Source of the DNA: Acarospora socialis
Lineage: Eukaryota > Ascomycota > Lecanoromycetes > Acarosporales > Acarosporaceae
Assembly (NCBI GenBank): GCA_025617375.2
Contig: JAMYGW020000013.1
Location: 62,001-126,000 of the forward strand
Direction of reading: 5' to 3'
Length of the DNA: 64,000 nucleotides
Shown: piece by piece, positions 1 through 64,000 of the stretch
Position numbering within the stretch: position 1 is the first letter of the stretch
Layout: every line of letters starts with the position of its first letter
Notes under the pieces: generated by a model
Seen by the model: only the letters and a program-made list of their open reading frames with translations
The model's database searches: none
Told to the model about the DNA's origin: nothing
Program-made: the position numbers and the translations under genes

Positions 1-1591
1 CATCCACAGAAGGGATAACATCCTCGTCCGCAGTCCAATGACAGTTGATCTCGTCTGATAGCGGCGCCGGCTCAGTATCCACCGGCCTCGACCAAGGTAC
101 AATGAAGCCAAGACCTGCGTTAAACCGTGTAACTATCTTGGGCTGGTTGATCGGATTGGTCTTCCATACTGGACCCCATACGTCGGCAAATGCCTCAATG
201 GTGGTACGCAGATAGAGCGGTTGGGAAGCCAAGCGTTCGGGAGGAGGGCCATGAGTGTGAAGTACCCAGACCTGTTCGCCTTCGAGAAAGCCATCAAGGC
301 ATTTTAGGGTTCGACGCTGTAAAGTTGGACCTGGACCAAGACCTTTGAAGAACGTTGAATATATCTCAAAGGTGTGGAGCTTGTAGCCGAGATAGCGTTG
401 ATCGAAATTCTCGATGTGAGCGCCACAGTACGAAACGACTGCTAGATCCAAGCTATGAACCACGGTTCTCCATATTACCACAGCAGTCTCAGAACTCCAT
501 GGTTCTACTGCCGTAAGTGAACTCCACAGTCCGGGCGGCGACAGCTTCAGAAATTGGCGTAGAGGAGAATTGAGAAAGTTTGGAACTTGGCCAACCAGAC
601 TGCCCGGCTCGGGCCTGCAGACCATTGTAAGTTGATGTAGAGCTTGATCAAAGCAGTCTGCTAGCTGAAAGACGTCGTGTGAATTCCACTCAACTAACTC
701 CACAACTTCTGGCCGAGTTGGACTTGAGATTAGCATACTGAACTGTCCGGTACCAAATCCTTCTTTTCGTAGTGACTTGAGGTTTTGGTAAACCCGAACC
801 AGAAGATTTCGGCATTCACAGAGATGAAATAGTAGGTATTGCGCTTCGGCTCGTGACAACACGCTTGATTGGCAAGCAGGGTCCACTATTGACGTCTCCG
901 ACCCACTCAGGCCGTCAAAGACTTCCTTCACAACCTCATCCAGAGAGTTCCAAGTAGGAACATCTGACGGTATGAACTTAATTTTAATGTGAAGATCATT
1001 GTTTTGTGCCGACGGGGATAAGGTATGGTAAGAAGCTCTATGGTGTCCCTCAAAGAGATGTAGCGCTGATCTTTCCACCACGGCAGCCTCAATCGATTCA
1101 AGTTCAGAGAAATACTTATGCGGTTCAAGAAAGCGTCGATCAGGGTTCAAATCGGGGCAACCCTCAGGTATTTCGGGATTCGACTTGACTGGAGAAGATG
1201 GACCGGCACCCCCGGGTTGCGAGCCATGGCTGGAGGTCATGAATTCCCCCTCTTGTTTGAAGTCTCGGTCTGGTGTCACACGCTTGGTCGGTGATGCTTG
1301 TAGCCCAACAAGAGATCTCAAGTCATCCTTCTTCGAAATCTGAGCTTTGTCCCCTAACGTTCCGTCCAGATAATAGTGTTTTCGAGATCCCGCACGAGGT
1401 GACGTTACCCCTCGTTGTTTTTGAAGGCGGATATCACCACAAAGCTCACAATTTATCACGACTCCTAAGGTTGGCCCCACAGTTCGGACATCACAACTAG
1501 AAGGATCGTCAACTTCTCGCTGACATCTCTGCGTCAATATTCCCCATTTGACGTGGCCACAGGCAAAATGTAACTGCTCATAAATGCACAT
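1..1591 (-). CDS. Uncharacterised fungal protein with Cys/His-rich N-terminus (C-terminus off the left edge)
   Basis: The reverse strand reads open without a stop from an ATG at 1591 to base 1, giving about 530 visible residues and no required intron. An in-frame stop lies upstream at about 1613-1615, so the start is well supported. The protein begins MCIYEQLHFACGHVKWG, a short Cys/His-rich opening that many small filamentous-fungal proteins share. Further CxxC-like spacing follows (INCELCGD). After a polar low-complexity stretch (about residues 85-150) comes a helical region, then a block including TIEAFADVWGPVW and, near the edge, INCHWTAD. I recall these motifs from a large family of uncharacterised Pezizomycotina proteins; no enzymatic motif is visible. 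The gene lies on the same strand as the DUF8032 gene behind it, with about 1.4 kb between. Function is unknown. Confidence 0.72.
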   Translation of the reverse strand, partial: MCIYEQLHFACGHVKWGILTQRCQREVDDPSSCDVRTVGPTLGVVINCELCGDIRLQKQRGVTSPRAGSRKHYYLDGTLGDKAQISKKDDLRSLVGLQASPTKRVTPDRDFKQEGEFMTSSHGSQPGGAGPSSPVKSNPEIPEGCPDLNPDRRFLEPHKYFSELESIEAAVVERSALHLFEGHHRASYHTLSPSAQNNDLHIKIKFIPSDVPTWNSLDEVVKEVFDGLSGSETSIVDPACQSSVLSRAEAQYLLFHLCECRNLLVRVYQNLKSLRKEGFGTGQFSMLISSPTRPEVVELVEWNSHDVFQLADCFDQALHQLTMVCRPEPGSLVGQVPNFLNSPLRQFLKLSPPGLWSSLTAVEPWSSETAVVIWRTVVHSLDLAVVSYCGAHIENFDQRYLGYKLHTFEIYSTFFKGLGPGPTLQRRTLKCLDGFLEGEQVWVLHTHGPPPERLASQPLYLRTTIEAFADVWGPVWKTNPINQPKIVTRFNAGLGFIVPWSRPVDTEPAPLSDEINCHWTADEDVIPSVD

Positions 1592-1684
1592 CCTGCAAAC
1601 CAAGGATCTCCGTCAGCATATCAAAAACCATGAATGTCGCAACCAGTGTTTGAAGCAGCACACACCTGCTCGCAAGGTAAACCA

Positions 1685-1785
1685 CCACTGTAGTCAATCC
1701 GAAGGATTCTCGACTGTCGAGTTATGATAGAAGACGACCACTGTGGTCAATTCGAAGAGCTCTCGACCGTCAAGTTACATAGAAG
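1685..1785. repeat. Imperfect tandem repeat, two units of about 48 bp
   Basis: Unit one (1685-1733) and unit two (1738-1785) align almost end to end. Both begin CCACTGTRGTCAAT and end ATAGAAG. Most differences are C/T or G/A transitions plus a 2-bp indel and one small rearranged patch. Confidence 0.75.
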
Positions 1786-1793
1786 GAAAGTCG

Positions 1794-2035
1794 CAGCCTC
1801 GTCCGCACAAGGCCGCCCAGAGCCCCACTATGGCGCAGCATCAGCCATATGCGACATCGATCCCAGCCTCATCATTGGCCGACTGAGTTTCGGCAGTAGG
1901 CACTCTCAACGGTCTTCAATCCTCAGTGGCAGCCAAAAGGAGCATACAGCCTCGTCTGCGCAAGGCTGCCTCGAGCTCCACACGGAGCTGCGCCGGGCAT
2001 GTACGACGTTGATCCCAGCCATGATTGGCCGACCG
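1794..2035. repeat. Imperfect direct repeat, two units of about 90 bp
   Basis: The units at about 1794-1885 and 1947-2035 both start AGCCTCGTCYGC, share GATCCCAGCC near their ends and close with ATTGGCCGAC. Differences are again largely transitions, as expected of duplicated DNA decayed by repeat-induced point mutation, although simple age would also explain it. Confidence 0.65.
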
Positions 2036-2800
2036 CACTGGCCTGTGCAGGATGCAAATGATGCCTTGTGATAAATGGAGGGAATGGGTGGAGGTGCATT
2101 TGAAAGGTCGGGGTCCTTGCACGAGGTTTCTCCAATGACGTAAGCAAGGAGGACCTGACACGTGCTATTGAGCCTCAATCGAAGCGGGGAGGTGAGTCCA
2201 GCCAGAGATTATCGCCGGTTGAGATCGGTAGTCCAGCGATCTTGTCTATCTCTTGTGTGAGGGAGATGTAGGGGGAGATATTATGTACCTAGGTAGGGTT
2301 AGTACCTGGAGTCCTTGTTACAGCGCCAACACACGTATATATATCATCAAGTCAACACATGGCCACGATTCAGATTCAACGCTTTCACTTTTCGCTCCGC
2401 CACCTAATCTACCAGACTCAGCAAGACAGAACGAACAAACATACAAAAACCCCATCCATATCCCGATCCCATGCCGCCCAGGCCGACGATCAATTTAACC
2501 TCGCCAAGTCTTGCACGTAGTGGCTTCAGCAAAAGATATGTACTGTATGTAAGACACGAACGAGATCCTCCGTAAGGTGCCCGCTCGGTGTGTTTTGAAA
2601 AGGTGTCATGGTAGAAAGAAGGAGAGGGAGGAGAAGATGGAAGGGTATATCGAAACATGTGTACGTGCGAAGAAAAGAAGTAGATCCCGCCCCGCTTCCC
2701 TGCCATGTTTGCGTGCCCTCTAGATAGAACAACCGAAAAAGCCCGTGTCGTGAGAAGTGATCCACCGTCGTGTATGGGTATCCCGTAGAATTGTACATGA

Positions 2801-2830
2801 AGGAAAGGAAAGGAAAGGAAAGGAAAGGAA
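2801..2830. repeat. AGGAA pentanucleotide microsatellite
   Basis: Six perfect copies of AGGAA run in tandem. They lie about 130 bp beyond the stop codon of the DUF8032-type gene, in its likely 3' UTR or terminator zone. Confidence 0.9.
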
Positions 2831-2960
2831 AAGTGCTATGCAAAAGCGCGAGCCGGAGAAGGTGAGAGTCGTGGAGGATTGGTGGAGTGGAACATCCGAC
2901 GACAGGATTCGTAGCATGAGTTGGATATGTGGATGGAGTGAGGTGAGGTGGTAAGGTTAT

Positions 2961-5900
2961 CTATGGTGTCGTTGCACGCTTGGATCGTCGGCTTCGTTCA
3001 ACCCACCTCCGTTTACCGACTCGAGTCTCAAAGTGTGGAGCGACAGACGTAACTTCCTGACCGGCGGCCACCATGGTACTTTTCATCTTGTTGCGGTAGG
3101 CATCGACTATCGACCAATCAACACCGACATCATATCATACAGCTGGCATCGTGGACAACTCACGAGCTCTTTGCAAGAACATGGTCCGGCCTGCAAAGAC
3201 CCTGCTTTGACTCCAACTCATCCGATAGCCCAGATCGTTCAGTGTGACCTCTTTGCCCCTCTTCGTCTTTGTGATTTTGGGGACGGCCACTTCTCCCTCG
3301 GCGCCGTCCAGCATCGGCACCGGAACCAACGTTCGTCCCTTTGTCGGTTGCCCAGCTTCCCCATCTGCATCATCGTCTTCGAAGAATCGACTGCCACGCG
3401 CGGATGTTGGAGGGGATTGCATCTGCATGGGGAAATAAGAGCGTGGGTACACGCAGTTGGTCTTCCGATACGAGTCCGGAATCTCCTTCATCTCGACTTG
3501 ATCCAGCATCACACGCACGCGAACTCTTCCACCGCGATGCGGATCCTCGACCAAGATGAACTTGCGACGCTTTGCTTCTGGGAGATCACCAAACAGGGCC
3601 GTGTTGCGGTCTTCCTCTTCGCTTTTCGCGGCGGCAGCGGTGACGGCGGTCGAGTTCGAGATTCCCGGGCCGCCCAGATGACCCATTCCATCATGCAGCG
3701 AGGGCGGCATCGCGGCACCACCGACGGTGGGGTTAGGAGGATAGGCGGGATAACCGTGAAAGACTTGACTCTGGCGGACGCCGTTCGTTGAGGTGCCTGC
3801 CTCGCCGTTAGGAACTTGGCCGTGACGACGTCGGTTCAACATTGGAAGCACCAGCGGTCGCAGATATGAAAACAAAAACGGGAAATTAACCTGCACGGGT
3901 CGGAAGGAAGAGGGACGCGCCGAATCAAGCAAATACAATATACAAAGATTGTTGCTACACAGGGTTACACATTTTGGCCCGTGTCCGAATCACCCCACCA
4001 AACTTTCGAGACATGCAATTTTACATCTGATGAAACATACCGCTAACGTCATCGGTCCCACCCGGTGCGCTCCCGTCCGGATGAGCGTGGTGGTGGTGTA
4101 ATTGCGAGCCTCCCATTACCATGCCGCTCGGTTGCCTGCCCGAGGATGCGGCCATGCCACTTGAGCTGGGGATCCCCGCCGGACCGGGACCACTGGGACC
4201 AGCCATGTGGGGCGGATGCTGCGCCACGGTTTTCCGGTTGTGGATCTTCGCCATCCTCCTCACCCTCCTGCTCCGTAAACGCGGGTCTTGGTTGCTGTTC
4301 CTCCAGCTGTCCACCGCGCGCTGAATCAGGCCCCTCTTGCCCCGCAAACACGGATTCAGCTCCGCCAAAGCCCAACCCACCGTATTGCATTCGGTTTCAT
4401 ACACCAGTCGGTTCCCCCTGTATTGATCCTTGCTGCAGCAAGCCCGAGGATAGACACAGTTTTCCGTCTTGAAATCTGCACCCAGTGTCTCCACGTTGAC
4501 CGACTCGACGTCGCACCGGATGGTGTATTCCATCTTCACCCGGTCGCGCGAATATTCAAAGGCGATCCACTGCACGCCATTGTTGTCTTGCCTCACCACC
4601 AAAGGTGTGGTGGCCGGGATGGGACCCGGTGCGGCGTTCGGATTCACCCCCGGACCCCCTTGCTGACCCGGATGCAGGTTGTTTGCGCTTCCCGGCGGAA
4701 TCTGTGGCGGATTGTGGACTGAACTGAGAGGGCCGGTGGGTAATCTCTGCGGCAAGGAAGGCTCAATCTTGGCCCGTGGGCTACTCGTCATCCCAGATTG
4801 GTGAGGTTGAGGTGCCTGGTGTTGCATCTGGCCTTGGCCCTGCTGATGGGACATGATCAGAGGCTGCGACGTGACGGACGAGTGTTGTTGCGTGGCAGGA
4901 TGTTGAGCGTAGGAAGTAGGGTGAACGGAGTTCATCGGCGGGTATTGTGGGTAGCCATATATCGCCTGGGGGAGTTGAGGTTGAGGTTGTCCGTATAGAC
5001 TACGGCCATGTTGGTCATGACTCTGCGGTGAAGCGACTGAGGCTGGTGAATTCGACTGCGGGGTGTGGTAAATCGGGGGATATGGCCGTTGCATGTGGGC
5101 GGCTGCCATCAGTTCGGGTGTGTCTATTGCAGACTGTCAGCCAACGGTTTCTATAAACATCCGCTCCCCCAGGACAAGATTTGAATCTTCCGTGAGCGTA
5201 GTCTCGATTCTCCTATTCCCCACAATCCCTATCTAGTTACCAGTTCGGACACACGTACCTGCTGAGCTATATTGCCCGGAAGCGCTCGGCGTGCTGTATG
5301 GACTCGGGTTCGCCGTAAAGTAGGGCACCTCCTGCGAATGTTGCGAGGTCGGACCCGAAGCCGGCTGGCTGTAGGATGTTGGATGTTGTAACGGCAGGCC
5401 GTGCGTCGAAGTGTGCGGGGAGGTGTAAACGCCTTGGTGATGCGATGGCGGTTGTGTCGCGTGAGGTGAAGTCGGGCGCTGTTGCTGCACGACGCCTGGT
5501 AGACGGGAGTGTTGGAAATGGTGAGGTGGCGGGCCCTGCTGAGCGTGATGAGGGTGATGCTATTCAACGTCGCCAACAAGCGTCAGCGTCAGGACCTCTC
5601 CACAAAGTGACGATCACAATAACAACCATTAACGACGGAGGCGCGACGCGAAGCTTTCCCAGAACGCTACACAAAGACGAAAGAACAGCGGAGGGAACCC
5701 TTGACGGCGAGGGTCACACATGAAGTACCTGGAACGGGATCTTTGGCGAGCGGGACGGGGCAGGGTATAAAAAGCCAGGATCCGTTGGATCGACCGGAAA
5801 GAGCTTCAGGTCAGACACCGAAAGAAGAGGGGAGACCCTTGGCCGGGTTACAGATAAAGTAAGACTGGAAGGTCGGGCTGAAGAAGTCACCCTCCGGGCA

Positions 5901-6966
5901 CGATCGATGATGTGAGAGAATCGAGCCGAGTGCAGCTCCCAAATGAGCGTCCAAGCAAGGTGTGAGATTCGCAGAGGATGTCAAAGGATTAAGAAAGATC
6001 GCGACGGGGATGATAGGGCCGGGGTGTGCGGGCCAAAACGACAAGGTTGCACAAGTGCCAGTGCCAGTGCCAAAGCAGGATGTGTGGTCGGTGCCAGTCG
6101 GAAGATTTCGATGGCCAGTGGGTAAACTGAAGCGCGAGAGCATGACTTGCGAGGAAAATGACGCCAAGGACAATTTGGATGGAAACGAACGGGGTGGCAG
6201 GCATGGAAGGACGGTTGTGACAAGGTGTCAAGCGTGTCAAGGTTATGTACGGCCTTGTTGCAGGGTACAAGGGGATGATTGGGAAGGCGGCGACAAGAGA
6301 AGGGAAAGGGTTACGGGAATACCATCAGGGTAGTCTTTCGGTAAAGGGCGCATACCATGTAGCCACAACCGCATGGGTTTTAGGCACCAATTGGGTTTCT
6401 CGACGGTCTATCTGCAGGCTGACGGGGATGTTGGAGGGGTGTGAGAGGAAGGCAACACAGCGACGAGAAGCAATTCAAAATGCCGAACAACTCTGTCGCA
6501 ATCGGAGTGCCACTGTGCCGGGAGCAATGAGATGCGGGAAAAAGAAGCAAAGAGATCAGAGGGAAAAGTAGAATAAAATACGAAAAAGGTACTGGAGTAG
6601 AGCCAAACTCGAGTCGAGTCGAGTCAAGCAAGGCAAAGCAAACACAAACGGGCAATAGGTTTTCTAACGGTGCCTGGGTAGGGAAGAGTTAAGGAAGTAA
6701 AATGGGTAATGGCTTTGGTGCTGAAGAGACGGACGCGGAGAATGAGTGGTACTTACAAGACCGCCAGCCGCCGGCGCTGGATCTTCCTTATAAGTCGCCG
6801 TTGTAACCGTCTGTGTATTTGAACCTGAAGCGGTAGCAGTAGCGATAGTGGTAGCTCTGGCAGTGGGACTCATAGCTCCGACTCCAATTGCACATCCAGG
6901 GTCGGGCAGTACATGTAAGTTCGGACGAGGCGGAGTGGTCGGTTGATGGTTTGGAGTAGCTTGCAT
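2961..6966 (-). CDS. DUF8032-type fungal nuclear/regulatory protein (about 790 aa)
   Basis: Proposed exons are 6757-6966, 5259-5559, 4041-5123, 3164-3796 and 2961-3106. All junctions are GT-AG, phases match and the total is 2,373 bp, giving 790 aa. Residues 1-350 are Gln/Pro/Ser/His-rich and disordered. Residues 355-460 hold the conserved core (WIAFEYSRD, TIRCDVESV, ENCVYPRAC, GWALAELNP, GKRGLIQRAVDSWR). A second conserved block (about 590-770) has RRKFILVEDP, DSYRKTNCVYPRSYF, LGYRMSWSQSRVFAGR and an APHFETRVGKRRW tail rebuilt across a 57-bp intron. From memory this arrangement matches fungal proteins annotated DUF8032, taken to be transcription-related; molecular function is not established. 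The acceptor at 3797 could instead be at 3815 (VPNGEAG added). The first exon is the weakest part, because it implies an intron of about 1.2 kb (5560-6756). Without it the start would be unresolved. Confidence 0.75.
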
Positions 6967-8191
6967 GGCGCTATTATGATTATTCTGCGGCGGATTGCCC
7001 GGTCAGTTTGTGGTTTGTAAGGTGGTACGGAGTACTGAGGAAGGGTACTTAGGTTATGGTGCCGTTTTGCCTTCTATGAGTACTTGTCTTGGTCTGTTGG
7101 TTACAGAGTACGAGAGCGATTAGTTGGTCGATTGGCTTTGGTGTTTTTGATGTGCTTGTCGTTGCTTGTGCAAAGCACTTACCTGGTATTTCTTCTTAGC
7201 CCGTAGACTACAAATCCAGCACGTACTCAGGACGGGGGCAATCCAGAGATATCGAGTCCGTACAAAGTAAAGTACCAAGTAACCCAAAAAGCATCGAGGT
7301 ACAAGAAAGTTAAGATTGCCCATATAGGTACGTTACCTGAGGCTATACAACGACCTGTAGCCTCGAGTCCCAAGATGTTCACCTACATACACATACAGGA
7401 GAATTCTTACGTCGAATACGCACCTTTACAAACTTGTCGATATCTGGGCAGATTTCAATCTGTACTCAATCAATCCGAAACGGGCTACAATGTGATGAGA
7501 CGAAAGTTACCTTGGACAACGAATGGTGAGAAATCTCATACGGAGGATGACTGGGCTGACACGTGTAACCTACTTGTGGCTTATGCATAAACGCCTGCTC
7601 GTACTCGTGCTCCTCCCGAGCACTTTACTGCACTCGTCCTCGTGGTGGTGGTGGTAAAAGTCGAAAGTACATAGTAATCGATGATGAATAATGGACCGGA
7701 TCACTTTCCTTCATTTTTCCCCACTTCCCTCCTCTCTGCCTTTGTTTTTTTCTTTGCTTGATTGATATTACGACGACTCCTTCAATTCCTTGCTCGGAGA
7801 TTGACTACCTACTGCACGGACGGAGGCATTGCCTTTTCAGTCTCCCTTGACCGGACCGAAAAGTAAAAACGGGAAGGTGGTGGGAAAGTACCTTCAAGTA
7901 GCTGATGATTCGTGCGCCGGCAGATACCGCTCCTCGTCAGCACCTTCCCTCGATCACGGAATTATACCCTTACTCCGACTCTTGTGATGATTAATTTATT
8001 AGGCCACCCTTCTTCGTGGCGAGAGGCGCTTCGTGATTCGTGATGAATCCTAAAGGTTTGCTCTCCCTCTTCCCAAGGCTGGTTGATGAGGACAACAATA
8101 ATCAACCAGTTGTGGTATCCTCATTGTCGCATGTAGATTGCTCGATATGAGTACTGCGTATTGTGTGAAGAAGCGACGCGCCGATGTACAT

Positions 8192-8215
8192 GTACTCGAG
8201 TACTCGAGTACTCGA
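8192..8215. repeat. Tandem palindromic GTACTCGA repeat
   Basis: About three tandem copies of an 8-mer (GTACTCGA) make nested palindromes such as ACTCGAGT. The tract could be a binding-site cluster or simple repeat drift. Confidence 0.7.
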
Positions 8216-11200
8216 TCCAATATTGATCCCGTCACTTGCAGGCTGGACTTTGACAGCTGACGTTTGCGACGTTGCTGGTTGGGCATCTCGTGCGGCTGCC
8301 GTCCTACCACATCGGGCGCGTCTGTCGATGCCGCATCACTTGCCGCGCCCAAAAGAGGTCGTGCGAGTTGCACAGGTGGTACGGATCCCCAAATACGCGT
8401 ACCAGTATGGGTACGGAATGGTGCGATTGTGATGAGTGAGGGTACTCCGTACAGCTACTACACCCTTTGATTGCGATACTCAGCGACTCGCCCGATTGTC
8501 GAAAGGCATGGCAGTCGGTGTCACCACTTGCCGGTGCGCTGAATTCCAGTCCGACGATGAGCCGAACAGTTCGATTTCCGGTAATTCACTCGGACTGCGC
8601 CAAATCGATCGACAAAAGCTCGAGAATCTGATGTCCGATTTCTTTTCCCAGCACAAGCGTGATGATGTTTGACGAGCGAAAAATAGCGCTTACTGGCCCC
8701 GAGTGGGGTGTGGTGGCCGGTGTGGCCGGTTGGGTGCACCACCGCCGCTCGATGCTCGTGAACTGAGGCGTCTCGGGAGAGAGGGGCCCTGCTGTGGCGA
8801 GGTGCAGGTGGATATTGATAGGCGGATGTGATGGGATCCTGCTTAGGTGCCTACTACATTCTGGCGGATCGACGAATCAGCTTTCAGACCCTTGATATTA
8901 CCCCGACAAGAGGTGATCGAGGGAAGAAGCAACGCTAGGCTAGAGTAGTATACAGATACAAAGGTTGCAGATTATTAGATTTATAGCAGCGTTGTATGGA
9001 TACATCTATTGTGAATATGACTGTAATGTTCGATGAATCCCAACATCAATAGTAAACAGGCAAGCACAATGCATCAGACCAGTCATAGCCGCCATATTCA
9101 CCCTTGCGGTAAGTAGATAGGTACAGACGTGGTGAAGTAGAGGAAGATTGATGCGAACACAAATGCTCTGCTGAAGGTCCCCCTGCTTGTTATTATTCCC
9201 CAGCTGCCCTAAATCACATACAGTGCAAGTGTCTGATAACGCACACACTCAAGAGATGGGACGGAAGATGCAGGTAAGCAATGGGAAGAGAAATAGCACG
9301 AAAGCGGATGGCTGGCTCACCCGTTATTCCTACCAGGATGAGGGTTGTAAGGCGGTCGATGCTACCCAGCCGTCTCGGTTGGAGAACAAGGGTATCAGTG
9401 ACCGACCAAACAAACAATAGCCCCAACACCACAAAACTGGGAAAAGGGAAATAGCCAAGAAGAAGGAAAGAACATGGAGATTAAGAAGCATGTGCCTGCA
9501 ACGGCAACGGCAGATAACATTGGAGAGAGGCCTATGGATTTATTGTGATATACCAAGATCGTTAGTGGACGGAGTATTACTCGTAGTTACTCGGTACAAG
9601 GCTTATAGGGCCTGCCGGACTCACAGAAGTGGGATGCTAAGCCAACCTCTCTGCTCCATAGCAACTGTAACTTAGCTCATGTCCGTAATGATATATACTC
9701 ATTATTATTGTGTACCATAGTCCTCCGTACTCCTAGCATGCTAGGTACTTGGTAGTGAGATGGTGACACGGTAGGAGAAAGCTTACAGCTCGGATAGAGC
9801 ACCAGAGGCCGGGGGGACATGGTTCAATGATGGTGGAGTTCGGGTCCTGCCTCTGAGCGGGATAAGCTTTGTCCATACCTCAATTTGGCAGATAACGCCT
9901 GAGCTATAATGCCCCAGTCGTGGGCACGATATAGGAGGAATAATGTGTGGTTCGATTCGAAAGATGGTACAAGATCGAAAGTCTCCGAGAAGAAGGCCAA
10001 GAGCACTGTCACTATTATTCTCCCCACCGCTCCTTGATGCAACAGTTCCGGTAGGTACTCGTATATCCTCCATCTGTTGAGCTTCCGTACACTCCGTAGA
10101 GCAGGAAAGCCGGTTTTAGGTAACCTTTTGCCATCTCGTTTGCATTGTGATTGACCTTGCAGCAATGGCGTCGAAGGTTAATGGCTGTTGAGGAACAGTA
10201 ATCCTCCATTCGGGATTGGTAGAAGCATTTGAAACGCGCCGTTCGATGCCGGCATAACGAAGGGATCAAGGATGTCGCGGCTGTTTGGCGGCAACGCTGC
10301 CAGGGTTGCTTTTTGTGGCACCGGTCACCCTGGTCCATGTAGCAGCTGTCATTCCAAACGGCGGATGGTCAAATTGGATTTGCTCGACGGCTATCGCAGG
10401 TGCTTGAAGCCCCGTATCAACAACATTAACGGAGATATAGTTGCTGTGATGCTGTATATGTATGTGTAAGTAGCCAAACCCTATGTGAAGAATGAATGAG
10501 AAGCTGCAGGCTGCCTTTTGCTCGCGTAAATCTCGCTAGGGCTTTTAGATGCACGGTACCCGTTAGAGATGCGGTCACTTCAAACACACATACAGACAGC
10601 TGACACAAAGGGTGGAACATTTGCGTGCTTGCCAATCCGTCAGCACAGACAAAGTCAAGGATTAGAACCCATCTCTGAAAGGCTCTATTCCCTTCTCAGG
10701 AAACAACAAACTAGTGTTGTTCTTCCACTCATACTGTCATCCAGCTGTACAGTCGATAGTTGTTCATGAACTGACTTGAAGCCAGAGTACAGATGATGAG
10801 TACACATAGGGTTGGTAGGTAGAGTTCAACGGGCTTGCATAAGCGCCTCAACTTCGTGCCTCCAGTTCGGCGTCCGAGTAATCAATGCATAAGTAGGCCA
10901 AAGGCAAACTCGTGCTGGTTTGCATCCTGGCGTGCATTTGTTGACCGGTTAGAATTGCTCTTGGTAGGACGGTGAGAGAAACGTATTGTAATAAACTGTA
11001 CTCCGTAGTTGTGCGTAAAAGTAAGGTACTCGTACTTTATGAGGATTCAGATGAGTCTCGACTTGGTCAACCGGAAGGAGGTGACTGCAGCATCACATAG
11101 GTAGTCATATTATATCATCTCCTCAAAAGTCTGCTTAGGCCTTAGAAAGGCTATCATTACAAACTAACAAGAGAGAGAAGCAAACAACAAAGCAGCAGCA

Positions 11201-11467
11201 CGAGTCCAAATGCAATCAACCACACTGCCAGGCCTCCAAACCTCGTGACCAAACTCGACACCGACGCAATGGAAATTGCGAGCCACGCCGCATCCTCTTC
11301 CCCCGCCGAGTCGAATCCGTGGCCTGTCCTGTCCTGTCCGCCGGCTGCAGTGTTACAAGCCACATCGGAAGACATCCTCGCCCTTCTCTTCCCTTCCCTC
11401 CCGCGTCCCGCCTGCCCTCGACAACCCTTGACGACAAGACCCTTTGACTTTTCTCCCCCAAGGTGTC

Positions 11468-11515
11468 TGCATTGCATTGCATTGCCATGCATCGCATCGC
11501 ATCGCATTGCATCTG
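11468..11515. repeat. TGCAT/CGCAT pentanucleotide tract
   Basis: A run of ATTGC and ATCGC type 5-mers spans 48 bp with one 6-bp interruption (GCCATG). It generates artificial open frames on both strands, which are disregarded here. Confidence 0.85.
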
Positions 11516-12157
11516 CGTTTGCCTTGCCTGTGCATCGTGCATGTGCATCGTGCAGCACGATGTGTTTCATCTTTTCGCTCGATGGCTCACCAAGTACATC
11601 TGACGTTTGCATCCAGCCGGGCTGATTGGCGCTCTTACATTTCTGACAGTTGCCTCATCCGTCCTTTACTGGCTCCCGATTGCCCGCGCACACCTGTAGG
11701 ATTGCAGATTTGAGGAATATCGGTCCCAACACGATCGGATTGCTTCTTTCGGGCGAACTGGCAGGATAGGGACGATTGTTTGTACATCGATGGTCGCATG
11801 TCGATACCTCCGGGACGCAATAGATTTTCATATTCACCTTGGCACCTTGAGATCAAACTTCCGCCGACAGTGATGACGTGATGGTGAATGGAAGCTGCTA
11901 ATGCGAACGCTCGATATATGCAAATGTGACCAAGCATTCCGAGAAGTCCTATCCGCCCCTCTCACAGATGCCTCCAAAGGTTCATGACAGGACGTCATAC
12001 TGCCAGTCAACGGTCAAGATGCATGTTCTCTTTACTCGCGCAAATCTGTCCAAGACTGGAGCACCGTCGACAGGAATATCAGTTGTTCAACCCTCCAGAC
12101 ATATAGCTAAGAGGTGGTTAATAGGCATGACCGTTTGCTTAGAGCGGACATTACACA

Positions 12158-14555
12158 CTACTGCTTCGGCTGCCTAGGCGCCGGTGGATTGCGCAAGTAC
12201 CCGGTATAAGTGCCTGGGTTGTTTGGATCCTCTCTGAGCCTGCTGCCATTACCCGGCTCCGAATTTGCGACTCGGTTCGAGGATTCACTGTTTGTGGTTA
12301 GTGATTTTGCGTCCCCTGGTTCCGGGGCTCGAGGAGGATCTCTCGGCCTTTCTTCGATGAGTTTGGCTGAACGGTCTGCTTCTCCATCACGCTCCGCCTG
12401 ACCCAATCGGCGCCGTTGTTCCTCTTGAAGCTCCCGAAGATAACGAGCCTCTAGTTGAGGCAGGTCAATGACTACTCTCTTGATAAAATGTATGTGCTGA
12501 CTTACCTCTTATCTCCTGAGTCTTTACCGCATAATCCTCTATCTCTTCTTTGGTCAAAACCCGCAGGACAATGACATAGTCAAGCCTTTCTTCGTATCTC
12601 TCGTGACCTTCCTCTAGAGCTTCAGGATTGACGAGCTTGCGGTCAATTTTCGTCCAGCGTGCATTAACAGGTATGCCTTTCTTCCCGGCATCCTTGGGTG
12701 GGGCGACGCCCTCACGCACTGGTGCAGGATCTTCTGGGAATTTCTCCCTCGGTGGTCTGAGGATACCTTTGACAGGTTGCTCTGGCTCCTTCTCCCTTGG
12801 GGGCGAGACCACCCCAGCGCTTCGTGGGCGTACTTCTTTCAGATCAACGGGCTTGTCGCCGACGGATCCTTCACGCGAGGCCCTTTCTCTACTGTCTTCG
12901 TGTTGGTGGCGGTGACTTCGATGCTTTTGCTCTTCCTCTTCATTGTCTCTATCATCATCATCATCATGGACATCAGGTGTCCGCTCTCGAATGTTCTCAT
13001 CTCGTGGATCTCGTTCTTCTCTTTCTCTTTCTCTTTCTCTTTCCAAAGCTTCCCTTTCCCTACGTCGCCGTCGACGTCGCTCCCGGCGCTCTTCCCCACT
13101 GGTATCGTCATCTTGACCTCCGTAATCGGTTGATTTCTTCTTATGTCGGTCCCGGTCATGAGTATCCCCGTTGAGACTCGGCTCATGCGTATTCTTTCCT
13201 CTCCCTTCATGTCGACGGCGGTCCCGGTCCCTGGTGTCTGCGCCAACCAAGCCCCCTGAGAGCCCCGCAGCTACACCGGCAGCAAGCATTTCACCTTCCC
13301 GGTCCGACTTCTTCCTTGATCCCCTGTCGTGGTCATCCCGATCATACGATTCGTCGTCATCATAGTCTCTGCGCCGATGTTCGTGGTCCCGTCGTGACTT
13401 ACTTCTAACTCCATTTCGATCATAGTCATCGTCATCCCAGACTCGATAGGCTTTATTGTCAGGACGCACATCATAATCTCTTCGGTCAACATGGTCATCG
13501 TAACGGGAGGTTTGTCGATGGCGTTCGTAAGGATCATCATAGGCATCTTGATAAGACTCGTAGCCATCATCCAGATCACGTTGATGTAAAGCCACGGGCT
13601 TTCGTGTGGATGTACGTCGCTTCGGGATGTCATAAGGGTCTTCGTTCCTTGGTGGTACGTAGTCGCGGGGACGCTGGTCTTCATTTGCTGCTCTCGAACC
13701 TTGTCGGAGACTATTCGCTCGGGGAATTTTGTCAAAGCCTCGTCGAGACGGAGGAGGTCCTATTTCTCTCATTGCAGGGCCTAGCCTTGGTAGATATTCA
13801 TCCAAGCCTGTCATGCTGAGTGGCCGTTCCCGTCTACCCCCGGTAAGGCTGTCACGGCGTGGTCGAGGCCTCGGGGCCGTATCCCTGTACATTTGCTCCC
13901 GGGGGTCTGTGTAGGAATAGCCATCGTAGGCGTCAATATCTTGGTGCCGCACCAACGGCCCGTTTAAATGGTAGCCTTGTCTTCCATTGTTGGAAGTAGA
14001 GCCCCCATACCCCCCACTATCCATTCGATCTCTCAACTCCATATCACCGGTCTTCAAACGACCCGGGTCCCCAGCATTCGCGCTCGATATTCTTCTGTGA
14101 TCATGCCGAGAGCCGCTAGTAGCTGGAAGAAGGTAATAATCCTCGTCGGTACCGGATCTTGAAGGCTTGGCATGGTGCCCTGGAGCCCTGTCAACCGCGC
14201 TTGTGACAACAGGTCTCACCCGGTTGGGCGTGCTTGTGGGTATTACACTCAAAGGCTTCCTGATCCCCATCGGGTCTGTCTCCAGCGTAGGACGACGTGG
14301 TCGAGTCACAAAGTCATCCCTCAAATTCGCTGATGACAGGTGGTCCTCGTCGTAGTTCCTTGTCAACATCCGTGGTGGTGCTACGATACGGTCTCCGCTG
14401 GATCGAGGTGATGGCCCATAGTCACGATTACCTCTCGAGGGTGGATAGTAGTCATCGTAAGGGGATGGATATGCAACGCTGCCGGTTGAGGACCGCATCG
14501 GATTGACGAGACGGCGGCTGCCTGGAGACGGCGGCCTACCATATCGAGGATCCAT
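12158..14555 (-). CDS. DUF8035-type charged, disordered fungal protein (780 aa)
   Basis: Two exons (12506-14555 and 12158-12450) flank a 55-bp intron with GTAAGT donor and TAG acceptor; 2,343 bp give 780 aa. The protein starts MDPRYGRPPSPG. Over most of its length it is Arg/Asp/Tyr/Ser-rich, with a long acidic-basic tract (RRRRRRREREALERERERE at about residues 490-520) likely to form a single charged helix. The only folded-looking part is near the C-terminus, about residues 635-690: NARWTKIDRKLVNPEALEEG then YEERLDYVIVLRVLTKEEI. I recall this signature as DUF8035 in filamentous ascomycetes. The second exon adds a coiled segment (EARYLRELQEEQRRR) and a Pro-rich tail. No catalytic motif is visible, and a structural or RNA/chromatin-associated role would be guesswork. 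The antisense open frames at 12777-13365 are shadows of the charged repeats. Confidence 0.82.
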
Positions 14556-16459
14556 GGCGGTAGAGGCAAAGGTTGAATGTGAGAGGGAATTTCCGCGGTA
14601 GCGCTAAATCCACCGCAGTTGGAATGTTCAGAGATGTCACCGATGAGTGAAAGGAAAACTGATCGTGACGCAATCGTTGAGTCACGCAGCTGAATCAAGA
14701 GAAGAACTGTCAGCTTCGAATGCTGGACAGGAAAGGACACCCATCGACATCAGCCTCACGGACTCACACCACTGGCTTACCAAGCGTAAGATTTTCTCTG
14801 GAGCCTTCTACACTCCACAAGGCTCCTTGTAAGCCCTAGAGCTGAGATTTCTTTTGCAGTGACAGCCACCAGTGCCCCGCAATGCTTTCGCAGAGCCTCA
14901 AGCCCAACCCCTCGTATTGATTAGAACAAGGTCCTCAGTCAGACTGACAATATCAGGAAAGTGCTGACAGCAAATTGTACAAGCCAGTGAATCTGGAGGA
15001 TGACTCGATCAGTAAGCATCCAATGCTGTCACTTTGAAGTGGGAGTTGGATGACGGTGAAACCGAACCGTATGAGGCGCAAGCAGCGATGCGGCAAAGTT
15101 TACAGCATCAAAGACGATCAAACAATAAACCTGTCAACAGAACTTCCACTGCCGCAGTTCCTGAGGAATGCAGCCGATATGAGAATTTCTGGGCCAAAAA
15201 TATTTATTTTATTCACCAACGATTTGATGATAAAAATACATCACCTTGCATTAGCATTGCCGGCTTGCCACTGCCACTGGTTTAATGATAAACGCCGGAC
15301 AAATGCGAATTCTGAAGAGCACTCCCACGAATTCCGGTGATCATGAAGGAATCAGACTGAGCTCAAGTAGGATTCCGGGCCAAGTGGGTTAAACAATTTG
15401 TCCTCGGGGCCTGCAAGACCTGACTTCTGGCCCCAAGCTTGGAAATCACCCCGTCGTGCCATGCGGACTTTCATGCATTACAGCTGGCCATTCAAATATT
15501 ATCAGACGGGTACTCCGTATAGGATCTTTTTCGTGGCACTACTTCGAAAGAGCATGCTGATACACAAATCAACCATCTGTCATCGTTGAGGGATGATCAG
15601 AACGTAGGGGCATCTTTCCTGATGTGATCGTCCGTATTTCCGTCAATAAGACCATGGCCGTTGAGAGTCTATATATTCGTCTTCTCTGCCGATCTGGAGA
15701 ACTACCATCCAATGCACACCATGGCCGCCCAGGTAAGGTAGACAACCCCGAGAGTATTCGAGTCATTGATTGGACTTATAGAGCAAACCAACCCCGCGGC
15801 CTTTGGCGTGGTCCGTACTTGAAGTATTCGCAGGGCTACCTTACTGGATCCTCTTATGCCTTGATACCGAAAGTGATTCTCTGAGACCTTTCACACTCGT
15901 GGTTTACATGATCGAGTCACAGTTCTGACTACGGAGTTACCTTAGTATAATCTCAGGCCCTCGGACGTATCAATTGATGCAGAATAGGCCAATAGTATTA
16001 TTGTTGTAGGCTCGATGGGTCGGGCAGCTCCAAGCCAGCTGAAACTTGGTGAGGTGGTGTAGACAAGCAAGCTCTTTCTTGCATCTGTGCATGTGAAAGG
16101 CCATAGAAGGCCAATGAGCAAACACCACGAAATCTGGTGGATCTCTTTAGGTCGTGCGTGTATGTGTAACATGACAGGTAGGTAAGGTATCCCACCACCA
16201 ATGCCAACCTTGAAACCCGTTTTTCTTGGGCAAAAAAGAAACAATGCATATGATCTATATTATTCACTAGGGCATAGAATCTTGTACCGCGTTTCTCGGC
16301 ACAAAAGACCCTTTCCTCTCCTCCGGCTTGACATATGGAATAGAATATAATTTCTGATGTTGGCTGGGAGGTTGGCTCCGTTGCCAGCTGAACAAACGCG
16401 CTAAACCGGCGCTAAACGTGCTTAGCGCCTGTAAACAAACCAAAGAAAAGACACGCGAG
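14556..16459. other. Intergenic region between divergent genes
   Basis: The divergent spacer holds the promoter of the DUF8035-type gene (left) and the upstream region of hex1 (right). No supported gene is present. One TACTCCGTA 9-mer lies at 15511-15519. Short open frames lack recognisable features. Confidence 0.5.
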
Positions 16460-16560
16460 AAAGGAAGTCCACCCAGCCTTCTTCATCATATTCACTCTTC
16501 ATCTTCCCCTCTTCTTCACCTTGCTCATCTCTTCCATTCCTCGCCTTCAAGACCCTTGAT
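16460..16560 (+). promoter_or_regulatory. CT-rich core promoter or transcription start region of hex1
   Basis: The plus strand here is strongly pyrimidine-rich (CTTCTTC, CCCCTCTTCTTCACC and similar). Such tracts typically precede the transcription start of highly expressed filamentous-fungal genes. It lies about 1 kb upstream of the HEX1 ATG, consistent with a long transcribed leader. No clear TATA box is visible. Confidence 0.5.
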
Positions 16561-16749
16561 TTCATTATCAATCTTGCATTAGATTCCAGACCCATTGGAA
16601 ACAATTCCATCTCAAGAAATTGAGAAAGATAGAACACGTGTCGCTGGCAACCTGTCAACTTCACCCTTCTCCCCTCACCTCGACTTTTCTTCTCCACCCC
16701 CCCAGAAGCAAGAGTCTCTTCTTGTCTTCCTTTCGAATTGTTACCATAA

Positions 16750-17538
16750 CGGTTCGAAAGGCATTCGAGAAAAGACTCCCTCGAGTCAGTCAATCTGGAC
16801 TTTGACGCCAGAGTCCCGATCCCCTTCAGTGTCTTCCCGTCGTCGTACCGGAGCGACGCTGTCAAAGAGACTACTCAGGTTAGAGTAGAAGGAGAAGCCA
16901 ACCTTCCTCCTCGGACTTCGCGCGTCGGACGGGAAGGTCACCAAACTCGCTACTCTTCCTTCTCCGCCACTCTTCCCGACCGCAAGGAACGTACTCGGTA
17001 CGAAAAGGAAGAGATCACCGTCCGCGAAGAAGACCTCGACCGCCGACCGCGCCGTCAAGAGGAAGTTGACATTCACGAAGAAGAAGAAGAAGGCCGTTAT
17101 CGTCCTCCACACTTCCCAGAAGTCGAACTTTCCAGAGAGCGGTGAGTCGGCAGCCCAATTCTTGTTCCCATCTAGAGTGTGTGGAATAAACAGCACATCT
17201 GCATAACCCTTTTCTTATCCTAGCCTCACACTAGTCGTGTTGACCCAGTAACCTTTCTCCCAAGTTCTTTTCGTGCATGACTGACATCCATCCGCCAACT
17301 TAGCTATCAAGAACCGTACCAACGTTACTCGGAAACCAAGGTTGACATCGAAGTTCCTTCCCGTCATCAAGACAAGGTCCACGAAACTGAGATCGACATC
17401 ACCGAGCGCGAATATCGTAGACGGACTCAGCCAACTTACGACGTCGAATACGAACGTCGTACCTCTCAACCTCGAGAAGTAAGAGTCGAAGCCGAAACCA
17501 AGACCACCGTCGATTTACCAAGCCGTCAACGATCCAAA
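16750..17538 (+). other. ATG-free open frame in phase with HEX1 (translated leader or 5' extension)
   Basis: After a stop at 16747-16749 the frame stays open to 17141, where a GTGAGT donor starts a 162-bp intron ending TAG at 17303. It resumes at 17304 with matching phase and runs into the HEX1 ATG at 17539. This is 209 sense codons with no methionine. The hypothetical peptide is highly charged and repetitive, with V-R/D-V/I-E units followed by P-x-R (RVEGEANLPPR, VDIEVPSR, VRVEAETKTTVDLPSR). A CTG at 16795 has A at -3 and G at +4, making it a plausible non-AUG start. Alternatively an upstream ATG exon or alternative splicing supplies the start; alternative splicing of HEX1 homologues is known in Aspergillus. 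See findings. Confidence 0.6.
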
Positions 17539-18183
17539 ATGGGCTATTACGACGACGAAGGTCATTACCACTCCATCCGTCACGGAATCGAGAGAGCCGC
17601 CGATCGTGTCCTTCATCCCTTCCATCACCATCGTCATGACCGTGAAGAAATTGTCATCGACCGAGAAGACAGCGGCCCGGCTCGTGTGCGCGATGGCGTG
17701 CGTGAGAGCATCCGCTTCATCGAGCGAGGTGGAGGGCCAAACACCATCAGCATTCCCTGCCACCATATCCGAATCGGCGATCTTTTGATCATTCAAGGTC
17801 GTCCTTGCCAAGTCATTCGGATCACCACCTCCGCTCAGACCGGTCAACATCGCTACCTCGGAGTCGATCTCTTCACCAAGCAACTCCATGAAGAATCCAG
17901 CTTCGTGTCCAACCCATCGCCCTCGGTCATCGTTCAGAGCATGCTCGGGCCCGTCTTCAAGCAATACCGTGTTCTCGACATCCGTGACGATGGACGTGTC
18001 GTCGCAATGACCGAAACCGGTGATGTCAAGCAAGGACTTCCAGTTATTGATCAAGGCGGGTTGTGGTCCAGAGTCAACGATGCCTTTGCCAATGGTAGAG
18101 GTAGTGTTCGAGTTTTGGTCATCAACGATGGTGGACGCGAATTGGCCGTTGACTACAAGGTCATCCACGGGTCTAGGCTCTAG
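17539..18183 (+). CDS. hex1: Woronin body major protein HEX1
   Basis: HEX1 self-assembles into the crystalline core of Woronin bodies, peroxisome-derived organelles that plug septal pores after hyphal damage. The 214-aa product begins MGYYDDEGHYHS, matching the usual HEX1 start, and has an Arg/His-rich segment (about 15-70). The conserved eIF5A-like fold follows: ISIPCHHIRIGDLLIIQGRPC, TGQHRYLGVDLFTKQLHEE, and MLGPVFKQYRVLDI with MTETGDVKQGLPVIDQ. It ends in SRL, a PTS1 peroxisome-import signal. It is somewhat longer than the roughly 176-aa Neurospora protein because of the N-terminal basic stretch. No intron interrupts this part. Upstream in-frame exons could add about 190-210 residues. The gene precedes a dioxygenase on the same strand by about 590 bp; no functional link is evident. 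Confidence 0.96.
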   Translation: MGYYDDEGHYHSIRHGIERAADRVLHPFHHHRHDREEIVIDREDSGPARVRDGVRESIRFIERGGGPNTISIPCHHIRIGDLLIIQGRPCQVIRITTSAQTGQHRYLGVDLFTKQLHEESSFVSNPSPSVIVQSMLGPVFKQYRVLDIRDDGRVVAMTETGDVKQGLPVIDQGGLWSRVNDAFANGRGSVRVLVINDGGRELAVDYKVIHGSRL

Positions 18184-18774
18184 GGAAATTGCTATGGTAA
18201 GTTTGTTGTCGTCATCAATGTCGGAGGTTACTCACTAGCCAAGCCTACCCTTGGCAGTCACGACCATCTGAAATTGTCTGCACGTTGGCGATGCATTTTG
18301 AGGAGAGCATGTGTTCTTTACTTTGGTACTTGATGGTGGTCTTCAATTTATTCGGTCGTGGTTGGACATATTCTTCGCTCTAGTCTCCGCAGCCATCACC
18401 GGTCGAATCTTCGATATACACAACAACGGCTACATTAGTACGAAGAGCAAGAGACAGGAGCGCGAATGGAGGATGTGGAGCATGGAGCTGTAATAAATGT
18501 TAGGTAGCGAGACGAGGAGCTGGTCAATGAAGCTGTTTTATCTATTTCGACGTGCCCTGCATTCCTCGTGTTCGTCAGAATGTTCACTTGCCCCGGACGG
18601 GACATCGCGTGCCCAGTCCGTGTAGCCGCGGTCCAACTCCCCACAGCTTCCCCACACCCACCAAACCAAGAGCACTACCTCCGCCATAAGTAACAATGGC
18701 CTCTCAAACCTTCTTCTCCCAGCTCGAGCTTCCCTCTCAGCTCCATATCCACCGTTCTTCCCATCGGCACAACC
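18184..18774. other. hex1 3' region and dioxygenase promoter
   Basis: This short spacer between two plus-strand genes holds the hex1 3' UTR and the next promoter. An ATG at 18696 opens a frame out of phase with the dioxygenase, so it is a possible overlapping upstream ORF. No gene is supported. Confidence 0.5.
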
Positions 18775-20225
18775 ATGGCGACGACAATGACGACGACGAC
18801 CACCACCACCACCACCACAGCCCCAACTACCACTACAGCCGCAGCCCCTCCCCCGCCCACAGACACAGACACAGACCAATTCCCACACATCCCCCCCTTC
18901 CCCCGCACCGTCCCCACCGCGCCGCTCCTCCGCCTCTCCCTGTCCAAACTCCTATCAAACGACGCCACGGAGACCGCCAATCTTTTCCGCGCTGCCAAAG
19001 ACCTTGGATTCTTCTATCTGGACCTGCGAGGCGTGGAGGTCGGCGAATCGATCTTGGAAGATGTGGAGCGGCTGTTTGGAGTCGGCAAAGAGGTGTTTGA
19101 TCTCCCGGGAGAGGAGAAGGAGGGGTATGATTGGAGTGGGGAGGGGAGTTATTTTGGGTGAGTTTTTGGGTGTTTTGAGTGTTTTGAGGTGGGAGGAAAG
19201 GAGAGTAAGGGCTAACGTGTGGTGGTGGGTGGGGGAAATAGATACAAAGGCTACGGCGCGGGCGTCATCGACAAAGAGGGGACGCGGGATCGGAATGAAT
19301 TCTACAACGTACGTGTCTCTGCCCACCTGACCTCCTGCTTCCCACTCTCCCAACCCAGCACCTAGTTGACCCATCACAGGTCTCCAAAAACGACCTCCTG
19401 CACCCAACCTCCCCCCCGCTGCCCTCTCCAGCCCCGCTCTCGTCCCAGCGCCCACTCCTGCAATCCTTCATCCGCAACTCACACACGATCCTGACCCTCC
19501 TCCTCTCGCACCTCTCCACGCACCTCCTCCTCCCTCCCACCTCGCCCTCGTATTTGCCGAATCTCCACCGCCTCACCGCCCTCTCAGGCGACCAGGTCCG
19601 CTTCGTCAAGGCGCCGCCGCAGCCGGAAAATGACAGACGCGTGGCGTTAGGGGCGCATTCGGATTTCGGGAGTCTGACGCTGCTGTTCAATCGCTTGGGG
19701 GGGCTGCAGATCTTGCTGCCGGAGGGGATGCGTGCGGCGGGGGAGGAGGGGGAGCAGGTTGGGACGGGGGAGGACGACGGGCGTGAGGAGAAGAAAGGGG
19801 AGAAGAAGGAAAGGGAAGGGCAATGGGTCTACGTGCAACCGCTCCCCGGACACGCGATCGTGAATCTCGGCGACGCGATGGTCAAGTTCACGAACGGGCT
19901 GCTGCGGAGCTGCGTGCATCGGGTCGTGAATCCGCCCGGGGAGCAGGCGGGCGAGACGAGGTATAGTGTTGTTTATTTTATGCGGGCGGAGGATGAGGTT
20001 GTTTTGAGGAGGTTGGATGATGGGTTGGATGGAGGAGGGGTGATTCCGAAGGGGAGTGATGGGGAGGGGGAGGAGGGGGTGACGAGTAGGGAGTGGGTGC
20101 TCAGGAGGGCATTGGGGAGGAGAATGGTGAAGGGTGGTGAGAGTTCGGGTGGGAGTGAGCAGAGGGGGTTTGAGAAGGGGGGTTGGGAGGGGAGTTTGGG
20201 GACTGAGGGGGTGGGGAGGGAATAA
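18775..20225 (+). CDS. 2-oxoglutarate/Fe(II)-dependent dioxygenase (isopenicillin N synthase-like family)
   Basis: Exons 18775-19157, 19242-19308 and 19380-20225 (introns 84 and 71 bp, GT-AG, phases match) give 431 aa. The N-terminus carries a run of about ten Thr and a Pro/Asp tract, so the start could be the second Met (18787). The non-haem dioxygenase N-terminal segment (FRAAKDLGFFYLDLRG, DLPGEEKEGYDW) is followed by the double-stranded beta helix. There the iron ligands are AHSDFGS (His and Asp, about residue 242) and CVHRV (distal His, about 328), and RYSVVYF supplies the 2OG-binding Arg. A charged Gly/Glu/Lys insert (about 272-300) interrupts the fold. The substrate cannot be inferred, since the family ranges from secondary metabolism to housekeeping. 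The last quarter is extremely G-rich (EGGEQRG-type tail) and probably disordered. Confidence 0.88.
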
Positions 20226-20306
20226 CGGTAGATATGGTTAGTGATGAAGTGGGACGTCCTTGTGTGATACTGATCTGCATTGCTCTGAGCATCCTTTGCC
20301 GATCAT

Positions 20307-22357
20307 CTAAATATCTGGCATAGCGGACATGTCTCTGCGGTGCCGGTATGAACGGCCATGCTGAGGTCTGTCTTTACTCGGCTGTCCCAGCACCCTAGTT
20401 CGACCATCCTTCGTGTAATCGTGATCCGTGTCATTCGATGCTGTCAGCCGCGCCAGCAACAAACGTCTCTTGTTATGTTGTTCGAGTATACACAGATGCA
20501 CTTTATAATCCTCGAGAGGAGAGATCTGAACTCCAATCCGAGTGTGAGAGTTGCCCATGGCTATGGGCTGCTGAGGGTCGGCGGCTTGCTGCATAGTCGG
20601 CGAATTCTGGCCCGGCCTCTCTGCAAGGTTTTTCGGGCCCTTTGGCACCTGGTTATTCAAATCCAGGCGTTGAGGTTGTGCCCACTGGTGGTATCTTTTA
20701 ATAGTGTCAATCTGCTCCCAAGTATGTAATTGTTTAAACAAGTGGGACACTTCTTGCGACAGACTCTGTGGGTCAATGCCGTTCAGTCTCAGTATCGCAT
20801 TCCCTCTCACGGCCGCAAAACCGTGACTGGAATGGAGAGGATTGGCCTGCAACTTGGATACAATGCGTACACGTCGGAACCTAGCAACCTCTTCATCATT
20901 GTCGATTGACCTCTTACGTTTTCGGCAAGCCTTCGATATCCCGGCACTTGATATGTCTTTCATAGTATCCTCCAGGACTGACGCCGGGGAGACCGTAGAT
21001 TCCTTCTTCTCTTCTTCGATATCCGTGATCCTACGGACCGTCATTCCACAGTTGGAACTACCCGTTGTTCGCATCAGTATAGCAGTTCGAAGGGTCCCCA
21101 TGCGTGCAACCCTTACCAAACAACTTCGGCCGTGCAAGCATCACCACAGTACCTTCTGCAACCGGGGCAAGTGTCGCCTTCTGCCGCGTGAAAGATCATG
21201 CTCATGTCCGCCTTTTGCCCGGGCAGGAAGCACTGATCCCATGGTCGTGAAAGATCAATCTCTCGATCCGTCGCAGTTTCCTTGATGAAGTATTCCCTCC
21301 TATCGATCTTGACCAGACCGTTGTCCTTGAACCGTACTCTCAGCACAGCATGGAAAGCCTGTTGTAAGAACATAATCAGAAAATCGATAGACACATCAAA
21401 GGCAAAGATGTTTACTTCTGCCGAGTTGATGAACTCGAGGTGGAAAGGATAGACCCTGCCACAAGCATCGAAGAAGGTGACTGGCTGTTGTTGTTCGACC
21501 TGAGACGGCAAGGACAAGACCTGGTTTTGAAGACTCAAAGCTAGCTGAAAGATCTGTACATTCGTCCGTCTTTCAATAAAAGCGACCATCAGTGAGCTGT
21601 GGTTCTTCATGCTACCAACCCTTTCAGCCGTAAGCTAAATACTTACAAGACCGTAGCAGTGGACAGTAAAAGCTCTTTTCCTTGCTGGACCGAACTGATC
21701 GTATCTGTCAGATCTTGCGCAAAACATGAGTAATAGTGCACTCACCAATTCACGCCGTTAGCAATATCCTGGAGCATGCCCAAGTGTGCAAAAGCATTTT
21801 GCTGCAATTGCGCCTCCAGCGTCTGCCTCGAACGGTTATTCCTTTTGCGGTCTATAGCAGTGCTATTCCTACACATCACACCCATCAGCATCTCTCAACA
21901 TTGACGGGAATTTGCCATGTCCAACGCACATTTGCACCGTCATGAGTAGAACATTAATAGAGCCAGTATGCCCTCTCAACTTCGCTCTGAAACTGGCAAC
22001 ATCATCCTTCTTGCACAACGCCCATTGTACCTTCCGCCATCCATCCTTCACCTTTGAACTCGACCCTTCGGACCGTAGATGCGGCTGGTATTTCTGTATC
22101 TTCTTCCAGAACTCGTCAATGGTCCAGTGACATTGGGACGCAGCCTGCTGTAAAGCTACACGTTGTGCATGTTGCTCGTCGTCGAGCTCCACTCTCTTCA
22201 CCTCGAGGAGGGCGGTTTCAAGAGTGTAGAGTTCGTTGACCAGTTCTCTATACTCCTCGCCAGCACCATCGCTGTCGCGGAGAGCGTGAATCACATTATT
22301 GACGAGTTTCAATGCGGCGATGAAGTCGCCCGCTGAGAAGCCGAACGGAGCAGCCAT
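20307..22357 (-). CDS. Fungal N-terminal plus ubiquitin-like domain protein (581 aa)
   Basis: Six exons are proposed: 21930-22357, 21746-21868, 21647-21694, 21416-21596, 21117-21358 and 20307-21030. All are GT-AG with 50-86 bp introns; 1,746 bp give 581 aa. The N-terminus (FGFSAGDFIAALKLVNNVI, YRELVNELYTLETALLEVKR) matches the helical fungal N-terminal domain often found ahead of STAND/NACHT and related proteins. The middle (QPVTFFDACGRVYPFHLEFI ... AFHAVLRVRFKDNGL ... IDLSRPWDQCFLPGQ) matches the ubiquitin-like domain of the same fungal family. It ends in a CPGCRRYC zinc-ribbon-like motif, and a polar tail with a KACRKRKRS basic patch follows. There is no nucleotide-binding domain. Such proteins are lineage-expanded and suspected of roles in signalling or non-self recognition, but function is unproven. 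The fourth intron (57 bp) is a multiple of three and stop-free, so its retention would add 19 residues. Confidence 0.83.
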
Positions 22358-23222
22358 CGGTGCGCGTTACAGAGAGAAATTTTGGATGGCATAGTCGGAA
22401 TATGAGAGAGTTGGTTGGCGATGTCTCTGTGCTCAGCCTGGTCGTATCCATGAGGCTCCTGTGGGCTGTGCATTGTGGCGCATCTTGCAGCACGGTGATT
22501 TGCCAGACCTAGGTCCACGATTGTGTACCATAGTAATGCAATAATGGCAAGCAAATAGGTACACAACGAGCAGAGCTGAACACTGATCTACAGGTACATA
22601 GTAGTGTTCTGGCAACAAGTCGTGAATATGAGAGATTAAATATACGGAAGTCAGTAGTAGTACGTTGACGTCCATTTAGAGCTACTTAGGGCTTTCCCGA
22701 ATCGACGGGCTTTTCCGTGACCGCATGAAATCTCCGCCAAGCCCGCCGCTCCATCACGGCGGGTAAACCCCAAAGTGGGGATTCAGCGGATCCCGAAAAG
22801 CATCGAGGTTTTAGTAGACGTTGGTTGTCTAGCGTGATTGGTGTTTACCCATGCTGCTGACAAGGCCCAGGTATAGAATATCTCTTGGCGATAATGAGAT
22901 AGTAATCAATGCGGCAATCTGGTGGTCAAAACCACAGTAGAACTTTCCTTACAGATGAAAACATCTCTCAACAAGTGATCATCCGCCTTTACTCTACCAG
23001 TCGCATATATCACTGCCAGAATCGAGCCAGAACAATAAAGATTGTACGTTTAAGGCGTCTAGCCCACACTCCAGTAACCTCCAATGATACTAACAAAACG
23101 CCCAAGGGTATTCCCAGAAGCCGCCCACGCCTCTCCTCTACCTCTCTGGCTTTCAAACCCTCATACCGCGCCCATGGCCGCCCCTCCAGTCTTGGTCCAC
23201 TTTCGCACCTCCAATTTCCCCA
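22358..23222. other. Intergenic region with hairpin-forming cluster
   Basis: Promoter side of the ubiquitin-like-domain gene (left) and 3' region of the next minus-strand gene (right). No gene is supported. The notable content is three short inverted repeats within 22705-22780. Confidence 0.5.
22705..22780. repeat. Cluster of three short inverted repeats (hairpins)
   Basis: ACGG/CCGT (22705-22718), CCCGCCG/CGGCGGG (22742-22763, 8-nt loop) and CCCCA/TGGGG (22768-22780, 3-nt loop) lie side by side. They could be a MITE remnant, a structured transcript or chance in a locally GC-rich patch. Confidence 0.55.
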
Positions 23223-23240
23223 CCCCCCCCCCCCCCCCCC
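23223..23240. repeat. Homopolymer of 18 C
   Basis: An uninterrupted C18 run lies one base beyond the stop codon (23242-23244) of the minus-strand gene, so the transcript would read G18 directly after its stop. Confidence 0.95.
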
Positions 23241-23241
23241 A

Positions 23242-25607
23242 TCACTCCTCGTGAGTCCGACCATCCAGCGATGGACCTACCATGCCAAGAAGTTGCCCCT
23301 CGAAGCCCTTGCGGCGCTTCGCTGGACCAGCACTCTCCGCACGCTTCGTGCTCTGCAATTGCGCTTCCATCTCCTTGGCCATATCCCGCTCCCGCTCCGC
23401 TTCACGGGGATCCCTCATCTGCAGCATCCACTGTTCCGCGGAAGGCGCAGACCGTAGGCCAAGCTCACCGCGATCGATCTCGGCACGACCGTCATCGTCG
23501 TCACCGTCTCTGCTACGCTTGCCCAGCTGGATTTTGTACATGGCGGACTGTAACTGCTCGTCGTTCTCGTCGTATCCGAAGGGCTCTTTCTCGCTGTCGT
23601 CGACGGCCTCTTCGTCACTGCCGTGATGCGTTTCTTTGTCGGACGCTTCGTCGTCTGCGTCGCTTTCACATAGGGGCTTACGATACAGCTCAAGACTTAG
23701 TTTACCGTCTTCCGATGATTTCGTGGACGGCGGGCCTTCTGTGGAGGGTAGTGAGATTGTAGACACTGCACGGTCTCCGAGTAGATTGAGTTCAGGGCCT
23801 TGGGACTTTGAGTTAGGTTCGTAGTCGATAGGTGGGAGCGCAGTCTTGGATGCTGGGGGGATGATGAATGACGCCATCTCCGATACTTGGGTCGGATTTG
23901 TGAGGTTCTTGTTCCCAAGTGGAGTTCTGTGCGGGTTATATTGTTCAACATCAGTCGACTTGTGGTTATTTCCAGGTTTCTGATTCTCTTTCTCTTTTCC
24001 TTTGCTACTGATTTTTGGTGGACTGCGCGAACCAGATCTTGGTGTGCTGTAAGACGGACTTGAGAAGGGGTCAGCATCATCCAATGAACAGACAGATTCC
24101 TCCTTCTTGATCTTCTCGTCTTTCTCGTCATTCTCACGGTAGTCATCACCGAACTGATAGTCAAATACCTGCTTCACAGGGCTCGTGCGTTTCTTGATAA
24201 TCTCTTCGAAAGGTGTAAATTTCCCCTTGCTCGGCGCGTTCTTAGGGCGGAGTGGCTGGCTGATGCCTAAAGGAGTGAGAGTTGCAAGCTTTGCGTTGAG
24301 ATAACGGCGGTCGCGATGAACGGCCTGTGACTGGTGAAAGCCTGGGAAGTTGAATTTTCGTAGCATCTCTGAACCAGGCAGTTAGCTATTACTCGTCCGC
24401 AGCAAAACCTCGGATGAAGTGATCTCTCAAACCTTCGCTACGATAGAAGAATTGAAAGGTTGCATAGACACCCTCTCCCTCAATGTACGGAGTATATGCA
24501 ACTACACGAACAGCCTCAGATCTCAATGTTGTTGCTTGTCCGAATCTATTCAAAGCCATTAGCTCCACCACAATAGCCACATGCTTTGATACTCACCCAG
24601 CCGTATGCGTAATCTCGGTATTTGCTCCATCCATTTGGATATCATCTACATCACCTTCCTTGTGCTTGGCACGAAAGCGACTATCAACCCACTTCTGGCC
24701 CAGCTTAATACGCTCAATAGTCACTACAATCTGACCGAGTTTCGTCCTCTCCTCGCGCTCGACATCTCCCTCCGCACCGAGGTTGGCAGCGTTCATGGCG
24801 GCGATGATACTATCCTCGTCACGCATATGGACTTTGCCAGAGACCTGATGATCTCCGCTCAGAAGCATCTTATCAAAGACAGTCTCGATGCCAACATCCT
24901 TGAACACCCAGCCGTGCTCTCGAAGCTTCCCGTCCTTGCCTTCTATCCAACGCGTTTTAAAGCTGACCTTGCCATCAGGCCGGTTGAAGTCTTCGTCTTC
25001 AGGGTCCAGGTAAACGACGAGCTTGCGCTCCGCTTTGCTGCGACCGTCGAGGTACATGGATGCCAAGAAGTGGAAATGTGGAGGAGGAGTTCTGCGAAAG
25101 TCACGCGAAGGTAGCGGCGAGGAAAAGCTTGTGCCCAGGTCGCTTGATTCTCGTTTTATTCGACGATCTGCTGCTCCAAACTCGGATGAGAAACGAGAAT
25201 GGAGTCTGGAAGCACCCCGCTTTGGATTATGACGACCGTGATCGTCTTCACCAGGTCTGTAGTGAGTCCCTAAATAGGTAACAGTGTCTCAGCTGGTCGC
25301 CTTGATCGCTTCCGTCGTCTCTAATAATGCTCTCACCTCCATCCATGTCCTCCCATTCGTCCTCCATCTGAAAGAAGCCCGGTCGATCAGAACCTCTTCT
25401 CCGAGTCTCGTAGACGTGGGCCGAAGCTACATCGGCCGCTATATACGGTATCCTGGGCGTGATGGACACTCGAAAAGACATATCCGTCTTCGATTGGATG
25501 TAGGCGGATGTCTTGTGGTTGCGTCGGAAGCTATGCACGCCCCACTCTGGCAGCTCTACACCATCACTCGTAGTGACGTGGACCGTAATGTCCCGTACCT
25601 CAGGCAT
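23242..25607 (-). CDS. Uncharacterised fungal protein, DUF7918-like (735 aa)
   Basis: Proposed exons 25337-25607, 24597-25269, 24409-24545 and 23242-24368 have matching phases; 2,208 bp give 735 aa. The N-terminal half reads MPEVRDITVHVTTSDGVELP, SAYIQSKTDMSFRVSITP, HFLASMYLDGRSKAERKLVVYLD, then FGQATTLRSEAVRVVAYTPYI. This resembles the beta-rich fungal domain I know as DUF7918; that assignment is from memory and moderate. The C-terminal half is polar and acidic, with Ser/Asp tracts (ESDADDEASDKE, GDDDDGRAEID) and a final basic coil (KEMEAQLQSTKRAESAGPAKRRK), suggesting a nuclear protein. The last intron as drawn is only 40 bp (24369-24408), although it has a GCTAAC branch site. An alternative donor upstream of it (GTTTGA) keeps phase and gives a longer intron. 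No function can be assigned. Confidence 0.72.
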
Positions 25608-26589
25608 ACCGCTAGAGGATGTTTGCTTGAAAGAAGACGTAGAGGTTCGACCTTTGTCGTTGTGAGATGTGTACTCTTCCGGACGCGCGATTGCCTCTCT
25701 TCAGACCACGGATTCATGCGATATGGGCGACAAAGCGAAATGTGGATGCTGGCAGAAGCGTCAGATATATTTCCTACATCACTGAGATCAGACTTACTGA
25801 GTATCGAGTAGACAAAGCAAGCTAGTAGGTGTTACTAGATACGAGGTCCAGCCTCCGTCCTATGCTAGTCAGCAGCCAGGCTGAGCACGTGTCACAACAA
25901 CGTAACCTATTCTATCACCAGTCTGGAAGTAACGTGGAGTTGAACACCGAGAATCTGTGTGGAGAAGGACCGAACCGGGGGGTGTCGCCTGTGAACAATT
26001 CACTATTGATAGAGGATCTGAGCGAAGCGACGAGATTGGCCTGCGAATATGCTATAGCAAATGCAAACGGGTTGACAGGTGTTTTGAGCTCGTAAGATTC
26101 GTGGAAACAGTGTCTCACTATCTTGTTTGTTGTTGCTAAGGAGAGGTTGTGATTGAGCGAAATCTCGGTTGAACCCTACAGTCTATGGCCTGTAACTCGC
26201 TCTATACCAGTCAGGAGATGTCAAGCTCAAACACAGTATCGTAAGATAATCAGAGAGTTGCCTCGCAAGTTCATCAGCACCATATTGCGACCGGAATAAA
26301 TTGTGGTCAAAGCACGACAGAATGTTTGAGCAATGCATAGTATTGGAAATACCTAGGAAACGGATTGTGGAAGCATCTCCTCACTCAGTCAACAGAGTAA
26401 TCAAGTCGAGATATGACAAACTTCGTCTCAGCTATGTCTTTTGCTTCTCATACATTATGAAAACCTCCGATTGAGATTCATACTTGGGTATCTTAACCGG
26501 AACACAAATCCACGAATACCAACCCTCTGCGCCATACTCTGTCGTTTCGAAAAAGGACAGGCGAATTACCACAACGCCTCACATGTCGT
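25608..26589. other. Intergenic region upstream of the DUF7918-like gene
   Basis: Promoter of the DUF7918-like gene and 3' region of spt8. No open frame shows family features, splice continuity or low-error coding bias. Nothing further is seen. Confidence 0.5.
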
Positions 26590-28903
26590 CTAACCTCCTA
26601 CACCAATCTCATAACCGAGGAGAACCTCCGTCGAAGCGCCCTCCCAGCCCCGATTGCCCGCAGTGGAAATCATGTATTTGCAAGTAGGGTCAATATACAG
26701 TTGGGAGACCACACCGGTCCGATGACCAGGAACGATGAGGAAAGGCACGGTAGAGTGTTTGAAAGATTGCTGTTCTTTTAGATCGTAAAGGCGGAGAATA
26801 TCAAATGATGCACTAGAAGCCTCTTGTCAGTATATTTGCTTTTGCTAGGCAGATGCAGCTCCGTGGAGAAGCACATACCATATCAGATGCCTTCCGTTAG
26901 GCATAGCCCTCACTGCACTCACGGGGCCACTGCCTTGTGGGAACTTGAACGTTCGCTCTGCACTACGGAATCCTTTGTGTAGACTGAACTCCTCTACAGT
27001 GCCGTTCCTTCGTCCAGCATAGATGAAGTTGCCGTCAGGTGACCAGCAAGCATTCATACACCAGGGTGGCACGTTACGTGGTAGGATACGTGATATGGGG
27101 TTCGGTTGTCGCCGATCCCAAACCCGGAGCGTCCCATCGATAGAGGCGGCTAAGAATGTCGTATCAGACGAAATGTCGGGGTCAGAAGACGATGGTTCTT
27201 CCTTCACCGGAGGATGAGACTCATTGAAGGGTTCGTCGGAATGCGGAAGCCCGTTGGTTAAGAGTGTCGGTGCTGTAGCCGTCGCTTCAGTTAGTCCAGC
27301 ACTGGACTGCGGTAATTCTTCGAATTGCGGCTGCTGAGCTGACTGGGCAGTGGGGTCTGGAGGTTGAACAGGTCCACCTGCGTCGCCCATGCCTATGTCA
27401 CCCTCAGCGTCTTCAGCCTCTTGTTGTTGTAGTCCGTTGGCGATGGCGCGGGAGAATTCATCGTCATCATCATCGGCAAAGTCACCCCCAGATGGAGCGC
27501 CCGGCCTTCCTTCGTCCTTGTCACCGAACAAAGAATCCGCGTCATTCCCACCGAACAGAGAATCTACGGGCGAGGCAGGAGCGACGTCTTCCCCTTCCAC
27601 TTGACTACCTATTTGCATGCCATTCGTATCGTCATGCAAGGTGAAACCATTGGTCAATTGTTTAACGGCATCATTCGATGAAAACGAGCCATTGGTCAGG
27701 GTGAACTCGTCAGTTTCTGGTGGTACAGGTAAGCTCGATAGAGGCCGGACTTCGATCGCCGATATCTGGCCTCCGCTTCCCTCGAAGCTACGCTTGGGTT
27801 GTCCGCTGTTCAAATCCCAGTCTAGGACAGTTTTGTCCCAACTGCCCGAAAGAACAGACTTCTCATCCTGCGAGAGTAGGAGAACGGACACTGCAGATGT
27901 GTGTTTTCGAAGGCACGTTATTCGCTTGCCCTCGTCATGCCGAACCGACTGTAGGTTTATGCCGCCAGACTCCAAGCCAGAGAGGAGCCACAAACCCTGG
28001 TTCTGGACAGCGAGAGAATATACAGGTGACAGGGATGGTCCATCGTCTGTGGCTTGGATGCCTAGGCTTTTCGCTACGGTCACGGATGTATTAGTATACC
28101 TGTCCTGTTCTAGGTCAAGCCGGATGTAAATAACAAACATTGTGGCTCTTCGTTCTCCCAGTAGCTCATCAGCACCCCGGCCTTGGTCACGCTGTCCACG
28201 AACGGATGCCGTTGAGCGACCGTCAACATCACCTTGCCATTGACCGTATCTATCCAGTTGAACTTCCTGATATACCCATCGGCGCCACCACTGAAGACCC
28301 ATCGCATATCTGGCGTGGTTGTCACCGCATTGATCGAGGTACTGTGAGGTGCAGCGATCGTGGGGACAATGTCGTATACACGAGCGCCTAGAGCTTCTGG
28401 GCGTACCGTTGGCCGGATTAAGGTGGGGCTTTGATTGTCTGCTGTTCGAGGAGGGGACGGAGAGGTTAGAAGCACGGCCGGTTGTGGCTGTGACGTTGGC
28501 GGTCGGTGTAGAGGTGCATTGAGGTCGGCAGAGCCTAGGCTAGATGTTGAACCTTCAGCTGGCAGAGGGGAACGGTTGTATGTTGGGGGTCTGTTTTGCA
28601 AACGAGCCAGCAATTGTGACTGAGACGGCGAGTCGGAAAAAGGATCTTGGTTATCGTCTTGATCCTGTTCTTCCTCCTCTTCATCATTCTCATCATTGTC
28701 CTCGTCACCTTCGCCGTCCCCCTCGGGATCCGCCTCCCCATCAACCTCGACATCATCAACGTCTTCCATGGCCTCATCGGCGTCGTTGTCGGAGCTTCCA
28801 TTGGGCGTACCTGCCCATCATTAGTTTCTAGCTCAGAGTAAAGTGCAAGCTCCACAGACGAACCTGGGCCATCCCGATCCTCCTCGTCGCCAAACGACGG
28901 CAT
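26590..28903 (-). CDS. spt8: SAGA complex subunit SPT8 (WD40 repeat protein)
   Basis: SPT8 is the WD40 subunit of the SAGA coactivator that contacts TBP. Exons 28864-28903, 28139-28810, 26879-28073 and 26590-26812 (introns 53, 65 and 66 bp with CTAAT/ACTAAT branch sites) give 2,130 bp, 709 aa. After an acidic N-terminus (Asp/Glu run at about 20-60) comes the diagnostic YDIVPTIAAPHSTSINAV, then the first WD repeats (DMRWVFSGGADGYIRKFNW, GVLMSYWENEEP). Next are LWLLSGLESGGINLQSVRHD and VLSGSWDKTVLDWDLNSGQ, a long acidic disordered insert (DSLFGGNDADSLFGDKDEG, DDDDDEFSRAI), and the last repeats (LAASIDGTLRVWDRRQPNP, WCMNACWSPDGNFIYAGRR). The final exon encodes SFDILRLYDLKEQQ, FLIVPGHRTGVVSQ and AGNRGWEG. 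The gene is divergent from the helicase gene, with a shared upstream region of about 1.5 kb. Confidence 0.95.
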
Positions 28904-30377
28904 ATTATGGTTGAAACTTCAATTGCTCAGGAGACACTTGTTCAAGCCACAAAGTCACCGGTTGGAAGCGATTGAACCCAACTGTTCCCTTGTGATCGAG
29001 TGTCTCCCAGATACAGTATAACTGAAGCTCCCCGGCGCAGAGAAGAGCCCGCCAATACAGAAGCTGCGGGGCCCCGCAATGTACACATATCGTAGTCTCT
29101 CTGGACGTGCTGCCACGACAAGCAGTTCACATTCTTAATGAACCTACCGCCGGAATTGTCAAGTCGGGATCAAAATCATAAAAGTACCCTATCTGGTAGA
29201 TAGAGGGTAGTCATCATTATTGAGACTGGGCGGAATTTACCGAGACTGCCGTCTGCAGTAGGTAGGGTACTCCCTACCTGTAGATCTCATCCTCTATACA
29301 CTTCATCAATCTTCACAAAACAATGAGTATCTACTCTAGGTACCTCCATAGTTTGCCCGCCATGTATCGATTCTAATAACCGTCAAGGTTAACTATCGCC
29401 GGTCTCTTGTGGCTACTGCCTCTAGAGGGTCCAGCTGTAGGTATCATAGGTGTTTTGTCTACTTGCATCCACTTCGAATGTCGGAGTGGTACCTGACTCT
29501 CATGGCTTGTCGTCAGACAGTCGCCTTCCATTCACGGCGTCTGCTCAGCTTTTTGATCTCGTGGAGATTCCTTCCTATGGCGGAAGACCGGCTGATGTGC
29601 TCGAAGCAGTGCCTTACTCTGGAATGCTGCCAAAATTGATGTCCTTCCATCTGCTATGTATGATCAGATGATCCTGCGTGATGGGAAAACATACAGTACA
29701 ACCCAAAATCCTACTGATGGAAGTGGCCATCCATATTCCCGTTCGCTGGCCGTGATGCATGTTTGCTTCCGTTTTGAGCTGGTCTGCGTCTTGCTTGCCT
29801 TTTTGGCCCATACCAGCAAAATTTGGTGCCGCCTTCTACACAAATTTGTCTCCTTCCGTGATAATATTACTTGTAATGAAACTATCTACTAGACTACCTT
29901 GAGCGTCTCCACCTACAGCTTCAAAACATCACCACGACCACAACAAGAAGGTACTCCGTGCCATACGTTTGAGCTTCTTCGTGGTTGTCAATCTCCGAAA
30001 ACCACCCGGTTTCATAGGGCTGTGTGTGTTGACGCAATTGTGGCCCAATCTCGCTAAATCCTAGGGCTCTCCATCCACATCTACCTCACGAACCTTTACA
30101 TCTTCACCCTCTTCCTCTTCCTCTTCCTCCTCTTCTTCCTGTTCTACTTCTTCTTGTCTTCGTCATCGATTAAGGCGGACATCTAGCATTGGAAGTCGCC
30201 GCGTGATTCTGTGGGAGCTCTCCTCAAGGTATTAGTAGCGCGCTTGAACCTTCATGAAGGCAAAACTACGGCGGCGTGAATACCTTTCTTTTCAGCCAGT
30301 CTTTGTGGCCTCGGCCGGAGTACATCTCCTTCCTTACGGGACGATACTAGGTCTTCTCTCGTGGCTACAACAGTAGC
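28904..30377. promoter_or_regulatory. Divergent promoter region between spt8 and the helicase gene
   Basis: The 1.5-kb head-to-head spacer holds no supported gene. It carries a conspicuous CT-rich tract at about 30101-30162 (CCTCTTCCTCTTCCTC and similar), the likely transcription start zone of the helicase gene, and a near-match to the dispersed TACTCCGTA motif at 29952. Short frames at 29409-29892 look non-coding. Confidence 0.5.
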
Positions 30378-33300
30378 ATGGATTATGGTAACACCTCTGG
30401 AGCTGGCAAAACTGCTGGCCAATGGCAAAAAGTTGACTCAACGTCGCAACGACAAATTCAGCCTCCACGGCTGCAAGGTATGATCACAACACAAATTGAG
30501 ACTAATTCTAGACTGATTGACCTGCTAGGATCAAATGCAAGCCGGCCATCGGTGTTCAGAAGTGGTCAGTCAATCCGGATCGCTCTCTATAGCTGCACCA
30601 GCCCTTGATAGCTTTACGCTAACACAACATGTACGTTGTAGGATTTAAAAGTGGATCAATAATGCTGTCTGAAAACCGCTTCCAGCGTTTGGAGGAGGGT
30701 GATGATGAGCCAGGTATGAGCGGCTATCTCTGAGCCAGATTCACAGTGCCTCAATACTCGATATCCGAACCTTTCGCGTCTGTGTCACTCTCCTTCCGTT
30801 TTCCACCTCGTGAACGATTTCCCAATCGGGAAGCCAAGACACAGCAAATCTTCGTTCTTTCTTGAAGGGTACCGGCTCTCCCTGTGCAACGTCATCAATA
30901 CAAGCTGCGATCAAGGATACAATCGTGCTCGCAGCATCAACGCCATGAGTGCTTGACACCCTCGCTTGTCGCTCTCGGCCTGTATCAAGGTCCTCATCTT
31001 GCATTCCATTCACTGGACCAATCTTGTGTTACTCGGTCTTTCTTGAGCACTACTCCCTCTGTTCTCACTGCCTCTTTCTCCTCAAACTGGTGCAATTCTG
31101 GCTACATCATGCTAACTCAAGTTGTTTGCCTGCCGTCAGACGAACTCAATGCGAATATTCACGAACGTTGGTCACGTCCAACATCAAATTCCAACGAACA
31201 GCAGCCTCCGCTGGCGCCGCGGCCGAGGTTGACACTGAATCGGTACGTTCGAGAATACATGCGAGCGACCTATGAGCCCGTCAACACTGGATCATGGCTT
31301 GCAAGACCAGAGATACCCACATCGGCGGAACTCTTGGGGGATAACGATGATGAAAGAGAGAGCGATAACGACGATGGCGATGGAGATGATGAGCTGGAGG
31401 TACCGGTAAACCTTATTCAAGGTCCCTGGCCTTCGAAGGAGAACTATCTGAGTGCTCATTATGAGCTGCTTCGAGAGGATGCCGTCGCTCCTCTGAGGGA
31501 TGCCGTTGCAGAGGTCAAAGACGTTCCGAACATGTTGGACAATCAAGGTATATGTATATACGAGAATGTGAGCTCATCGTCTCCCAGTGTGTTAATGTTG
31601 CTGACTCAATAGGTTCGCATCATTGGCATGACGTTTACCCAGCAGGGGATCGCGGCTAGAGTTACCTTCTCTTTGCGTCGAGCTGGAAAGAAGATCGTTT
31701 GGGAGCAGTCGAAACGACTCATTACCGGCAATATGGTCGTACTTACCCCGGCAAAGGATATGTTCAAGACGGTGTGCAAGGTTGCTATCGTGGCCGCAAG
31801 ACCATTAGCTGGGGTCCAACAGAGTCCAGCGCAGATCGATCTCTTCTGGCGTAGCGAAGAAGAGATTGAGGTGGATCCACAGATGGAGTGGGTCATGGTG
31901 GAAGCCAGAACAGGATATTTTGAGGCGTACAGACACACACTGCTGGCCCTTCAGAAGCTCATGAGAGAAAGATTCCCGTTATCGGAACACCTCATCAATA
32001 TTCAACGCGAAGTTGAGGCTCCTTCTTACCTTCAGGCAAACCCGTTCGTGGATCTTACATCGATTTTCTCCGCTGGCTCTAGTCCTGCACGTCTGGAGAA
32101 TGTCAATGTCTTGGAAGATTGGCCGCAACCGCAGCCGCAACGCATACAAACAGAACTCGACGACTCACAGCAGTCCGCCTTACATCGGATACTTACAAAG
32201 AGACTTGCCATTGTCCAAGGACCTCCGGGGACCGGCAAGACGCATGTTTCGGTGGTGGCGCTCAAAGCAATTCTCCAAGGCATGGTTCCTGGTGATCCTC
32301 CCATGATTGTTACCGCTCAAACCAATCATGCTCTGGATCAACTTCTTCGCCACATTGCTGTCTTTGAACCGGACTTCATCAGATTAGGAGGCCGGACACT
32401 TGACCAGGAGGTTATCAGCAAGAGGACCCTGTTTGAGATTCGCAATGCAATGTCTCTGCCTAATATCCCTGGCAGTCTAAAAGGTCCATCTCATAAACGG
32501 TTAAAGGAAGTCATTGAACAACTGATGACTTTGCTCAGTCCTCTGACAAGCGAGAAGGTGGAACCGCTTCCGGCAAGTCTTTTCCTCAAGTTGGGTCTAA
32601 TAAGTCAAGAACAACATGACTCCCTTGCGAAAGGAGCCCAGGAATGGATCCGTCTTGAACAACAAGATCATGTTTCTGGTGACGTGGCAGCATGGCTGGG
32701 TGACCAGTTAGTCCAAGTTGAACGAAAATATCAGCCAGAGGACTTTGGTTTTGAAGTGGAAGAGGTGGATTTGGAATTTGAACAACTTAAGGAGTTGGAG
32801 GCGGAGGCTAAGGGCGCGACCGACGAAGACTTTGACACGTTGAGGGGACCTTACGTTACACTATCCGAACCATTCACCGGTCGAGTCAGTCGAGACATGG
32901 TGGATCAGAACGTGCAGACGCACTTGAAGGAGCATGACCTCTGGAAAATACCCGAAGACTGCCGCGGCTCCGTTTATCGCTACCTCCAACAGAAAGCCAA
33001 AGAGGAAATCCGAAAGGAAGTACGTAGAGTCGCTGCTCGTTATATGACGGTGACCAAGGACCTCAAGGTAGGCAAATGGGAGGTAGATGCCCATATCCTG
33101 CAGCCCGCAAAGGTAATCGGCATGACGACTACCGGTTTGAGCAAATACCGTGGTCTAGTGGCGAGCCTCAAGCCACGCATCGTTTTGATTGAGGAAGCCG
33201 CGGAAACCCTCGAAGGACTTGTCATGGCTGCTTGCGTGGACTCACTCGAACATCTAATCCTTGTCGGCGACCATAAACAGCTGCGTGGGCACTGTTCGGT

Positions 33301-34727
33301 ACAGGAGTTGGAAGGACCGCCCTATTTCCTTGGTGTGTCGATGTTCGAACGACTTGTCTGTAACGGCATCGAATATTCAATGTTGATGAGACAGCGAAGG
33401 ATGATACCGGAAGTCCGAAGGATTCTGGCTCCTATATACGGCCAGCTTGAAGATCACCCGTCTGTCCTCGAACGGTTGCCGGTGCCAGGGATGGGTGGTG
33501 TAAACTCCTTCTTCTTCTCACATAACTGGGTCGAAACCAGCGACAGCTACACGTCGAAGTGTAACCAAGATGAAGCGGATATGATTGTTGGATTCTTCGA
33601 CTACCTTGTACGCAACGGCATGGAGGCTAAGGACATTACTGTTTTGACGTTCTACAACGGCCAACGCAAGATGATATTGCGGGGCCTGAAAACACATCCT
33701 AACCTGCAAGGCTGCTACTTCAAGGTAGTCACTGTGGACTCTTATCAAGGTGAGGAGAACGGCATCGTCTTGCTTTCGCTCGTCCGCAGCAACAGCCGCC
33801 AGAATATCGGCTTCCTCGAAGTCGAGAACCGTGTTTGCGTGGCCCTGTCGCGGTCTCAACGTGGGTTTTACCTGTTCGGAAATGCAGCAAATCTTTGTCG
33901 CGCAAGCATGCTCTGGTGGGAGGTTGTCCAGATCATGGCAAATAACCCAAGACGCGTTGGGTTTGCTCTGCCTTTGACTTGCACCAACCATGGCCGAAAA
34001 CGTTGGATTCGGGGTAAGACTACGCATGCACCTTGCTTTCCTCTGTTACGGCTCTGCTGACATGGAATTAGACGCTACGGACTGGGCTGCCAATAACGGT
34101 GGGTGCGAGCGTTCCTGTCAGGGTATTCTGTCGTGTGGACATACCTGCAGCCTGAAGTGTCATCCGTGAGTTCGCCAGTTCGTACATATCTTACCTGCAG
34201 ACGAGCAGCTAACCTAATCATTCCTCAGTTTCTCGGACAATCTCGTCAACTGCCGTATGCCTTGCGAGCGAGCTCTACCGTGCGGTCATAAATGTCGTGA
34301 ACTCTGCTACATCCAGCCGTGTCGGTGTCCCTGCGCCAAAGACACGGGCAAAGGCAAAGGCAAGATGCCTTCTCCCTCGCCGGGTCACTCTCCTCAGCGT
34401 ATCTCGGAAGGGGCGGAGGCATATCAGAGTTACGCCAAAGGAGGACATGTCGAAGCCGACGCCAATATTGCTGCCATGGCGAAAACGTTCGCAGCAGCAG
34501 TGCGACAGCAGAAAGCCGACGACGACATGGCCAAGGCTCTGTTTGGGGTTGATGGAGCTTATTCTTCTTCGAACGTCAGTGTCGATGAGGAGGCAACCGC
34601 TAGGCTGGTGGAAATAACTCCGGACGGCAATGGAGGGTCGAGGGGGAAGTGGGTGGAAGTGTTTGAAAGCAATAACTTATCGACGACGGATTGGAAGAGC
34701 GAGCCCGGAACGAGCTTGCTCGACTAG
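30378..34727 (+). CDS. ZNFX1-type SF1 helicase with NFX1 zinc fingers (about 1,209 aa)
   Basis: Proposed exons are 30378-30477, 30529-30564, 30642-30713, 31140-31567, 31613-34013, 34072-34165 and 34229-34727. Phases all match; 3,630 bp give 1,209 aa. The helicase is superfamily 1 (UPF1/ZNFX1 branch): GPPGTGKTH Walker A near residue 415, IVLIEEAAE Walker B near 736, VGDHKQLRG, RQRRM, VTVDSYQGEENGIV near 918 and VALSRSQRGFY near 955. A ZNFX1-typical region precedes it (LIQGPWPSKENYL, REDAVAPLRDAV, ICIYENVRIIGMTF across a 45-bp intron). Two Cys/His-rich NFX1-type fingers follow (CERSCQGILSCGHTCSLKCHP and CRMPCERALPCGHKCRELCY). The nearest characterised relatives are animal ZNFX1 and fission yeast Hrr1, which act in small-RNA pathways; a similar role here is inference. 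The three small 5' exons are less certain, and the intron 30714-31139 is long (426 bp). Confidence 0.88.
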
Positions 34728-35844
34728 GTTGTGGTCTGCTGTGCATACATGCTGAGCAAGATTAGGTTGCTATGGCACGCAGCTTGTGCTCTCCGGCGAA
34801 CCTAGCAGTGAGGCACCTCTTCCTGATTGCAGACGTGTAGCTTTACAAGGCCTTCCTTCCTGTACTCTACGTCAGAGACAGTCAGTCAGCTATTTCCTCT
34901 AGCTGAAGCCCAGGCATCCAATTCCAAGCTGCAGAACTGAACCGTGACCGCAAACCTGTCAGCCATCTACAATGATAAATGATGTACGAGTAGGCCTCCA
35001 ACAGCCATTGCCAACCCCACCTCACCCATACAGTAAGCAGCGAGCCTGAGCCATCTAACGAAATACATCCAACTCGTGCCTCTCTAATCCCGCACCACCT
35101 CTCGATCTCGACTCAACAACAGGCAAACCTGACCCTTCCTTCCTTTCGTCCAGCCCATCCTACCAAACGACATGCTTCTACAGCACGACCTGGACGTGGT
35201 TTTCCTTTACGCTATTTAGAAATACCCCAGCCGCCAGTCTTTGTTCGCGTTTCTGACGAGGAATCTGCTATGGTGTGGGTTGGGCAGGATAGATACGGAC
35301 CATCGTGAACGGACGGACGGAGAGATAGACGGACACACTGATGACACAGCGTTTTCGAGGGAACGTTGACGTTGGGCTTGGCGTCGGCGTTGAAGTGCGG
35401 TTGCCTGGATTACTCGAAGTGCGCTAGCTGGCTGTAGGAGAGATGGGTTGGTGGAATGGAGCTTTGTTTTGCGGGATAAGGCGGGGGCTTGGATTCTTCT
35501 GGGGGTGGCTTTGGGATTGGAGGAATGCTTGGATGAGCAGGTAGGTAGATGGTTGGGTGTGTAGATGGATGAGAGGTGTGTTACTAACTCCGTGGGTAGG
35601 CAAGGGCTGATGATGATGGAAAAGGGCACGAGAAGGAGACGGGCAGACTGGTTGATTGATGGGCTGGGATATGATGAGGGCAAGATCTATCTATGGAAGC
35701 ATGGAGAGCTGGTACAGATAAGCTAGGGTGCAGACCGTCTGCCGCCCCGCTTTGCTTCTCTACTCGTCCGTCCGGAGCAAGTAGGACGTCAAAGCAGGCG
35801 ACAACGTCTGATCGCCTCGAACAACACACGGCAGTCACGTCACG
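34728..35844. other. Convergent 3' intergenic region
   Basis: This spacer separates the convergent 3' ends of the helicase and transporter genes. A minus-strand frame at 35216-35683 is Ser/Pro/Thr-biased with no domain; I read it as transporter 3' UTR or noise. No terminator-like structure stands out. Confidence 0.5.
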
Positions 35845-38037
35845 TCACACCTCACTCACCCCTTCCGTACCCACCACCCTCTTCCTCTTGCTCCCCTTGC
35901 CCGACAAATCCGCCAGAATCCCCTTCGTGATATCCCTCAACGCACCGATCGATTCAACAACCGGCCAGACGACGCAAATGAGCATGCTGATCCAGACCCA
36001 GATGAAGGAAACCACGATCCAGCCGGTGAAAACGGCCTTGGTGAAGATGTACTGGGTGCCGAAGAAGGTGAACGGAACGAGCACGATGGCGACGACGAAG
36101 AAGAAGGCAATTCCTATAGTCGCCAGTCGCTCGCCTTTCCGGACCAGCTCCGGGTCCATGGGCTCGATTTGTTTCGCTTCGAGGAAGTCGACGACTTCAT
36201 TGCCGGTTGGGACGATGGTTTCGGGGGCGGCTGCGCTGTGGGGTTCTTTGCTGATCCCGCCAGGAGAAGAGGTCGTGTGAAGCTCCTTTTCTGCCTGTGG
36301 GAGGATGCCGTTGATTTTGTTGTTGCGGGCCACGTGCTCCGGGTCGTTGGTGGTGAACTTTTTGGGGAAGAGTAGAGTGAGCACGACGGCAACGATGGCG
36401 CCACCGGCCGAGCTGGCGATGTTGCCTGCTACTGCGTTGATGGGGTCGCCGGTGGTCAGAACGGTGATGCTGCCGCTGCGCTTGGACGTAGTGACGAACC
36501 AGGCGGTCAATCCGAAAGAGAGGCCGAACCATGGAGCGAACCGAACTGCTGTCGTTGATACTCGAGGCCACAATAACATCAATCCCGATGGAATGGAGGC
36601 CCCGCCGACAATGATGCCCAGAACGGTCAGGAGCCAGGTCAGATTCACGTTGACGACATTGAAGATGCAGCAGATCACAGCCAGCACGAGAGCGTAGATG
36701 GCGATGCTGTAGTGAGAAACCTGAACGAGTTGATGGGAGGTGGCGTTCGGCTTGGTGTAAGTTTTGTAGACGTCAAACGTTAGGAGGGAGGAGACGGCAA
36801 TCAGTTCGGCGGACGTGGAACTGGTCACGGCCATGAACAAGAGAAGAAGCATAAGCGCTGCCCCACCTGTCCCGAGAAGTGCAATGGCTGTGGCGGGTGA
36901 AGAGAGACCAGCACCGTTTTGTTCTGCGGTCAGCGGATTGGGATAGGTAGGGAAAGCTTTGTTGTTGGTGAGAGCCGCACAACCAAGCCCCATGGCGGTA
37001 GCGAAACCGAAGGGTACGCCGTACCATGCTAAGCCTCCTAATAGGTACGCTTTGATTGAACTCTCTGGACGGGAGGCGATCGCTCTTTGCCAGTAGGCCT
37101 ACATCACCCATCCGATCAGCTATCAAGAATTCTTAGTGAAAGAAAGAATCCTCCATACCTGGTCCAGCCACACCGACGAGAAGCCCGCGACGAGAATGTC
37201 AATGGCGAAAACGAGGCCATTGATAGATTTGAAAGTAAGATATGAGCCCTTGTAGTTGCCCGCGATGGGCATCTGCTCGGAGGCCTCGACTAACATATCA
37301 TAGAATTTGGAAGGGCTGTCTGTGTTAGCCATCTGCGACAAGGCCCCGGGAAGTCTTGAACCCTACCTGCCAATAGGCTCGGAGGAGGTATAAGCCACGA
37401 AGCCAAAGACAAAGATCGCGATAAACAAGATGACGGTGTGCGTATAGTCCGCAATGAAGGTACTTCTCAATCCGCCGGCGATAACATAAGCCGCAACGAC
37501 CAAGGGGATCAGAAAGCAAGCGGCATAAACGTTCATACCAGTCATAGCACTGACGATCTGGGCCCCTCCCAGCACCAAGCAAGCTCCAACCAGCATATTG
37601 GTCATGAGTCCGTTATACAGAAACGTCGCGTGTGCGATCCTCCCATGCCTGGCCATCACGATCTCAGGAAAGGTATGAGCACCCGGCGCATTTCCCTTGA
37701 TCTTGATGGCGATCAAAGCGAACAGCAAGATCTGAAAGGTCCCCATCGCACCGTACCACATTGGCCCACTGATGCCATAGCTGTATGCGAACGTACTGCT
37801 CGTCAGCAACGTGGCCGACCAAGTGTAGCTCGAGACGATGCCCGCCGCGATCAAACCGGGCTTGACGCTGCGGGAGGCGGTGTTGAACTCCTCCGCTTGG
37901 CCAGTGGAGTAGGCCGTGTAGCGGTTCTGCAGGTAGGTGATGCCGAGCATGAGGGCTGCGAAGAAGCCTCCGATGCCAATGACGAAACCATAGCCGGCGC
38001 CGGGGGAGAGCACTTGGATGCCGGCTGTGGTGGACAT
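35845..38037 (-). CDS. dur3: Urea active transporter, DUR3-type sodium:solute symporter family
   Basis: The family imports urea (and in yeast polyamines) across the plasma membrane by proton symport. Exons 37367-38037, 37159-37315 and 35845-37098 (introns 51 and 60 bp) give 2,082 bp, 693 aa, the usual DUR3 length. Many hydrophobic helices are visible, beginning GAGYGFVIGIGGFFAALMLG. Family-typical segments are TAYSTGQAEEFNTASRSVK, GIVSSYTWSATLLTSSTFAY, GISGPMWYGAMGTFQILLF, TFPEIVMARHG and AVTSSTSAELIAVSSLLTFD. Splicing across exon 1/2 gives SEPIGSPSKFYDML. A hydrophilic loop (about 550-610) and a C-terminal KGSKRKRV basic patch lie on the presumed cytosolic side. Nitrogen-source regulation is usual for this family, but I did not verify GATA-factor sites. 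Some fungal homologues carry other substrates, so urea specificity is inferred from family resemblance. Confidence 0.9.
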
Positions 38038-40899
38038 GGTTGGGAGTATTGTTATGGCGGCATGTAGGGACAGAGAGGAAAGCTGAAGCGTTGAGGGTAC
38101 GTGTAGGGATGTGAGGACATGATATAGCACGACATGGGTAGGGAGACAGTTCACAGTGGTAGCTGGACGATATCACTATGCCTGATAGGCGTGGTAGACA
38201 CGCTGTGGGGAGTTGTGGGGATGCTTGCAAGCTCGGGTCAATCCCCCGCGCGATGAAAGTAAACATTTGCTGCTAGAGCTGTCCAAGAAGGAGGTTACCA
38301 TCTCCATGTCACGGATCCTATTTGCGGAACAGGTTCCGAAAGGCAGATAAGGGGGCTCTCTCAATGATATTGGATGTTGTACGAGTATGATTGGCATTCC
38401 ATAGTAGGTTGTCAGATACCTAGGTTACAGTACTTAGGCTGAGGGCTTGATCTAATTAGGTAGGTGATGGGCTTCTGTGACAATGAGGAATATTATGTAA
38501 GCAGGACTACTATCTTCGCTTGTGTGCTCTAAGGTACGAAGGCGTTTTGCAAAATTCTCCGCCATCCTTAGACTTCCCCCCACCTTCTGGGGGACCCTCA
38601 ACATCAGTACTTTTCAGAGCACAAATCACTCCTGAGATCTAGAGAACTGGTAGTGACAGATAATAGACTGAAACATCGGTGGGCCCAGTTGTCAGAGTTT
38701 GTATGATATCGTCACTGTATCTTGTCCAGGAGCAAGATCTGGGGGTGGTGGAGATTTTTGCAAATAGCCTTCGTACTTGTGTCAGACAAAACAAAAAAAA
38801 CCTTGAGTGCATGTTGAGGGCAGGAAGATGGCTATTTACTTTGTGTCTTTGATCGAAGCATATAGAGGGTAGTAACGGATGGCTAGAATTGTATGTTACT
38901 ACGTACGAGTACTATGGTAGCAGCACCTTAACCTAAGGCATGCTATATATACTGTGCTGCACTATGCTGCGTTCCAAGAAGTCAGTACTGCTTTGCTTTC
39001 AGGTTGCATTGAACCCAGAGGACTCCACAGTACCCGAGGCCTTGAGCTTACAAAGGGTGCCCAAAAGAATCGATGAGGAGAACGCAGTCAAGCCAAAAGT
39101 AGAGTTACTGGTACCCTCAGACGGCATGAGGCTCGCACATGAGCTTGGCATCAAGCTCGTAAGCTACTATGCTGTCTTCTCACTCGTTCACACGGTCCGG
39201 ACCTCTCCCTCCTCCTCCGCCGCCTCCTCCCTCTCCTGCTTCTGCTCCTTCTCTTGCTCCACCTTTACCTCCACCTCCACCTCCACCTCCACCCCCCAGC
39301 AACTCCGCGCTCCATTCAGGCGAAGGCCGCCGCAGAAGGAGGAGCAGAACCAGAACCAGAACCAGTACCAGGAGCGCCTTCTTATGCACCATCACCAACC
39401 ATCCCCTTTTCCTCGATCGTCCCAATTCTCCAATCGACGAGAGACACTCATATCCGTCTCAGTCCTTCTCCCCTTGTCGCCCTCGCTGCAGTAGATGTCT
39501 GTATACGGGCAGAGAGCCCAAGAGTTCGGACCCACCCACAACGCAGTGTTCCTCCACCCCACCATATCCTCAGGCTTCGACAGAGTGTAACGTACTGGAA
39601 GACCCCCCGGCCAGTCATAACCCCTCCTCCCATGTCCGGTTCGACATACACATGCGAGCGACCAGATCGGTCTGTCCCTGGACGTAGACATCCCTGTCTG
39701 TACCGGAATCAATGTCTAGATATCTTGAATGCGCAATGGCTAGAAAGTGTCAATATCCCCACTCAACGCAATGCGAGTTACTGATATCCTTGCTGCTTGA
39801 TATCGAGCCACGGAATCCGGAGGAGAGACATAATCCGCCCAGCTCGGGACAGAAATGAGAGAGGCTAGCAAGGTGGAGAAGAACATATCGCAGCCGTGTC
39901 CAACCGCCTCAATAATCATAAGGACTCCCTGGGCGGGAAATCCATCCCACGTAGTGACCAGGAATGCGAACAGATAGCGCAAAGAGAAGAATTGAAGGAT
40001 CCTTGGCCCAGGCTGTTCCTGAACCCAAACCAACGGATGTTCTGGACTTAGTCTCCACCTATCACCGCGCCCCATAAGTTACGCACTTCGTGGCACGGGA
40101 GTCCGCTCGAGCCCAACATGTATGTGGACTAGATGCAGCATGTCTCGAGATACGGTCCCTTCCAAGGAGGAACCATGTCTATCGGCACAGACTCATAAGA
40201 CAAGATACCGTGCGCCGTTCTACAGGTGAAGGGACAGGAGCGTGAAGCCCCGACAGGCTGGCGGGGGAGAGGGCTGAGAAGACGAATAGACCCGGATTCC
40301 GCGCGTCCATGTGACTGTGTAAGACGGCCAACATCATTGGACGTAATCTAAAGAATTTTATGCTTATGATAGTGATCAACAACGACGATACATCATTTTG
40401 CCGAAATCGCTGAATGTTGTCGGCGAAGAAGTGCGGCCAAGTGCTGCTTAGTAAGCAGTTTCTAGCCCTGACAAAGTACAGTACCTAGGGGCAGGCATTG
40501 AGTCATATAGGTTTGCTGATACGTACAGATTCAAGTAGAGTTCTGTCTGGAACGTTTGCTTGCCGGAATATACAAAGGTTCGACTAGACATCGCTCCACT
40601 AAATTGACGGAGTTCTGAGCTGTAGAAAGAAGTAATCCCATCCCTGCATCCCCGCCAGCCAGCCAGCCAGCCAGTAGAGTGACCCGCTCGCTCAGCCGAT
40701 TGAAAATAAAAAGCAGGAATGGTACTCATACGCCTATATTTGAAGGTCCTCGGCACGATGTCCAGAATGTATCAAAACCAAATGGGCCACTGCGCCGCAG
40801 ATATGGAGAAAGATGAACACCAGAGAGAGAGAAACCAAACATGTTTAACGGGAACGAAAATTATGAACCTCCAACACGAATAAGAAGTTAGATCGTGAT
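38038..40899. other. 2.9-kb intergenic region with low-complexity and possible gene relic
   Basis: No intact gene is supported. On the plus strand 39200-39360 is Pro/Ser-coding low complexity built from TCCACC repeats. On the minus strand a 111-codon frame (39740-40075) encodes hydrophobic segments (LQFFSLRYLFAFLVTTWDGF) that could be part of a decayed membrane-protein gene, but no neighbouring exons complete it. A CCAG repeat (about five copies) lies at 40656-40674. Confidence 0.45.
40656..40674. repeat. CCAG tetranucleotide microsatellite
   Basis: About five tandem CCAG units occur in an otherwise unremarkable spacer, about 250 bp beyond the stop of the Rho1 exchange factor gene. Confidence 0.8.
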
Positions 40900-43800
40900 T
40901 TAATCCTTCTGCCCTTCATTAATAACCAATTCGACAACGAGCTGTGTGCGTTCATGTTCCGGATGTTGCAAGCTGATCTTCACCGTGCGCCCTCTCGCTT
41001 CCCCGCCATACGTATTAGCAATACCCGCATTATTCCCGGTACCACCTAGGCCGTCATCGAGACACTTGACGTCGCGTCCGGCAATGACTTGGCGCAGTCG
41101 GCCGTTCTGCGCGTTTCTGACCTCGACGAAATCGCTGTCGAAGAGCAGGATGTAGGGCCCGTAGACGGTGGCGGCCTTGGCTTTGCCGACAAACTCCATG
41201 ATGACGCCGCGCGAGACGTCGCCGTGCTTGTTGACGTAGACGGCGCACTCCTCGTAGGCGAGGAGGAATTCGCTGTCGCTGAGCCGGAACATGCCGAGCG
41301 GTTTGAGCTCCTTGATGCGAGCGGCGATGGTGCTGACATGCGGGGCTTTGGTGTCGGGAATGGAGAGGGGGAGCTTTTTATCAAGGGTGAGGACCTCGAT
41401 GCCGCGGGCGGTGGAGATGGCGAGGGAGGAGTGGAACAGATTGAGCGTATAGGTATCGGTCGGGATGTAGAAGTCATCAAAGTCGCGGAAAAACTCGGTT
41501 GTGCCGCGGCGGGACAGAGATGAGGTGAAGCGGGAGCGCTTTTCGGTGGATTTCTGGTAGACTGGTTCGAGCACCTGAGGAGGGATAGTCAGTAATCGTC
41601 ATCAGTATGGGGATGTGATTGGGTTCAAGTTACTTTAAAGATTGAGGAGGCACCCTCTCGCTTCTTGTAGAATACGAGAGTACGGTCTTTCATTCGGCCT
41701 GTTGCAAAGAAGCCGACATCTCGATTACCAGAGAGTTTTTGTGGGGCGCGGCGGGCGGAGTCATTTTGTGGCTGGTGACCATTGACTGGACAGACAGCAT
41801 CGAGATGATACGCTATCAGAGATTTATCTGCAATGAGCAGGAAGAGACTGAATTCTTCCAGCACCGCTATCTGCGTAACCCGTGTTTGAGAAATTGCCTT
41901 GTCCGACGTCAGCATGGTCAAATACAATTATCCATGAGGTCGCTCACCCTACTCCAACCTCTTGGATTCTCATAGTCGGAGATGAAGACACCATAATCCG
42001 TTCCAACTGCTACCATTTGTTTACCGTATGGTTGCATGAATGTAGTAGCGCAATTGACGACCGCTCGGCAGATGGGTAGGGGACGTTCTAAGCTGTTGTA
42101 AAGTTCCTCCACCTTCCTGACAGCCCTGTCAAGTGGAGTGCCTCTGATAACCACTTGCTTTGCACCCCCGGACATGGTGTCATACGCAAAGGCAGTGTCA
42201 GCCAACACTCTCAACCGCAGGGGCTCAGCATTCTGCATGAATAACGAAGCGGCGTGTCTCGTTTTAGCTTCTAGGATCTTCTCACACCAATCCTGTCGGT
42301 TCTGCGCCGTAGGAGCATAGAGTGTGTAGACCTCGGATTTGCCAAGATGTTTGATCCGGAAGGGATACAAGACCTTTTCGTCCTTGCCGCCTTCCAGCGT
42401 GGTGTTGGGGACCATAATTCTGCCCGATGCAGTCGTGCTGACAGAGGTAACCGATGTATTGGTGTTAGTGTGAGTCAGAGTTCCAGGGCCAGTGCCGTTT
42501 TGATTCGAGATTGTTCGCCCGAGTCGACTTTCTTGAGGAGTTTGAACTTTAGGTGTGACTGTTGTGACGGAAATACCCTTCATGGACGACTTCACTACCG
42601 GGTCATCATTCGTGTTTTCGAGCACCAGAAGATCCATGGGTATAGGCTAGGGTGCTGTTAGACCATATCACAGCCTTCAAGCGCATACTTACTAGTTTTG
42701 AGACATCATATTTCTCGTACTTCAAGCCCCCGGCAGCATCTCGTTGAGACGATGCCTTTGCCAGAACTAGATAGTGGTCGAAAAGAATCGCGTGCGTGTC
42801 TAACCAATTAAAGCGTCTGTCTCCTAACCTTTGCAGGTCACCCTGAAAGATAAGTTCTCGGCCGAGATGGGTCAGATTCAGTTCTACGCCAACCATATTG
42901 GCTCTCAAGACAAGCTTGGTTGCCAGTTCAGCCAGGTCGGTTTTCTTTGACATCTCAGCAACTCTGGCATCGCATTCGAGTGTGACAACTTTGATCTCTT
43001 CAATAGCTACTTGCAGGTTGTGCTTCTCTTCCGTGTCTTGTACCATGTTCTTATGCACGGTCGACAGCAGAAGTCCATATCGCTGTAACCGAGTAATCGG
43101 CGCCTTGAGATAGGTATCCCATCCGAGTCGTTTCGAGCGTTCGTTATCCTGCATTTGATCTAGAAATTGCCGGAAGAGGATGTTTCGCTCCGCTTCTTTT
43201 CTGACCGTTGCAGTGGCGTTCGGAAAACTTGCAGCATACTCGATATAGGGCCCCTTGGCTTTACGAATCCACTCTCTGAAGATATCTGCAAAACCAACCA
43301 CCCATGGCCCCTGCTCTTGCTGGCGATATTTCAACTGTGCAAGGAGGAAGTCCTCGTTGACCTTCTTAATCGCATCCACCTTGCCGAAGACGTCTTTGAT
43401 AAAAGTGTCTATACGTTTGGGGGTGATGATCGGTGGTTGCCACTTCTGCAGCTCGTCTCGGTACAAGATCCGTAAGACATTCAGCTGATCCATGAAGAAA
43501 TCCTCGCTTGTGACAATCTCGTGCAAGTTGTTCTGCCGCTCGATTTCCTTTTTATTGACGCCCTCAAGGGAGTCTTTGTCCACCTTGTAGAAGGTAATCC
43601 AGTCCTCTGCCTTCCTTTGCGGCTCCAGAATCTGCGTCTGTAAATTGATTTTCTTCAGAGTTCGCATACAGTGGTACGAGTAACACCTCGGAGGCGTGGT
43701 ATGAGGGGGCGTGGTATGAGTGTGTAACCGAGGGGCGTAGCAGCCAGTTCCAGTAATCTGGAATAGTACACCCGACATGCTCTCACCGCTAAACCTCACC

Positions 43801-46526
43801 CATTCTTCCTCCTTGATTAGTGTGCCGGCGTCGAACATGTCTCGGACAATACGAGCACCAAGCGTCTCGGCATCTGCTGTGTTCATGGTCGGCACCTTAT
43901 GCGTGAAGAGGGCAACGATGCCGTCGACTATAGCGTGCTCTTTCAGATCAGTCTCATCCTCGGTCATATCCTTCATCCATGTCACAATGGAGCTCAACGC
44001 CCAAGGTTCCGTGCATTTTTTGAACTCTGAAGTAGAAAGCTTGGCAGGATTGTACTTCTTTCGCTTGCCTGCGGGAATCGCTGGCAAATCAAGCGTGATA
44101 CTGCTCTGAGGTGTTGCCGAATCATAACCCAGATCCGAAGGAGACATGCCAGTACGTATTGCCTGTTTCACCAGCTTTGCCCGACGTTCTTCCGCGTCGG
44201 TCTTCGACCGTATTGGAGGCACAGTTTGCGGTGTATTGCTATGACTTGATAAGGAGGAAGATCTCGGTACAGGAGCTCCGGACGGGCTTAGCAATGTCTG
44301 AGCGTAGCTGTCCGGCGCTGCCGGGTACACTGGACGGCCAAACTGGTCGACCTGCTGGCTCTGTGCATTCCTCTGATATGTTCCCGCAGGCATCAGTTGC
44401 GGTATCCGGTTATTTGTCAGTGGTCTTCCAGGCGCAGGCGGTAACGGGCGCTGAGAGCTTAATCCAGGGTGATAGAACATTTCCGGTAAATCCTGCTTCG
44501 CTGGACTTTGACTTCCAGATCTCTGGCTCAGCTCAGACTCTACGAGATTGGCTTCATCACCATCGTCGAAACTTAGCCTTCGTCGATGCGGACTCGGTTC
44601 GGCTAGCCCACCCGTGCCAAAAGTGTCCACTCTCGCACCAGCGCCGAATGATGGAAACGGATGGATATCATCTTGGTCCGGTATTAGATAGTCATATAGG
44701 TCACCACCTGCCATCATAGCCTCGGCTGACATCTCGGACCTGCGCCAAGACCCGGGTGTAGGCAACGGACGGCTTTGGTCTTCCATTTCACTGGTGTTAC
44801 CCTGGCTGCTATGCTGTGAGGTGGGAACGTCGCCATATGCCATATGACCCTCATAACCCCCTCCGTAGAGATCCATATCCACATGGATGTCACTATCACT
44901 GCTCAGCTCGGCAGTGGAAGAGTCTGCGGTTGGTGCTGTTTGCTGAGATCCAAAGGTACCGAACAGGGGTCCTCCACCGCTCTCTCTTCGAGCCTCATCA
45001 GCTGCCTCTTGCTCTTCAGCCATTTGCATTGCCGCCAGCCCTGCCGCTGCTTCCGCATCACTCTCGTCGCTATACGCATCGTAGTTGACATACTGCCCGG
45101 TGCCTGTAGCACTGACATGGCCATTCGTATGCACACGCTCCGTGTTCGGTGAGACTGATGTTCGTCCTGCAGCAGAGAAGAGCGCTGTTGGCTCGTCCTC
45201 TTCGTGAATGGGCGACTGATGACTGATCCTCTCGGCTCGAGGACTCCGTCGAGGTGCCGTGGAGCTACTGCTGGTGTCCATGTACGCAGCCTCGATTTCT
45301 TTCATTAGCTCCTCGTACCGCAACTCCTCCTCAGTTCGACTAAGGGTATTACTATCGCCATTGTTGTCAATAAAATAGTCTGGATCAGGTGGTGGTCCTG
45401 GAAGCGGTCGGAGCTGGGGATGTCGCCCAACAGTATCCATGCGTCGCGGTGAATGTTGAGGGGGCAGTGGCCCAGGTGTCGGTGGAAGCGAGGCGCCCGG
45501 CGAGTTATGTGAAGAGGTAGAGGTACGGCTCACTCGGCGTGAAGGGGAGCTTTGGCTGGTGTAGCTATGATAATCGGGGAGCGAGGGGAGACGGTGATGA
45601 GGTGATGATTGGTTGTGAGGCATTTGCACATGCTGGCTGTTACTGTGTGTCAAGTTTTGAGATAGTGGTCGTGGTTGTACCGTTCGCATGTCATCCATTG
45701 GACGTGACCCTGCAGCCGGTGGAAATGCTGCGGCAGTGGGCGTCGGCGGAGCGAAGGTAGAAGGACGCGGAGGAAGAGGTGCGGATCCTGGTGCTTGGAT
45801 GATGGGTGATGAATAGCGGTTCGGCGAGTATGTTTGATAGCCGGAGTGTTGTGACGCTATGGAATCATACTGTGAGCCGGTCCACCCACCAGATCCTCCT
45901 TGTTGAGACCGGGGAGGAAGAGGAGGTAGACGAGGCGGTTGGATGGGCGCGGTGTATGAGGTCGGTGTCGTGTAAGTGGTTGGTGCTGGTCCAGCGTAGG
46001 TGGAATGACGTGGGGTATTCGAAGCGGTATAGTCAGCGGGATTGTAGGGTTGCTGATTTGAGCCATAGACCTGGCTCGCCCTACTGTATGCTGACGGGTT
46101 GTACTGTTGTGACTGGGTTCGAGCGAACTGCTGAGGGTTGTAGGTCGACTGGAGCGGAGGTGAGTTCGGGGGTGGGCGCTGCTGTTGATAGCCTGACAGG
46201 GCTAGCCCGTACGTAGCCGTCCGATTCGGAAGTGGCGGACTCGGTATACCCATGAAGAGCTCATCAGGCTGTATGCTGGCGCCACCGCCCGAGGGATAAT
46301 CTCCGACCCCCCAGCCATATCCTCCATGTCCCGGAACATGATTCGCCCCGCCATCGTCTTCATCGTGCAACAGCGCATCATCCCCAGTATCGAAGCTTGA
46401 CGTTCTTCTCACGTACTGATCCTGCCCTCGAGGTGACGGTGAATAGCTGGCTTGCTGGGCCGAAGAAGATTGGTGCGCATTCCTCTGATGGCCGTAGTAG
46501 TTTTGCCCGTTCTGGGAATAAGCCAT
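40900..46526 (-). CDS. rom2: Rho1 guanine nucleotide exchange factor, ROM2-like (DEP-DH-PH-CNH, 1,823 aa)
   Basis: It activates Rho1 GTPase in the cell-wall integrity and actin polarity pathway at the plasma membrane. Exons 42693-46526, 41948-42646, 41634-41897 and 40900-41574 (introns 46, 50 and 59 bp, all phase 0) give 5,472 bp. Residues 1-800 are disordered, rich in Pro/Ser/Gln/Tyr. A DEP-like module (about 830-925: LSSIVTWMKDMTEDE, MSGVLFQITG) leads to the Dbl-homology domain (about 995-1185: RQNNLHEIVTSEDFFMDQLN, FREWIRKAKGPYIEYA, APITRLQRYGLLLSTVHKN). The PH domain follows (LNLTHLGRELIFQGDLQR, THAILFDHYLVLAK, then MDLLVLENTNDDPVVKS after the first intron). The C-terminal CNH domain has AVGTDYGVFISDYENPRGW, EEFSLFLLIADKSLIAYHLD and RLSDSEFLLAYEECAVYVNK. 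A His/Thr/Pro insert lies between DEP and DH (43676-43733). The domain order is that of yeast Rom1/Rom2. Confidence 0.94.
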
Positions 46527-47469
46527 GGCACAACAGTCTCAACGGAGTCAGACCGTGATGGTCGGGAAAAGCAGTTGCTTGAGTGCCGTTGGAGCTAGGC
46601 AAGACAGGGTCTGTCCTCCGCAATTGCTTATCGGATGGTGAGTGGTGTTGGCCAACCCTGAGTACATCCCATCAGGCTCGTCTTACGCCTTGGAAGGCTC
46701 AGATCGAAGCCAAGCACAGCTATCCTTGGTAGGTTGGATTGTGGGGCTTGCTCTAGATGTAAAGGTGCAAGGCTGGACAGGCGCGACTCATTAGTTATTC
46801 TCCAGATCCAAAACTCGAAGACTCGAAATGTCGCAGTTAGATGGTCGTACGGTAGCTGCACAGTATTAGCGGGGCCCCATGCAGCCTGTTGTCCCAGATT
46901 CTTTTCCGACAGACCAGCTGTGACCGCGGTAGACACGAGTACAGTAAGGTAAGCAAGGTATGACAGGTACGGGGTGGTACAACTACAAGAACCGTACCCG
47001 TACAGTTCGAGGTTCGAGGGTTGTAAATAAATGGGCCCTCCCCTTTCATCTTTACAAATTTCAAATTTGAATTGTCCACAACAGGAGACTTGAAGTCATA
47101 TAATCTCTCAGAAGTACTCTACTGAGTTGTATCTACCAACAACAGAATTCAGCTCATTTCTGTGATTGTGCCGTATATATCAAGGTGAGAGTATCATGTT
47201 ATATTTCAGCCACTTTTTGTCTCTACAGAATTCTGAAAGTTTTACTACATATTTCATTATACACGTGTAACACAATGATTCTAACGGCAACTTTATGGGA
47301 GCTAGGGATGAAGTGTTGTGAACACAATTATGAGTGGCTGTAAATGCTGTATGTTGTGATCCTGGCATTCATATACAGTTCTCGCGGCACAGCAGCGGGG
47401 CCGTTGTCATTGACTACGTCCGCATCATTGTCTGCAATACTTCTACTCTTCCAAAATCCACAGCAATAG
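46527..47469. other. Divergent intergenic region upstream of the Rho1 exchange factor gene
   Basis: Promoter of the minus-strand exchange factor on the left. The right half (about 47040-47340) is AT-rich with an AAATTTCAAATTTGAATT near-palindrome at about 47056. No gene is supported. Confidence 0.5.
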
Positions 47470-48202
47470 TTGAGAAGTTGCTACTCGTCCAACCAACACG
47501 ATGCGGGAAGAATTTCCCCTCTTTTGCACTGCCCAAGTACCCCCGAAGGCAAGCCTCTGTTCTCCAAGCAACTGTATCTCGGCTCTTCACTAATTCGATC
47601 GTCCAAGGTCATCGACGACCTTCTCCAGAAATCCGAAGCAGGCTACGGCAACGTCTGGACTCTGGTCAAGACCTCTGACCAGAAGACTTTTGAGAAGCCA
47701 ACCGAGCCACCCGTGTAGGTGTCTTCCTGAATCGGATTGATGCCACGTCTCGATTCGAGGAAATCATGTCGCCGGAACAAGATCACCGATAACCTTGCCA
47801 TTTTCCCACTTCCGACATCGGTCGCAAAGAAGGATTGCAGACGGACTCCTAATTCAAAACAGATCCGAATTTACAACCTCATTCGAGTCCGCCAGCCTCG
47901 ACACCCTCGGCGAGTTTTGCAAAACCCACTCCTCGGACGACCTCACGATGTTCGCCGTCCTGGACGAGCGCAGCATCCAAGACTCCACCGTACTGCTCGT
48001 CAAATGGGAGTTGTGGGACGAGTACATCGATCCGAACGGTGGAGACGACGAGAGTAATCGCAAGGATTGTGAGGGATGGCAGACGCTGAGAGTGCCGTTT
48101 GAAAAGGCAGCCGATTTGATGTTTGGCTTGGAGTATTTACCTGTGAATGAGTTCAATTCTACCCCACAGGCATTTGACGAGAATGGCGTTTATACGGGCT
48201 AG
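47470..48202 (+). CDS. Small uncharacterised protein gene (5' end unresolved)
   Basis: Two frames join across a plausible intron (GTAGGT donor at 47715, AAG acceptor at 47832, 118 bp, phases match). The first encodes SKVIDDLLQKSEAGYGNVWTLVKTS; the second encodes FESASLDTLGEFCKTHSS, TMFAVLDERSIQDSTVLLVKWE and a C-terminal PFEKAADLMFGLEYLP. The sequence looks genuinely coding, with a compact alpha/beta character. It loosely recalls small proteins I know as DUF6924, but I would not insist. No in-frame ATG lies between the upstream stop (47467) and the first conserved residues, so the start must come from an upstream exon ending in the TAG at 47469, or the model is incomplete. An ATG at 47501 is in another frame and would need an intron of only 32 bp. 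A pseudogene is possible. Confidence 0.55.
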
Positions 48203-49122
48203 CCTGAATGTTTGTTTCCATTCTTGCGAGAGAGGTTGGGCCGTGAGTAAGGGGTGGGTGGTCATCAGAGCGGTGACCTCACCAACCGAAGCTGGATACC
48301 ACTGCTTACTTTGAGGCTTGCGGGCCACAAAGGCCGGACTGGGTGAAAGAGCCATCCACAGAGCAAGGCCGTAGCTCAGGGTTGGTATGTCACTCACATG
48401 TGGGGTTTTCGTGCATTGACCGGGCATGATGACAAGTCTACCGCAATAGACAAGTTCACAACAAGGCCCACGCGCCATCAAGAGTCGTGGAGGGAAGTCG
48501 CGGGCATATGTGGGTGGCTGTTATTGCTGTTTACAATGTCGAGCCTCACAGCAAGGTCGGCTGTGACCAACGCTCTTCAGTTGATCTTGAGAGCTGCGGG
48601 AGGTAGAAGCGTAGCCTGGAGCGAGAGCCACGGGTTCTCCAGCAAGCTGGCAGTCTCCAGCTACTCTCTCAGGAGAATGGTGTCACAGTCACCTATATTC
48701 GACTGCTTCCCACCCTGCTTCAACAATTTTGTTGCTCGACTGTGGTTCGTTGGTGAAAGATATATCCAATAATGGTTCTGATCGGCCAATATCGTCCGAG
48801 CACATAGCATAGCCTGTCCCTGTTCACTAAACCTCCTCATCAAACAGCCTGCGTAGACAAGAAATAGAGGGATTGAAGGCTACGCAGTCAAACGATGTTG
48901 CTATCCGGTCCTCGATTTATAATAAGTCAGCCCCTTCGGGATGATGACAAAGTCGAGGTCTCTAAACGACGCAACACCTTTCCCGAAATGGAGAGTAGCC
49001 CCACCGCAAACTCCGAAGGGCCAGCATCCCACCTAGAAGCAACGACTCGGCGTCTTATCTCCTCTCTTCATTCAGTCATAGTTCCTCTGAAGAGATCTAG
49101 AATAACACGAGAAAACATCAAA
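48203..49122. other. Intergenic region upstream of sod1
   Basis: It contains the sod1 promoter. Open frames at 48398-48772 and 48137-48481 overlap on opposite strands and show no domain. No strong repeat or structural element is visible. Confidence 0.5.
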
Positions 49123-50055
49123 ATGGTCAGAGCAGGTAAGTCTCTACTTTATATATTTCTCTCGAGTCAATTACAAGTTCCGCATGCAAGTCGCCTGCCC
49201 CACATTCTCGCCATGTGGAGTGGGGTGAGTGGGAATGAGCAAGTTTCTTTCAAACAGCATCCTCACAATCACAACCATTAGACTCTGATCCAATCGACTT
49301 CTCCTGGCGCATCTGTTCCTGTTGAAATCTGGACCAATGAATCAAAATTCGGGACCAGTCACTGACATGCCACTTCTCCCAAACCAGTCGCAGTCCTTCG
49401 CGGTGACTCCAAAGTCGGCGGAACCGTCACCTTCGACCAAGCCGACGACGCGTCCCCAACCACCATCACCTACGAGATCCACGGCAACGACCCCAACGCC
49501 GAACGTGGTCTGCACATCCACCAGTTCGGCGACAACACCAACGGCTGCACATCCGCCGGGCCGCACTGTAAGTCACCCCATCACCCCGAAGCGCTTCACG
49601 ACCTTTCATCTCCTTACTCCTGCACCGATGCGAAGGCTGATGGCTGACGTTTCTTCTTCCATCCAGTCAACCCCTTCAACAAGACGCATGGCGCCCCAGA
49701 CGATCAGGAACGCCACGTCGGCGACATGGGCAACTTCAAGACGGACGGGCAGGGAAACGTCAAAGTAACCGTGACGGACAAGCTCATCAAGCTGATCGGA
49801 CCTGAGAGCGTCCTGGGCGTATGCAACACATTCTCTGAGCTCATGTTTGGATTGGGAAGAGAGTACTGATGACTATCGATAGCGTACTATTGTCGTCCAT
49901 GACGGCACCGATGATCTCGGCCGAACAGACCACGAGCAGTCGAAGCTGACTGGGAACGCTGGTGGCAGACCGGCTTGCGGTACGTATCAGATTTTATCAG
50001 ATTTGAGAGTTGAGGACTAATGCGAGTTGTAGGTGTTATTGGGATCGCCAAATAG
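49123..50055 (+). CDS. sod1: Cu/Zn superoxide dismutase
   Basis: It dismutates superoxide to oxygen and hydrogen peroxide in the cytosol and mitochondrial intermembrane space. Five exons (49123-49135, 49388-49567, 49667-49818, 49883-49979, 50033-50055) total 465 bp and give exactly 154 aa, the usual fungal SOD1 length. The first exon encodes only MVRA plus one base. Copper and zinc ligands are present in GLHIHQFGD, the histidines of [17 protein letters not shown] and RHVGDMGN, and [11 protein letters not shown]. The conserved disulphide cysteines are in NGCTSAGPH and GRPACGVIGIAK, and the catalytic Arg in GRPACG is intact. The first intron is 252 bp, long for this window and a possible site of regulatory elements. 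The gene is convergent with the isochorismatase-like gene, with only 265 bp between stop codons. Confidence 0.98.
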
Positions 50056-50320
50056 ACCCTCCCGCGTGACATTCTTCAAGTCAATATCCAAAGAGGTTGG
50101 GTGGAGCGGAACGTCAGACAGCAAACGACAAAGTGGCTACATTTTGGAGCAATGTGATATCTATCGCTCCTTTATACACCTGCCCTAGCAAACCAGATAT
50201 CTACCACACCCTTTACGAGCAAAGTGATAGATAGTTCAAGCAACCACCATCATCTCTGATACCAAGCAGCAGAGTAATCTTATATAGATTCTACATCAGT
50301 CCACCCTCTCCAATTCTACA

Positions 50321-51394
50321 TTACTTCCCCCCTCCCACCCCCTCCTCCACCATCTCCTCCACCCCCCTCCCCAACTCCCCACACCCGACCACGAACCCCC
50401 AACTCCGCGCACAATTGTACTCGACACAACTCGTCGCAAACGCCGGACTCGACGTCCCACACGCATCGCTCAACAGCACGCAATCCCACCCCTTGGCAAA
50501 CGCGTCCTGCACGCTCCCCGCCACACACTGGTCCGTATTGACGCCGGCGAAAAGGAGCGTCCTGAGCCCCTGACTCTCCAGATACTCGGTGCAGGGCGTG
50601 GAAGAGCCCCAGAGGCCCGACATGCGGTTCTTGTGGATCCAGACGTCGGGGTTGGGCGTGGAGAGGGAGGACGTGTAGGAGGTGTGGAGAGGGGCGTAGA
50701 GGGATGCGTTCCAGGTGTCGCGCATTAGAAGACGGCCGGCTTCGATGGTCTGCGGAGGAGAGGTGGGAGGGGAAGGGGAGGTGGAGTGCAGGGTGATGCG
50801 GCCCATGTCGGAGCCGAGGCCCTTGTAGATGCGCTTGTCCTTGCCGTTTTCCGTCGTCGTCGACTTGTTCGCCGGTCGATGGACCTGTGCTATCTCATCG
50901 GGCGGTGGCTCCTTCGCACTCGTCGTCTCCGTCTCTTCCTCTCCCGCCTCCGGCACCGTCTCGAACCCAAACGCGCGTATCGTCGCAGGCGGCATGTTCG
51001 CCACGTCCTCGTCCGTAAGCCCCCAGTTCAGCCAGACGATCTGAATGCCCGCCTTTCTTGCCGCAGGGATGGCGTGCGTCAGCAGCGCATCGCAGGCCTT
51101 GTGGCCCGGTCCGTCCGGCGCGCGGCCGACGGCGGGGGAGAGGAAGAAGTTCTGCATGTCGATGATCACGAGGGCGGTTTTGGCGGGGTCGATGGTGATG
51201 GGGGTGGTGGTTGTGGTGAGGCGGAGGGCCGGCGTGATGGGTGGGGAGGTAGGCGTCGCGGGGTGCGTGAGGTCGAAGCCGTGGCGCGTGCTGTGGAGCC
51301 AGAAGTTGGAGGGAGAGCCGAGAACGGCGCGGTGGGGTGCTTTTTGAGGGTTGGGGATCTCGGCGTCGGCGCGGGTGCGGGAGGGGGCGGACAT
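50321..51394 (-). CDS. Isochorismatase-like cysteine hydrolase
   Basis: The gene has a single exon. The frame is open further upstream, but the ATG at 51394 (MSAPSRTRAD) is preferred because the 32 residues before it are low-complexity and not family-like. The product is 357 aa. Catalytic triad candidates of the family are Asp in ALVIIDMQNFF, Lys in VWIHKNRMSGL and Cys in AGVNTDQCVAGSVQDAF, followed by DCVLLSDACGTSS. The family hydrolyses isochorismate, nicotinamide or ureido compounds, and substrate cannot be called. There is a Glu/Thr/Ser-rich insert (about residues 150-205) and a Gly/Glu/Val-rich C-terminal tail. Base composition switches along the gene from C-ending codons at the 5' end to strongly G-ending codons at the 3' end. 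It is convergent with sod1. Confidence 0.88.
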   Translation of the reverse strand: MSAPSRTRADAEIPNPQKAPHRAVLGSPSNFWLHSTRHGFDLTHPATPTSPPITPALRLTTTTTPITIDPAKTALVIIDMQNFFLSPAVGRAPDGPGHKACDALLTHAIPAARKAGIQIVWLNWGLTDEDVANMPPATIRAFGFETVPEAGEEETETTSAKEPPPDEIAQVHRPANKSTTTENGKDKRIYKGLGSDMGRITLHSTSPSPPTSPPQTIEAGRLLMRDTWNASLYAPLHTSYTSSLSTPNPDVWIHKNRMSGLWGSSTPCTEYLESQGLRTLLFAGVNTDQCVAGSVQDAFAKGWDCVLLSDACGTSSPAFATSCVEYNCARSWGFVVGCGELGRGVEEMVEEGVGGGK

Positions 51395-52408
51395 GCTGGG
51401 TCGTTGGTTAGGTCGGTAGGTAAGTAGTAGGTGTTTCTTGGAGCGGTGGGTTGAATTAGGGTTGAATGAGACTACAGACTGATGGTGCAATAGCCCTGAG
51501 GCTAGAGAAAGGAGTTAAGAAACGAGAAAGTGCTCGATGCTTCCTCAAGAAATAAATGTGAAAATAAGATAGCTGGAGTAAACAAGCCCCACTATGGGGT
51601 TAGACTTTCAGGGTCATACCCCGCAATTGGAGATAAACGTTCAGATAACTCAGGATCCCTGTTAGGAAGGTCGGAGATAATGATAGACAAGTTTGTGGCA
51701 ACAAAAGCAGTCACTGCGCACAGTATGAAGTCATGAAAGTGAAATGCATGTTTCCTGGGTCTAATTGTACCTTTAAGGTTCAACTGATGTAGCGCCGGCA
51801 AGGCACAGCTGAAGATACCTACCTCAAGATTGTACAAGCAAGAAGTCCAAATGCCTCCAAGTCAATGGATAACCTTCTCATGAAGTCCAGCCAACTGGAG
51901 GGTTAATATCAGCCTCGGCCGATGCATGAAGATGACTAGATCACGCGACACAAACATTTAGTATAACTTCACTTTATACACATTCACATTTGAATCGAAA
52001 AGAACATATATACTTGACTCTGATTGCTGAAACACCGAGTCACAATTGAATTGCATTGACTTAACCCATCCGAGACATATATCGTCCTCACAATTCGGTT
52101 TTCGGTGCATCTGTCCACAATCAAAATCAAAACATCTCAGCCCAGCCAAGAATCACGCATTCCTACAATCTCCCAGCTCTTCCGACATAAGACGCCGATC
52201 CTCAAGAGTGACCCAACTTGAAATACTAGATACAATTGTCAGACACCTGCACCTCCAAATCCCTTCCCAAGCCTGGAGTAGTTGTGGTGCATCACCGACT
52301 ATATTTGTGAGGGTCACTGCTTTATTAACTACTAGCTAATTTGATGTGTTCCAAAACGCAGCAGTGCTCGCGATATCTCTACCTCTCCCCAACTCAAATC
52401 GACCCATC
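51395..52408. other. Divergent intergenic region between the hydrolase and snd1
   Basis: The head-to-head spacer holds both promoters. The half nearest snd1 (51955-52050) is AT-rich. No gene or clear regulatory motif can be supported. Confidence 0.5.
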
Positions 52409-55193
52409 ATGCCCGTCTCGCAAGCGAAAGTCAAGAGTGTGCTCTCGGGAGACACTTTAGTCTTGACGAGCGTCAACAACCCTAGCCAGGAGCGGATCTT
52501 GAGTTTGGCGTTTGTTAGTGCACCTAGAATGAGGAGGGAGGGTGACGAGGTTAGTGGGAAATAATCCAATCAAGGCGGACATCATACAAGAGGGGGCATC
52601 ATGTGAGAGGGGAAAGATGAGATAGACAGCATCACAGAGGATATAGAGCTGACATACCAGACCTCCATAGCCTTACGCGTTCGAATCCCGAGACTTTCTG
52701 CGCCGGCTGCTGGTTGGCAAAGTCATTCAATTTCACGTCCTATATAACATACCCACAGGGGTAAAGCGGGATTATGGGGTCGTTACACTACCAACTGGCC
52801 AGACACTGCCCGAATTGACTGTCAGTGAAGGCTGGGTGAAGCTACGGGACGACGCTGGACGGAAGGACGAATCCGAAGAAGCAAAGGCACTGCTCGAGAA
52901 ATTAGAGCTGGAGGAAGCCAAGGCCAAGGCAGACTCAAACGGGCTGTGGGCATCCGGGGACGGGAAGGTCGACGCCTCATACGAAGTTCCTGATCCGAAG
53001 GCCTTTGTGGAAGAGTGGAAAGGCAAAAGCATTGACGCAGTGGTGGAGAAAGTTCTGACCGGCGATCGCTTAATTGCACGACTGCTGCTGACGCCAAGGA
53101 AACACGTCCAAACGCTCATACTTGTAGCTGGCATTCGGGCGCCAACCACCAGGCGAACGAATCCATCGGATGGAAAGGAGCAACCGGCCGAGCCGTACGG
53201 CGAGGAGGCTCAACAATTCGTTGAATCGCGACTGCTTCAGCGAACCGTCAGAGTCGACTTACTCGGGGTTAGCCCGCAGAATCAATTGATTGGCACCGTG
53301 AAACATCCCAACGGTAGCATAGCTGAGTTCGTACTCAAAGCCGGTTTGGCTAGATGCACCGATTTCCATTCGACCATTCTCGGCGGAGATATGGCCGCGT
53401 TAAGGCAGGCTGAAAAGCATGCCAAGGATCAGAAGCTGGGATTGTTCAAGGGTCATGTTGCGCCCAAAGGGTCCGCTTCAAGCGACGTTGAAGCCATTGT
53501 TACACGAGTTCAGAGCGCCGACACAATATATCTGCGTAACAAGTCCGGCGGCGAGAAGAGGGTGAATCTAAGTAGTATAAGGCAGCCGAAGCCGACCGAT
53601 CCAAAACAAGCACCCTTTTCTGCTGATGCCAAAGAGTTTCTCCGGCGGAAACTAATCGGCAAACACGTGCGGGTTAATATTGACGGCACAAAAGCGGCGT
53701 CGGAGGGCTATGAAGAGAGGGAAGTCGCAACAATTACCATAAACAACAAGAACGTTGCTCTGATGCTGGTAGAGGCCGGTTATGCATCTGTTATCCGCCA
53801 TCGAAGAGACGATCCGGATAGGTCACCCGACTACGATTCTTTACTCGCTGCAGAAGAAGAGGCGCAAAAGGAACAGAAAGGGATGTGGTCACCGAAACCA
53901 CCAACAGCAAAGACGTACCAGGATTACTCCGAGAACTTACAAAAGGCCAAAATCCAGGCTTCCGTTCTGCAAAGACAGAAGAAGATACCGGCAGTGGTAG
54001 ACTTTGTCAAGTCTGGGTCACGCTTCACCGTACTGATACCTCGAGAAAACGCCAAGCTCACATTCGTATTATCTGGCATAAGAGCACCAAAGTCCGCACG
54101 CAACGCCAACGACAAAGCCGAACCGTTTGGTCAAGAAGCACACGACTTTGCCAATCGAAGATGCATGCAACGGGACGTCGAGATCGACGTCGAGAACACT
54201 GACAAAGTCGGTGGCTTTATCGGAACCCTCTACGTCAACCGAGAAAACTTCGCCAAACTCTTACTCGAGGAAGGCCTAGCCAGCGTACACGCATACTCCG
54301 CCGAACAGTCCGGCAACGCCAACGAGCTCTTCGCCGCGGAGAAAAAGGCCAAAGAAGCCCGCAAAGGGATGTGGCATGACTGGGACCCAAGCAAAAACCA
54401 AGCCGATTTCGAAGACGACCCCACCGCAAACGGCACCAACGACACAAACAACGACTCCACCGACCCACCGGCCCCTCGCAAGAAAGACTACCGCGACGTC
54501 GTCATCACCAATGTCGACGAAACGGGCAAACTCAAGCTGCAACAGATCGGCGCCGGCACCACCGCCCTGACGGACCTCATGCAAGCCTTCAAATCCTTCC
54601 ACCTCAACAAAGCCAACGACGCGTCCCTCCCTGGTCCTCCAAAGGCGGGCGACTACGTCGCAGCCCGCTTCTCCGCCGACGGCGAATGGTACCGCGCGCG
54701 CATCCGGCGCAACGACCGCGACGCCCGCACCGCCGAGGTGCTCTACATCGACTACGGCAACGCGGAGACCATCCCCTGGTCGCGTCTCCGGCCCCTCTCG
54801 CAGCCGCAGTTCTCCCCCCAGAAACTCAAGCCCCAGGCCGTGGACGCCGTCCTCTCGTTCCTCCAACTGCCCTCCGCGCCCGAGTACCTGGCTGAGGCGG
54901 TGGACTACGTCGGCGCCGAGACGGCGGATAAGCAGCTGGTTGCGAACGTCGATTACGTAGCGCCTGAGGGCACGTTGTTTGTCACGCTGTTTGATCCGAA
55001 GGTGTCGAGTCGTTTCGAGCAGAGTCTGAATGCGGATGTGGTGGGGGAGGGGCTGGCGATGGTGCCGAGGAAGTTGAAGGCTTGGGAACGGGCGGCGGAG
55101 GGGGATGTATTGAAGGGGCTGAGGGCTAAGGAGGAGGAGGCGAGGAAGGAGAGGAAGGGCATGTGGGAGTATGGGGACTTGACGGAGGATTAG
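52409..55193 (+). CDS. snd1: Tudor staphylococcal nuclease (SND1 / Tudor-SN)
   Basis: SND1 proteins bind RNA and act in RNA decay, splicing and stress granules. Exons 52409-52549 and 52671-55193 (121-bp intron, phase 0) give 2,664 bp, 887 aa, typical for the family. Four staphylococcal-nuclease-like repeats are visible, with starts near residues 3, 195, 350 and 535: VKSVLSGDTLVLTS, VVEKVLTGDRLIARLLL, EAIVTRVQSADTIYLRN and VDFVKSGSRFTVLIP. Each ends in a PYG/PFGQEA-type and GLAxV-type segment. The Tudor domain follows (about 705-790: GDYVAARFSADGEWYRARIRR, VLYIDYGNAETIPWSRLRPL), embedded in a fifth partial SNase fold whose end is ARKERKGMWEYGD. Catalytic residues of true staphylococcal nuclease appear mostly lost, as usual. 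Third-position usage shifts from C to G around 54880. No other gene here is an obvious partner, but a ZNFX1-type RNA helicase lies about 18 kb away. Confidence 0.95.
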
Positions 55194-55596
55194 ATAGGCG
55201 GGGTCGGATGTAGGTGGTGTTTGAGGGTGAGTGCTATGTGCGTGTGCGTGTGTGTGAAATGGCGTGTAGTGGAGATAGATAGGGTGTGAGAATTGGAGCA
55301 AATAAAGCAGTTCGAGAAGAGCAGAAAGGGTTTCGACGTTCCGAATCCGAGGATGCAAGCTGTAGGTGACACATTCTACATCCGCTTTCCTTGATAAAAA
55401 AATAGAATTTCTGGATTGTGAATCTCATTGTTAGATTTATTATCAGACAAAAAAGAAACAAAAATGGACAATTTCTCAAAGTTTTATTAACATACACACC
55501 AAGTCATGATTGACCGAACGATGCTGACGCTGACTCTCACCTAAGATTTATACAGTGAGAGTTCTTACAAGAAGTTGGTCATGGACGAAGAAGTGT
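55194..55596. other. Convergent 3' region between snd1 and the HET gene
   Basis: A 400-bp convergent spacer. It holds a (TG)n-like stretch (GTGCGTGTGCGTGTGTGTG at about 55234) and an AT-rich patch at 55390-55490. No gene is supported. Confidence 0.55.
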
Positions 55597-57771
55597 CTAT
55601 ATGATTTCGACCGTTTCTAGGGTTACTTCGAGGCTGGATGGAATGCACGGCCTCAGGCTGGCAAACCCAATTCGACGGAATGTTTTCCCAGACCGATGAT
55701 CAGCCCTACTATGCAAACTTCCGGGGATTGTGCCGGTAACGGCTTCGAGAACGAGCGCCTCGGTGACGCGCAATTTCCGCCCGGCTACGTCTAGGTGATA
55801 AAGCCTCGTTTCGAAAAACCAGATATTGGGTGCCAGATCTTGGCCTTGACAATCGAATCGCACATGCTGAGCCTCTGTGCCTTCACTCCGAGGCTCTAAT
55901 CGTTTGTCTTGGTTTGTGGTTGGAGGCAGCCCGTCGCTTTCCCGCTTCAGATATCGAAGATTGTGTCGTGCAACAGAGTAATAGTAGTGAATGACCTGTG
56001 CGTTATCGAAGAAGTCCTCCGGCACCTTTGCAAGGAATCCACGCAGTTGAAGGGCTCCAGATTTCAATTGACCGCATGGATCCGGACCTGCCAGCTTGAG
56101 GTCAATGTTGATGATCTCTGCCCTATCAGACTGAGAAACTACTGTCACAATCCCCTGTCGTTCTGGTACCAGCGCGGCGCGATGAACAGGTGAAAGTATT
56201 GAGGCCCATGACCAGGATGGTGCAACGTAGGATGTTGTCTCGGGGCGTTTTGTCCAATACTCCCCAACGACAAGCCAGGAAAGATAATACATGAGGTTAT
56301 CTCTCCAACAGCCTGCCATGTAAGTGTCATTTACTAGCTGCATCATTGAATGTGCCAAACCCGAAAGAGCTGGAAGGCAGTCGTCCTCATGTGTAAGTTT
56401 CCGCCTCGAAAAACGCTCGATAATGGTCATCCAAACCTGGCGAGGCTCAGTGCTCGCCTTCTGACTTCTGATTATCTGGCCAAACCATACATGCCTGGCC
56501 CAGTCCTTCATCACCAGAAGAGCTGTTGGTGACAGTAAATGTGGTTCAGGGAAAGTGCCTGCTTTGAGGACAGACTGCATGTCGTTGGCTCTGTGAGAGC
56601 AGCATATCCAGGACACCCTGCGAGGAGACCACTCAAGTCTTCGTCTAGACAGCAATTGCTCCTGGAGGGCCCACTTGCGATGGATGAGGGGTCCTCCCTG
56701 CCTGCTCATCGTTTCAGCTACTGCGGGTAGCAACAGCCATTCGCCGACCCTACAAGGAGTCACAGCGTTTCTGCTGAACTCGTTGTCAGTACCTAGCATA
56801 CCGTGGTCGGCATCATTGCTGTCGTCGGCGATTATGGTGCACATGGCATTTTGGTAGACCTTCATCATTGTTGAGCTTTCCCGTTGCCAGTCTAGGCGCC
56901 GATCTTGAACTATGCAAAAGCTGTCCACCCACAGATGTTGGAAGCCCAGTTTTCTAGTGATAACGATGGCATCATGAATCGTACGTGGAAGACTGGTAAT
57001 TGGAAAGCCATCGAATCGGTCTTTGATATTTTCCGTCGTCGTCGTGGCAAAGCTCGTTTGGCCCCAGCAATAGCTCAAAGCCAAGTAAGCAGACTTTCCT
57101 CCGGGGCAAGCGAGCCTCGGATTTCTGGAACCATCCACAGGGCCGACGTCAATCAAACGGGTTGGCATGAATGAGGAGCCCTCCTCCTCGGTGTGAAAGC
57201 GACAATGTTCGTGGCCAGTGTTGCAAGCTACAAGCCACTTTGAGACCATGCTGAACAGACCATCCGTCTCAAGATTGCTGGGAGACCCCTGCATCTGTTT
57301 GGTCGCATCTTCAATCTGACTTATATTATGTTCAGGCGTTGAGGCATCGTCGGTGGAATCTCGGAGAACCCTATGCATCCAGATATCTGCGTGGACTTGT
57401 TTATAAGACAAAGTGACGAAACCTTCTTCATCGGACTCCGATCGTTCATATATGATAGTAAGGTTGGATGATGGCTCAGCGCTGTCAGAACCTTCTCTAC
57501 AGAGATATATGGATATCTCGGGTAGTAATTTGTCGGACTGGCCGAAGGCAAAAGCATCATCACTGACGGCTTTCAAGATAATTCGACAAGAGAGGCACCC
57601 TGCTTTTGCTTTCTGTTCGACAGCACTGAGAACAGTTCTGTAAGAGGACTTTGGCGCCGTGCTAGAGCTGTATTTGAATTTTCGGATGAAATAAAGCGAA
57701 GAGGCCCCTTCGAAAAATGTCACACATCCGGCACAGCCCTGAACCTCGGTATGTTGAGAAAGATAAACCAT
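55597..57771 (-). CDS. HET-domain (heterokaryon incompatibility) protein
   Basis: The gene is intronless. The frame stays open 195 bp upstream, but that extension starts with a non-ATG codon; the first ATG is at 57771 (MVYLSQHTEVQ), giving 724 aa. A Cys-rich N-terminus (CAGCVTFFEG, AGCLSCRII) precedes the HET domain at about residues 229-385: AYLALSYCWG, LPRTIHDAIVITRKLGFQHLWVDSFCI, QNAMCTIIADDSNDADHGM, then RKWALQEQLLSRR. HET domains trigger programmed cell death when genetically different hyphae fuse, but most genome copies are orphan paralogues with unknown partners. No NACHT or repeat domain is attached. The C-terminal half (WSWASILSPVHR and beyond) is typical of HET proteins. It lies about 1 kb from transaldolase, in the same orientation. 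Confidence 0.93.
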   Translation of the reverse strand: MVYLSQHTEVQGCAGCVTFFEGASSLYFIRKFKYSSSTAPKSSYRTVLSAVEQKAKAGCLSCRIILKAVSDDAFAFGQSDKLLPEISIYLCREGSDSAEPSSNLTIIYERSESDEEGFVTLSYKQVHADIWMHRVLRDSTDDASTPEHNISQIEDATKQMQGSPSNLETDGLFSMVSKWLVACNTGHEHCRFHTEEEGSSFMPTRLIDVGPVDGSRNPRLACPGGKSAYLALSYCWGQTSFATTTTENIKDRFDGFPITSLPRTIHDAIVITRKLGFQHLWVDSFCIVQDRRLDWQRESSTMMKVYQNAMCTIIADDSNDADHGMLGTDNEFSRNAVTPCRVGEWLLLPAVAETMSRQGGPLIHRKWALQEQLLSRRRLEWSPRRVSWICCSHRANDMQSVLKAGTFPEPHLLSPTALLVMKDWARHVWFGQIIRSQKASTEPRQVWMTIIERFSRRKLTHEDDCLPALSGLAHSMMQLVNDTYMAGCWRDNLMYYLSWLVVGEYWTKRPETTSYVAPSWSWASILSPVHRAALVPERQGIVTVVSQSDRAEIINIDLKLAGPDPCGQLKSGALQLRGFLAKVPEDFFDNAQVIHYYYSVARHNLRYLKRESDGLPPTTNQDKRLEPRSEGTEAQHVRFDCQGQDLAPNIWFFETRLYHLDVAGRKLRVTEALVLEAVTGTIPGSLHSRADHRSGKTFRRIGFASLRPCIPSSLEVTLETVEII

Positions 57772-58744
57772 GTTGAAGTTAACAAGGTGTAGAGGATTGT
57801 ACAAAACCCTGTATTCCGGTTCCTGATCAGTAAATATCAAAAGTCTATGACAATCTCCACCGTCCTGTAGCGGAGTTATCCCTGCGAATGGCGTCGACCG
57901 ACCAGGTCTTAAGATCCCGAAGAAACACTCCAACCTCCTACTTAGTCCGGGCGTACAGGGGCTCAAAGAAAGTGGACGAAGATGATTATCTAATTACTCT
58001 CCTGCACGTACGACAACAACAAGCAAAAGATGGCGTAACTGACTCAGCTTACTTACAAGGATGTATAGACCTGTGTAGGGAAGACGCCGCGATGGTTGAA
58101 CGGTTGGCAGAAAACCAAGACCGAGGCAGCGACATGGGAAGCCAACGGCTTATGAAACGAGAATGAGAGTGCCCGTGTACGAGAAATCCGCGTGTCGAGG
58201 GCGAGATTGCGGATGACGAGGGCGAGATCGCTACACCACGTGAAACCGAGATTTAAGAAACTCCTAGGAATTGTTTTTCTTTTAATCTGTATATATCGAG
58301 CAAGGTCAGGTTCTCAGTGAGGTGCGGTATCCACACCTCTACAGGGCAGAGTACTGCTACCGTATCACTGTAACGCCACGTTATTTTCTGTGGTCATGAT
58401 CTCTTGTCCTTCACTTGAAGAATTTATCGATCTTCGCTGGATTTACTGCCGGGGTACTACTGGAGTACTTATATGAGTTGGACATTGACCGCCAACACAG
58501 TTAAGAGAGTTCCCTTGTGTGATTGCATTTGCCAGTCAGTTAGGGCAACTGAGGACGAAGTACTTCACGGCATCATCCCATTCGTGTATAGGCAAGTCAT
58601 ATGATGCAAGTTACTAAATGACAAACAAATTCATGATCATGCCTCTTGCACAAAAGTCCCAACAACTAACTACATCATTTCGTTCGCATCTCCAATCACA
58701 AATCTCACCCATGCCCACTCCACCTCCATTTCCCCTTCAACACA
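57772..58744. other. Intergenic region between the HET gene and transaldolase
   Basis: It holds the HET promoter and the transaldolase 3' UTR. A plus-strand ATG frame of 92 codons (57888-58166) is polar and charged with no domain. It overlaps the HET upstream region and is not accepted as a gene, though it is the best small ORF here. Confidence 0.5.
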
Positions 58745-59950
58745 TTAAGCCTTCTCGATCTTCTCGCGCAAAATGCCCTTAAGCGTGATGGCGTCGGCGG
58801 CGAACTTGGAGATGCCCTCGCGCAACTTCTCGACGGCCATCTGGTCCTCGTTGAACTCGAAGCGGTAGAGGGCTTCGTCGTCGAGGTAGTTGCGCTTGGG
58901 GATGTCGAGCGTCTTGGCGTCTTTGGCATCGAGTTTCTGGGGGACTTTGTCGGTCGAGTTGTAGAGTTCTTCGAGGAGGTTGGGCTGTTAATTTTGTCAG
59001 GCTTGTAACGTGATATGAAGGGGTATAAGGGTGGGTCAGGTAGTTGTGTGTGCAGATATAGAGGCTGGTCTTGCAGGGGAGGGACCGGACGTACAGAGAT
59101 AGTCAAATAATCGCACCCGGCCAACTCCGTAATCTCACCGATATTGCGGAACGAAGCACCCATGACGATGGTCTTGTAGTCGTGTTTCTTGTAGTAGTTG
59201 AAGATGCTCTGCACACTCTTGACGCCGGGGTCCTCGTGGGGCGGGAAGTCCTTCTTCATCGCGGCCTTGTACCAGTCGAGGATGCGGCCGACGAAGGGCG
59301 AGATGAGGAAGGCGCCCGCCTCGGCGCCCGCGATCGCTTGCACGAGCGAGAACATCAGCGTCAGGTTGCAGTTGATGCCGTGCTCCGACTGCAGGATGTG
59401 TGCGGCCTTGATCCCCTCCCAGGTCGATGCGATCTTGATGAGGACGCGGTCTTTGCTGATGCCGATGGATTTGTAGAGCTGGGTGGTGAACGGATTGTTA
59501 GTAGGAGGGATTATTGGGGATAAAAGTCGGTTACTGACTTCAATAATGTGTAGAGCCTTCTCGACGGAAAGTTTGGTGTCAAAGGAGAATCTGGCGTCAA
59601 CCTCCGTCGAGACTTTGCCAGGGATGATCTTCAGAATCTCTTTGCCGAATTCAACGAGCAGACGATCCAACGCAGAGTCAACCTTCTGGTCGAGATCTTT
59701 GCCCTACATGTTATCTGGTTAGCTTGGCTCTTGTCGCAGTAGGAAGAGTAAGTTGACCTACATTGTCTTTGCCATATTCGACAGCGATGTCCATCAGCTT
59801 AGCATAGTCTGATTTCTTCGAGGCGGCCAGGATCAAAGACGGATTGGTGGTGGCATCTTGAGGCTTGTACTTTCCAATGGTTGCAAAGTCACCCGAGTCG
59901 CATACGACGGTGGTGCCAGTGGCTTTGAGTTGTTCCAATGAGCTCGTCAT
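58745..59950 (-). CDS. tal1: Transaldolase
   Basis: It transfers a dihydroxyacetone unit between sedoheptulose 7-phosphate and glyceraldehyde 3-phosphate in the non-oxidative pentose phosphate pathway (cytosol). Exons 59762-59950, 59539-59703, 59095-59478 and 58745-58984 (introns 58, 60 and 110 bp, all phase 0) give 978 bp, 325 aa, the standard class length. The Schiff-base Lys lies in [11 protein letters not shown]. Other hallmarks are [67 protein letters not shown] and [10 protein letters not shown]. The C-terminal exon supplies [10 protein letters not shown] and the final helix [16 protein letters not shown]. The start [13 protein letters not shown] matches the family. It is adjacent to a BEACH-protein gene on the same strand; the 430-bp gap to that gene's 3' end holds the promoter. 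Confidence 0.97.
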
Positions 59951-60380
59951 TGTGATGATTTTGCGGTAGATGGATTGATGTTTTGAGCCCTGCGATACAA
60001 GGTAATTGAAGTAGTTTTGCTCGAGATCAATGGAAGAGACTTTCCTGTTGAGGGGCTGAGAAGTTGAATAACAAATAATTATTGGTGGGGGTTTAACGTT
60101 GCGTATCACGATGACGGCGGACAGTGGCGGGAAGGCAACGAGGGGCACTTCTGCTTAGTCACCCACATGCTCACCAATCATTCCATTCTTCCATACGCGC
60201 AGTTTAAACAGCATCAGTCAACCATGACTAAAGCTTTCAAATAACAAACAATCATCGCAGCCCAGGAATATTGCTCAAGACTAACAGAAACAAATCTTCG
60301 CTCTTGTTCTCCAAACCGGTCAAACTCCTGTAACATTACCTCCATCCCGTAAGTTTCTACTTACTCATCCACTCTAGAAA
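59951..60380. promoter_or_regulatory. Transaldolase promoter region
   Basis: This short same-strand spacer lies between the 3' end of the BEACH gene and the transaldolase ATG. It must contain the transaldolase promoter and the BEACH 3' UTR. No specific motif could be defined. Confidence 0.5.
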
Positions 60381-63300
60381 TTAGGCATGATGTCTCGGTA
60401 TGCAGTCCCATTGATACTGTAGACTTCGTTAGGAAACATCCCACGACTATTCAGACTAGAGTTGACTTACCACTCGCCCATCTTCGTCTCCAGTATAGAC
60501 CGTCTGGGGCATCGGCAAGATGCAGGTGATGGCAGAACTGACGTTGAACCCTCGTTCGCTTGATTGATCGGCGTGGTCCAACCGCTTTACGAGTTCCAGT
60601 ACGAATTTGCCTTGACGGATGACCTTGCTCCAGATCTGACCGATGTCAGTTCGTGCTATGTGTTTGCATACAAGGTACTCACGTTGACGCAACCCCGCTT
60701 GTGACCAGTAAACAGTAGACTACGTTCAAGCCATTCGTTTCCGGTCCCTTCATAGAACGCACACGAGACCACATGGTCGTCCCCTTCCTCACAAACATCT
60801 TGTTCTAAGAGTAGGTCTCCGTTGAGGGTGTACAATGCTATATGCCGTTTACGGCAAAGCACCACGTCGCCGGTTGTATCATTGATTCGCGCATACTGGC
60901 TGACGTCAATAACCCAATCAGAGCAGATTTTCAGCTTCAGGAACGTACCTCAACAGGATCACCGGAGCCTATCTCTCTCACATATTCCAAGCGATTGAGG
61001 TCCCAACAGAAGACTCGACCATCTGTCGAACAGGACACAAGTGTACTGAACGATCGTGAAAGCGCAAGTACGGTCACAGGGTGTCTGTGACCGAAGAGGC
61101 AGGCCTTCGGCTGTAGGTCGATCGACTTCGAAGTTGACAGAACCACCCAAACAGAAATCGTACAATCAGCCCCGGCCGTGATCAGCATGCGGGAATCAGC
61201 GAAGATGACGCACGATAGCTGCCCTTGGTGGAGATGTTCGAACAGCCCGATAAGCTAAATATGTTAGCAAGCTCTCCGACAAAACATCAGTGCGAAGGAA
61301 TACTGACCTTCCCACTGTCCGCCGCATAGAACCGTACACTACCGTCGAAAAACCCCCACTCCATATATCTGTTGTAGTCGGGTGGGATATTGACCTTGAG
61401 CGGAGTAGAACAGAGGAGGCGCTCCAACTTAGAGGATAACACAAGCGACGAGACCCGCTCGTGGCTCTCTGCTGAAGCTCGTTAGTGCTTCAAGCTTTCG
61501 CGTCTACACGTTGGAGAGCTTACCAAACGATGGAGATGGGACTCGAATCAATGACTCCGCAGCCGTATCTAACCTCCTGAATTTGGGATGAACATCTTCC
61601 CGCTGTGGATGACCTCTCTGAAATATCTGGTGCGGAGTTTGACCGAAATTATGAATGATACCGATCGTTGCGAGCCGTTCTAACGGATCTTCTATACTGT
61701 CGAGATCCTTCGCTCCATGGTAAGATAGGTAATGAAAGACATTAGTGGCTTCTATAGCAGCGTCCCCTCGTTGCTTATGTCCAAATATAAGATCGATCCA
61801 TCGATGTAAGTGTTTGCTTACATGCGGGCTCTCAAGTGCTTGTCGATGCTTCGCAATAAAGATGTTCGGGTCACCTTTAGCCCAGGGTGGTAGAACGACG
61901 GTATCAATAGGGTCACCGGTCCCTTGCCGCAAACCAAAGTTGTAACCGTTCATGTTGGTCAAGAACTCGGGCAAGTAGAAGAACTCTGGCGTTAATTCTC
62001 TTACATCGGTCATATTATCACGAGAAGCCGACATCCAAGCCTTCTCGATGGAGTAGAACAGTCGATCGGGATGATCAAAGCTCTCGCCCTGGAGGAGTAA
62101 ATATGACTGTACGAACGGCTGTAAGCGGATCAAATACGAAGTGACAATCATAGCGGAAGAGTAATGAGTTCCATAATGGAAGGGTGGAGAGTTCTGGTCG
62201 CCCATCTCGGCGAAAGACTGATAACGGTCTCGGAACTCAGCTTGCCTACTTGTCGTTTGACATCCCATTGGCTTGGACAAGTCGCGGAAGGACCGCGGAT
62301 TGTCCAAATCGAGCTCCTCGCTGGTGTAGTCTGCGAGAACCCAAGGGAATACGGGATACTGGGTCAGGTCATTGAAAGTACGTCCAGCCATGGTGTTGAT
62401 GAGCATGAGATAATGGAAGTTTGACATCTCGCCCTTGATCCATTTCTTGGTCGCTGGATTGAGCGAGCCTTGGTTGAAGACGTTGGTGAATTTTGAGCCA
62501 AATGACTGTGGAATGTCTTCGACACTTTTCAAAGCGTCCAACCTCCACGAGTCCTCCGGATGTGCCAATGCCGCAACGCCGCTCACATGCGGAGCCTTGG
62601 CGATCAGTTTAAGATAAAGTTCATTCCTCAGTGAGGGTGAGTTCGTTGTGAGTAAATAGCTCCGGCCATCAGTGAAGAAAAGCTCGATGGCCACATCTCG
62701 GAACAGGAATCGACGTTTTGAGATGCTTATGACATCCTCCCACCGCCAACTCCGCGTTCGCTGTTCGCTGCTTTGGACCTGTTGTTTGTTAGAATCTCCT
62801 GACTTTCGACCTGATATCATTTGCAAGTAAGGGTCTCGCTCCTCCGAGGGTGCTTGCCAGACATTGACAATCTCGCCATCGGACCGCTGAAAGAAACTGT
62901 CAAGTAAGTACAGGAAGCCCTTTCCAAGGATAAGCAATCCTTCACATGCCTCCAGGCCTACAACTCGGGAGACATTGTTGACATGCTCTACCTGGTCTCC
63001 ACGGTGCAAAGTCCGCATCACTTTCCGATTCTTATCCTCATATTCTTGCGCCGCTTCTCTAGGGTCGTCAACGAGCTCGAAGTCTTCATCAAGTTCCTTA
63101 GGTTCCACAAAGCGACCGGAAGGCACACTTGACAAACTCGAGTCAGATTGTTGGTTGCCAAGACCGGCGGTTTCGGCTCCGATCGGGGTAGAGATCGCAT
63201 TCAAGCTCGACAGAGGTTGACCTTGGGTATCTAAGGTCGGGCGCCGCTTATAAGTCGCTTCAGATTGCTTTCGTTTTGGCTGATAGTTAGGTTGCTGCGT

Positions 63301-64000
63301 GTTGTAATCAGGTAGAATACGAAGGCGCATGCGATTCCGACCTTCCGTTTGGTCTAGTTTCCATCTCGGAATCTTGTGATCGTCGAAAAGGCCGTGAGGC
63401 CTTTGCAAGCCTCGGTTCAGCTTTGCAAAGATCGAAGAGATGTATATGGAATTGTCCTGCTGGTCCTGCATTGCTCGTTGATACTTTGCGTGTTCGGAAG
63501 CATAAATGTTGGTCATCCAATGATCCGCAGCAACTTCATGTCGACGTATCGTATCTTCGTTAGCAATGTTGTCGGTGAGCCAGTACTGCAACCTTTCCGT
63601 CCGTTTCGCAACCCTAACCTTGGCCGTCTCTTCGGTTCTACGGTTCTCTTCCGCAACGAATCTCTCCCAGATGGGGGACATGGCTCCGAAGAAAAGGGCA
63701 TCCAGTTCTGGACGATGGTCATCAATCCAGTAAATGAAAGCCTCGTTGTCAACACCTGTCAACTTTTTGAACCCAGTAAGTAAATGCTTTTGGTCTTGGG
63801 TTGATCCTTGACTGAGAATCCTAGAACTCTCCTCGGGCTTCTGCATAAGGATAATACGCCACAGACTGGCAGCTGTCAGCCTTACCTGAGCGTGCGTGCT
63901 AATCAGTTTCGTATATAGATGATAACAAATTAGTCTCAAAAACTCCGCCTGCGTCTCTTCCGGGGTGAGAACCACTGTCTGCCAGTAGCACAGGCGGTCC
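60381..64000 (-). CDS. BEACH-domain WD40 protein (BPH1/beige family), N-terminus off the right edge
   Basis: Visible exons are 61524-64000 (open at the edge), 61308-61468, 60949-61254, 60683-60895, 60471-60635 and 60381-60416, with introns of 47-55 bp and matching phases. The visible part is about 1,119 residues; the family usually exceeds 2,000, so much is missing. Reading from the edge it starts DRLCYWQTVVLTPEETQAEF. A PH-BEACH module follows (GLLILGKGFLYLLDSFF, ISISKRRFLFRDVAIELFF), then the BEACH domain (KKWIKGEMSNFHYLMLINTM, YPVFPWVLADY, FRDLSKPMG, PPFHYGTHYSSAMIV, ELTPEFFYLPEFL, WIDLIFGHKQRG). WD40 repeats follow (ESHERVSSLVL, YMEWGFFDGSVRFYAADSGK, MLITAGADCTISVW, TLVSCSTDGRVFCWDLNR, LLFTGHKRGCVNIWS), ending VYQWDCIPRHHA. 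These proteins scaffold membrane trafficking, vacuolar or lysosomal sorting and, in some members, autophagy. Confidence 0.94.

Follow-up and report, generated by a model that had tools for sequence, protein, structure and literature searches.

HEX1 is the founding protein of the Woronin body, whose crystals plug wounded hyphae; most work treats it as a protein of roughly 20 kDa. For V. dahliae, the available part of PMC7762394 gives HEX1 sizes of 21 and 23.5 kDa and splice isoforms of 188 and 209 aa, and remarks that the N-terminal extensions predicted for HEX1 might stem from inaccurate automatic annotation. In P. oryzae, RNA-seq is reported to have found HEX1 transcripts coding for 439 and 417 aa with common start and stop codons (PMC8475275), and in A. 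flavus the S1_Hex1 domain was placed at 419-493 (PMC6371581); in the portions of these two papers at hand, both results agree with long HEX1 gene models. Initiation at non-AUG codons has been described in fungi for other proteins, namely for the N-terminal extensions of CPC1 in Pezizomycotina (Ivanov et al. 2017, PMC5487733) and for peroxisomal 6-phosphogluconate dehydrogenase isoforms (Kremp et al. 2020, PMC7214817), as given in the excerpts available. No word starting with 'hex' or 'Woronin' occurs in the accessible text of PMC5487733, and the accessible sections of PMC9882315, PMC11166925, PMC10894269, PMC11842775 and PMC9549241 contain no long N-terminal form of HEX1. In the open-licence literature, no report was found of a non-AUG HEX1, or of its study by ribosome profiling, reporter or proteomics. 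Non-AUG extended proteoforms are a known kind, with fungal CPC1 as the example.

We analysed the hex1 locus of Acarospora socialis in a window of 64,000 nucleotides (the whole stretch of DNA under study). Our main reading, to which we give a probability of about 0.78 on the sequence evidence, is that a single hex1 mRNA would yield two proteins, a CUG-started long HEX1 of about 408 aa and an AUG-started short HEX1. The features of the locus are as follows.

16747..16749, plus strand: in-frame TAA closing the frame upstream, by codon reading.
16752..16774, plus strand: leader nucleotide element GTTCGAAAGGCATTCGAGAAAAG, in a frame that differs between species; probably not a coding start in the HEX1 frame.
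16795..16797, plus strand: proposed CUG start in the context GTCAATCTGGAC, with A at -3 and G at +4, at the conservation edge.
16797..16816, plus strand: predicted 8-bp hairpin GGACUUUG/CAGAGUCC starting in the CUG codon, from the fold of 16750-16900.
16795..17141, plus strand: extension, first coding part, LDFDARVPIPFSVFPSSYRSDA... to SRER, from relatives of the spliced extension, codons checked.
17142..17303, plus strand: intron of 162 bases, with ATG 17277 and branch site CTGAC at 17281-17285.
17304..17538, plus strand: extension, second coding part, YQEPYQRYSETKVDIEV... to RQRSK, from the open frame and relatives.
17539..18183, plus strand: HEX1 (Woronin body major protein), 214 aa, with AUG in the strong context CCAAAATGG and an SRL (PTS1) end.

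Judged by its sequence, the product of 17539-18183 is certainly HEX1: its PDB matches are named HEX1 or hexA, Pfam finds eIF-5A-like domains, and the protein has an MGYYDD start and a C-terminal SRL. In the PDB fold search HEX1 was listed first, followed by eIF5A entries, with the fit confined to the folded part. On our reading 17539-18183 is a single open frame that needs no intron near MGYYDD, unlike the HEX1 splice isoforms. A search of the organism's own genome for a second gene with the HEX1 tail matched only this locus. Downstream of HEX1, frames were also noted at 18694-20225 on the plus strand, which by their motifs presumably resemble a 2-oxoglutarate/iron oxygenase. Upstream, the minus strand holds at 12465-14603 a highly charged, low-complexity ORF of 696 residues (40% RKDE), which was used as a control for Met.

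The frame leading into HEX1 is made up of 16750-17141 and 17304-17538, together 209 codons that are open and spliced in phase with MGYYDD. An earlier note on this DNA had described this frame and a product of about 408 aa from CTG 16795; its coordinates proved correct on re-reading, and the computed length is 194+214 = 408 residues. The intron between the two parts has a GTGAGT donor, a CTGAC branch site at 17281 and a TTAG end, and the frame hits stops inside it when unspliced; P0010, a relative from metagenome data, seems on our reading to carry the translation of an unspliced intron at this very position. The sole ATG of 16361-17538 on the plus strand, at 17277, is intronic, and our re-count agrees on this with the claim made before. 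The ATG-free gap from 16357 to 17277 is 920 bases long, the maximum of 1,046 gaps on the plus strand (the runner-up is 470) and longer than the longest gap on the minus strand of the window, 499 bases; a geometric model with the window mean gap of 61 expects 0.0003 gaps this long among 1,046. Base composition accounts for part of the depletion, since 14.2 ATGs are expected in 16361-17538 from independent bases and 5.7 from dinucleotides, the latter a partly circular estimate; both lie below the figure of about 18 that the earlier note gave for even base composition. A frame of 15 codons in HEX1 phase, 16357-16404, begins with the final ATG ahead of the ATG-free gap; this ATG 16357 was considered as the start of the long frame and rejected, as TAA follows after the 15 codons.

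Inside the extension, the window's own codon evidence for ATG depletion is moderate. For the window alone, the probability of finding no ATG is 0.13 when the synonymous codons of the extension are permuted and 0.008 when HEX1-body codon usage is applied. NAT before G was found in 0 of 8 cases in the extension versus 8 of 16 in HEX1 (p = 0.022), and set against the extension's other NAY codons the same 0 of 8 is not significant (p = 0.16). It is in the comparison with relatives that the evidence is strong.

With the 209-codon spliced extension as the query, 283 relatives were found at E<=0.001, 120 of which were listed, and the best of the matches listed was 87% identical. Two further queries with relatives gave 246 and 258 matches (120 listed each), and 285 distinct relative proteins were fetched for comparison. 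They fall within Pezizomycotina in the Lecanoromycetes, Dothideomycetes, Geoglossomycetes, Xylonomycetes, Candelariomycetes, Eurotiomycetes, Leotiomycetes and Sordariomycetes, each of these eight classes being assigned by the taxonomy of one source organism or genus. The core LDFDARVPIPFS together with a run-on to MGY was present in 257 of the 285 proteins, those left out being 24 without the core and 4 without a matched MGY start. In the 257 models the extension is 167 residues upward in length, with a median of 221, and always in frame with MGY. The closest relative, Acarospora aff. strigata, is 93% identical in HEX1 and 88% in the extension, and across 13 relatives compared the extension is 46-88% and HEX1 68-94% identical, which argues that the tail is changing faster than HEX1 yet remains recognisable. 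The relatives' DNA was also sought in genome contigs (24 pattern matches) and viral contigs (15), none of which encodes a relative. By these comparisons, the extension is to be regarded as a real feature conserved at the protein level.

Met is missing from this conserved stretch. Over 256 proteins, not one Met occurs among the 57,477 residues of the extension, against 963 in 52,518 residues of HEX1 after its start in the same relatives and 103 in 12,593 for the variable HEX1 residues 7-55, all of these being counts over related sequences and hence not independent, on models that could hide an in-frame ATG where they begin inside the extension. Cys (27) and Trp (10) are also rare in the 57,477 extension residues, and the charged control ORF of the window contains 10 Met in its 696 residues. 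The 257th protein, P0161, has 2 Met, which were rejected as counter-examples because in our judgement they lie in apparent retained-intron stretches. Among the 24 core-less relatives no clear native Met was found inside the extension, and five were ambiguous: P0116, P0143 and P0144 have Met at or beside the join, and the first residue of P0253 and P0256 is a Met in place of the relatives' Val, probably because the gene caller took a GTG as the start. The 4 relatives without a pattern-matched MGY have no Met ahead of the HEX1 part. AUGs in the other frames were checkable in the window alone. Scanning to the HEX1 AUG would require a Met-free extension, which argues that both forms share one mRNA. 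The earlier note had posed the removal of AUGs for scanning to HEX1 and a CUG start as alternatives; the relatives support the two together, by the absence of Met from their extensions and by the conservation edge at the CTG codon.

The place where conservation sets in bears on the start codon. At position 0 of the core Leu occurs in 257 of 257 relatives, and position -1 is Asn in 240, Thr in 13 and Lys in 3, with one of the 257 having no residue before Leu; in this count the search pattern constrained +1 to +11 and left position 0, as well as -1 and below, free. The codons for Asn, Thr and Lys all begin with A, which implies an A at -3, counted from the Leu codon, in 256 of 256, and the Asp after Leu, which at +1 was demanded by the search pattern, implies G at +4. 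In an information analysis of 176 proteins, in which position 0 and positions +1 to +11 were constrained, the values were 0.22-1.43 bits at -25 to -4, 1.54 at -3, 2.56 at -2 and 3.88 at -1, and 4.32 bits at the unconstrained positions +13, +14 and +17. The window equivalent of the conserved Leu is CTG 16795, in AATCTGG, the sole CTG among the 19 Leu codons from this CTG to the HEX1 stop; CTG makes up 23% of Leu codons in the pooled long frames of the window, a mixture of real and shadow frames. A near-cognate codon in good context sits where conservation begins, both the CTG at the Leu position and the AUG-free path in three frames having been read in this genome only. CTG 16795 had been put forward before as a non-AUG start with A at -3 and G at +4, and the conservation edge at this very codon, with the implied A at -3, points to the same start. 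The predicted hairpin GGACUUUG/CAGAGUCC at the CUG codon could help or restrict initiation there; for the whole stretch folded, 16750-16900, z = -1.83, and 9 of 200 shuffles were equally stable.

We propose that a minority of scanning ribosomes would initiate at CUG 16795 (AAU CUG G) with Met-tRNA, giving a long HEX1 of about 408 aa with the N-terminus Met-Asp-Phe-Asp-Ala-Arg-Val-Pro. Most ribosomes would bypass the CUG, scan 582 spliced AUG-free bases and start at the strong HEX1 AUG 17539. Use of the CUG as a start in vivo, and the long:short ratio, are what we infer.

The long protein could also be real but begin at an AUG in an upstream exon, on a minor transcript from an alternative promoter or splicing, which we consider unlikely. 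Of the 257 models, 186 start with a Met that stands 15 or more residues ahead of the Leu, AG dinucleotides stand directly ahead of the conserved Leu codon, and the P. oryzae transcripts for 439- and 417-aa HEX1 (PMC8475275, in the portion available) would fit such an exon. When 90 model pairs with extensions at least 85% alike were compared, 8 had first residues common to both members, but only 4 had the same Met-to-Leu distance and just 3 the same distance and N-terminus, which leaves 3 pairs of the 90 whose first exons match both in length and in sequence. The annotated first exon of the closest relative (P0001) has no significant match in the window; its best match in the leader is KDRTRVAGNL at 16625-16654, in another frame and with no ATG in the window, and its score of 34 is weak and not significant, shuffled sequences averaging 25.5 and reaching 43. 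From this weak match, the leader of the P0001 species may hold an ATG upstream of the CUG. The earlier suggestion of an unseen ATG exon upstream is disfavoured by the discordant first exons of close relatives and by the unmatched exon of P0001. An upstream exon moreover gives no reason for the absence of Met across the extension, because short HEX1 would then need no scanning through it. A CUG-started extension would, in our explanation, account for the discordant automatic first exons at hex1, and the annotated first exon of the HEX1 extension is likely wrong.

Within single species, first-exon models differ for the same HEX1 extension in Penicillium nalgiovense (P0086, P0094) and Diplocarpon rosae (P0132, P0133), a sign of automatic annotation struggling at the HEX1 gene.

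Another near-cognate upstream of the CTG could also start the extension; between TAA 16747 and CTG 16795 the window offers a single one in frame, AGG at 16759. In 60 of 257 models, HSRKD-like residues lie ahead of the core, within 40 residues of it and mostly at one distance, and a longer FERHSRK-like match begins 14 residues ahead of the Leu in 21 of 25; in some species, translation might accordingly begin before the CUG. The bases behind these residues, 16752-16774, lie 20 bases before the CTG and read FERHSRKD, VRKAFEKR and SKGIREK in the window's three frames. With peptide patterns picked after seeing the sequences, versions of the three, all of them continuing in frame into the core, were found in 25, 4 and 5 of 257 proteins, and no version lies within 40 residues upstream in 223 of 257; P0010, P0088 and P0188, from metagenome data and apparently unspliced, carry one version each. 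Of the 34 relatives in which the element was recognised, 9 have it in a frame other than that of FERHSRKD, and a nucleotide element read in three frames would not be a coding start, so that a start common to all species should lie after it. AGG is generally regarded as a poor start codon, and the one at 16759 is followed by C at +4; with an in-frame stop, TAA 16747, also lying upstream, a near-cognate start ahead of the CTG is very improbable.

A search of the genome for GTTCGAAAGGCATTCGAGAAAAG found a single exact copy and a single copy with one mismatch; allowing two mismatches gave 7 hits versus 8 for a reversed-pattern control, which makes no case for a genome-wide motif. The element appears conserved in relatives of several classes despite its changing frame, and could be an RNA or promoter element.

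Least probable of all, and hardly to be expected, is an untranslated leader conserved as RNA or DNA, with AUGs absent only for ribosome access to HEX1: at the nucleotide level the element ahead of the CTG seems conserved, and a hairpin is predicted at the CTG, but the MGY phase is kept in 257 models of varying length (167 upward, median 221), and the extension is recognisable as protein in the 13 relatives compared (46-88% identity).

If long HEX1 is made from the CUG, its added part would be mostly disordered. The extension is 42% RKDE, Pfam gave no match for the tail above cut-offs, and AlphaFold2 predicts HEX1 as folded and the tail as mostly disordered, in keeping with the disordered charged domain foreseen in the earlier note. 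In P0003 the pLDDT block means are 38-46 for residues 11-160, and a weak helix is predicted at residues 164-175, in the conserved IDVTER.YRR segment, with block means of 62 and 72. A tryptic peptide of the HEX1 tail would be VPIPFSVFPSSYR, or VPVPFSIFPSSYR in several Sordariomycetes. We suppose that the long form would enter peroxisomes via its own SRL and co-assemble with short HEX1; SRL ends both forms, so crystals could include long HEX1 as a minor subunit. The exposed, disordered and charged tail might then bind a partner or limit crystal growth, and to assign it a part in anchoring or in the control of size is guesswork. More tentatively still, and with less than even odds in our view, one mRNA might throughout Pezizomycotina give a major short and a minor CUG-started long HEX1 in a ratio set by start-codon stringency, with the long form as a built-in subunit that caps or tethers, its N-terminal motif LDFDARVPIPFSVFPSSYR and charged tail governing how large the crystals grow or how they are anchored, and plug formation would then be tunable by initiation.

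Should a conserved long HEX1 exist, tagging, deletion and antibody studies would need re-reading, and the tail would be a testable candidate part for crystal sizing and anchoring. It would also add a further fungal non-AUG proteoform with deep evolutionary support, its extension being Met-free in 256 of 257 relatives.

Compared with known systems, the locus is much like CPC1 as described in the available text of PMC5487733: both have a long leader with a stop-free in-frame extension (at least 160 codons in CPC1) that is conserved at the protein level. CPC1 has conserved near-cognates, including CUG, in near-optimal context, and the putative start at hex1 is likewise a CUG; in both cases, databases carry the extension without resolving its start. 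Unlike hex1, cpc-1 has, according to the same portion of that paper, two AUG uORFs and a role in amino-acid starvation, whereas the hex1 extension is AUG-free and its product is a crystal-forming peroxisomal protein. The V. dahliae isoforms (PMC7762394, available part) belong to the same gene family and are likewise two HEX1 proteoforms differing N-terminally; there, however, the difference is 21 residues by an alternative splice site with the MGYYDD N-terminus in both, and here it would be about 194 residues ahead of MGYYDD with no splicing choice necessary. As in the 6-phosphogluconate dehydrogenase case (PMC7214817, in the excerpt available), a non-AUG start would yield an additional form of a fungal protein linked to peroxisomes; in that case non-AUG initiation produces the peroxisomal form, whereas at hex1 SRL is on both forms and the non-AUG start would add a long disordered tail.
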